Shown in pieces: positions 1 to 34,099 of a DNA stretch of 34,099 nt (the stretch's first letter is position 1; every line of letters starts with the position of its first letter). The notes beneath the pieces were generated by a model. The model worked only from the letters and a program-made list of their open reading frames with translations. It was not told the origin of the DNA and ran no database searches. This DNA comes from an uncultured Clostridia bacterium (GTDB taxonomy: Bacteria > Bacillota > Clostridia > UBA1212 > UBA1255). Location of the stretch: positions 1 to 34,099 of the forward strand of contig CANQOI010000024.1 in the NCBI GenBank assembly GCA_947625435.1, written 5' to 3'. Both the position numbers and the translations under genes were made by a program.

Positions 1-57
1 CCGGTCTTTCAAATTACGGAATAGGGGCGGTTGCCTATCAAATTATTGTGTTACTTT
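1..57. other. Non-uxuA DNA at the window edge, possible mobile-element end
   Basis: These bases follow the premature stop of uxuA and do not encode the expected family continuation (the segment around the conserved IHPDDPPW motif) in any minus-strand frame. So this is a junction to unrelated DNA, not a simple frameshift. The stretch starting at position 3 (GGTCTTTCAAATTACGG) loosely recalls terminal repeats of some insertion-sequence families, but I cannot match it to a named element and no transposase is present. It could equally be an assembly join. Confidence 0.3.
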
Positions 58-637
58 ACCGCACATGAGCATTTGCGGCGGGTATCACCGCCTCGAGAAA
101 ACGGGCAAGGCTACGCCACAGATCTTCCTCCGTCATGCTTTCGTATGCTCTTAAAAGTCCGTCAAGCCTGTCCTTGGTATAGCTTTCGTCCCACCCGGGA
201 AGCGAAAGGCCGCCCTTTTTGGGATCCATGGCCAGCACGGCCTTGTGGTCATATGCGAGCGCTTCGGCTCCGTCCTGCTGCATGCGCGAAAGCTCGCTCC
301 TCAGCCAGTCGAATACGGGCATGAAATTGTAGCATACACATTTCACGCCTGCCCGTCCCAGCCGCCTTATGTTCTCACAGTAATTTGCCGTGTATCTGTC
401 TGCTTCCGGGCCTCCCAGCTTTATTTCCTCAGGCACCGGCACGCTTTCGACCACCTCGAAGGCAAGACCCGCGCCGTTTGCCCTGTTTTTGAGAGCGTTT
501 ATGCTGCTCTCGCTCCACACGCTTCCCGGCGGCACGTCGTATACTGCCGAAACGACAGTCCGCACGCCCGGTATCTGGCGTATCTTATCAAGCGTTACGG
601 GGTCATCTTCTCCGTACCATCTGAACGACATCTTCAT
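56..637 (-). pseudogene. uxuA: Mannonate dehydratase, C-terminally truncated
   Basis: UxuA dehydrates D-mannonate to 2-keto-3-deoxygluconate in cytoplasmic glucuronate catabolism. The N-terminus (MKMSFRWYG, then QIPGVRTVVSA) and the YNFMPVFDW and LSLPGW segments are typical of the family. The reading frame gives 193 residues where family members have about 350-390. Similarity stops near the ARFLEAVIP segment, and the part expected to hold the IHPDDPPW region and the metal ligands beyond it is absent. The start at 637 lies one base after the uxaC stop, with AAGGAG 12 bases upstream; ATG at 631 is an alternative. The truncated product is probably inactive. Whether this is biological disruption or a contig-edge artefact cannot be decided here. 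Confidence 0.75.
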
Positions 638-638
638 A

Positions 639-2009
639 TCAGTCTTTTTCTCCTTCCGTAAGCTTTTTTGTATTGTCATGGCTCAGTCTGCGCGCTATCG
701 TGTACGCGGCGTCCTCGCAGAGTTCGCCGGATTCTACCCATTCCGCGAGAAGCCCGCACAGTATCCTCCTGAAATAGTCGTGTCTCACGTACGACATGAA
801 GCTCCTGCTGTCCGTGAGCATTCCGGGAAATCCCGCTATGTATCCCGTCTCGGCCACCGTCTCAAGCACGTCGCGTATACCGCGCTTGTGGTCGCAGAAC
901 CACCACGCCGCGCCGCATTTTACGTTCCTGAAGCTGCCGCAGGCTGCGCAGAGAGCCGTCAGCTCCGACGGGTTCAATGAATATATGACAGTCTCGGGAA
1001 GTCCCCCGTTTGAGTTTATCAGGTCGAGCATGTGTAAAATGTTATTCACGCTGAGAGCGTCGTTTACGGCATCTCCCCCGGCATCCGCTCCGCACAGTCC
1101 GAAAAGGCGCGTATTCACATTTCTGAGCACCGAAGTGTGCCACTGCATGACAATGTCATTTGCCCTGTATTCTTCGGCTAAAAATACATACATGTTCCCT
1201 AAGAAGCCCTCGTATTCTTCCTGTGTCACGCCGGCGCCGCCCAGTGCCTTTTGAAATACGGCGCCCGCCTGCGCGTCGCTCGCGGCACTTCCCGGGAACA
1301 CCTGTATCCCCACATCCGAGAAACGGCAGCCCGCCTCTTTAAAATATGCGAGTCTTTTTGCGAGCGCATATTTCAGATCCGCCAGCGTACGTATTTCCGT
1401 GTCCGCGGCCTGCGAAAGCCTGCTTATGTATTCGGGGTATTTAACGTCGGTCATGCCGAGAGCCCTGTCCGTGCGGAAAGAAGGCGTGATCCTGCATGTG
1501 AGAGCCGCGTCGTTTCCGAGCATTTTATGGTATTCGAGCGTGTCCGCCGGGTCATCGGTGGTAGCGATATATTTTACGCGGGAACGCTCCGTCATTTTAC
1601 GGGGAGAGAGTTTTTCTTTTTTTATGATATCGTTGGCTTCTTCCCATATCTCGCGGGCGGTGCGGGGACTCAGCGTCTTTTCTATGCCGAAATATCGGGA
1701 AAGCTCCATTTGAGTCCAGTGATACAGCGGATTACCGGCGGCCAGCTCTATGGCCTTAGCATATGCGGCAAATTTCTCGTAATCGCCGGCGCCGCCCGTT
1801 ATGAGCTCCTCCGGTATGCCCGCCGCGCGCATGAGACGCCATTTGTAGTGGTCGTGGGAAAGCCACATGTCGCCTATGTTGCCGAAAACCTCGTCGCGGG
1901 CTATCTCCTCCGGGCTCAGATGGCAGTGATAATCGTATATGGGAAGATCCTTTACGGATCCGTAAAGAGCACGTGCCGTTTCGCTGTGCAAGAGCATTTC
2001 TTTATTCAT
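639..2009 (-). CDS. uxaC: Uronate isomerase (glucuronate/galacturonate isomerase)
   Basis: This enzyme interconverts D-glucuronate with D-fructuronate and D-galacturonate with D-tagaturonate, the entry step of hexuronate breakdown in the cytoplasm. At 456 residues it is full length for the family (about 470). The amidohydrolase-type metal motif DYHCHLS is at residues 26-32 (His28, His30). The segments MWLSHDHYKWRLMR, IATTDDP and MQWHTSVLRN are also characteristic. It is first in a two-gene unit with uxuA (one base between stop and start), behind a good promoter at 2067-2095. GAAAGGGG serves as a distant ribosome-binding site about 13 bases before the ATG, and CCCGAAAGGG next to it could form a small hairpin over it. 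Identification is secure; preference for galacturonate or glucuronate cannot be read from sequence. Confidence 0.96.
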   Translation of the reverse strand: MNKEMLLHSETARALYGSVKDLPIYDYHCHLSPEEIARDEVFGNIGDMWLSHDHYKWRLMRAAGIPEELITGGAGDYEKFAAYAKAIELAAGNPLYHWTQMELSRYFGIEKTLSPRTAREIWEEANDIIKKEKLSPRKMTERSRVKYIATTDDPADTLEYHKMLGNDAALTCRITPSFRTDRALGMTDVKYPEYISRLSQAADTEIRTLADLKYALAKRLAYFKEAGCRFSDVGIQVFPGSAASDAQAGAVFQKALGGAGVTQEEYEGFLGNMYVFLAEEYRANDIVMQWHTSVLRNVNTRLFGLCGADAGGDAVNDALSVNNILHMLDLINSNGGLPETVIYSLNPSELTALCAACGSFRNVKCGAAWWFCDHKRGIRDVLETVAETGYIAGFPGMLTDSRSFMSYVRHDYFRRILCGLLAEWVESGELCEDAAYTIARRLSHDNTKKLTEGEKD

Positions 2010-2066
2010 AAAAGCTAAAAGCCCCTTTCGGGAATTTCATCCCGCATACTTGTCGATACAGCACGA

Positions 2067-2095
2067 ATTATATTTTCTTATGTTCAATTTTTCAA
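2067..2095 (-). promoter_or_regulatory. Sigma-A promoter for uxaC
   Basis: On the minus strand there is TTGAAA (2095-2090), a 17-base spacer and a perfect TATAAT (2072-2067). Transcription would start near 2060, giving a leader of about 50 bases. The -35 box lies only 14 bases beyond the stop codon of the upstream ABC ATPase gene, and no hairpin terminator is visible between them, so read-through from the ABC operon is possible. Confidence 0.75.
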
Positions 2096-2108
2096 GACAC
2101 TATATGAT

Positions 2109-2807
2109 TTAAAATGCGTCATCTTTTGATTTCTGCGGCAGGCACGACAAGACTCCGTCTTTTATCTCTATATGCCTCGTGCAGTAATCCGATACGGCCT
2201 TATCGTGCGTAACTATGATCATGGTCGTACCTTCCCTGTTAAGAGACGTGAGCAGCTCCATTATCTGAGCGGACGTGGCGCTGTCAAGAGCTCCCGTGGG
2301 CTCGTCGGCCAGAATGAGGGAGGGACTGTTTACTATAGCTCTCGCGACAGCGACGCGCTGACGCTGTCCGCCCGACAGCTGATTTGCCTTCTTGTGCGCC
2401 TGATCCGCGATGCCTACCTTATCCAGCGCCTGCATACCGAGCTTCTTCATGGCGGAATATGGGGTTTTGTTAAAGAACAGCGGCAGCATGGCATTGAACA
2501 GCACCGACTGATGGTTCACGAGGCAGAAATCCTGAAATACGTAGCCTATCTTCGAATTTCTCACAGACGCCAGCTTTGATTCGGACATACGGCCTATATT
2601 TTCACCGTCAAGCATATATTCGCCGGAGTCGAAGCTGTCTATGCAGCCTATTATATTGAGCAGCGTGGACTTGCCCGCGCCCGATCTGCCCTCAACGGAA
2701 AGGAGCTCGCCCTTTTCTATCTGTAGGTCTATATCCTTCAGCGCCCGGAATGAATTCCTGCCTTCCGAATAATATTTGTTCAAATTCTTAATATCTATAA
2801 AGCTCAT
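2109..2807 (-). CDS. ABC transporter ATP-binding protein (MacB/LolD type)
   Basis: Cytoplasmic ATPase of an FtsX/MacB-type exporter, 232 residues. Visible motifs are Walker A GRSGAGKST (40-48), the Q-loop VFQDF (about 90), signature LSGGQRQR (144-151), Walker B LILADEPTGALD (165-176) and the switch histidine in VTHD. The frame is open further upstream, but the start at 2807 is chosen because AGGAGG precedes it and its ATG overlaps the TGA of the upstream permease (ATGA), a sign of translational coupling. It would power the two permeases encoded just upstream. MacB-like sets of one ATPase and two permeases handle peptides, lipoproteins or antibiotics; the substrate here is unknown. Confidence 0.92.
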   Translation of the reverse strand: MSFIDIKNLNKYYSEGRNSFRALKDIDLQIEKGELLSVEGRSGAGKSTLLNIIGCIDSFDSGEYMLDGENIGRMSESKLASVRNSKIGYVFQDFCLVNHQSVLFNAMLPLFFNKTPYSAMKKLGMQALDKVGIADQAHKKANQLSGGQRQRVAVARAIVNSPSLILADEPTGALDSATSAQIMELLTSLNREGTTMIIVTHDKAVSDYCTRHIEIKDGVLSCLPQKSKDDAF

Positions 2808-4000
2808 AACTCTACCTTCCTCCTGACAGCTGCGCACGATCTTCTCCTGTAGATGAGGAGCGACGCGAATGCAGATAAAAACAACAGAAACAGCCAGTAA
2901 CATATCAACAATACATATAAAGTATGATCCGATGCAAAATGCTCCGTATTAAAAAGATCCATGAGCGTCTTTCCGTTATCCGCCGACAATATCATGATAC
3001 TCATGACAGTAGCCAGCGCCCCGACAGCGCCGAGAGACGATATCATTATGGCGTACCCGCGCTTTTTGGAACAGCCGCACAGGTAAAATGTCAGTATGAG
3101 ATCCATCTTGCTGTGCAAAAACAATATGGAAAAACAGAACGTGAGTATCGCAGACAACAATGTAAGATAGACCGGCAGCGGCATGATACGGTCCAGTGTA
3201 TCCGAAGTGACTTTGCGGGAATCGGCAGCGACGGTATCCGCATCCGTATAATACAGATCATTTTCCTCCAGCAGATCGTATACGGCCTGCGTTTCACTTT
3301 CGGCGCAGTCGTTAAAAAGTATCATGAAGCTGAGTCCCTTAGGCGATATGCGGAATCCGCTGCCGCCGAGGAGCTCGCGCACCTCCCGCGAATCCTTAAT
3401 GATCACTGTATCGCCGCAGGGTGCGATCAGATCGTAGGAGGTAAGTCCGGTAGCGGCCACGTCAAGATCGGGAATATAATACGGGCTTGCTATACTTCCG
3501 ATAATGCGCACTGTGACCGTGCCGTCGCCGTAACCGAAACTCACGTCCCGCGCCTCACCCTTTGTTTCCGTAAAATCTCCCACGGCAATACCCTGAAGCA
3601 GGCCGTTTTCAGTGCCGCTTTCAGAATAAAAGGAATCGCACTCCAGGAGCTCATAGTCCCGCAGCATTTCCGCATTTGCAAGCAAGAGCTGTACCGTTCT
3701 TCCGTTATACGTCACATTTCCGCAAAATTCATATCTGTATATCTCTTTAACGGCGCTCATACCGTCGAGCGTATCGTAAAATGCTTCATCCGGGCCGTCC
3801 AGCGAAAAGCATGAAACGCACACCGCGTCATTTCCGTGCATCATGCCTTCAAACAGTCTGTCCGTGCGCGTATAATACCGGTATGTGCCCGCCAGATACG
3901 CCAGGAGCAGCTCCGCTATTGCAGTGATCATCAAAAGGAACGCCGCAGATATGATAATATTCTTATAAAACGATCTCAGTATCAAAAAATATTTTCTCAT
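2804..4000 (-). CDS. FtsX-like ABC permease
   Basis: 398-residue membrane protein with the MacB/FtsX layout: one N-terminal transmembrane helix (about 18-42), an extracellular domain of about 230 residues, then three C-terminal helices (VYLTLLSAILTFCFSILFL, the GAVGALATVMSIMILS segment, and one ending FASLLIYRRR). The start at 4000 is preferred over an in-frame ATG 45 codons upstream: GGAGAAAGGA precedes it, and the longer version would run into the preceding permease gene. It follows that gene by 20 bases and overlaps the ATPase gene by four. It probably pairs with the other permease as a heterodimer. No substrate can be assigned. Confidence 0.85.
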   Translation of the reverse strand: MRKYFLILRSFYKNIIISAAFLLMITAIAELLLAYLAGTYRYYTRTDRLFEGMMHGNDAVCVSCFSLDGPDEAFYDTLDGMSAVKEIYRYEFCGNVTYNGRTVQLLLANAEMLRDYELLECDSFYSESGTENGLLQGIAVGDFTETKGEARDVSFGYGDGTVTVRIIGSIASPYYIPDLDVAATGLTSYDLIAPCGDTVIIKDSREVRELLGGSGFRISPKGLSFMILFNDCAESETQAVYDLLEENDLYYTDADTVAADSRKVTSDTLDRIMPLPVYLTLLSAILTFCFSILFLHSKMDLILTFYLCGCSKKRGYAIMISSLGAVGALATVMSIMILSADNGKTLMDLFNTEHFASDHTLYVLLICYWLFLLFLSAFASLLIYRRRSCAAVRRKVEL

Positions 4001-4020
4001 ATGCCCTTCCTTTCTCCCTC

Positions 4021-5097
4021 TTATTTTCTCAGCGTCCCGAGCGCAGACCTCCGCACATAGGATATCACAAAAGGAACGGAGGCAAGGACAGATGTGAGTA
4101 TTATGACAGCAGTTATTATAAAGTAGTCCCGCCACTCATAATCCACCGCCGTCAGGTAAAATCTTTCGAAAACGCTGCCGTAGAATATCTTATGTATCGC
4201 CGTCGCGAGCACGCTCGAAGCGAGCGCTATCAAAAAGCGCTCCGAGAACAGGTAAAATGCAATACTTCCTCTCCGGGCCCCCACAAGCTCCGAAACAGTG
4301 TCCGTTTTGCGGTTTAAGGATGTCATATACTGCATCAGAAACAGCAGCGCCGCAACAGAGAAAATATACAGAACGGCGACAGCCGCGATATCGGACGGAA
4401 CCTGTTCGATATCTTCGGCGACACCGTATGCGGGTATCACATTTATCACTCCCGGGATCGCCGACAGCTTGTCCATGAAAGGCTGATGCTCTTCCATGGC
4501 AAGACGTTCGTTCAGTATCACGTCAATGCTGCCTACCGGCAGATCCAGCGCTTCAAAAAGCGTCGAAGGTATATAGTAGCCGCTGTTGAACGTTCCGACT
4601 CCTATGACATTGAATTCACCCGGGCCGCACGAAACAGTATCTCCGGGCTTCACGGATGAATTCCCGCCTCCCTGAAAATACGAAGCTATCACACAGCTTT
4701 CCCTGTTCTGTATCTCGGATTCTGTAAAGCTTATCCTCCCTTTCAATTTATCGCATTCCAGACCGGCGTCATCGTTTTTTGACGCCTGAAACAGTGTGAC
4801 AGATCTGTCGTCTCTCCACAGGGACGAATAAACGATATCTTTTATGTCGTTTTCCCGCAAAACCTTCTCCAGCTCATCCGAAAGGGCATCATAATCGCCT
4901 TCATCGGTTATGACTCTGTACGTACAGTAATACGAAGTATTTACATGCTTAGTCCTCATGTAACTGACAGTACTGCCGTACATAAATATGATGAGCAGAT
5001 CGAGCACGATGCTCCCGACCGCAAATATGCAGAAAATGGCCTTACTCGACTGATAATACTGCCTTATCCTTGATATCAGAAAAACAAGACATTTCAC
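4021..5097 (-). CDS. FtsX-like ABC permease, first gene of exporter operon
   Basis: 358-residue permease with one N-terminal helix (AIFCIFAVGSIVLDLLIIF), a periplasm-like extracellular domain and three C-terminal helices (the IAAVAVLYIFSVAALLFL segment, FLIALASSVLATAI, YFIITAVIILTSVLASVPF). The start is taken as GTG at 5097 because GGGAGG lies nine bases upstream; the ATG at 5154 has no ribosome-binding site and falls inside the promoter. The extracellular part contains PGDTVSCGPGEFNVIGVG, the kind of beta-rich element seen in MacB periplasmic core domains. It is co-transcribed with the second permease and the ATPase from the promoter at 5127-5154. Confidence 0.83.
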   Translation of the reverse strand: MKCLVFLISRIRQYYQSSKAIFCIFAVGSIVLDLLIIFMYGSTVSYMRTKHVNTSYYCTYRVITDEGDYDALSDELEKVLRENDIKDIVYSSLWRDDRSVTLFQASKNDDAGLECDKLKGRISFTESEIQNRESCVIASYFQGGGNSSVKPGDTVSCGPGEFNVIGVGTFNSGYYIPSTLFEALDLPVGSIDVILNERLAMEEHQPFMDKLSAIPGVINVIPAYGVAEDIEQVPSDIAAVAVLYIFSVAALLFLMQYMTSLNRKTDTVSELVGARRGSIAFYLFSERFLIALASSVLATAIHKIFYGSVFERFYLTAVDYEWRDYFIITAVIILTSVLASVPFVISYVRRSALGTLRK

Positions 5098-5126
5098 AAA
5101 AATATCCTCCCTTGTCACACAATTTA

Positions 5127-5154
5127 ATTTTATTGAAAAAAATACATTTGTCAA
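5127..5154 (-). promoter_or_regulatory. Sigma-A promoter of the ABC exporter operon
   Basis: On the minus strand there is a perfect TTGACA (5154-5149), a 16-base T-rich spacer and TAAAAT (5132-5127). The GTG start of the first permease follows about 30 bases downstream of the -10 box. The promoter faces away from that of the VTT-domain gene, so the 180-base interval is a divergent regulatory region. Confidence 0.7.
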
Positions 5155-5193
5155 TATATTATTTTATGAATGCCCTCAGCCACAGAAAAGTAA

Positions 5194-5222
5194 TTGCGAT
5201 AATCCACAATATATAGTATATT
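5194..5222 (+). promoter_or_regulatory. Possible promoter for the VTT-domain/fusion operon
   Basis: TTGCGA (5194-5199), a 17-base spacer and TATATT (5217-5222) fit a moderate sigma-A promoter about 60 bases before the ATG at 5281. The region is AT-rich with alternating TA steps, so other -10 choices are possible. The transcribed leader would contain the palindrome at 5247-5263. Confidence 0.45.
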
Positions 5223-5224
5223 AT

Positions 5225-5272
5225 CTGTATGTCAGTAATGAGACTGTCGCCTGCGGCAGGCGATGCATACAG
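5225..5272 (+). promoter_or_regulatory. Nested inverted repeats in leader of the VTT-domain gene
   Basis: A perfect 17-base palindrome, TCGCCTGC-G-GCAGGCGA, lies at 5247-5263. It is flanked by a second inverted pair, CTGTATG (5225-5231) and CATACAG (5266-5272). The inner element ends about seven bases before the AGGTGGG ribosome-binding site. It may be a DNA operator or an RNA hairpin affecting translation of the gene at 5281. Its 1-base centre would leave a 6-bp stem with a 5-base loop in RNA. It is not a terminator, as no T-run follows. Confidence 0.45.
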
Positions 5273-5280
5273 GTGGGTAA

Positions 5281-6012
5281 ATGCAAAAAAGCGACAAAAA
5301 CATCAGGAGCCAGATAACAAACATAATATTAAAGGCACTTCCTATAACAGGCGTAGTCATCACCGTGCTCATACTCATACTCATCGGCAAGCGCATAACT
5401 CTTGACGATATAATGCGCTTCAGGATGAACGACGTGTGGCTCGCATCTCTTTACCTTGTATGCGCGTATGCAGTAAAGAGTATCCTCATAGTGGTGCCTT
5501 TGAACCTGCTCATGATAGCCGGCGGCATGTTTTTCAACTCGCGCATGCTCTCTCTGTGCGTAAATACGGTAGGCGTCGCAGTGTGCCTCACACTCCCGTA
5601 CCTGCTGGGCCGCCTCATAGGCGAAAAGACGGCCGGTAAATTCATACAAAAATACGACAAGCGCGGCCTGATAGCGCGTATAGGACGCATACAGTCCGAG
5701 AACAGCTTCTTCATCTCATATATAATGCGCGTCATAGGGTTCATTCCCTGCGATATACTGAGCATATACATGGGCGCGTGCCGCATATCGTTCGTAAAAT
5801 ATATAACGGGCGCCGTGCTCGGCTGCGTGCCTTCCATAATAACCGTCACGCTCGTAGGAGCGAGCATAACGGAGCCGGGATCTCCCATGTTCATCATTTC
5901 AGTGGCTATACATCTTCTTTTGTCTGTGATATCATCATTAATATACAGAAATTTCTTAAAGAAACGCGGAGGAAAACAGCATGGAACAGAACAGTCAGTC
6001 GAAGCTGTATAA
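5281..6012 (+). CDS. VTT-domain (TVP38/TMEM64-like) membrane protein
   Basis: 243-residue integral membrane protein. Helices are visible at about residues 17-37, 50-75 (including LYLVCAYAVKSILIVVPLNLL), 80-105, 140-165 and 180-230. The arrangement of VVPLNLLMIAGGMFF, LLGRLIGE and a late VGFIPCDILSIYMGA segment matches the VTT/DedA-related family, whose members move or maintain lipids in bacterial membranes; the precise role of this one is unknown. AGGTGGG precedes the ATG. The last 32 bases overlap the start of the alkyltransferase/beta-helix gene, suggesting coupled translation. It shares no obvious function with that gene. Confidence 0.8.
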   Translation: MQKSDKNIRSQITNIILKALPITGVVITVLILILIGKRITLDDIMRFRMNDVWLASLYLVCAYAVKSILIVVPLNLLMIAGGMFFNSRMLSLCVNTVGVAVCLTLPYLLGRLIGEKTAGKFIQKYDKRGLIARIGRIQSENSFFISYIMRVIGFIPCDILSIYMGACRISFVKYITGAVLGCVPSIITVTLVGASITEPGSPMFIISVAIHLLLSVISSLIYRNFLKKRGGKQHGTEQSVEAV

Positions 6013-9000
6013 GGATTATTTACCCGTCCGATGCGGCAATTCGGATGAAATATTCGAGATCACCGCGGATGATGAATACGTCCTTTCGATAACGGCCGTA
6101 TCGGATAAGCTGAGCGGCATGCAGGACGCGGCGCCCAACCGCTGCACGGAGCTGTGCAAAGAACAGCTTAAAGAATATTTCACGGGTATGAGGCGCGTGT
6201 TCAATTTCCCGTACAGACTCACCGGAACGGACTTTCAGAACGCGATATGGAGTGAGATCGCAAAGGTCCCGTACGGTAAAACGATATCGTACAAGGAGCT
6301 TGCCGAGCGCGCCGGATGCACTTCGGGAGTGCGCGCTGCCGCAAACGCCGCCGGTGCGAACAGATTGCTGTTCTGCGTTCCGTGCCACCGCATAATAGGA
6401 AGCGACGGCTCCCTTACCGGTTTTTCCGCGGGAATCAAGCTCAAGGAATATCTTCTGAATCTTGAAAAGGAGCCCGCCGTATACACAAAATACAATTATT
6501 ACGAAAAGCAGAAGGAGCGCGGTATAGACAGAAGCAACGTGATAACGGGCAGGTTCATATACGATACGGGCGACATACTTTTTGAAACTGAGCCGGACTC
6601 CGTTATAAAGGAGCATAAAACTTATGTATTCCCCGTTTCGTTCGATGTGGGCGGCTGCTCCGGATTCACCGTGAAATGCTTCAGCGAGGCCGAAGAGACG
6701 CCGCCGGATCCGGCGTATGCCACAGGCGCGTACACCGCTTTCGGTCAGGTAACGCACGGCCCGGGTCATGAATTCATTACCGTGACCATGTTCAACGTAT
6801 CCAATTCGTTCGTATCGAGAGCGCCCGTGTCTCCCGGAGAGAACACCATAAATTTTGACATAAACGAAATGAACTTCACCCACGTTTCAAAAATATCCGT
6901 GGTGTCGGACGTGCCTCTCAGGAACATTCAGATATACGGGCTTAACGTGTATGACCAGTATTTCAGGTATAAAGGGCAGAGCAGATTTTACGGCGCGTCG
7001 GGCTGCACGCTTTCGGAAGAGGGACACACGCTCGTGTGTAAAATGAACGGCGCATTTGAAATAGAGAGCCCCGTTTTACCCGATTCGTCCCATTACGCCT
7101 GCAACATGCTCATGCCGCGCAGGAACACCGTATTTATGGTGTTAAAGAACATTTCGACGGCATCGAAGCTCAGGCTTTATTATACGACAACGCTCCACAC
7201 AGAATACAGCGACGATAATTCGGTCGAGATAAGCATATCCCGCTCACCCGAATACAGGGCGTACTATTTTAACCTTTCGGCAACGCCGGGATGCGAGGGC
7301 AGACTGCTGAGGTTCAAGCTCGTTTCGTCGGGCATAGGAGAGATCGTGATACGCGAGTATTCATTTGAGGAGGAAAAACCCATTGTAAAACAGGCGGGTA
7401 AAATAACGTCGTGCACGGCCGCAAACGACATGATCACGGTAAAGGGCTGCATAGACCGCGAGCTCGCACAGGCAGGCGGTACCGTATCTATATACGAGAC
7501 GGACATGCGTGACGAGAGCATTTCACCGGACAGGAAGACTCTCCTTACGTCAGCCCCCGTGAAACGCCTTTGCACGGAGGGAGATACCGAGTTCGAGATA
7601 TCCGGCATACCCCTTAAAGGGAGTAAGATAACGAGGCTTTCTTCGCAGTTTGCGGCATATCTCACGCAGGACGGGGAGACGCTTCCCATAGGCGACAGAT
7701 TTTACATTGAAAACTACATGGATTTTGAGAACAACCCGTATGCCTTCACGCTTCCGGGCACGCGCGTGAGCGTTACGGACGCGCCTTTTAACGCAAAGGG
7801 CGACGCGTGCACCGATGACACGGATCCTATACAGGCCGCTATCGATTACGTCTGGAAGCAGGGCGGAGGCACCGTAGTCGTGCCGGGCCCGCTGCCGGAG
7901 GACCGCGTACAGAAATTTTACGGGAGACGCTACCGCGTCACAAATATCCTCATGAGGAGCCGCGTGGAGCTTCATTTTGAAAACGACACCGTGCTGTGGC
8001 AGTCCCCCGTGTACCGCGATTATAAGTATGTGCCCACATACGGCCACGACAAGGCGGTGCCTAACGTGTGCTGGACCCACTGCCTGCATGTGGCGAACCT
8101 GCCTACAGTGCAGTGTACGTCATGCGAATATGTCAAGATAACCGGTTTCGGTAAGATACGTTCTGTAGATACGGGTGCGGAAGAGGGCGTCGACATAGGC
8201 TCGTATTCTACGGGATGCCCCGACAGGATACATCAGATACCGATAGGATTTTACGAGTGCAGTCACCTTGAATTCCGCGATTTTGAGATAGTGAGATCGA
8301 ACAACTATCATTTCGGGCTTTACGGATGCGCGTATGTGTTCGCGGCGAACATCAAGATGCACGAGGTGCGCTGCGTGAGCGGAGACGGATTCGGCCTTTC
8401 TAAGGGATCGCACCACGTGATACTGAGCAGGAATTTCTTCCAGTCCAACGATGACGGCGTTGTACTGAGCGCCGGATATTTTGATCCGAGAGGCCTCGTA
8501 TGGTGGAAGTCGAGTCCGGGTAAAAGAGGCGGCACAAGGCATGTGCGCATTGCCCATTCTTACATAAATTCCGGCGGCGGCAAGGCGCTTGCGTTCATTA
8601 CGTGGGGCACCAACGACCCCGATTACGAGATGCAGGAGATATCGGATATAACGGCTTTCGACAATTATCTTATATGCGTAAATCCCGTGGGCGCATGGTA
8701 CGACAACCCGTATAACGGAAAACAGCCGTTTGACAACAGTGAGCTTGACGATTATTCTCCGGTCAAATCGGTACGCATTCTCGAAAACCGCTATGAGGGA
8801 AGCTGCACGTTCGGCCCCATACTCGCCACCGATGTCATCACCGACTGCGGGATCTATTCTGCGGACGATTTTCAGAATGGCGATTTCTGCATAAGCAGGC
8901 AGCCCAATCTGTCCAACTGGTCATATAAGAGGAATAAGAACAGGGATTCGGTGGCCGTTCATATGACAGACGGACGTCCCTGCGGCGTTCTCGGACATTT

Positions 9001-9295
9001 TACGGAAGGGGACGTGAGCCTTTATCAGGGGCTTCATCTTAAAGCCGGAGAACATGAGGGTATCTTTGAATTAAGGACGGGCGCTACGGGCGTATGGATC
9101 TTTGTGCAGGATATAAGGACGGGCGATATGATCGCGCAAAAGCATGTGTTATGCGAGAATGAATTTGCGGAAGAGGATATCGGATTCACTCTTACCGAGG
9201 ACGCGGACATTTATATAGGACTGCGCCACCCGGCGGATATGACTTCGGAGAGTGAAACGACCGAGCTGAGACGCGCGTCCATGCGACGCGCATGA
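5981..9295 (+). CDS. Alkylguanine-DNA alkyltransferase fused to GH28-like beta-helix hydrolase
   Basis: One uninterrupted frame of 1104 residues. Residues 1-163 form a complete Ogt/MGMT-type alkyltransferase: the DNA-binding section runs from FQNAIW (85-90) through GVRAAANAAGANRL, and the acceptor cysteine is Cys135 in PCHR (134-137), followed by GSLTGFSAG. Residues about 190-580 are beta-rich and unassigned. Residues about 600-960 resemble pectate-lyase-3/GH28 right-handed helices: NAKGDACTDDTDPIQAAID at 604-622, GGGTVVVP at 628-635, and acidic candidates Asp802 (SGDGFG) and Asp824-Asp825 (SNDDG). The usual GHG motif looks replaced by GGGK (about 865-868). A C-terminal beta-rich domain covers about 985-1104. 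There is no signal peptide, so it is cytoplasmic. GGAGG lies seven bases before the ATG. The hydrolase part would suit intracellular uronic-acid oligosaccharides, in line with nearby uxaC. The fusion is unusual; a lost stop codon between two genes is the main alternative, but no start with a ribosome-binding site is visible at the boundary. Confidence 0.85.
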   Translation: MEQNSQSKLYKDYLPVRCGNSDEIFEITADDEYVLSITAVSDKLSGMQDAAPNRCTELCKEQLKEYFTGMRRVFNFPYRLTGTDFQNAIWSEIAKVPYGKTISYKELAERAGCTSGVRAAANAAGANRLLFCVPCHRIIGSDGSLTGFSAGIKLKEYLLNLEKEPAVYTKYNYYEKQKERGIDRSNVITGRFIYDTGDILFETEPDSVIKEHKTYVFPVSFDVGGCSGFTVKCFSEAEETPPDPAYATGAYTAFGQVTHGPGHEFITVTMFNVSNSFVSRAPVSPGENTINFDINEMNFTHVSKISVVSDVPLRNIQIYGLNVYDQYFRYKGQSRFYGASGCTLSEEGHTLVCKMNGAFEIESPVLPDSSHYACNMLMPRRNTVFMVLKNISTASKLRLYYTTTLHTEYSDDNSVEISISRSPEYRAYYFNLSATPGCEGRLLRFKLVSSGIGEIVIREYSFEEEKPIVKQAGKITSCTAANDMITVKGCIDRELAQAGGTVSIYETDMRDESISPDRKTLLTSAPVKRLCTEGDTEFEISGIPLKGSKITRLSSQFAAYLTQDGETLPIGDRFYIENYMDFENNPYAFTLPGTRVSVTDAPFNAKGDACTDDTDPIQAAIDYVWKQGGGTVVVPGPLPEDRVQKFYGRRYRVTNILMRSRVELHFENDTVLWQSPVYRDYKYVPTYGHDKAVPNVCWTHCLHVANLPTVQCTSCEYVKITGFGKIRSVDTGAEEGVDIGSYSTGCPDRIHQIPIGFYECSHLEFRDFEIVRSNNYHFGLYGCAYVFAANIKMHEVRCVSGDGFGLSKGSHHVILSRNFFQSNDDGVVLSAGYFDPRGLVWWKSSPGKRGGTRHVRIAHSYINSGGGKALAFITWGTNDPDYEMQEISDITAFDNYLICVNPVGAWYDNPYNGKQPFDNSELDDYSPVKSVRILENRYEGSCTFGPILATDVITDCGIYSADDFQNGDFCISRQPNLSNWSYKRNKNRDSVAVHMTDGRPCGVLGHFTEGDVSLYQGLHLKAGEHEGIFELRTGATGVWIFVQDIRTGDMIAQKHVLCENEFAEEDIGFTLTEDADIYIGLRHPADMTSESETTELRRASMRRA

Positions 9296-9309
9296 ATGTG
9301 CGTGCGCAT
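9270..9309. repeat. Palindrome cluster at a convergent gene end
   Basis: GACGCGCGTC (9270-9279) is a perfect palindrome. ATGCG-ACG-CGCAT (9281-9293) is a short inverted repeat, and ATGTGCGTGCGCAT (9296-9309) resembles it. They lie across the stop of the fusion gene and just before the convergent stop at 9315. They could slow or end transcription from both sides, but there is no T-run for a classical terminator. Confidence 0.3.
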
Positions 9310-9314
9310 AAATG

Positions 9315-9764
9315 TCAGCGGAATGTCCGCGCCACAAGTCCCGCGAGGTAGCCTATGAACGCATTGAGCATGTAGAAAAACAGCCAAAGTATCGCCCAGA
9401 ATGAACATTCCACGAATATCAGGTGAGCGATCAGGAAAACGGCGGCGCTGCACAATGCGTTTATGAGCAGGTCGCGGTTGATAAGGAACGACAGGAACGC
9501 TCCCGCGAATGCGGATACGGGCAGAAACAGGAAATTAGTGTATATCACTCTCGAATCTGCCGATGAAATAAGTATAAAAGACAGCGCTATCATCACGGCG
9601 GTAACCGCCGTATTGATGATGAGCGCTGTCACTGCAGTTTTTCTTTTGTCGTGCTTTACAGCACTTTTTTTATCAGAACGATCCTGTGCGTCACCGCGCA
9701 GTCCAGAATTGCCGCCTTTATGCTGCTGTCCGTTTCTTCCGTTGCTTCCGTATATATGACTCAT
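9315..9764 (-). CDS. Small membrane protein downstream of sepF, unknown function
   Basis: 149 residues. The first 40 are polar, Gly/Ser/Lys/Arg-rich and probably cytoplasmic. Then come four hydrophobic helices at about 44-67, 74-95, 99-118 and 122-147. I do not recognise the family. Its place right behind sepF recalls YlmG (YggT), but YlmG is shorter, has two helices and lacks this polar head, so I do not assign it. AAGGA lies about eight bases before the ATG, and the sepF stop is 21 bases upstream, which indicates a shared transcript. It converges with the fusion gene, leaving 19 bases between stop codons. Confidence 0.7.
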   Translation of the reverse strand: MSHIYGSNGRNGQQHKGGNSGLRGDAQDRSDKKSAVKHDKRKTAVTALIINTAVTAVMIALSFILISSADSRVIYTNFLFLPVSAFAGAFLSFLINRDLLINALCSAAVFLIAHLIFVECSFWAILWLFFYMLNAFIGYLAGLVARTFR

Positions 9765-9785
9765 CAGACCGTTCCTTACCTGTTA

Positions 9786-10382
9786 TCAGAATGTAAATGC
9801 TTCGCTTTCGTCCTCGTCGTCGGCTTCGGAGAAAACATCTACATCGCAAGGCGCTATCACATATATGAGCTCGGAAACACGCTGTATATTACAGTCAAGT
9901 GCAAAGCAGCATCCGGACACGAAATCAAAGATACGGCGTCTGTCGGCTACGTTGCGCACGAATTCAAGATTAAGGACTACTGTCATGTGGGCTCTTAAAT
10001 GAGAACATACGCCCTGACAATCGTCAAATTCCATCGGTTTGGAAAGAACTACTCTCAGATTGGACGTTGCTCCCATGCTGAGGATCCTGCTCCTGTCGGA
10101 AGTATTTGCTGAATTTCCGCTGTACGAATTCGATCTGCTCTCTGTTCTGTTCGTACGTCCGGCTGCGGCCTGACTGCCCGAAGCTTTTGCGGAATACTGC
10201 GGAGCAGACGCACTCATGCTGTCGCGACTGTCCTCTGTGTCATATTCATTGTCGGCTTCTTCGTTTGAATCCCGGTCGAAATAACCGTCGTAATCATCAT
10301 CGGCGTCGTAGTCATCGTAAGCCACGGACTCATTGCCGCCAAAACCTAAAAGATCCTTGAAACGTCTCTTAAAATCAGCCAT
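9786..10382 (-). CDS. sepF: Cell division protein SepF
   Basis: SepF anchors and bundles FtsZ at the division septum in many Gram-positive bacteria. This 198-residue form starts with the short membrane-binding amphipathic helix (MADFKRRFKDLLGFGG). A long acidic then Ser/Asn-rich linker follows (about 20-105), then the SepF core (about 107-183: VVLSKPMEFDDCQ, VVLNLEF, RRRIFDFVSG, ISELIYVIAP-like end) and an acidic tail. The linker is longer than in Bacillus SepF (about 150 residues in all). The start at 10382 is nine bases after AGGAGG, in preference to ATGs further upstream. Gene order with ylmE just before it is the classical division-cluster arrangement. Confidence 0.93.
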   Translation of the reverse strand: MADFKRRFKDLLGFGGNESVAYDDYDADDDYDGYFDRDSNEEADNEYDTEDSRDSMSASAPQYSAKASGSQAAAGRTNRTESRSNSYSGNSANTSDRSRILSMGATSNLRVVLSKPMEFDDCQGVCSHLRAHMTVVLNLEFVRNVADRRRIFDFVSGCCFALDCNIQRVSELIYVIAPCDVDVFSEADDEDESEAFTF

Positions 10383-10456
10383 TATTAAGTTCCTCCTCAT
10401 CATTTGCATCTTAAAAATCTTTTGTAAAAATCGTTCCGATACGCCCTATGAGCGCA

Positions 10457-11146
10457 TCAATGAAATATGCCCGTACCGACGCGAATCATATTTGATCCTT
10501 CTTCAATAGCATAAGTAAAATCATGTGTCATTCCCATCGATATGTAAGACATGGATACATTATGCGCTTTTTGGGTGCCCATGTCAATATACTTTTTATA
10601 AAGTTGTGAAAAAATTTTACGGAGCTCATACTCGCCGGCTTCCGCGGGAGCCATTGTCATGAGTCCCATAAGACGCACGTTTGAAAGAGATGCGAAATGC
10701 TCCGCGAGCCTGTCTATCTCATCCGGAGACACTCCGTGCTTGCTCTCCTCTCCCGATACGTTCACCTGCATGAGACAGTCTGTCACTATACCGCATTTTG
10801 CGGAGCACCTGTCTATTTCATCCGCAAGATGAGCGCTGTCCACGGAATGTATGAGCGACACTTTGCCCACTGCGTGTTTCACTTTGTTGGTCTGGAGAGT
10901 GCCTATGAGGTGCCAGTCTATGTCCGGCACGGAATATTCCTTCATGCCCTGAAGCTTATCGTTAAGGCACTGAACTCTGTTCTCCGCAAATACTCTGAGG
11001 CCGTTTCCGTACGCCTCGGCCACCTCGGGGCAGCCCACCGTCTTACTTACGGCCACAAGCGTTATGTCCTCGCGCCTGCGCCCGCTCCTGATCGCGGCTT
11101 CCGTTATCTTTTCTTCCAATACTTCTATGTTTTCCTTTATATTCAT
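10457..11146 (-). CDS. ylmE: Pyridoxal phosphate homeostasis protein (YggS/YlmE/PLPBP)
   Basis: This conserved protein binds pyridoxal 5'-phosphate without a known catalytic reaction and keeps the vitamin B6 pool balanced. The 229 residues show a single-domain alanine-racemase-like barrel. The PLP lysine is Lys35 in LVAVSKT. HLIGTLQTNKVK follows at about 79-90, then IHSVDS. The C-terminal phosphate-binding stretch runs MGMTHDFTYAIEEGSNMIR and ends VGTGIFH. It starts one base after the stop of the HlyD-like gene, so the two are translationally linked, and it precedes sepF by 74 bases. The family identification is secure. Confidence 0.95.
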   Translation of the reverse strand: MNIKENIEVLEEKITEAAIRSGRRREDITLVAVSKTVGCPEVAEAYGNGLRVFAENRVQCLNDKLQGMKEYSVPDIDWHLIGTLQTNKVKHAVGKVSLIHSVDSAHLADEIDRCSAKCGIVTDCLMQVNVSGEESKHGVSPDEIDRLAEHFASLSNVRLMGLMTMAPAEAGEYELRKIFSQLYKKYIDMGTQKAHNVSMSYISMGMTHDFTYAIEEGSNMIRVGTGIFH

Positions 11147-11147
11147 T

Positions 11148-12893
11148 TTAATTACTCAGTATTTCTCCTTCCCGTACCGTTTCGTAGTTTACTACGTACA
11201 GATCATTTATCCTGACTGTGGATATTTCACCCGTGTCTCCGCTGTCAAAGCTGCTCGTGTTGCTTATTATCGCATATTCGCTGTCCTCGGCCAGCACATT
11301 TACAAAAACATAGGACACATAATTCGACCTGTCGATCGTTATGCGGGCCGTGAGTCCTGCGGAATCCCAGTCCGCAAGGGCCCGTTTGGGCACTTTGATA
11401 CCTTCTATATAGTCCATTACGATATCCGAGCGCATCGTTCTGTTTGATATCGCGCCCGAAATGCCTGACGAGGACTTCATGAGCACATATTGTCTGTCTC
11501 CGTATCTGAGTATTTCCTCTACCGTCGCATCGGCCGTAAATTCGCGGTTTGCGCCTTTGACGGTTATTTTTTTGCCCGCCGTCAGTCCGCCCGCGTCCGT
11601 GTCCGTTATATCCGCCGTCATGTAATACGTGACGTCCGCCGTTATTCGCGCTACTGCGTCGTTTACATTCACATTTGTATTAAGTGTGCAGCGCATCTGC
11701 GTATTTTCATACGTAAGAGCCGTCTCGGAAAGCATATTGCCCGTTTCTCCCTTTTTGTCGAGATATCCTGAAATGGCGTGCGCCTTGTCTGTCGCGTTCT
11801 GAGCCTGCGTATCCACGTAAAATGACACCACGCCCGCATGCTCCGCTTTGATCTCGTACATTGAGCTCGCAAGCTTTGCGAGCACTGACTCGCGCTCCGC
11901 TTTGAGTCCGTTTATGTATTCATCCGGGCTTTCCGAATTTACTATTATGTCGTTCTTAGTATCGAACATGCGGTCCAACTCATTCATGGCTTCGGAATAT
12001 TCGCGCATGCCCGATGTCACCGCAGACATATGCGACAGCTTGAGTACCAGATCGTTTATATTTTTGTTCAGCTCCGCAAGCTCTGTATTGTGAGACAATC
12101 CTACATATGACGAGGCGCTCTGCGCGGCGGATATCTTGCTGTCTATATTTCTGAGCTTCTTAAGATCTTCCTCATAGCCGGATTCTACTATATAGCCTAT
12201 TACGTTTCCCGCCGCTACGCGGTCGCCCTCGTTCACGGCAGATATGAGCTTTCCGGAGAAGCCGGCATATACGACATTTTCTTCACGTATGAAATTAACG
12301 TCCCTGCTGAATGAGTTTTCTATGGTGCCCGTCGATACGAATGCCGTGCGCGGCGTATTCTCGTCCACTTTTTTATCGTGAAGCACAAGCGCTATTATGC
12401 ACGCCGCCAATATTATGAATATCGCGACTTTGCCGAAAGCAAGAAGAGCTTTCTTACGGCCTGCGCTCCTTGCGCGTATTCTCTGTTCGTGCGGCGGATC
12501 TTGTTTTTGTTTCTGTTCTTGTTTTGGTTTTTCGGAGGCCGGAGCTGCGTTTTTTTTTGCCGCAGCCGCCTTATCTGATCTGTTCGATCCGTATTTAGCC
12601 GCGGATCGGGCCGTGGCCGCAGCCCGTGTCGGGGCAGTCTTATCGGCGGCAGCTTTTTTTTTCTGCGCCGGCTTTGCAGCCGTTTGGGGCGCCTTACGCT
12701 TGCTCTCGGAAACAGGCGGCGCCGGAGCCGTATGGGACGGCACGGCGGGAGGCTTCGGAATATCTATCCTGTACCCATAGCTGTCATACCGCTCATCGGC
12801 AGAGCCGTTGAGCCTGACAAGAGGTCTCGGTTTTTTGACTTTTCCCGCATCCGGGCTTTTTCTTTTGCTATTATCCGCCATTACAGCATGCAA
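11148..12893 (-). CDS. HlyD-like membrane fusion protein with long basic N-terminal tail
   Basis: 581 residues. Residues 1-148 are a Lys/Ala/Pro/Gln-rich, probably disordered cytoplasmic tail, with the densest section at about 65-145. One transmembrane helix follows (about 149-171, ending IIALVLHDKK). Outside the membrane comes a biotinyl-lipoyl-like half motif (VVYAGFSGKLISAVNEGDRV, about 206-225), a helical hairpin region (about 235-340), a second barrel element (IKAEHAGVVSFYVD), and beta-rich C-terminal domains ending in EGEILSN. This fits the periplasmic-adaptor/HlyD group found near ylmE-sepF in Clostridia, but no partner transporter is adjacent. GGAGG precedes the ATG at 12893 by five bases; an ATG at 12881 is an alternative. 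Role unknown, perhaps in the division-site envelope. Confidence 0.8.
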   Translation of the reverse strand: MHAVMADNSKRKSPDAGKVKKPRPLVRLNGSADERYDSYGYRIDIPKPPAVPSHTAPAPPVSESKRKAPQTAAKPAQKKKAAADKTAPTRAAATARSAAKYGSNRSDKAAAAKKNAAPASEKPKQEQKQKQDPPHEQRIRARSAGRKKALLAFGKVAIFIILAACIIALVLHDKKVDENTPRTAFVSTGTIENSFSRDVNFIREENVVYAGFSGKLISAVNEGDRVAAGNVIGYIVESGYEEDLKKLRNIDSKISAAQSASSYVGLSHNTELAELNKNINDLVLKLSHMSAVTSGMREYSEAMNELDRMFDTKNDIIVNSESPDEYINGLKAERESVLAKLASSMYEIKAEHAGVVSFYVDTQAQNATDKAHAISGYLDKKGETGNMLSETALTYENTQMRCTLNTNVNVNDAVARITADVTYYMTADITDTDAGGLTAGKKITVKGANREFTADATVEEILRYGDRQYVLMKSSSGISGAISNRTMRSDIVMDYIEGIKVPKRALADWDSAGLTARITIDRSNYVSYVFVNVLAEDSEYAIISNTSSFDSGDTGEISTVRINDLYVVNYETVREGEILSN

Positions 12894-12922
12894 TCCTCCG
12901 TAAGCGTAAACTTATTGCATAT

Positions 12923-12951
12923 ATTTTATCGTCATGCGGGGATTATTGCAA
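12923..12951 (-). promoter_or_regulatory. Sigma-A promoter for the HlyD-like/ylmE/sepF unit
   Basis: On the minus strand there is TTGCAA (12951-12946), a 17-base spacer and TAAAAT (12928-12923), about 30 bases before the start codon at 12893. It occupies the 61-base gap after the phosphofructokinase gene, which has no visible hairpin terminator. Confidence 0.65.
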
Positions 12952-12954
12952 CTT

Positions 12955-13881
12955 TTATTTTACCGGCCTTAAATCGCCGTAAAATGAATCGTATATCTGC
13001 ATGATCTCTTCTTTTTCGGCGAGTTTTTCGGAAAATGCGCCGGCGCTCCCCGCGGAGAGACCCATCCTGAATGCATGAGCGTAATCGTGCTTTTCATGCC
13101 AGCCCGCGATAAAACCGGCAACCATGGAGTCCCCCGCGCCGACAGAATTCACGACCTTGCCCGCAGGAGCTTCGCTCATAAAAATCTCCCCTGTTTCGGC
13201 CGCGAGCACGGCGCCCTGACCTGCCATGGACACGAGCACGTTCCTTGCGCCCATATCCCGCATCTTTTCCGCATACGGCACCGCTTCGCCGCGCGTTTTA
13301 AGCGTGACGCCGAATATCTCACCCAGCTCGCAGTTGTTGGGTTTTACGAGGAAAGGCCCGTGGGGCAGCGCATTCACGAGCAGATCCTTTGCGGCATCCA
13401 CAACGGTCATGATACCCTTTCCCGAAAGCATACTCATTATGTCGCCGTAAAGCGAATCCGGGAGCGACGCGGGAATGCTGCCGGCAAGTACCAGCGTGTC
13501 GCCCTTTTCCAACTTACTCAGCTTTTGCATGAGCCGCGCCGCAGCCTCACCGTCAATGTAAGGGCCGGCGGCATTTATCTCCGTTTCCGTGTCCGACCTT
13601 ATCTTAACATTGATCCTCGAAAGTCCTTCCGAAAGCTCGATAAAATCGCATATGCCTCCCGAAGCCTCAAAGCTCCTCTTTATCTCTCTTCCCGTGAAAC
13701 CCGCAATGAAGCCGAACGCCGTATTTTCAATACCCAGATTGCTCAGCACCGTCGAAACGTTAAGTCCCTTTCCGCCCGGCAGCAGCCGCTCGGAGCAGGA
13801 TCTGTTCGTGATACCCAATCTGAGATCCTCCACTCCGATAACGTAATCGATCGCCGGATTAAAAGTAACAGTATATATCAC
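12955..13881 (-). CDS. fruK: 1-phosphofructokinase (PfkB family)
   Basis: Phosphorylates fructose 1-phosphate to fructose 1,6-bisphosphate; related enzymes act on tagatose 6-phosphate. The 308 residues carry the PfkB signatures: TFNPAIDY at 6-13, GGKGLNVS at 36-43, and the ATP-site/catalytic segment VNSVGAGDSMVAGF (244-257) with base Asp251. The start is GTG at 13881, preceded by a GAGAGGGGGG ribosome-binding site. It lies 31 bases after a sugar-binding lipoprotein gene, so they are probably co-transcribed. No fruA PTS gene or regulator accompanies it, so fructose is the likely but not certain substrate; tagatose 6-phosphate kinase is the alternative. Confidence 0.85.
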   Translation of the reverse strand: MIYTVTFNPAIDYVIGVEDLRLGITNRSCSERLLPGGKGLNVSTVLSNLGIENTAFGFIAGFTGREIKRSFEASGGICDFIELSEGLSRINVKIRSDTETEINAAGPYIDGEAAARLMQKLSKLEKGDTLVLAGSIPASLPDSLYGDIMSMLSGKGIMTVVDAAKDLLVNALPHGPFLVKPNNCELGEIFGVTLKTRGEAVPYAEKMRDMGARNVLVSMAGQGAVLAAETGEIFMSEAPAGKVVNSVGAGDSMVAGFIAGWHEKHDYAHAFRMGLSAGSAGAFSEKLAEKEEIMQIYDSFYGDLRPVK

Positions 13882-13912
13882 AGTCCGTTCCCCCCTCTCG
13901 GTAAAATGCGCG

Positions 13913-15343
13913 TCAATATCCGGACGCCAGCTGCTTCACATAAGAATACCACTCTTCAAAAGCCTTATCCGTATCGATACTGCATACAGCTTCCTCATAT
14001 GAAACGCCGTCTGCGGTCATTTTCAAAACAGCCTCCCTGCCCTCGCGCGCCGCGTCAATAAGAGAAGACGTAAGCTCTGTGCAGAACGACTCATATCCTT
14101 CGAATGCGGTAGGGGCATATGTGCTTCCCTGTACGGCCTGATCCACGGACACGCTCACCATGGTATATCCGGTGTAATCCGAGAGCATGAGCCGCCTCAT
14201 ATAATCTCCGGCTCCGTCTGTTGAATATATCCCTTTATACGCCGCTATTTCCGTTCCGGCCGCTCCGAGCTCGACGGAATACTCGTTGGAGGACAGCCAG
14301 TGCAGAAAAGTATATGCCTCTTTATTTGCTCTATCCCCCCGGTCAAACACTATGGCGCCTTTACCGCTGTGAGGCGCAATGACACGCGACTCATTCACAC
14401 TCGGATAAGGAAGCACGTTGAGTTGGAACGTGCTTATCCCTCCCTTATAATTTTCAAACTGCCGCGGGTAAGAGGCGCTGCCCTCGGGCTTGCCTATATA
14501 CGCTATGATGTCACCCTTTTCAAGAGAACCCATTATGTCGTCCGTCTGTAAAATATATCCCGAGATCACTCCGTTATAGTAAAAATCCCAAATATACCGC
14601 AGTGTTTCCTTATTCGTATTTATCTTTATCTCTTTGTTGCCCGCCTGTATTATGGCCGGAAGCCTCTGCGCGGAATATGTGAAGATATAATCCTGTACGG
14701 ACTCTATCGCGAGCATCGCCCTGCCGCCCGACCACGCATAGTACTGTCCGGAAATATCGGCTATGCCTTCCCACGTTCTCCATTCATCGGCATCGGCATT
14801 GCAGTCGAGCGAAAAATATCGCCATCCCGCATCGTTTATGAGCGTCAGTGCTGTGATCTTGGTTAGCGGGAAAATATACGTATCATCGGTACCCATGAGC
14901 TTTCCCTCATTCATAAAGCCTTTAAAATATCCGGAAAGCTCGTCATACGTCAGATATCTCTCTGCCGGAACGATAAGATCCCTTGCCATTGCTTTATATG
15001 CGACCTCATCGTCTACGACGGATACGGACGGATAATCGTATGTGTCGCCGCTCTGAAAGCTGTCGTTTAAAATGTCCGTGATCTCTTCATCCGTTTTATA
15101 TTCAAGCGTAACATGCGTATTGCGGTGCCTGCCCTCCGTCGTATTATAAGTTTCCGCCAGCATTCCGAGTATCGCCGCCTGATCGTCTCTGTAGCTGTGC
15201 CAGAACACGATCTCGGTGGGCGCCTCTTTCGCATCTTTGCGGCACCCGGGCAAAAAAGCGCACATCACAGCGGCGAAGCATAAAAGCATCCCCGCAATAC
15301 GTGTCTTGATAAAAAGCGTCTTACTGTCTGCGTATTTATTCAA
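13913..15343 (-). CDS. Extracellular solute-binding lipoprotein (family 1)
   Basis: 476-residue binding protein of a carbohydrate-type ABC importer, anchored outside the cell. The signal peptide covers about 10-33 and ends in lipobox LPGC with lipid-bearing Cys34. The mature start EIVFWHSYRDDQAAI is typical of family-1 sugar-binding proteins, as are IFPLTKITALTLIN, the glycine-rich AYIGKPEGSASYP, and FDRGDRANKEAYTFLHWL. The start is TTG at 15343 with AAGGGA about ten bases upstream. No permease or ATPase genes are adjacent; it is followed only by the fruK-like kinase, so the transporter must be encoded elsewhere. The sugar cannot be predicted. Confidence 0.88.
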   Translation of the reverse strand: MNKYADSKTLFIKTRIAGMLLCFAAVMCAFLPGCRKDAKEAPTEIVFWHSYRDDQAAILGMLAETYNTTEGRHRNTHVTLEYKTDEEITDILNDSFQSGDTYDYPSVSVVDDEVAYKAMARDLIVPAERYLTYDELSGYFKGFMNEGKLMGTDDTYIFPLTKITALTLINDAGWRYFSLDCNADADEWRTWEGIADISGQYYAWSGGRAMLAIESVQDYIFTYSAQRLPAIIQAGNKEIKINTNKETLRYIWDFYYNGVISGYILQTDDIMGSLEKGDIIAYIGKPEGSASYPRQFENYKGGISTFQLNVLPYPSVNESRVIAPHSGKGAIVFDRGDRANKEAYTFLHWLSSNEYSVELGAAGTEIAAYKGIYSTDGAGDYMRRLMLSDYTGYTMVSVSVDQAVQGSTYAPTAFEGYESFCTELTSSLIDAAREGREAVLKMTADGVSYEEAVCSIDTDKAFEEWYSYVKQLASGY

Positions 15344-15440
15344 CGAAATCTATCCCTTAAAACAGTATCGTATGTGCTCAACCATTTATCAGGGTAGTTT
15401 AAATAATATTTTTGGCGTATACTTTTATAGAAAATAAATA

Positions 15441-15488
15441 ACATGGCCGAATCTATTAATTTTATGTTAATCAGCGATCCGGCCATGT
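15441..15488 (-). terminator. Terminator after spoVS
   Basis: ACATGGCCG (15441-15449) and CGGCCATGT (15480-15488) form a perfect 9-bp stem. The loop contains a second, AT-rich inverted pair. In the minus-strand transcript the stem is followed by a U-rich tail, which fits intrinsic termination 14 bases beyond the spoVS stop codon. Confidence 0.65.
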
Positions 15489-15501
15489 ATTCGGCACATT
15501 T

Positions 15502-15780
15502 TCAGACAACATATCCGAGATCGGTGCTCTCTACCGTAAAACGAAGCGCCGTGCGCGCGTACCCGTTTATGTAGACATCGGAAAAAGTGGGAATGCACAC
15601 TATATCCTTTCCGGACACGGTCAGATATCCTCTTGCTATCGCGATTGCCTTCATTGTCTGATTTACGGCTCCCGCTCCTATTGCCTGAAGCTCCGCGCAG
15701 CCGTTTTCGCGTACGACGGACGCCAGTGCGGACGCAACGTAAGTCGGGTTCGATCTTGATGAAACTCTTAATGCATTCAT
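15502..15780 (-). CDS. spoVS: Stage V sporulation protein S
   Basis: Small Alba-related protein, 92 residues, close to the usual 86. The middle (ELQAIGAGAVNQTMKAIAIA, about 31-50) and VCIPTFSDVYING follow Bacillus SpoVS closely. In Bacillus it is needed for spore coat and core maturation and affects the switch from septation; the biochemical role is thought to be nucleic-acid binding. GGAGG lies eight bases before the ATG. It stands between its own terminator and the rny-ymdB terminator, so it is a single-gene unit, but its closeness to rny-ymdB is a conserved Firmicute arrangement. I could not recognise a convincing sigma-H promoter upstream. Confidence 0.94.
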   Translation of the reverse strand: MNALRVSSRSNPTYVASALASVVRENGCAELQAIGAGAVNQTMKAIAIARGYLTVSGKDIVCIPTFSDVYINGYARTALRFTVESTDLGYVV

Positions 15781-15880
15781 TTAGTAATACCTCCGATAAA
15801 ATTGCTTTTACGTGAGATATTTTATATTGTTAAAATGCAAAAATCTATTATTTCCCAAGATGGAAAACACTGGAAAACGC

Positions 15881-15908
15881 AAAAAGCGTGTAAATATACA
15901 CGCTTTTT
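15881..15908 (-). terminator. Terminator of the rny-ymdB operon (symmetrical)
   Basis: AAAAAGCGTGTA (15881-15892) pairs perfectly with TACACGCTTTTT (15897-15908) over a 4-base loop. The A/T-rich stem ends supply a T-run in either direction. It lies about 65 bases beyond the ymdB stop. Confidence 0.88.
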
Positions 15909-15971
15909 TGATCTGAAATAATGTTATCGCCGATGCCCGCACGCGCTGTTATTTCCCGAAAACGGCGATAA

Positions 15972-16748
15972 TCACAGTCTTATGCGAACAATATTCTCGG
16001 CTCTGCCGGTCTGTGTGTCTGCGGTTATGAGCACCGCGTTCAGCGATCCCGCCCCGTCCGCAGGGCTGAATCTCTCCGGCACGCAGCGCACGAATTTATT
16101 TATCACCGCGCCCTTATCCATGCCTATAACGCTGTCCTCGGGACCCGTCATGCCCACATCCGTTATAAATGCGGTACCTCCCGGTAATATCTTCTCGTCG
16201 GCGGTCTGCACATGCGTATGCGTGCCCACTACCGCCGTTACGAGTCCGTCGAGGTAAAATGCCATCGCCGCTTTCTCCGCGCTGGCTTCGGCGTGAAAAT
16301 CCACTATTATGACCGATGTGCGCTCTCTGAGACGCGAAACGGCCTCATATGCCGCTTCAAACGGGTTATCGCACGGATCCATATAGACGCGTCCCTGCAC
16401 ATTCACGACGCCTACCGGGTATTGGCCGCATTCAAGTAAGATATCTCCCCTGCCGGGAAGGGAGGAGGCAAAATTTGCCGGGCGCACTATGCGGTAATCG
16501 TCTATATACCGATATATCTCATTGTTGTTCCACGTGTGATTGCCCATTGTGATACAGTCGGCTCCGGCAAGATATATCTCGTCGGCGGATCTCATGGACA
16601 GGCCTCTGCCGTGCGAAGCGTTTTCACCGTTCACGATACATATGTCCACTCCGTACGCGCACTTTATCTCCGGAAGCATCTTGGCTAAAACAGCCCTTCC
16701 GCTGCTTCCGAAGACATCACCTACAAACAAAATGTTCAAGCTGCTCAA
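15972..16748 (-). CDS. ymdB: YmdB-type metallophosphoesterase (2',3'-cyclic nucleotide phosphodiesterase)
   Basis: 258 residues of the TIGR00282/YmdB calcineurin-like family. In Bacillus it hydrolyses cyclic nucleotides and influences biofilm gene expression; it commonly pairs with RNase Y. Metal-binding motifs are GDVFGSSGR (10-18, Asp11), NGENASHG (40-47), GNHTWNN (69-75), DFHAEAS and GTHTHVQT (about 175-182). DVGMTGPEDSVIGMD near the C-terminus is also diagnostic. The start appears to be TTG at 16748; TAGG of its weak ribosome-binding site overlaps the TAG stop of rny, eight bases upstream. It shares the rny transcript. Confidence 0.95.
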   Translation of the reverse strand: MSSLNILFVGDVFGSSGRAVLAKMLPEIKCAYGVDICIVNGENASHGRGLSMRSADEIYLAGADCITMGNHTWNNNEIYRYIDDYRIVRPANFASSLPGRGDILLECGQYPVGVVNVQGRVYMDPCDNPFEAAYEAVSRLRERTSVIIVDFHAEASAEKAAMAFYLDGLVTAVVGTHTHVQTADEKILPGGTAFITDVGMTGPEDSVIGMDKGAVINKFVRCVPERFSPADGAGSLNAVLITADTQTGRAENIVRIRL

Positions 16749-16756
16749 TTACAGAC

Positions 16757-18355
16757 CTACTTTGCATAATCAACGGTACGCGTCTCACGTATCATCGTTA
16801 CCTTTATCTGACCGGGATATTCCATCTCATCCTCTATCTTCTTAACGATCTCGCGTGCTTTGAGTACCATTTCGTCATCAGATATGTTCTCGGGCTTGAC
16901 CATGATCCTTACCTCACGGCCGGCCTGTATGGCATACGTCTTCTCCACGCCTTCAAATGAGTTGGCGATCTCCTCAAGCTTCTCAAGTCTTTTGATGTAC
17001 GATTCAAGTGTTTCTCTTCTGGCTCCGGGACGTGCCGCCGATATCGAATCCGCTGCCTGTACGAGCACCGCTATTATAGATTCGGGCTCCACATCTCCGT
17101 GATGCGCCATTATCGCATTGATCACCGCAGGCGATTCCTTGTACTTTCTGGCAATGTCGGCGCCTATCTCTATATGAGAGCCCTCCATCTCGAAATCGAC
17201 AGCCTTACCTATGTCGTGTATAAGACCCGCTCTCTTTGCAAGAGCAACGTCAACTCCGAGCTCCGACGCCATTATTCCCGCCAGTCTCGAAACCTCTATG
17301 GAATGTATAAGGACGCTCTGTCCGTAACTTGTTCTGTATTTAAGTCTTCCGAGCAGACGCACGATCTCGGGATGCAGCCCGTACACGCCTGTCTCGTATG
17401 TCGCATTCTCGCCCTCCTGCTTGATAACATGCTCGACTTCTTTTTTGGCTTTCTCAACCATTTCTTCTATTCTCGCAGGATGTATCCTTCCGTCGATTAT
17501 GAGCTTCTCGAGCGCAATCCTCGCGACCTCGCGTCTTATGGGATCATAACCTGAAAGTATCACGGATTCGGGCGTATCATCTATTATGAGGTCAATTCCC
17601 GTAAGTGTTTCCAGTGTACGTATATTGCGACCCTCGCGTCCTATTATCCTGCCCTTCATATCGTCATTGGGAAGAGCAACCACCGATATCGTAGCTTCCG
17701 AAACATAATCGGCGGCACATTTCTGTATTGCCGAGGCGATTATCTCCCGTGCTTTGTCTCTTGCCTCATCACGGAGCTTAGTCTCATATTCCTTTATGAG
17801 CATTACGTTCTCGTGCTGCAGGTCATTTTCTATGTTCGCAAGGAGCTGCGTCTTTGCCTCTTCTTTTGTCATGGCGGCTATTCTTTCGAGCTCCGCGGTC
17901 TGCTTCTCGAGTGTCTCTCTCACAGTTTCCTCACATCTGACGACTTCGGCCATCCTGGCATCCATCTGATGTTCCTTCTGTTCAAGAAGCTCCTGCTTCT
18001 TGTCGAGACTGTCCTCTTTCTGAATCAATCTTCTTTCATTGCGCTGTATCTCATTGCGCCTGTCCTTAATTTCACGCTCCAGTTCAATTCTGCTCTTGTG
18101 TATCTCTTCTTTAGCCTGAAGCAGGCATTCACGTTTCTTGCCTTCGCCTTCCTTAACGGCTTCGCTAACGATCCTCTTGCCTTCAGCCTCCGCACTTCCG
18201 AATATTGCTTCTGCCTCTGTTTTTCTTGTATCATAACCCTTCTTGAAGGATCTCCTGCCTGAAAAATACCAGCAGAGGCCACAACCAACTGCAGCCAATA
18301 AAATTAAGGGGATCATAATCAAAAATAATTGTCCGAAAGTAATTATAATGAACAC
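16757..18355 (-). CDS. rny: Ribonuclease Y
   Basis: Membrane-anchored endoribonuclease that starts mRNA decay. The 532 residues have the standard order: N-terminal membrane helix (about 7-30), long charged coiled coil (about 35-200), KH RNA-binding domain ([12 protein letters not shown], about 232-243), and HD catalytic domain ([10 protein letters not shown], then IHDIGK about 377-382, and AHHGD). The assumed start is GTG at 18355; AGGGG sits only two bases upstream, closer than usual. An ATG 13 codons later has no ribosome-binding site, so the start is slightly uncertain. It is transcribed with ymdB from the strong promoter at 18438-18466. Confidence 0.97.
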
Positions 18356-18437
18356 TTCCCCTCATATAATGAATTTAGTTATCAAAGTACGACATTTATA
18401 ATATAAATCAAATGCGTAAACTCCAAATACAGGGTAC

Positions 18438-18466
18438 ATTATACAATGCAGCGCCACTACGGTCAA
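18438..18466 (-). promoter_or_regulatory. Near-consensus promoter of rny-ymdB
   Basis: On the minus strand there is TTGACC (18466-18461), exactly 17 bases, then perfect TATAAT (18443-18438). Transcription should start near 18431, leaving an AU-rich leader of about 75 bases before the rny start. Confidence 0.85.
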
Positions 18467-18490
18467 GTTTTTTTTGCCCACAGGCCGGGA

Positions 18491-20980
18491 TCACGCGTTT
18501 TCGAGCTCCTCAGGCATAGATGTGATGAGCACGTGCCTCGGGTTATTACCGTCGCGCGCGCTTATATAGCCCTTCTCCTCCATCTGGTCTATGATCCTCG
18601 AAGCGCGGCTGTAGCCGAGCCCCAGCTTTCTCTGAAGATAAGAAGCGGATATCTGTTTCAGCTCGATCGCAATGCGCACGGCGTCCGCGAAAAGCTCATC
18701 GACACTGTCGTCCGCGTCAAAGCCTCCCTGAGATGCTCCGCCGCGTTTACCCTTTTCGGGCAGTCTGGCATTTTCGATCTCCTCATGAACCTGACGGTCA
18801 TACGCCGCGCCGCCGTATGTCGTCTGAAGATATTTTACCACGTTCTCTATTTCTTCATCGGATATGAACCCGCCCTGCACGCGCATTGATTTCATGCTGC
18901 CGACGGGATAGAAGAGCATGTCCCCGCGCCCCAACAGTTTTTCGGCTCCGGCGTAATCGAGTATCGTCCTTGAATCGACATTAGACGCCACCTTAAATGC
19001 GACGCGCGACGGTATATTCGATTTGATGAGCCCCGTTATGACGTCCACGGACGGGCGCTGAGTGGCTACAACGAGATGTATTCCCGCGGCCCTTGCCTTC
19101 TGCGCTATGCGGTTTATGGCCTCCTCCACGGAATCGCGGGCCACCATCATAAGATCCGCAAGCTCGTCTATCACGACGAGGATGCGCGGCATTTTATCCA
19201 GGCCTGATTCATATGCGTAATTATTGTACGAATTTATATCGCGTATGCCGTAATTTGCAAACACCTTGTACCTGTTCTCCATTTCCTGTACTGCCCACGA
19301 AAGCGCCGCGGCGGCCTTTTTGGGTTCCGTGACCACGGGTATAAGGAGATGGGGGATGCCGTTGTATACGCCGAGCTCGACTACCTTGGGGTCTATCATT
19401 ATCATGCGCACGTCGTCCGGCGAAGCCTTGTAGAGTATGCTCGTTATCATGCAGTTTATACAAACACTCTTACCCGAGCCCGTAGCTCCGGCTATGAGCA
19501 GGTGCGGCATCTTGGCGATGTCGGCTATTATGGGTTCTCCCGATATGTCCTCACCGAGGCAGAATGCAAGGCAGGATCTGTTGTTCATGAAAGCGTCCGT
19601 TTCAACGATATCGCGAAGATACACGGTCTGCCTGTCTTCATTCGGTATCTCGATCCCTATGGCCGCCTTGCCCGGTATCGGGGCTTCTATCCTTATCCCC
19701 GGCGCCGCCAGATTGAGCGCTATATCGTCGGAAAGGCTCTTTATCCTGCTTACCTTGACGCCCGTATGAGGCTGAAGCTCATATCTCGTTACGGCAGACC
19801 CTCTTGAAATGTGTATGACTTTTGCCTCTATGCCGAAGCTTCTGAGCACGTCTTCAAGCTTGCGCGCGATCTTGGCAGCCTGTTTTTTATACTCATCGTG
19901 CATATCGTCCTGTTCCGTATTGCATTCGAGCAGCGTAAAAGGAGGCGCGCTGTATTCGGTGCCGAACTTACTCGTCGTAACTTTAAAAGGCGCTCCGTCC
20001 TGCGCTTTTTCTTCGTTCCCGCTGTCGTCGTACGCGCCGCCGTCCGCGGTCTCATTTTCGCCGCCGTCCGGAATATGTGTGCTGACAGGCCGTACCGGCG
20101 GGGCATCCGCGGGGTCGGCGGCGGCTCCGGAGGTACGTCTTTTTTTATTTGCGGACGTTTCAAATTCAAAATCCATATCCATGTAGGGGCCGTCCTCCCC
20201 CTCCATGTCGGCAAAGCTCATGTCTATCTCCGATTCGGTGTCCTTCCCCGTATCGTCGTCGAATCCGGAGCGGCGGAGCTTCTCCTGTTCACCGCGGGGC
20301 CCGCTCTTTTTTCCTTCGCTGTGAGAGTCGTTAAAACGTTTGCGCACGCCTTTAAACCAGTTTCCGGCCGTACGGACCCTACCCGCAGACCTTTTAACGA
20401 AATTTATAAATGAAAACGAGAACAGTACTATGGCGTCAATGAGTATGAGAGGTATGAGTATCACGAGAGCGCCCGCCTTTTCGAAAAATCTCTGTAAAAG
20501 GCAGCTGAGTCCGCCGCCTATTATGCCGCCGAGATGAGACGACCACAGCGCCGAAACGGTGGCCGTGAATGAAAGTGCCTCGTAATCCTCCCTGTAGTCG
20601 GTGGCGACCGTATTTATAAGAGCGGACAGGAACAGAACGAAGGCCGCGTACAGCAGTATCGTCTTTATATCAAAAATGAGCTTCTCAGTACCCCTCAGCA
20701 GGGTCCAGGCAACTACGAATACAGTTATGATTATTATGACAGTTGAAGCCGTACCGAAGAAACCGAGCAGTATGTTCACCAAGAAATCCCCGACGATCCC
20801 GGCCTTGCCTATGAAAGCCACGAACATGAATATGCCCGCGGCTATGAGCACTATCGCCGCGATCTCTTTTCTCTTGCTGTCGTCCTTGACTCTTACGCCC
20901 GTTTTATTTGTCTTGTCATTTTTTGACGCGGCATTTCTGCTCTTGCCGCTGCCGTTTATCTTTCGTTGACCGTTACTCAA
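18491..20980 (-). CDS. ftsK: DNA translocase FtsK/SpoIIIE
   Basis: Hexameric motor that pumps chromosomal DNA through the division or sporulation septum. The 829 residues start with a basic head, then about four to five membrane helices (about 40-60, 68-95, 105-125, 150-165, 170-195). A charged linker (about 200-370) leads to the alpha/beta motor with Walker A GATGSGKS (about 497-504), Walker B RILVVIDELADLM and VATQRPSVDVITG. A winged-helix gamma domain ends it (SASYLQRKLGLGYSRASRII). The start is TTG at 20980, nine bases after AGGAGG. Sequence alone does not separate the division (FtsK/SftA) and sporulation (SpoIIIE) roles; the membrane helices favour a SpoIIIE-like anchored form. Confidence 0.96.
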   Translation of the reverse strand: MSNGQRKINGSGKSRNAASKNDKTNKTGVRVKDDSKRKEIAAIVLIAAGIFMFVAFIGKAGIVGDFLVNILLGFFGTASTVIIIITVFVVAWTLLRGTEKLIFDIKTILLYAAFVLFLSALINTVATDYREDYEALSFTATVSALWSSHLGGIIGGGLSCLLQRFFEKAGALVILIPLILIDAIVLFSFSFINFVKRSAGRVRTAGNWFKGVRKRFNDSHSEGKKSGPRGEQEKLRRSGFDDDTGKDTESEIDMSFADMEGEDGPYMDMDFEFETSANKKRRTSGAAADPADAPPVRPVSTHIPDGGENETADGGAYDDSGNEEKAQDGAPFKVTTSKFGTEYSAPPFTLLECNTEQDDMHDEYKKQAAKIARKLEDVLRSFGIEAKVIHISRGSAVTRYELQPHTGVKVSRIKSLSDDIALNLAAPGIRIEAPIPGKAAIGIEIPNEDRQTVYLRDIVETDAFMNNRSCLAFCLGEDISGEPIIADIAKMPHLLIAGATGSGKSVCINCMITSILYKASPDDVRMIMIDPKVVELGVYNGIPHLLIPVVTEPKKAAAALSWAVQEMENRYKVFANYGIRDINSYNNYAYESGLDKMPRILVVIDELADLMMVARDSVEEAINRIAQKARAAGIHLVVATQRPSVDVITGLIKSNIPSRVAFKVASNVDSRTILDYAGAEKLLGRGDMLFYPVGSMKSMRVQGGFISDEEIENVVKYLQTTYGGAAYDRQVHEEIENARLPEKGKRGGASQGGFDADDSVDELFADAVRIAIELKQISASYLQRKLGLGYSRASRIIDQMEEKGYISARDGNNPRHVLITSMPEELENA

Positions 20981-21013
20981 TTCACGTTATCCTCCTATAC
21001 AGCTGTTACGGGC

Positions 21014-21042
21014 ATTATACTACACTTCAAAAAGCCGCGCAA
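21014..21042 (-). promoter_or_regulatory. Promoter for ftsK
   Basis: On the minus strand there is TTGCGC (21042-21037), a 17-base spacer and perfect TATAAT (21019-21014), giving a leader of about 25 bases with AGGAGG. The -35 box lies in a GC-rich stretch with several CGCG elements followed by TTTTT (about 21029-21080), which may also act as an imperfect terminator for recG. Confidence 0.7.
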
Positions 21043-21081
21043 GAATCGCGCACTGCGCCCGCGCACCGCAGAGCGCCGGCG

Positions 21082-23121
21082 TCACAGGGGTATCCTCCCG
21101 GGGTAAAGTCTTTTTATGTAATTTATATAATCCTCATATTCCGACATATGCCCGAGCACGTATCCGGCGGCCTGCGTGCTCATCGCGAGTATATCCGCGT
21201 CCTCGTACAGGTTGGCTATCTTGAGAGGCGGCAGCCCGTGCTGCTCGACGCCGAAGAAATCGCCGGGGCCGCGCAGCTCAAGATCCTTCTCGGAGAGCGT
21301 AAAGCCGTCAGACACGCTCTCCATTATCTTCATCCTCTCCGTGATCTTTCCGGAAAAAAGCACGCAGTACGATCTGTATGGTCCTCTGCCCACTCTGCCT
21401 CTTAACTGATGCAGCTGCGCGAGCCCGAACCTCTCCGCGTTCTCTATGACCATCAGAGACGCATTCGGCACGTCTACTCCCACCTCCACTACGGTAGTGG
21501 CAAAAAGTATCTTGATACGGTTTTCCTTAAAGTCCCTCATGACGGCGTCCTTTTCACCGGACGACATTTTACCGTGTATGAGGCCGCAGGGCACTCCCCG
21601 GAAAACGGTCTTTGAAAGCTCCGCGAAGCTCTCCTCCGCCGATCTCAATGAAGGGTCGTCGCCGCTCTCTATGAGCGGATATACCATGTACACCTGTCTT
21701 CCCTCCGAAGTAAGACGGAGTATCATGTCGTATATGCGTTCGTGCATGGAATCTTCAAGCGCGTACGTTCTGACGGGCTGCCTGCCGCGGGGGAGCGTTT
21801 TAAGTACCGATATGTCCATGTCGCCGTAAAGTATGAGAGCCAGCGTTCTGGGTATGGGCGTCGCCGTCATTACGAGCACATCGGGTGTGTTCCCCTGTTC
21901 CGCGAGCATGGCGCGCTGTTTTACGCCGAAGCGGTGCTGTTCGTCTGTCACGGCGAGGCCGAGTTTTTTATATCTGACCGACGGCTGTATGAGGGCGTGC
22001 GTCCCTATTATGCACTGCGCCTCTCCGCTCTCGGCAAGTGAAAGAGCCTCGCGTTTTTCCTTCGCTCCGAGGGATCCCGTGATCAGTATCACGCGCACGC
22101 CGCAGGGAGCGAGCATATTCCTTATATTCTCGTAGTGCTGTTCGGCGAGTATTTCGGTGGGCGCCATATAGACCGCCTGACAGCCGCATTTTACGGCCTT
22201 GAGCATGGCGAGCACGGCGAGCACCGTTTTACCCGAGCCCACATCGCCCAGCACGAGCCTGTTCATGGCGGCGGGGGACTCCATGTTTGCGGATATCTCG
22301 CTCCACACACTCTTCTGTCCCTCCGAAAGCTCAAACGGGAGCGTTCTTATGAGCTCATCCGCGGCTCTCCTCCCTTCCGGGCTGTCAAACCTGATGCCGC
22401 CGCATGAATTTTCCGACGCTCTCTTGGCGAGCAGCAGCATGAGCTGCATGGTGAAGAGCTCTTCAAATTTAAAACGTCTCCTGCTGATACCGGCGGCTGC
22501 GGCCGATTCGGGAAAATGTACGTTCCTCACTGCGTACGCCCTCCCCGGAAGCCCGTATTTCCGTAAAATGCTTTTGGGCACCGTTTCATACGACGGCGGC
22601 GCGGCGCGGAGAGCTTCTGCGGCTATCCTGCGCATCATATTCTGCGTGAGTCCCTTTGTCAGAGGATATACCGGCTGTACCGAGAAGAAGTCCGCGTCCC
22701 ATTTTCCGTCATAATGTGATATCGCGGGGTTTATTATGTGCTTCCCGTAGCCGTCCTCCGTTATCTTACCGTAAAATGCGTACAGCTCTCCCGTGCGGAG
22801 AGGCTGCGCCTGATATCTTCCCGTGAAAATGCTCACGCTCATGCTGCCCGTTTCGTCGTATATGTTCACGTTCGTTACGGTCACTCCCGCGTTTATGCGT
22901 TTTGATGCCGATGATCTCACATATGCGCACACAGATGCCTGTTCTCCCGCGCGGAGCTCGCATATTTTACGCACGGCGCTCCTGTCCTCGTATGAAACGG
23001 GATAAAGCGTGTATATGTCTTCCACATTGATCACGCCGAGCTTTGCGAGCTGCCCGGCTCTCGCGTTCTTGACACCTTTTAATATTGTTACCGGAGCCGG
23101 CAAATCGATCACTTCCCCCAT
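21082..23121 (-). CDS. recG: ATP-dependent DNA helicase RecG
   Basis: Branch-migrating helicase that remodels stalled forks and Holliday junctions. 679 residues, normal for RecG. Order: N-terminal wedge/OB domain (about 50-160, with YPVSYEDR and YAFYGKI), helicase with Walker A GDVGSGKT (about 291-298), MAPTEILAEQH, DEQHRFG (about 391), MTATPIPRT, motif V/VI ATTVVEVGVDVPNA and QLRGRVGR, and the C-terminal LELRGPGDFFGVEQHG. The frame stays open far upstream but would overlap rsmD antisense, so ATG at 23121 is used. It has no good ribosome-binding site, with a leader of only about 20 bases. It is divergent from rsmD. Confidence 0.96.
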   Translation of the reverse strand: MGEVIDLPAPVTILKGVKNARAGQLAKLGVINVEDIYTLYPVSYEDRSAVRKICELRAGEQASVCAYVRSSASKRINAGVTVTNVNIYDETGSMSVSIFTGRYQAQPLRTGELYAFYGKITEDGYGKHIINPAISHYDGKWDADFFSVQPVYPLTKGLTQNMMRRIAAEALRAAPPSYETVPKSILRKYGLPGRAYAVRNVHFPESAAAAGISRRRFKFEELFTMQLMLLLAKRASENSCGGIRFDSPEGRRAADELIRTLPFELSEGQKSVWSEISANMESPAAMNRLVLGDVGSGKTVLAVLAMLKAVKCGCQAVYMAPTEILAEQHYENIRNMLAPCGVRVILITGSLGAKEKREALSLAESGEAQCIIGTHALIQPSVRYKKLGLAVTDEQHRFGVKQRAMLAEQGNTPDVLVMTATPIPRTLALILYGDMDISVLKTLPRGRQPVRTYALEDSMHERIYDMILRLTSEGRQVYMVYPLIESGDDPSLRSAEESFAELSKTVFRGVPCGLIHGKMSSGEKDAVMRDFKENRIKILFATTVVEVGVDVPNASLMVIENAERFGLAQLHQLRGRVGRGPYRSYCVLFSGKITERMKIMESVSDGFTLSEKDLELRGPGDFFGVEQHGLPPLKIANLYEDADILAMSTQAAGYVLGHMSEYEDYINYIKRLYPGRIPL

Positions 23122-23148
23122 AAATACGTCACGGCGCGCTTTTCTGAT

Positions 23149-23177
23149 ATTATAACGGTTTGCGGCGGCGTTGACAA
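23149..23177 (-). promoter_or_regulatory. Promoter for recG
   Basis: On the minus strand there is TTGTCA (23177-23172), 17 bases, then perfect TATAAT (23154-23149). Its -35 shares five base pairs with the -35 of the plus-strand rsmD promoter, so the two lie back to back. Confidence 0.75.
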
Positions 23178-23199
23178 ATATTTTACCCGGACTTATACT
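23171..23199 (+). promoter_or_regulatory. Promoter for rsmD-coaD
   Basis: Perfect TTGACA (23171-23176), 17 bases, TATACT (23194-23199). The predicted start near 23206 leaves only about 15 bases of leader, just enough for the GAGGTG ribosome-binding site of rsmD. Confidence 0.75.
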
Positions 23200-23220
23200 G
23201 AAACGGGAAGAGGTGCTGCA

Positions 23221-23778
23221 ATGGTAAGGGTTATTTCCGGCACGGCCGGCGGTCTTAAGCTTCAGACTCCGGACGAGGATATCACAAGGCCTACGCTTGA
23301 CAGAGTAAAGGAAGCTATGTTCAGCATTGTGCAGAACGATATATACGGTTCGAGCGTTCTCGATCTGTTCGCGGGGAGCGGCGCTCTCGGTATAGAGGCG
23401 CTCAGCAGAGGGGCGGACAGGTGCGTTTTCAATGACAGGAGCAGGAAATGCGCCGACATCATAAGGGGCAATCTCGCTCACACGCGGCTTGACAGTCGCG
23501 CGGAGATCCTCGTTTCGGATCATACCGAGGCGCTGTCTGTATGCAGGTCGCGTGAAATGTCTTTCGGGCTCGTGCTGCTGGATCCCCCGTACGGCAAGGG
23601 CTTTGAGACGGATGCACTTATGCTCATAAGCCGTTTCGGCCTCGCGCTGCCCCGCTGCGTGGCGGCGGTGGAGCACAGCGCTCTTGACACTCTCCCGGAC
23701 ACGGTCGGCACTTTCGGCCGCGTTAAAACGAAGAAATACGGTACCGTATGTGTTTCCGTATATGAAAATGAGGTGTGA
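23221..23778 (+). CDS. rsmD: 16S rRNA (guanine966-N2)-methyltransferase
   Basis: Methylates G966 of 16S rRNA using S-adenosylmethionine. 185 residues, a normal size. The start [11 protein letters not shown] and [15 protein letters not shown] are RsmD hallmarks. The SAM-binding motif is [19 protein letters not shown] (48-66), and the catalytic DPPY is at 121-124. AGAGGTG precedes the ATG. coaD starts four bases beyond its stop, the common rsmD-coaD pairing in bacteria. Confidence 0.96.
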
Positions 23779-23782
23779 TTTT

Positions 23783-24271
23783 ATGGAAAATTCTATCAAG
23801 ATCGCGGTATATCCCGGAAGCTTTGATCCGCTCACGAACGGTCATCTGGATATCATAAGGAGGGCGTCCGCGCTTTTCGATTATCTCATTGTGGGCGTCC
23901 TGAACAACAGCGCGAAGAACCCGCTTTTTACCAAGGAAGAGCGTGTTTCCATGATAAAGAAGTGTACGGACGATATAAAGAATATCGATGTTAAAATGTT
24001 CAACGGTCTTCTTGTGGATTTTGTCAAGGAAAACAATGCTTCCGCCATTGTGAAGGGGCTGCGCGCCGTTTCGGACTATGAATATGAGCTTCAGATGGCG
24101 GCTCTCAACAAGCACATTGACAGGAATGTGGAGACCGTTTTCTTTATGGCGGACATTCAGCACTCGTTCCTGAGCTCGAGCATTGTAAAGGAGCTCGCGC
24201 GCAATCACGGCAACATACGCGGGCTCGTTCCCGATAAAATAATTGATGACATTATGGAGAAAATGTATTAA
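23783..24271 (+). CDS. coaD: Phosphopantetheine adenylyltransferase
   Basis: Transfers AMP from ATP to 4'-phosphopantetheine, the penultimate step of coenzyme A synthesis. 162 residues, as expected. Nucleotidyltransferase motif [16 protein letters not shown] (10-25) with the TNGH form of T/Hx[18 protein letters not shown], and the second motif [11 protein letters not shown] are clear. The start at 23783 has AGGTG about eight bases upstream, inside the end of rsmD; the longer frame would overlap rsmD extensively. Co-transcribed with rsmD. Confidence 0.96.
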
Positions 24272-24317
24272 AATATGCCGTAAGTACATAATCACGATAT
24301 GAAGGAGAAAGGGCATT

Positions 24318-24857
24318 ATGGATCTTCACTGTATTGAGATGTTGGAGGAACTGGAAAAACTTATATCCGGCGGAAAGAAGTCTCTCATGAGCGGCCGTGT
24401 TTCCGTTGATAAGGACGAGCTTCTTACCGTTATCGATGAGCTTAAAGGCATACTGCCCGACGAGCTCCTTCAGGCGGATAATTTTTACAAAGAGAGCCGC
24501 GACATACGCGAGAATGCAGAAAGGGACGCCGATGAGATCATCGATCAGGCCAATCGGGAGGCAAACGATATAATCGACAAGGCTCAGAGCGATGCCGAGG
24601 CAATAATCGCCGATGCCAACAATGAGGCCGATGCGATCATACGTGATGCGAATGAGCAGCAGGCGAGTCTTGTGGCCGAGCACCGCATTACTCAGCTTGC
24701 CACGGACCGCGGCAATGAGATAGTAAATCAGGCAAATGAAAGGGCGGCGGAGATCAGGCGCGCCACTAAGTCATACCTTAATGACAAGCTCGATTTCGTG
24801 GCCGACGCTCTGATCAAGACGTACGACGAGATACAGAAAAACAAGGGCACACTGTGA
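24318..24857 (+). CDS. Hendecad-repeat coiled-coil protein behind coaD
   Basis: 179 residues with no membrane segment or signal. The N-terminal 65 residues are mixed helical. From residue 70 there are tandem 11-residue units: DADEIIDQANR (70-80), EANDIIDKAQS (81-91), DAEAIIADANN (92-102), EADAIIRDANE (103-113), then weaker copies to about 150. This hendecad pattern makes a right-handed coiled coil, like stalk subunits of rotary ATPases, and similar proteins are often labelled subunit-H-like, but no ATPase genes are near. AGGAG precedes the ATG. It lies 46 bases after coaD, probably in the same transcript. Function unknown; a scaffold or DivIVA-like role is only a guess. Confidence 0.8.
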   Translation: MDLHCIEMLEELEKLISGGKKSLMSGRVSVDKDELLTVIDELKGILPDELLQADNFYKESRDIRENAERDADEIIDQANREANDIIDKAQSDAEAIIADANNEADAIIRDANEQQASLVAEHRITQLATDRGNEIVNQANERAAEIRRATKSYLNDKLDFVADALIKTYDEIQKNKGTL

Positions 24858-24927
24858 TCACCTGACCGAAAAGTCCTTTGAAAAATTTACAGCAATGCGC
24901 TAAAACTCCCTTGGAAAATTTTCAACC

Positions 24928-25399
24928 GTGATGTACAATGATCCCGACTGCAAGCAGGGTTTCAGCATATATGCTGAAACGGAAACTCCTGTTCCTGAAG
25001 CACTGCACAACCGCATGAGACAACTGCTTCTGCAATATACGGTCGTCGGAGGCATGCCGGACGCTGTGCAGACATTTGCAGATTCAAAACAGATGAATGA
25101 GGTACTGCGCATTCAGCGCGATATTGTGCGTTCCTATGAAGACGATATGGTAAAATACGCGGAGGGACAGGAAAAATCCCGTATTAAAGAATGTTTTATC
25201 TCCATTCCGAAAGGGAAAATGCACGTTGGTGGAGGTCAAGGCCTCTACCGGGAACACCAAGAGCACGAAAACGATACTCAGACACCCTGAAAAATACCAT
25301 GTGGATCAGGCGATCAAACTGGGAGATTACAATGTGGGCAGATCCGAACAGATCCTGACACTCCCGCTCTATATGGCATTCCTTCTCCGCTCCGTATGA
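24928..25399 (+). pseudogene. Remnant of AAA-family ATPase with DUF4143 domain
   Basis: The 24858-25408 interval holds pieces of one decayed gene. The first runs in one frame from 24928, with segments I associate with AAA_14/DUF4143 proteins: TPVPEALHNRM, LLQYTVVGGMPDAVQTF, IQRDIVRSYEDDM, and CFISIPK. At about 25225 the match jumps to another frame, where 25232-25399 encodes EVKASTGNTKSTKTIL, then QAIKLGDYN and TLPLYMAFLL before TGA, the family's usual end. The whole P-loop ATPase half is missing, and the middle between IPK and EVKAS is deleted. No ribosome-binding site or promoter is evident. These ATPases are commonly mobile, so this may be a scar of past insertion. The rest of the interval shows nothing else I recognise. 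Confidence 0.75.
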
Positions 25400-25408
25400 T
25401 CATGATGA

Positions 25409-27223
25409 TCATGATATCACCTTAATGAATTCGCTCAGAAAATTGCTGTAGCGGCTCTCATATATGCATTCCTTCGCCAGTTCAATATCATCCGTGATGA
25501 TGTTGTCCACATTGAGCCCGATCATTTTCATGATATTTTCACGGGTGTTGACCGTCCACACATACAGCTCCTTGCCGGCGTTGTGCACGCGCGAGACCAT
25601 GGTTTCAGTGGCATTGCTCGCCTCCACGCTGAAATGATCCGCGGCAGTGAGCTGATTTATGTCGCCGTACGCAAGGCTCATAACGTAGACCGTCGTAACA
25701 GAACCGTCAATCCTTTTCACATTCTCCAAAACCTCGTATACCTGCGAAGTAATGACGCACGAATCCTCGAAATCCGCGTCCCGTATCACATCGACCACGC
25801 ACTTTTCAAAATCGGTCTCATGGCCGGTGGGCTTCAGTTCAATGTTGAGCCGCATGCCGTTTTCCTTGGCGAAGGAGATCACATCCGAAAGCAGCGGCAT
25901 CCTCTCGCCCGCGAACTTTTCGTCAAAGAAGCTGCCCGCGTCGAGCTCTGCGATCTCCGAATACGTCAGCTCCCATGTGTTCGCGTTCACGCCCGCCGTC
26001 CGTCTGAAATTCGTGTCGTGCGCCACAAAGATCAGTCCGTCCCTGCTCTGCTGCACATCCAGCTCGATCCAGTCAGCGCCCAGATCCTTCGCGCCCTCAA
26101 AGGCAGCCATCGTATTTTCCGGGTAAAATGCCGACGCCCCGCGGTGTGCGGTTATCTCCATAGTGCGCACATATTCAATGTTCGGATTGATCTTTCCGGC
26201 AGAGAGCATGAACCCGAATATCAGACTGACCGCGATCACGATACAGGCAGCGGCGGCGCCCAATCCTTTATGTAACGCCTTAAAGCGAGGATTTTCCCGT
26301 ATCTCGGGCGCCTGTGCATGTAAAACGGCCTCGTTCTTCTCATTTTTTCTCCTGTAAAACAGTATCGAGGCGCAGCCGTAGCCCAAAGGTACGGAGAGCG
26401 CCGCTATTATCGCAAGCGCCAGAACGACAGTGAGCCAAACGACCGTGGAACCTATCCATCTGAGCACAAATATATTGGAAAAGAGCCTGCCTATGAGGCC
26501 CGCAAGAGCGACGGCGGCAAAAAGAAATATCATATATATGACAGTCATTAAAAACTGCATCAAAATAAATTCGGCGAAATCGCGTATGCGTTTTCCCTTG
26601 CCCAGAGCGGCGCTCTTTTTGCGCGCCTCCTTAAAGCTGCATCCCTCGAGCGTGAAATAGAAAAACGCGTACATAAGGCGCACGGCTATGACCGTGAGCG
26701 CGCAGGCCGCAGCCGCGAACAGCACATAAAGCACGGGGCTCGCCTTTATATAATCAAGTATGAATTCGGGTATAGATACCGCGGTAATGAAGCCGGATGC
26801 GAGCCCTATGTTCACAAAAGGCAGCAGCAGGAGCACGACAGGCACCAGCAGTATATTTTTAAGTCTGAACACACGCAGTGAATTACTGAACGCGAAGCGC
26901 ACTATCTGACCGAAAGTCACGCGTTTTCCCTGCACGGACCGGTCTATGGCGAACAGAACGGCGCTTATGTCTATCATAGAGTAAAATGCCGCCAGCACCA
27001 ATATGACTGCCAGCAAGATCAGTGTTGTGGGCCTGAGCAAGAAGGGTATCACATTTTCGAGCGTCAGATACGGCTGCCCCGCCAGCTTCATAGCCAGATC
27101 CAACATGCCCAGCAGAAGCGGGGTAAATAAAGCAACGGAAGCCAGCTTGTAGAGTATCTCAAATCCCACAAGCGGCTTCCTGTTGTAAAACACGAGTTTT
27201 ACGGCGGTTCTTATTTTTTTCAT
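25409..27223 (-). CDS. Membrane glycerophosphodiester phosphodiesterase
   Basis: 604 residues in two parts. Residues 1-340 are a multi-helix membrane domain of the type found at the front of some Gram-positive GDPD proteins (about eight helices, e.g. 66-90, 122-146, 162-190, 218-245, 258-290, 322-343). Residues about 350-590 form the catalytic GDPD barrel outside the membrane: HRGASAFYPENT (360-371), IELDVQQSRDG (386-396) with Glu387 and Asp389, AHDTNF with His402, and LNIELKPTG. It splits glycerophosphodiesters to an alcohol and glycerol 3-phosphate, perhaps recycling lipid or teichoic-acid parts. The start at 27223 follows AGGAGAG; an ATG 11 codons earlier lacks support. It converges on the DUF4143 remnant. 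Confidence 0.92.
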   Translation of the reverse strand: MKKIRTAVKLVFYNRKPLVGFEILYKLASVALFTPLLLGMLDLAMKLAGQPYLTLENVIPFLLRPTTLILLAVILVLAAFYSMIDISAVLFAIDRSVQGKRVTFGQIVRFAFSNSLRVFRLKNILLVPVVLLLLPFVNIGLASGFITAVSIPEFILDYIKASPVLYVLFAAAACALTVIAVRLMYAFFYFTLEGCSFKEARKKSAALGKGKRIRDFAEFILMQFLMTVIYMIFLFAAVALAGLIGRLFSNIFVLRWIGSTVVWLTVVLALAIIAALSVPLGYGCASILFYRRKNEKNEAVLHAQAPEIRENPRFKALHKGLGAAAACIVIAVSLIFGFMLSAGKINPNIEYVRTMEITAHRGASAFYPENTMAAFEGAKDLGADWIELDVQQSRDGLIFVAHDTNFRRTAGVNANTWELTYSEIAELDAGSFFDEKFAGERMPLLSDVISFAKENGMRLNIELKPTGHETDFEKCVVDVIRDADFEDSCVITSQVYEVLENVKRIDGSVTTVYVMSLAYGDINQLTAADHFSVEASNATETMVSRVHNAGKELYVWTVNTRENIMKMIGLNVDNIITDDIELAKECIYESRYSNFLSEFIKVIS

Positions 27224-27247
27224 TAGCGGCTCTCTCCTGTCCACACA

Positions 27248-27302
27248 GCATTTCACAGCTGTTCTTTACAGTCATATTTTAATAAACACAACTGTAAAAT
27301 GC
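27248..27302. repeat. Inverted repeat around the GDPD promoter
   Basis: GCATTTCACAG (27248-27258) and CTGTAAAATGC (27292-27302) are inverted copies with one mismatch, 33 bases apart. The right arm overlaps the -35 box and the left arm lies just after the expected transcription start. A smaller CTGT-TCTTT-ACAG hairpin (27259-27271) is inside. It could be an operator pair or an RNA structure. No strong terminator is visible for the upstream surface-protein gene. Confidence 0.35.
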
Positions 27303-27304
27303 AA
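27276..27304 (-). promoter_or_regulatory. Promoter for the GDPD gene
   Basis: On the minus strand there is TTGCAT (27304-27299), 17 bases, then TAAAAT (27281-27276), about 50 bases before the start codon. It fits sigma-A, though the -35 is not perfect. Confidence 0.6.
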
Positions 27305-27325
27305 CAGAATACAGCCTGAGCGATA

Positions 27326-30300
27326 TTATTTTACGTAAGAGCCGCGCTTTTTCCGGAGTATGAATATGACCGCGGAGGATGCCGCCATGAGGAATATGCC
27401 CGCTCCCATTATGATACGCATTCCCATGTCACCGCGCGCGCTTCCCGTGAACGGGAGCTCCGGCGCTTTGGCGTTCACGTACAGAAGGTATATCTCCTTG
27501 TCTTCCGCTGTGATCGTACCGCTCACGGTGCCCTCCCGATCGGTCGTCGGTTGAATACTTTCGGAATTTTCGTCATGCGGATCTGTCGTGACATGCTCGA
27601 GGTTATAGCCGTCCCGCCGGGTTTCCGCCACGGTGTATCCCGTATTCCTCGGAATGCCTGTTATCACAATCCTTTCCCCGTGTTTCAGTTTGAAGGTCGC
27701 GTAAATGGCGCCCGTCGGGTCTCCTCCTTCGTCTGTGACTTTGCTCCAAACATCGGTAAGCTTCGTCCCTGCGGCATCGTCTGCGCCGTATTTCATTACG
27801 ACCAGATCTTTCCCGTCAAGTGCGTCCTCCGCCGGGATTGCCGCAGCCGGCGTCAGCGTCACGGTAAAGTCAAACTCCTTCGTATTCAGATCGTCACCGA
27901 CGTTTTCGGTTTCGTATATCTTTTTCTGCACCGTGAGAGTGCCGTTGAATATCTGATTGTAGAAGTCCGCACGGTTATTATTTTCCGCGTCGCCCGGCGC
28001 CATTGTCAGATATGTCTCTATGTTATGCACAATCGTACCGGTCATCGTGAGCGCACCATCTGAGACTACTTTGTGATCAGTCTGATCGACAGCGGGATAC
28101 TTATTCGATTTCGTTTCTTTGACCGTGTATTTCGTTCCTGCCTCAAGACCGTATATCACGATCGCTTCGTTCGCCTTAAGCGTGACGGTATATGTGCCGG
28201 TTTCGTTTTTGTAAAGATTAATCGGCGCAAGATACTCTTCACCCGATGGGTCGGTCGGAAGAATATATGTTCGATACTCGCTCAGCTTCGGCGCGGTCGC
28301 CGGCATTTTATACGTTTTGCCTGTCGTTTTGTCCGTCCACGTCACGCCGTTCGATACAAAGTCATTTCTGCCTTTCCAGACGTACAGGTTCTCGGACTTT
28401 ATCGGTGTATCACCGGATTCGCCCTCGGCGGGTTTTGTAAGGGTAATTTCAAACATGAATTCCCGTTCCGGCGGATTCGCGACGATATGTCCTTCCTCAT
28501 CTACGATCTGCTTGGTTATCACGAGCAGATCCGGATCGACGGTATTTACAAAGTTTGCCGACTCCTCGAATGTGCCGGTATTGCCGAATACCGAGTACAC
28601 GCCGGTGTAATTAGTGTCGGACTTCGTATTCTCCGCCGGAAGCCCCGCCATTTCCTGCGTCTCGTCCTTTACGCCGAAGTGAACCGTCGGGGATGTGATG
28701 AAACGACCGATGTTGCGGATATAACCGGAGCCTTCGCCCTGGTAGTGGAAGTCCCGCATCTCGCCGTCCTTGAAGAAGTAGTGACGTACAGTATCTCTAT
28801 CTATTACTTCATCGCAGCCGCCCGCTTCCAAAGACTTGCAGCTCGGGTTGTCCAGTACGGTATGGGTCAACCCGGAGTTTTCGCCGGTCCGGACCCAGAA
28901 TGCCGAAGTTCCGTTTCTGCCGGCGTTCAGGAAGCCTGCCGGTTGGTGATGGTTGTCGCCGTTGGCACTCGCGTCCATGGTGGAATATGCTTCCCAGACC
29001 ATGGCGTTGGTATGGAAGAACGGTTCATAATGGACATAAGCGTCATCCTGAGCATCTCCGCTTTGATCAAGAGCCCACATCAAATCATTTTCCGTCACAT
29101 TGTTCGCGTATTTTTCGGGATACACATACTCCCCGTTGTCGTCTTTACCGCCATACTCACCAAAAGTCGACTTTTGGCCCGTCAAATCGTAATATACCGG
29201 CAATGACTGTTCACCGGGGCGATAGGTGCTGGAAGAGCCGACCTGCTGGGTATGTGTAATTTCCTTCAGGGCATAGCCCGCACCGATCTGGTCATCCGTC
29301 AATTTTTCGGTGACGCGGTACACGGAATTCGAGCCGATGCCGCTGAACAGCAGCGCCTCGCCGTGCTTTAACGTAAACCCGGCGGTGTTATTCGCGATAT
29401 CTTCGAGCGTAAGAGCCGATGGGAAGTAGTCCGGACGATCCGACTTAGGGATGATCTGATCGTAGAGGTCGTTCCCTGTCAACGGCGTATTCGACTCGTC
29501 TGTATAGTCTTTATATCCGAAGTATACGTCTTTCGTCCAATAGCTGCTGGACGTGCGATACGGCGTACTGAACGACATATCGGACGTTTCGGTTGATATG
29601 TCCGGGTCAATAGTGAGAAGCTCGAAATTTTCAAGAGCCTTTTCAAAGAGATCTTTATTGTTTTCAATATCGAAGTCGGTCGTATTAACAGGATCGACAT
29701 CTGTCCAGGCTGAATCAAACGTGTCAACGGGAACTAACCATACCTTCGCGGCATAGAACGTGCCCTTCTCGCCGCTCGCGCCGGAAGTCGTGACGTCGCC
29801 CGTATTAACGGTTCCGTTTCCGTCCACCGCATCGTTGTGGTATACGCGGAAACCTGTAGTGGAGGATCCGATTTCCGATGCAGATGCTCTGTTCCTCCCT
29901 ATGTACACATAGTACACGTTATTATCACCACATGGATCGCCGGCTTTATGTTCTACACTTCCCGCTTTGCAGTTCTCCGCATATACATATGTACTTGTCA
30001 CTCCGGAGTCAGTGCCCGGGTTAAGAATCAGTCTGCAGCCTTCACTGTCCACCATGGCTTTATTGCCGTCCTCTGTCTGGAGGAACAGCTTGCCGTCAAG
30101 CTCAAGGTCGATGTAATGATACTGGCGCTGCCAGCTGCCATTGCGGTATCTGACGACGACCGCCGTCTGCTTGCCGGTGACGCCTCTGATGTACAACTGG
30201 AAGTTGAACTCCTCGTTCGCGTCAATGTCAACGCCCTCGGGCGGGTCGATCAGCTTCGTGACAAGCAGCGTCGTGTCCATGACCGTCAGGCGCCCGTTGT

Positions 30301-33300
30301 TGCCGAGGTAGACGTTCACGATGATATCGTTCTCGCTCGCCTCCGACGTAGTGCTTATCGTCGGCAGGAAATAGTTGTTCGCCGTGCGCGTGACGTTGTC
30401 CCCGTAGAAGCCCCACGACATGCCGCTTGCGGTCAGGTCATCCGCATAGCGCTCGTTTTTGTAATAGTCTTCTATTGTTGCCTGCTCAGCGGCACTTGAA
30501 TATGCGCCGCCTTTTTCCCGGATCGCCTGCGCAAGCGTACCGACGCGCAATCCGCCCGGTTTCGCGCAAACCACCCATGTGCCGGTTGAATCAAAGCCAT
30601 CAGCCTGCGCGCATTCTCTCGGATCTTTCAGTACCATTTTGCCGGTTCCGTCGTCTTCATATATATCTGTCTTGCCGATATAGGCTTTACCGCGCGTCCT
30701 ATCCCCCGTCTCTGAATACGACAGATACGGGTAATTCTGCAAATTTTTTCCGCTGACGTCATGCCAGCACAGCATATCGCCGTTTGTGATGCCGGATGCT
30801 TCATATGCGGAGCCGAACTCGCTGCCCTTACGGGTGATGACGTACTGCATCTTGGCGGCGGTTTTGTCGCCCTTTAACTCGTAATACTCGATCGCGAGAT
30901 AGAAATAGTCGTTCGAGCTGAAGGGGTCGTGGGCGTCAGGTTCTTCGGGTTTATCAACTTCATCGAGACGATGATTCTCCAAAAGGATAATATCGCCGTC
31001 GTGTACCGTCGTGATCTGTTTTTCTGCAAGGGCGTCCCAAATAGCTTTTTGACGCTCCGCAACCGTTCCTTGGGTATTCGTCGGGTTCAGATCCTGGGCG
31101 ATCATTCTTCCGCCGAAATCTGCAGCATTAAACGTTTGCGCGTCAGAATCTTCGTCGGCGTCTTCATCGATCACGACTTTCTTCCAGTTTCCTTGCTCCG
31201 CCGTGTAAATCACGTCCTTATTCGAATTTGGCTCGTTCGGCACCCAAATATACGCCATGTTATAAAGCGGCAGGGCCTTTTCAAACGCATAGTAGCGGTT
31301 GTCGGTGCTGGGAGAGAAGGAGGTCACCGGGTCGCCGTACGTATAGTCCGTGTTGGTGGTGGCGTAGTTGCTGTAACGATTCAGCGGGTTGTACCAGTTG
31401 GAGAAGAACTCAATATTGCCTTGCGCGATGCCGCGCGCAGCAGCAGCCGCCGCAGTCGTGACCTTATTCTTCTTGATATATTCCGCGCTGATGGCGCCGG
31501 CGACGTTGACACGTCCATTTTCCAGCACCTCATCGCTCATGCCGACGGTGTAGAACACGCGCAGGGGGAATGCGAAGTTGGTTTCGTAGGTAAAGTTCCC
31601 TGCCGCATCCCCATTGATGGTGATCGTCCGAAGCGGCAGCATATTCCCGGGGATGTTGACCCACAGGGCCTCGTCAAAGTTGGTATCGGTCATAGCGCCG
31701 CCGGTGGACGGGTCACTGTAATCGCCGGTGTCCTCCACCCAGATGCGCAGATCTGCAAGCGCGTACACGCCGAGGGTATTCAAATGCTGCTGATCATTCG
31801 TATACGTCACATTGCCGGGAATGTCCGCGTCACTGCCGTATGCAGGATTCATGTGAAGTATTTTGCGATCGGTATCGGGCAAGTCGATTCGGTAGAAGGT
31901 ATACTCGGTGGCCTTCTGCTTGGCGCTGGCTTGACCGACGTTATTAATATCCTTCAGCGTCGGCACGAACTGTGCGGCAGTATCGGCGTCGAGCCGGTAG
32001 ACCCAGCCGTTATCCCAAGCGTCCTCAACCTTCGTGTAATTACCTTGATTAGGTCGATCATCTTTGCCGCCATATGTAGCATTCTTAGCACCGTCAGACC
32101 CGTTCAGGTACCAACCTGCTTGGAACGGGCTGCCCTTCCTGTCGTGCTCTGTCATATACTCGTCGTTCCATCCGTAGTCGTACACAGCGGTTTTAACGAC
32201 GTTGTACATCGTGCCGAACAGAACCAGGTTTTTGACGTTCTTCACGTCCATGTACTTGCCCACCGGGTCCATGTAGGTGACGGCGTTGCCCACGCCCAGG
32301 TCGTTCTCACCGCTTACCGGCGCAAAGATGGTTGTGGTGATTTGTTCCGTGATCTGCCGGAAGATGTCGCCGATCGTCCCGGTCGTAGCGTTATAGAATC
32401 GGTCAATGTAGTAAACATCTTCGAGACTTGTAACATCGTATTTTCTGTTGCCCTGCGACGAAGAATCGCTGTCTCCTGACGGATGTGAAAAAGTCCAAGT
32501 AGCAGACAAAGCAGTACGAACCCACGTCATACCGGAAAAATTTCTTGTGACGCTTGATGATGTGGCGATGTATTCGTTCAAGGTTTGGTATACCTTTTGC
32601 AATTCACCTGTTCCGCCGGACGTATCAGCTCTATCTATAATATATTGCCTTGGATTCATCGTGCCATATAGCTGCGCCCACTGAAGCCCGCCTTCTGCAT
32701 ATGTGTTGTTGCCAGCAGGCGTAATGTTCAAACCGATTCCGAATCCGGTGAGGGAAACTTCATTACCGCCGTTTTCTGTCGTATAATGATCCTCAATCCA
32801 GTTCTTCATGTAACCGGCGGTCAATAACACTGCGGTCGTTCTCGGAGCAACCGATGTCAATGAAGCAGAATTGGTATCCGCAATATAAATCGGGTTTCCG
32901 TTGGGAACGCCATACGCTTCGTTATTATTATGACTATTCTTTATCCTCGGCACAATGGCAGAAATATGTTTATCCGTGCAGGTAACTGTCTGGGAAGGCT
33001 GATTTTCAGTATATGTCTTGCCCTGTGCCCAGCTCAACGGATCCCAAAACTGAATATTGGTCGGATTAGGCGTAATTGATTGTCTGTCAGCTTGGAACAT
33101 AGTACCTGTCCTGGTTGCACCAACAATGTTTGTAGCACCGTCCGTCAGTGTTATAAGAATCGGCTGACGAGATACTTGTCGTCCGTTCTCCGTTATCGTC
33201 GTATTAGTCGCTGTTGCAAGCATATACATTCCTTGGTATAACGCCGCCTGCAAGTAAGTGGAGTCGGCAAGCATATATTCGCTTCTTTTTGAAAAGTTCT

Positions 33301-34084
33301 TGGCCGTCGCCGTAATTCTCGGAAAATAGTGAGAACTTTGATCGTCATATTCAGAATGTGGTTGATATTCATTATTAACACTTAAGAAAGCTGTATTTCC
33401 GTCCTTCTCATAATGTGCCAGCGGGAACAATACCTGTGCACCGCCGCCGTAAACCACAACACCTACACGATTGTTGTCATGTATGGAAGGATCGTTGTCA
33501 ACTTTCATCAACTTATCGATGAGCTCATTAGCGTCATTTATGACTTCGTGCATGGCATCGGTTTCTGTTCCGTCCGTCATTGATGTGGAAATATCCAACA
33601 AAAGTACAACATCCAGCGGACGAGCGTTTTCCGTATTGACGTTCTGGCTCGAGCCGAGCACGCTGTACACGTGGAGGAAATCTTCGTCAAGCGTGATGCT
33701 GCCGTTCACGCCGTCGTCATCCGCGGTCAGCGTGAGGGTAGTCCCGTTCCAGTTTCCGTCCTTGGAATTTTCAGCATCGCCCAGCGCGAACACAGTCTTA
33801 TCCGACCAGAGACGACCGGCATAGCGGGTATTCTCCGAGAAACTCAGCATCTCCTTGTAGGTATCCATCGTACTCGGATCGGCTTGCCGCGTGACGCCCG
33901 ATGTAGCACCCGACGAACCGGCGGCTTGTGCGTCCATCGATATCATGCTGCGAAAGCCGAACATCATTGGTATCACCATGCACAGACACAGCAAAAGTGA
34001 AAGAAATCTGCGGCCGTAATGCTCGCAAACCCTATGCCTGCGCCTTGTATTCCTGTTTTTATCAGCACTGTGTAACGTTCTCAT
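27326..34084 (-). CDS. Giant LPXTG-anchored VWA surface protein with isopeptide-type domains
   Basis: 2252 residues, exported and covalently wall-bound. A basic head and hydrophobic stretch (about 27-47) lead to a likely signal-peptidase site near AQAA (52-55). A von Willebrand A domain begins near 157 with MIDAS DISTS (164-168) and continues to TLTDGAT. A long region of unrecognised beta-rich sequence follows. Three domains share the L-x-V-x-K start, EF-x-F strand, GEA/ERI hydrophobic strand and Y-x-V-x-E end of CnaB/SpaA-like folds: starting lysines near 1276, 1858 and 2054; glutamates near 1590, 1990 and 2154; closing asparagines near 1847, 2043 and 2204. The sorting signal is LPFTG (2210-2214), a helix, then RKKR. 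GGAGG lies ten bases before the ATG; the promoter is outside the window. It resembles tip adhesins of sortase pili, but no pilin or sortase is adjacent. Ligand unknown. Confidence 0.88.
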   Translation of the reverse strand: MRTLHSADKNRNTRRRHRVCEHYGRRFLSLLLCLCMVIPMMFGFRSMISMDAQAAGSSGATSGVTRQADPSTMDTYKEMLSFSENTRYAGRLWSDKTVFALGDAENSKDGNWNGTTLTLTADDDGVNGSITLDEDFLHVYSVLGSSQNVNTENARPLDVVLLLDISTSMTDGTETDAMHEVINDANELIDKLMKVDNDPSIHDNNRVGVVVYGGGAQVLFPLAHYEKDGNTAFLSVNNEYQPHSEYDDQSSHYFPRITATAKNFSKRSEYMLADSTYLQAALYQGMYMLATATNTTITENGRQVSRQPILITLTDGATNIVGATRTGTMFQADRQSITPNPTNIQFWDPLSWAQGKTYTENQPSQTVTCTDKHISAIVPRIKNSHNNNEAYGVPNGNPIYIADTNSASLTSVAPRTTAVLLTAGYMKNWIEDHYTTENGGNEVSLTGFGIGLNITPAGNNTYAEGGLQWAQLYGTMNPRQYIIDRADTSGGTGELQKVYQTLNEYIATSSSVTRNFSGMTWVRTALSATWTFSHPSGDSDSSSQGNRKYDVTSLEDVYYIDRFYNATTGTIGDIFRQITEQITTTIFAPVSGENDLGVGNAVTYMDPVGKYMDVKNVKNLVLFGTMYNVVKTAVYDYGWNDEYMTEHDRKGSPFQAGWYLNGSDGAKNATYGGKDDRPNQGNYTKVEDAWDNGWVYRLDADTAAQFVPTLKDINNVGQASAKQKATEYTFYRIDLPDTDRKILHMNPAYGSDADIPGNVTYTNDQQHLNTLGVYALADLRIWVEDTGDYSDPSTGGAMTDTNFDEALWVNIPGNMLPLRTITINGDAAGNFTYETNFAFPLRVFYTVGMSDEVLENGRVNVAGAISAEYIKKNKVTTAAAAAARGIAQGNIEFFSNWYNPLNRYSNYATTNTDYTYGDPVTSFSPSTDNRYYAFEKALPLYNMAYIWVPNEPNSNKDVIYTAEQGNWKKVVIDEDADEDSDAQTFNAADFGGRMIAQDLNPTNTQGTVAERQKAIWDALAEKQITTVHDGDIILLENHRLDEVDKPEEPDAHDPFSSNDYFYLAIEYYELKGDKTAAKMQYVITRKGSEFGSAYEASGITNGDMLCWHDVSGKNLQNYPYLSYSETGDRTRGKAYIGKTDIYEDDGTGKMVLKDPRECAQADGFDSTGTWVVCAKPGGLRVGTLAQAIREKGGAYSSAAEQATIEDYYKNERYADDLTASGMSWGFYGDNVTRTANNYFLPTISTTSEASENDIIVNVYLGNNGRLTVMDTTLLVTKLIDPPEGVDIDANEEFNFQLYIRGVTGKQTAVVVRYRNGSWQRQYHYIDLELDGKLFLQTEDGNKAMVDSEGCRLILNPGTDSGVTSTYVYAENCKAGSVEHKAGDPCGDNNVYYVYIGRNRASASEIGSSTTGFRVYHNDAVDGNGTVNTGDVTTSGASGEKGTFYAAKVWLVPVDTFDSAWTDVDPVNTTDFDIENNKDLFEKALENFELLTIDPDISTETSDMSFSTPYRTSSSYWTKDVYFGYKDYTDESNTPLTGNDLYDQIIPKSDRPDYFPSALTLEDIANNTAGFTLKHGEALLFSGIGSNSVYRVTEKLTDDQIGAGYALKEITHTQQVGSSSTYRPGEQSLPVYYDLTGQKSTFGEYGGKDDNGEYVYPEKYANNVTENDLMWALDQSGDAQDDAYVHYEPFFHTNAMVWEAYSTMDASANGDNHHQPAGFLNAGRNGTSAFWVRTGENSGLTHTVLDNPSCKSLEAGGCDEVIDRDTVRHYFFKDGEMRDFHYQGEGSGYIRNIGRFITSPTVHFGVKDETQEMAGLPAENTKSDTNYTGVYSVFGNTGTFEESANFVNTVDPDLLVITKQIVDEEGHIVANPPEREFMFEITLTKPAEGESGDTPIKSENLYVWKGRNDFVSNGVTWTDKTTGKTYKMPATAPKLSEYRTYILPTDPSGEEYLAPINLYKNETGTYTVTLKANEAIVIYGLEAGTKYTVKETKSNKYPAVDQTDHKVVSDGALTMTGTIVHNIETYLTMAPGDAENNNRADFYNQIFNGTLTVQKKIYETENVGDDLNTKEFDFTVTLTPAAAIPAEDALDGKDLVVMKYGADDAAGTKLTDVWSKVTDEGGDPTGAIYATFKLKHGERIVITGIPRNTGYTVAETRRDGYNLEHVTTDPHDENSESIQPTTDREGTVSGTITAEDKEIYLLYVNAKAPELPFTGSARGDMGMRIIMGAGIFLMAASSAVIFILRKKRGSYVK

Positions 34085-34099
34085 TTTGTCATTACCTCC

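Follow-up and report, generated by a model that had tools for sequence, protein, structure and literature searches.

The window, that is, the whole 34,099-nucleotide stretch of DNA analysed here, contains on its forward strand a single long open reading frame in which an Ogt-type alkyltransferase (AGT) is followed by beta domains and a GH28-like beta-helix (Table 1). Upstream, the frame overlaps by 32 nt a gene encoding a VTT-domain protein, and a VTT-domain gene also lies upstream of the corresponding gene in a related genome, G001. Downstream, a membrane-protein-like gene, sepF, a YggS-type gene and an HlyD-like gene were found in 5/5 genomes that carry the fusion, so the immediate neighbours are not sugar genes. 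Glucuronate isomerase (uxaC) and a fragment of mannonate dehydratase (uxuA) at the contig end are encoded in the window, 4-6 kb off and on the opposite strand, and they are not beside the fusion in relatives. Together with genes near unfused relatives in genus g4 (below), this context weakly supports a uronate substrate.

Table 1. Features of the fusion gene and of its product, in window coordinates
Feature	Position	Strand	Description or basis
Single ORF	5981..9295	+	1104 codons, stop-free: Ogt/AGT, beta domains, GH28-like helix, C-terminal beta domain
Shine-Dalgarno GGAGG	5968..5972	+	8 nt before ATG 5981; anti-SD pairing -9.5 kcal/mol
Ogt/AGT, residues 1-163	5981..6469	+	N-terminal subdomain and DNA-binding/active-site domain; PF01035, TIGR00589, fold
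PCHR motif, residues 134-137, C135 the acceptor cysteine	6380..6391	+	Sequence
Linker, residues 164-192	6470..6556	+	ITGRF at 188-192; model confidence low at 165-172
Beta-sandwich/Ig-like domains, residues 193-590	6557..7750	+	Predicted structure models
GH28-like right-handed parallel beta-helix, residues 592-960	7754..8860	+	Fold and profile matches
D802, GH28-type catalytic aspartate (SGDG)	8384..8386	+	Aligned with NDG motif of 3jur
D824-D825, GH28-type catalytic DD pair (SNDDG)	8450..8455	+	Aligned with GDD motif of 3jur
GGGK motif, residues 865-868	8573..8584	+	GGHG in secreted relatives; GGGK marks the clade without signal peptides
C-terminal beta domain, residues 961-1104	8861..9292	+	Model

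A reading made from the sequence alone had described a stop-free frame holding a complete Ogt/MGMT domain, with PCHR at residues 134-137, and profile searches with the 1104-residue protein agreed with it. PF01035 matched residues 84-163 (1e-25, 89.8 bits against a cut-off of 27) and TIGR00589 (ogt) matched the protein at 1.4e-27 (95.5 bits, cut-off 46.4). In the structure model, whose mean pLDDT is 84.5, the AGT half aligned with the M. tuberculosis OGT 4wxc at a TM of 0.82 over 165 columns (Foldseek). The hallmark positions Y104, R118 and N127 are also present in the window copy. AGTs are single-turnover repair proteins. The Ada methylphosphotriester and AraC domains were unmatched in Pfam and NCBIfam, which rules out an Ada-type regulator.

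The same reading had placed a GH28-like helix with flanking beta domains after the AGT. This holds on PDB profile matches and fold comparison (Z of about 32), although the Pfam match is weak: Pfam barely detects the helix (PF12708, E=0.14) and found no match to PF00295 (GH28) in the window protein. The NCBIfam relatives of this half are rhamnogalacturonidase (2e-8) and the polygalacturonase PglB (5e-8), its profile matched 5olp (6e-22) and 3jur (8e-20) in the PDB, and its fold aligned with 3jur, 5olp and 1bhe at Z 31.9, 31.7 and 29.8, respectively. Searches of Pfam and NCBIfam returned no DNA-acting family matching the partner. No row of the GH alignment with letters at these positions lacks the aspartates D802, D824 or D825, and the GH core is the best-conserved part of the fusion (71-84% identity, while the C-terminal beta domain shows 52-68% between fusions). 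The histidine of the G-H-G motif is absent from the fusions, which carry GGGK as do the relatives lacking an N-terminal hydrophobic segment, whereas the relatives with such a segment, the secreted ones, carry GGHG. As for the beta region, unfused relatives share it from about residue 260, their matches beginning at residues 256-360; taken alone it gave weak fold matches, the best being to GH85 enzymes.

The genome of the window also encodes a secreted paralogue (L002) that is 42% identical and passes PF00295 (23.8 vs 22.9 bits). A misfiled secreted enzyme was ruled out for the fusion itself, since the N-terminal hydrophobic segment is absent in 4/4 intact fusions, unlike in the secreted paralogues; absence of a signal peptide was judged here by a crude hydropathy index and not by a signal-peptide predictor. 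The fold and the residues together make a cytosolic exo-uronidase the most likely identity of the GH half.

We looked for the same two-domain architecture in relatives, as the sequence-only reading had proposed, and found the fusion at full length in 5/5 searchable genomes of the genus (g1, G000-G004, the first being the genome of the window), with 58-65% identity. Chance is excluded, because the four other genomes carry full-length homologues at this level of identity. Four of the five genomes are separately deposited MAGs (CAJFUB01, JAGAQK01, JAFZEI01 and SVJD01); the host genus consists of uncultured gut Clostridia, two of the MAGs coming from the gut of water deer and water buffalo. Outside the genus, none of 31 genomes of the order or 391 sampled genomes of the class gave a match with both halves. 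A single-sequence scan of genome contigs returned no match to the architecture, and an alignment-based scan recovered four members of the genus and AGT-only matches, nothing else. Since the frame is shared by five genomes and was found in none of those searched outside the genus, the fusion is a real and old one that spans the genus.

Phylogenies of the two halves fit a single fusion event. In the AGT tree (70 sequences), the five fused domains grouped together and apart from the standalone AGTs of the order, on a branch supported at 99/92, while long branches left the nearest donor lineage unsettled. In the tree of the GH half (23 sequences), the fusions formed one clade (100/100) within the clade without signal peptides (99/97). 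The trees are most simply explained if the AGT joined a hydrolase that already worked in the cytosol, and on that reading a secreted enzyme and a DNA-repair protein are only apparently in conflict. Both halves of the present protein are thus probably cytosolic, the sugar half deriving from the older clade without signal peptides. The neighbour state that would have preceded the fusion was not seen, as no ogt lay beside unfused GH genes in the regions inspected.

The AGT half has not been kept equally well in the five species. PCHR is present in the window copy and in G002-G004, and the hallmark positions checked are intact in 3/5 genomes (G000, G003 and G004). The G002 domain keeps the cysteine and has Cys at the positions of Tyr104 and Asn127. 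In G001 the motif reads PVHR, with Val in place of Cys135, Cys for Tyr104, Ala for Arg118 and small indels, and the domain is near full length despite the loss of these residues. The change at Arg118 means little by itself, because most of the order's standalone AGTs have Gln there. G000, G002, G003 and G004 contain no PF01035 match besides the fused domain, whereas G001 has two further PF01035 genes, C39 (with PCHR, Tyr and Asn) and C8 (shorter, with PCHR). G001, the only one of the five with AGT-family genes to spare, has lost the AGT active site, yet its frame was kept and its sugar half stays conserved.

Branch lengths provide moderate evidence for such a decay. The AGT core is longer-branched than the GH half in G002 (0.45 vs 0.14) and in G001 (0.31 vs 0.12), the ratio of the two does not rise in G000 or G004, and in G003 it is raised to an intermediate 2.1 though the site is intact; the contrast is drawn from 80 residues and five sequences with saturated synonymous sites, and for the same saturation dN/dS ratios were set aside. 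Where the site is intact, in three of the five species, selection may be acting on the repair half.

Functional links between proteins are widely predicted from domain fusions. No such link is known to us between a DNA-repair protein that acts once and a sugar enzyme that turns over many times, and an old and stable fusion of the two is a natural test of whether a conserved fusion implies shared function. We consider it likely that the gene is a genuine, genus-conserved fusion of two enzymes, an AGT and a cytosolic GH28-like hydrolase, most likely uncoupled in mechanism. We infer translation as one chain, the two activities, their cytosolic location, the substrate and the lack of coupling, and the protein looks more like two jobs on one chain than like a new machine. 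In an ancestor of the genus, a GH28-like gene whose product was already cytosolic would have gained an AGT gene at its 5' end, in a single event. The N-terminal AGT would flip the O6-alkylguanine base out and accept its alkyl group irreversibly on Cys135, and the GH28-like part, probably exo-acting, would hydrolyse uronic-acid oligosaccharides in the cytosol. The sugar half would carry the conserved function. Lacking an internal start, it would be lost along with any simple deletion of the AGT half, and the AGT frame would for that reason persist even in species whose AGT active site decays. The link between the repair and sugar halves is probably incidental. Co-expression of repair with sugar breakdown, which had been suggested from the sequence, is only partly supported: a coupling of the two is not maintained across the genus, because G001 lost the active-site cysteine and two other active-site residues changed in G002.

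The persistence of the frame could also mean that the AGT domain is no longer a repair enzyme and now serves the hydrolase as a structural or DNA-tethering module. G001, where a near-full-length domain is kept without the cysteine, the tyrosine and the arginine, argues in this direction, as does the conservation of the frame and of the ITGRF linker in 5/5 fusions. We nevertheless regard this as unlikely, considering that three of the five species keep the hallmarks, with the fused AGT the sole one found, as if repair were selected.

The unfused relatives of the hydrolase have neighbours of another kind. In five genomes of genus g4 (G009, G010, G011, G013 and G015, the GH copy of G015 being a contig-end fragment), the unfused gene lies directly upstream of nfo, which encodes deoxyribonuclease IV and shares its strand; in G011 and G013 the stop codon of the GH gene and the start codon of nfo overlap (ATGCTTAA). 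This linkage hints at a possible connection with DNA repair, counter to the reading of an uncoupled sugar enzyme. If meaningful, it would give a GH28-like clade an unsuspected role near DNA repair. In g4 the unfused relative is also near a glucuronoyl esterase-like gene (G011, G013) and a gene for a sugar isomerase-like TIM barrel, and in genus g11 the neighbours of the unfused GH gene include truA, a permease gene and a Spo0A-like gene, with no repair genes.

One could therefore propose that the GH28-like clade works in DNA repair or nucleic-acid processing, the AGT fusion of g1 and the nfo operon of g4 being two outcomes of that role and two independent associations with repair. This appears improbable to us. 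Each association probably represents one evolutionary event, two in all, so that coincidence is possible; the same g4 cluster holds the two sugar-type genes, and the g11 neighbours are unrelated to repair. Moreover, this fold and these three aspartates belong to GH28, and the decay of the AGT in G001 misfits a needed coupling. A more specific version, to which we give slightly less credence still, would have the cytosolic clade drawn into DNA repair by AGT fusion in g1 and by translational coupling to nfo in the sister genus, where its substrate might be damaged nucleic acid or DNA damage derived from sugars. The uncoupled two-enzyme fusion is preferred over both.

The absence of a start codon with a ribosome-binding site at the domain boundary had been noted from the sequence, and pairing energies agreed: among the in-frame ATG, GTG and TTG codons of residues 100-300 of the window copy, none was better than -3.3, against -9.5 at the main start, where pairing ranges from -9.3 to -10.8 kcal/mol across the four intact copies. 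In the relatives, the in-frame codons of the same interval also have far weaker Shine-Dalgarno pairing, with the lone exception of a GTG at residue 195 of G001 (-5.9). It is thus very doubtful that the GH half is made from an internal start, as the second of two proteins encoded in overlapping frames. There are GTG and ATG codons in frame, such as the GTG at residue 187 in the window, but none at residues 100-300 of that copy has pairing near the strength of the main start, and no start near the boundary is kept in position among the five species. With the same frame in 5/5 genomes and one conserved Shine-Dalgarno start, the results favour the real fusion, expressed as one polypeptide, that had been proposed. 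An assembly error or a recent loss of the stop codon between two genes is scarcely credible, even with the source genome of the window fragmented into 86 contigs, as the same junction recurs in all five diverged genomes without a stop near residue 165, independent MAGs already refute an artefact, and none of the seven flanking regions inspected has an ogt ahead of the unfused GH gene. A search for a separate two-gene version likewise found neither a stop nor a separate gene at residue 165 in the five genomes of the genus. Of the earlier suggestion that a stop had been lost, the artefact part falls with the shared frame, and a stop may have been lost anciently, in the common ancestor, at the origin of the fusion. 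In the G004 copy, a TAA interrupts the frame where the window has residue 579, well away from the boundary.

Compared with known systems, the first half resembles Ogt (TIGR00589, PF01035; 4wxc) in its two-subdomain fold and PCHR, and in the Tyr, Arg and Asn positions in 3/5 copies, and differs in that about 940 residues of carbohydrate-enzyme sequence follow it in the same frame. The GH28 exo-polygalacturonase/galacturonidase structures (3jur, 5olp) share with the second half the right-handed beta-helix and three catalytic-type aspartates in order, at 18-20% identity; unlike them, the fusion has no Pfam GH28 match, carries GGGK and extra beta domains, and lacks a signal peptide. Ada (PRK15435) also has an AGT domain within a multidomain protein, but there it sits C-terminal to the regulator, whereas here it is N-terminal. 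The statement that alkyltransferases stand alone or are joined to Ada-type regulators was incomplete, as AGT-EndoV, ATL-EndoV and the histone-like C. elegans AGT-2 are known (review, PMC10779285). In the Ferroplasma acidarmanus AGT-EndoV, the archaeal ATL-EndoV and C. elegans AGT-2, an AGT-type domain is likewise joined to another functional domain, the partner being an endonuclease or histone-like domain and here a GH28-like one; domain and partner share one frame kept between species in 5/5 genomes of the genus. An AGT-glycosidase fusion was not found in the literature searched, which does not prove its absence. Judged from sequence, the predicted carbohydrate-enzyme domain would be a further fusion partner for AGT, adding to the known AGT fusions. 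A DHFR-AGT frame also came up in the sequence searches.

In the sister genus g4, where the GH28-like relative is not fused to the alkyltransferase (AGT) domain, nfo (endonuclease IV) was found immediately downstream of it, on the same strand, in G009, G010, G011, G013 and G015. The GH28-like stop overlaps the nfo start (ATGCTTAA) in G011 and G013, and in these two genomes a glucuronoyl esterase-like gene is also close to the pair, as is a sugar isomerase-like gene in both of them and in G009.

Coordinates of the GH28-like/nfo pairs and of genes at the two ends of the window
Feature	Location	Strand	Genome
GH28-like relative + nfo	L113:5468-9026		G013, genus g4
GH28-like relative + nfo	L120:5211-8820		G011, genus g4
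GH28-like relative + nfo	L117:7208-10830		G009, genus g4
GH28-like relative + nfo	L114:2256-5907		G010, genus g4
GH28-like relative + nfo	L018		G015, genus g4
Mannonate dehydratase fragment, 207 aa vs family length 385	window 56-679	minus	
Glucuronate isomerase, complete, adjoining the fragment	window 639-2009	minus	
Frame of ~2250 aa, VWA domain and DUF7601/DUF5979 matches	window 27326-34099	minus	

Within the fusion genus, the G004 fusion carries an in-frame TAA (L004:3064-3066, minus strand, contig G004:C19) at the place of window residue 579, explained either by faulty sequencing or by a nonsense mutation. Of the five genomes in this genus, three (G004, G002 and G003, at L007, L008 and L009 respectively) also encode a second GH28-like paralogue that is more distantly related, lacks an N-terminal hydrophobic segment and has TAS at the GGHG position.

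Another AGT domain shares one frame with an N-terminal dihydrofolate reductase in a Clostridiaceae MAG (L076:155-1666, DUPE01000191.1; PF00186, 1e-39; C-terminal AGT, PF01035, 4e-29), apparently a further AGT fusion with a metabolic enzyme as partner.

At the window's ends, the mannonate dehydratase fragment terminates close to one end of the contig, and the ~2250-aa frame, probably a large cell-surface adhesin, runs to the other.
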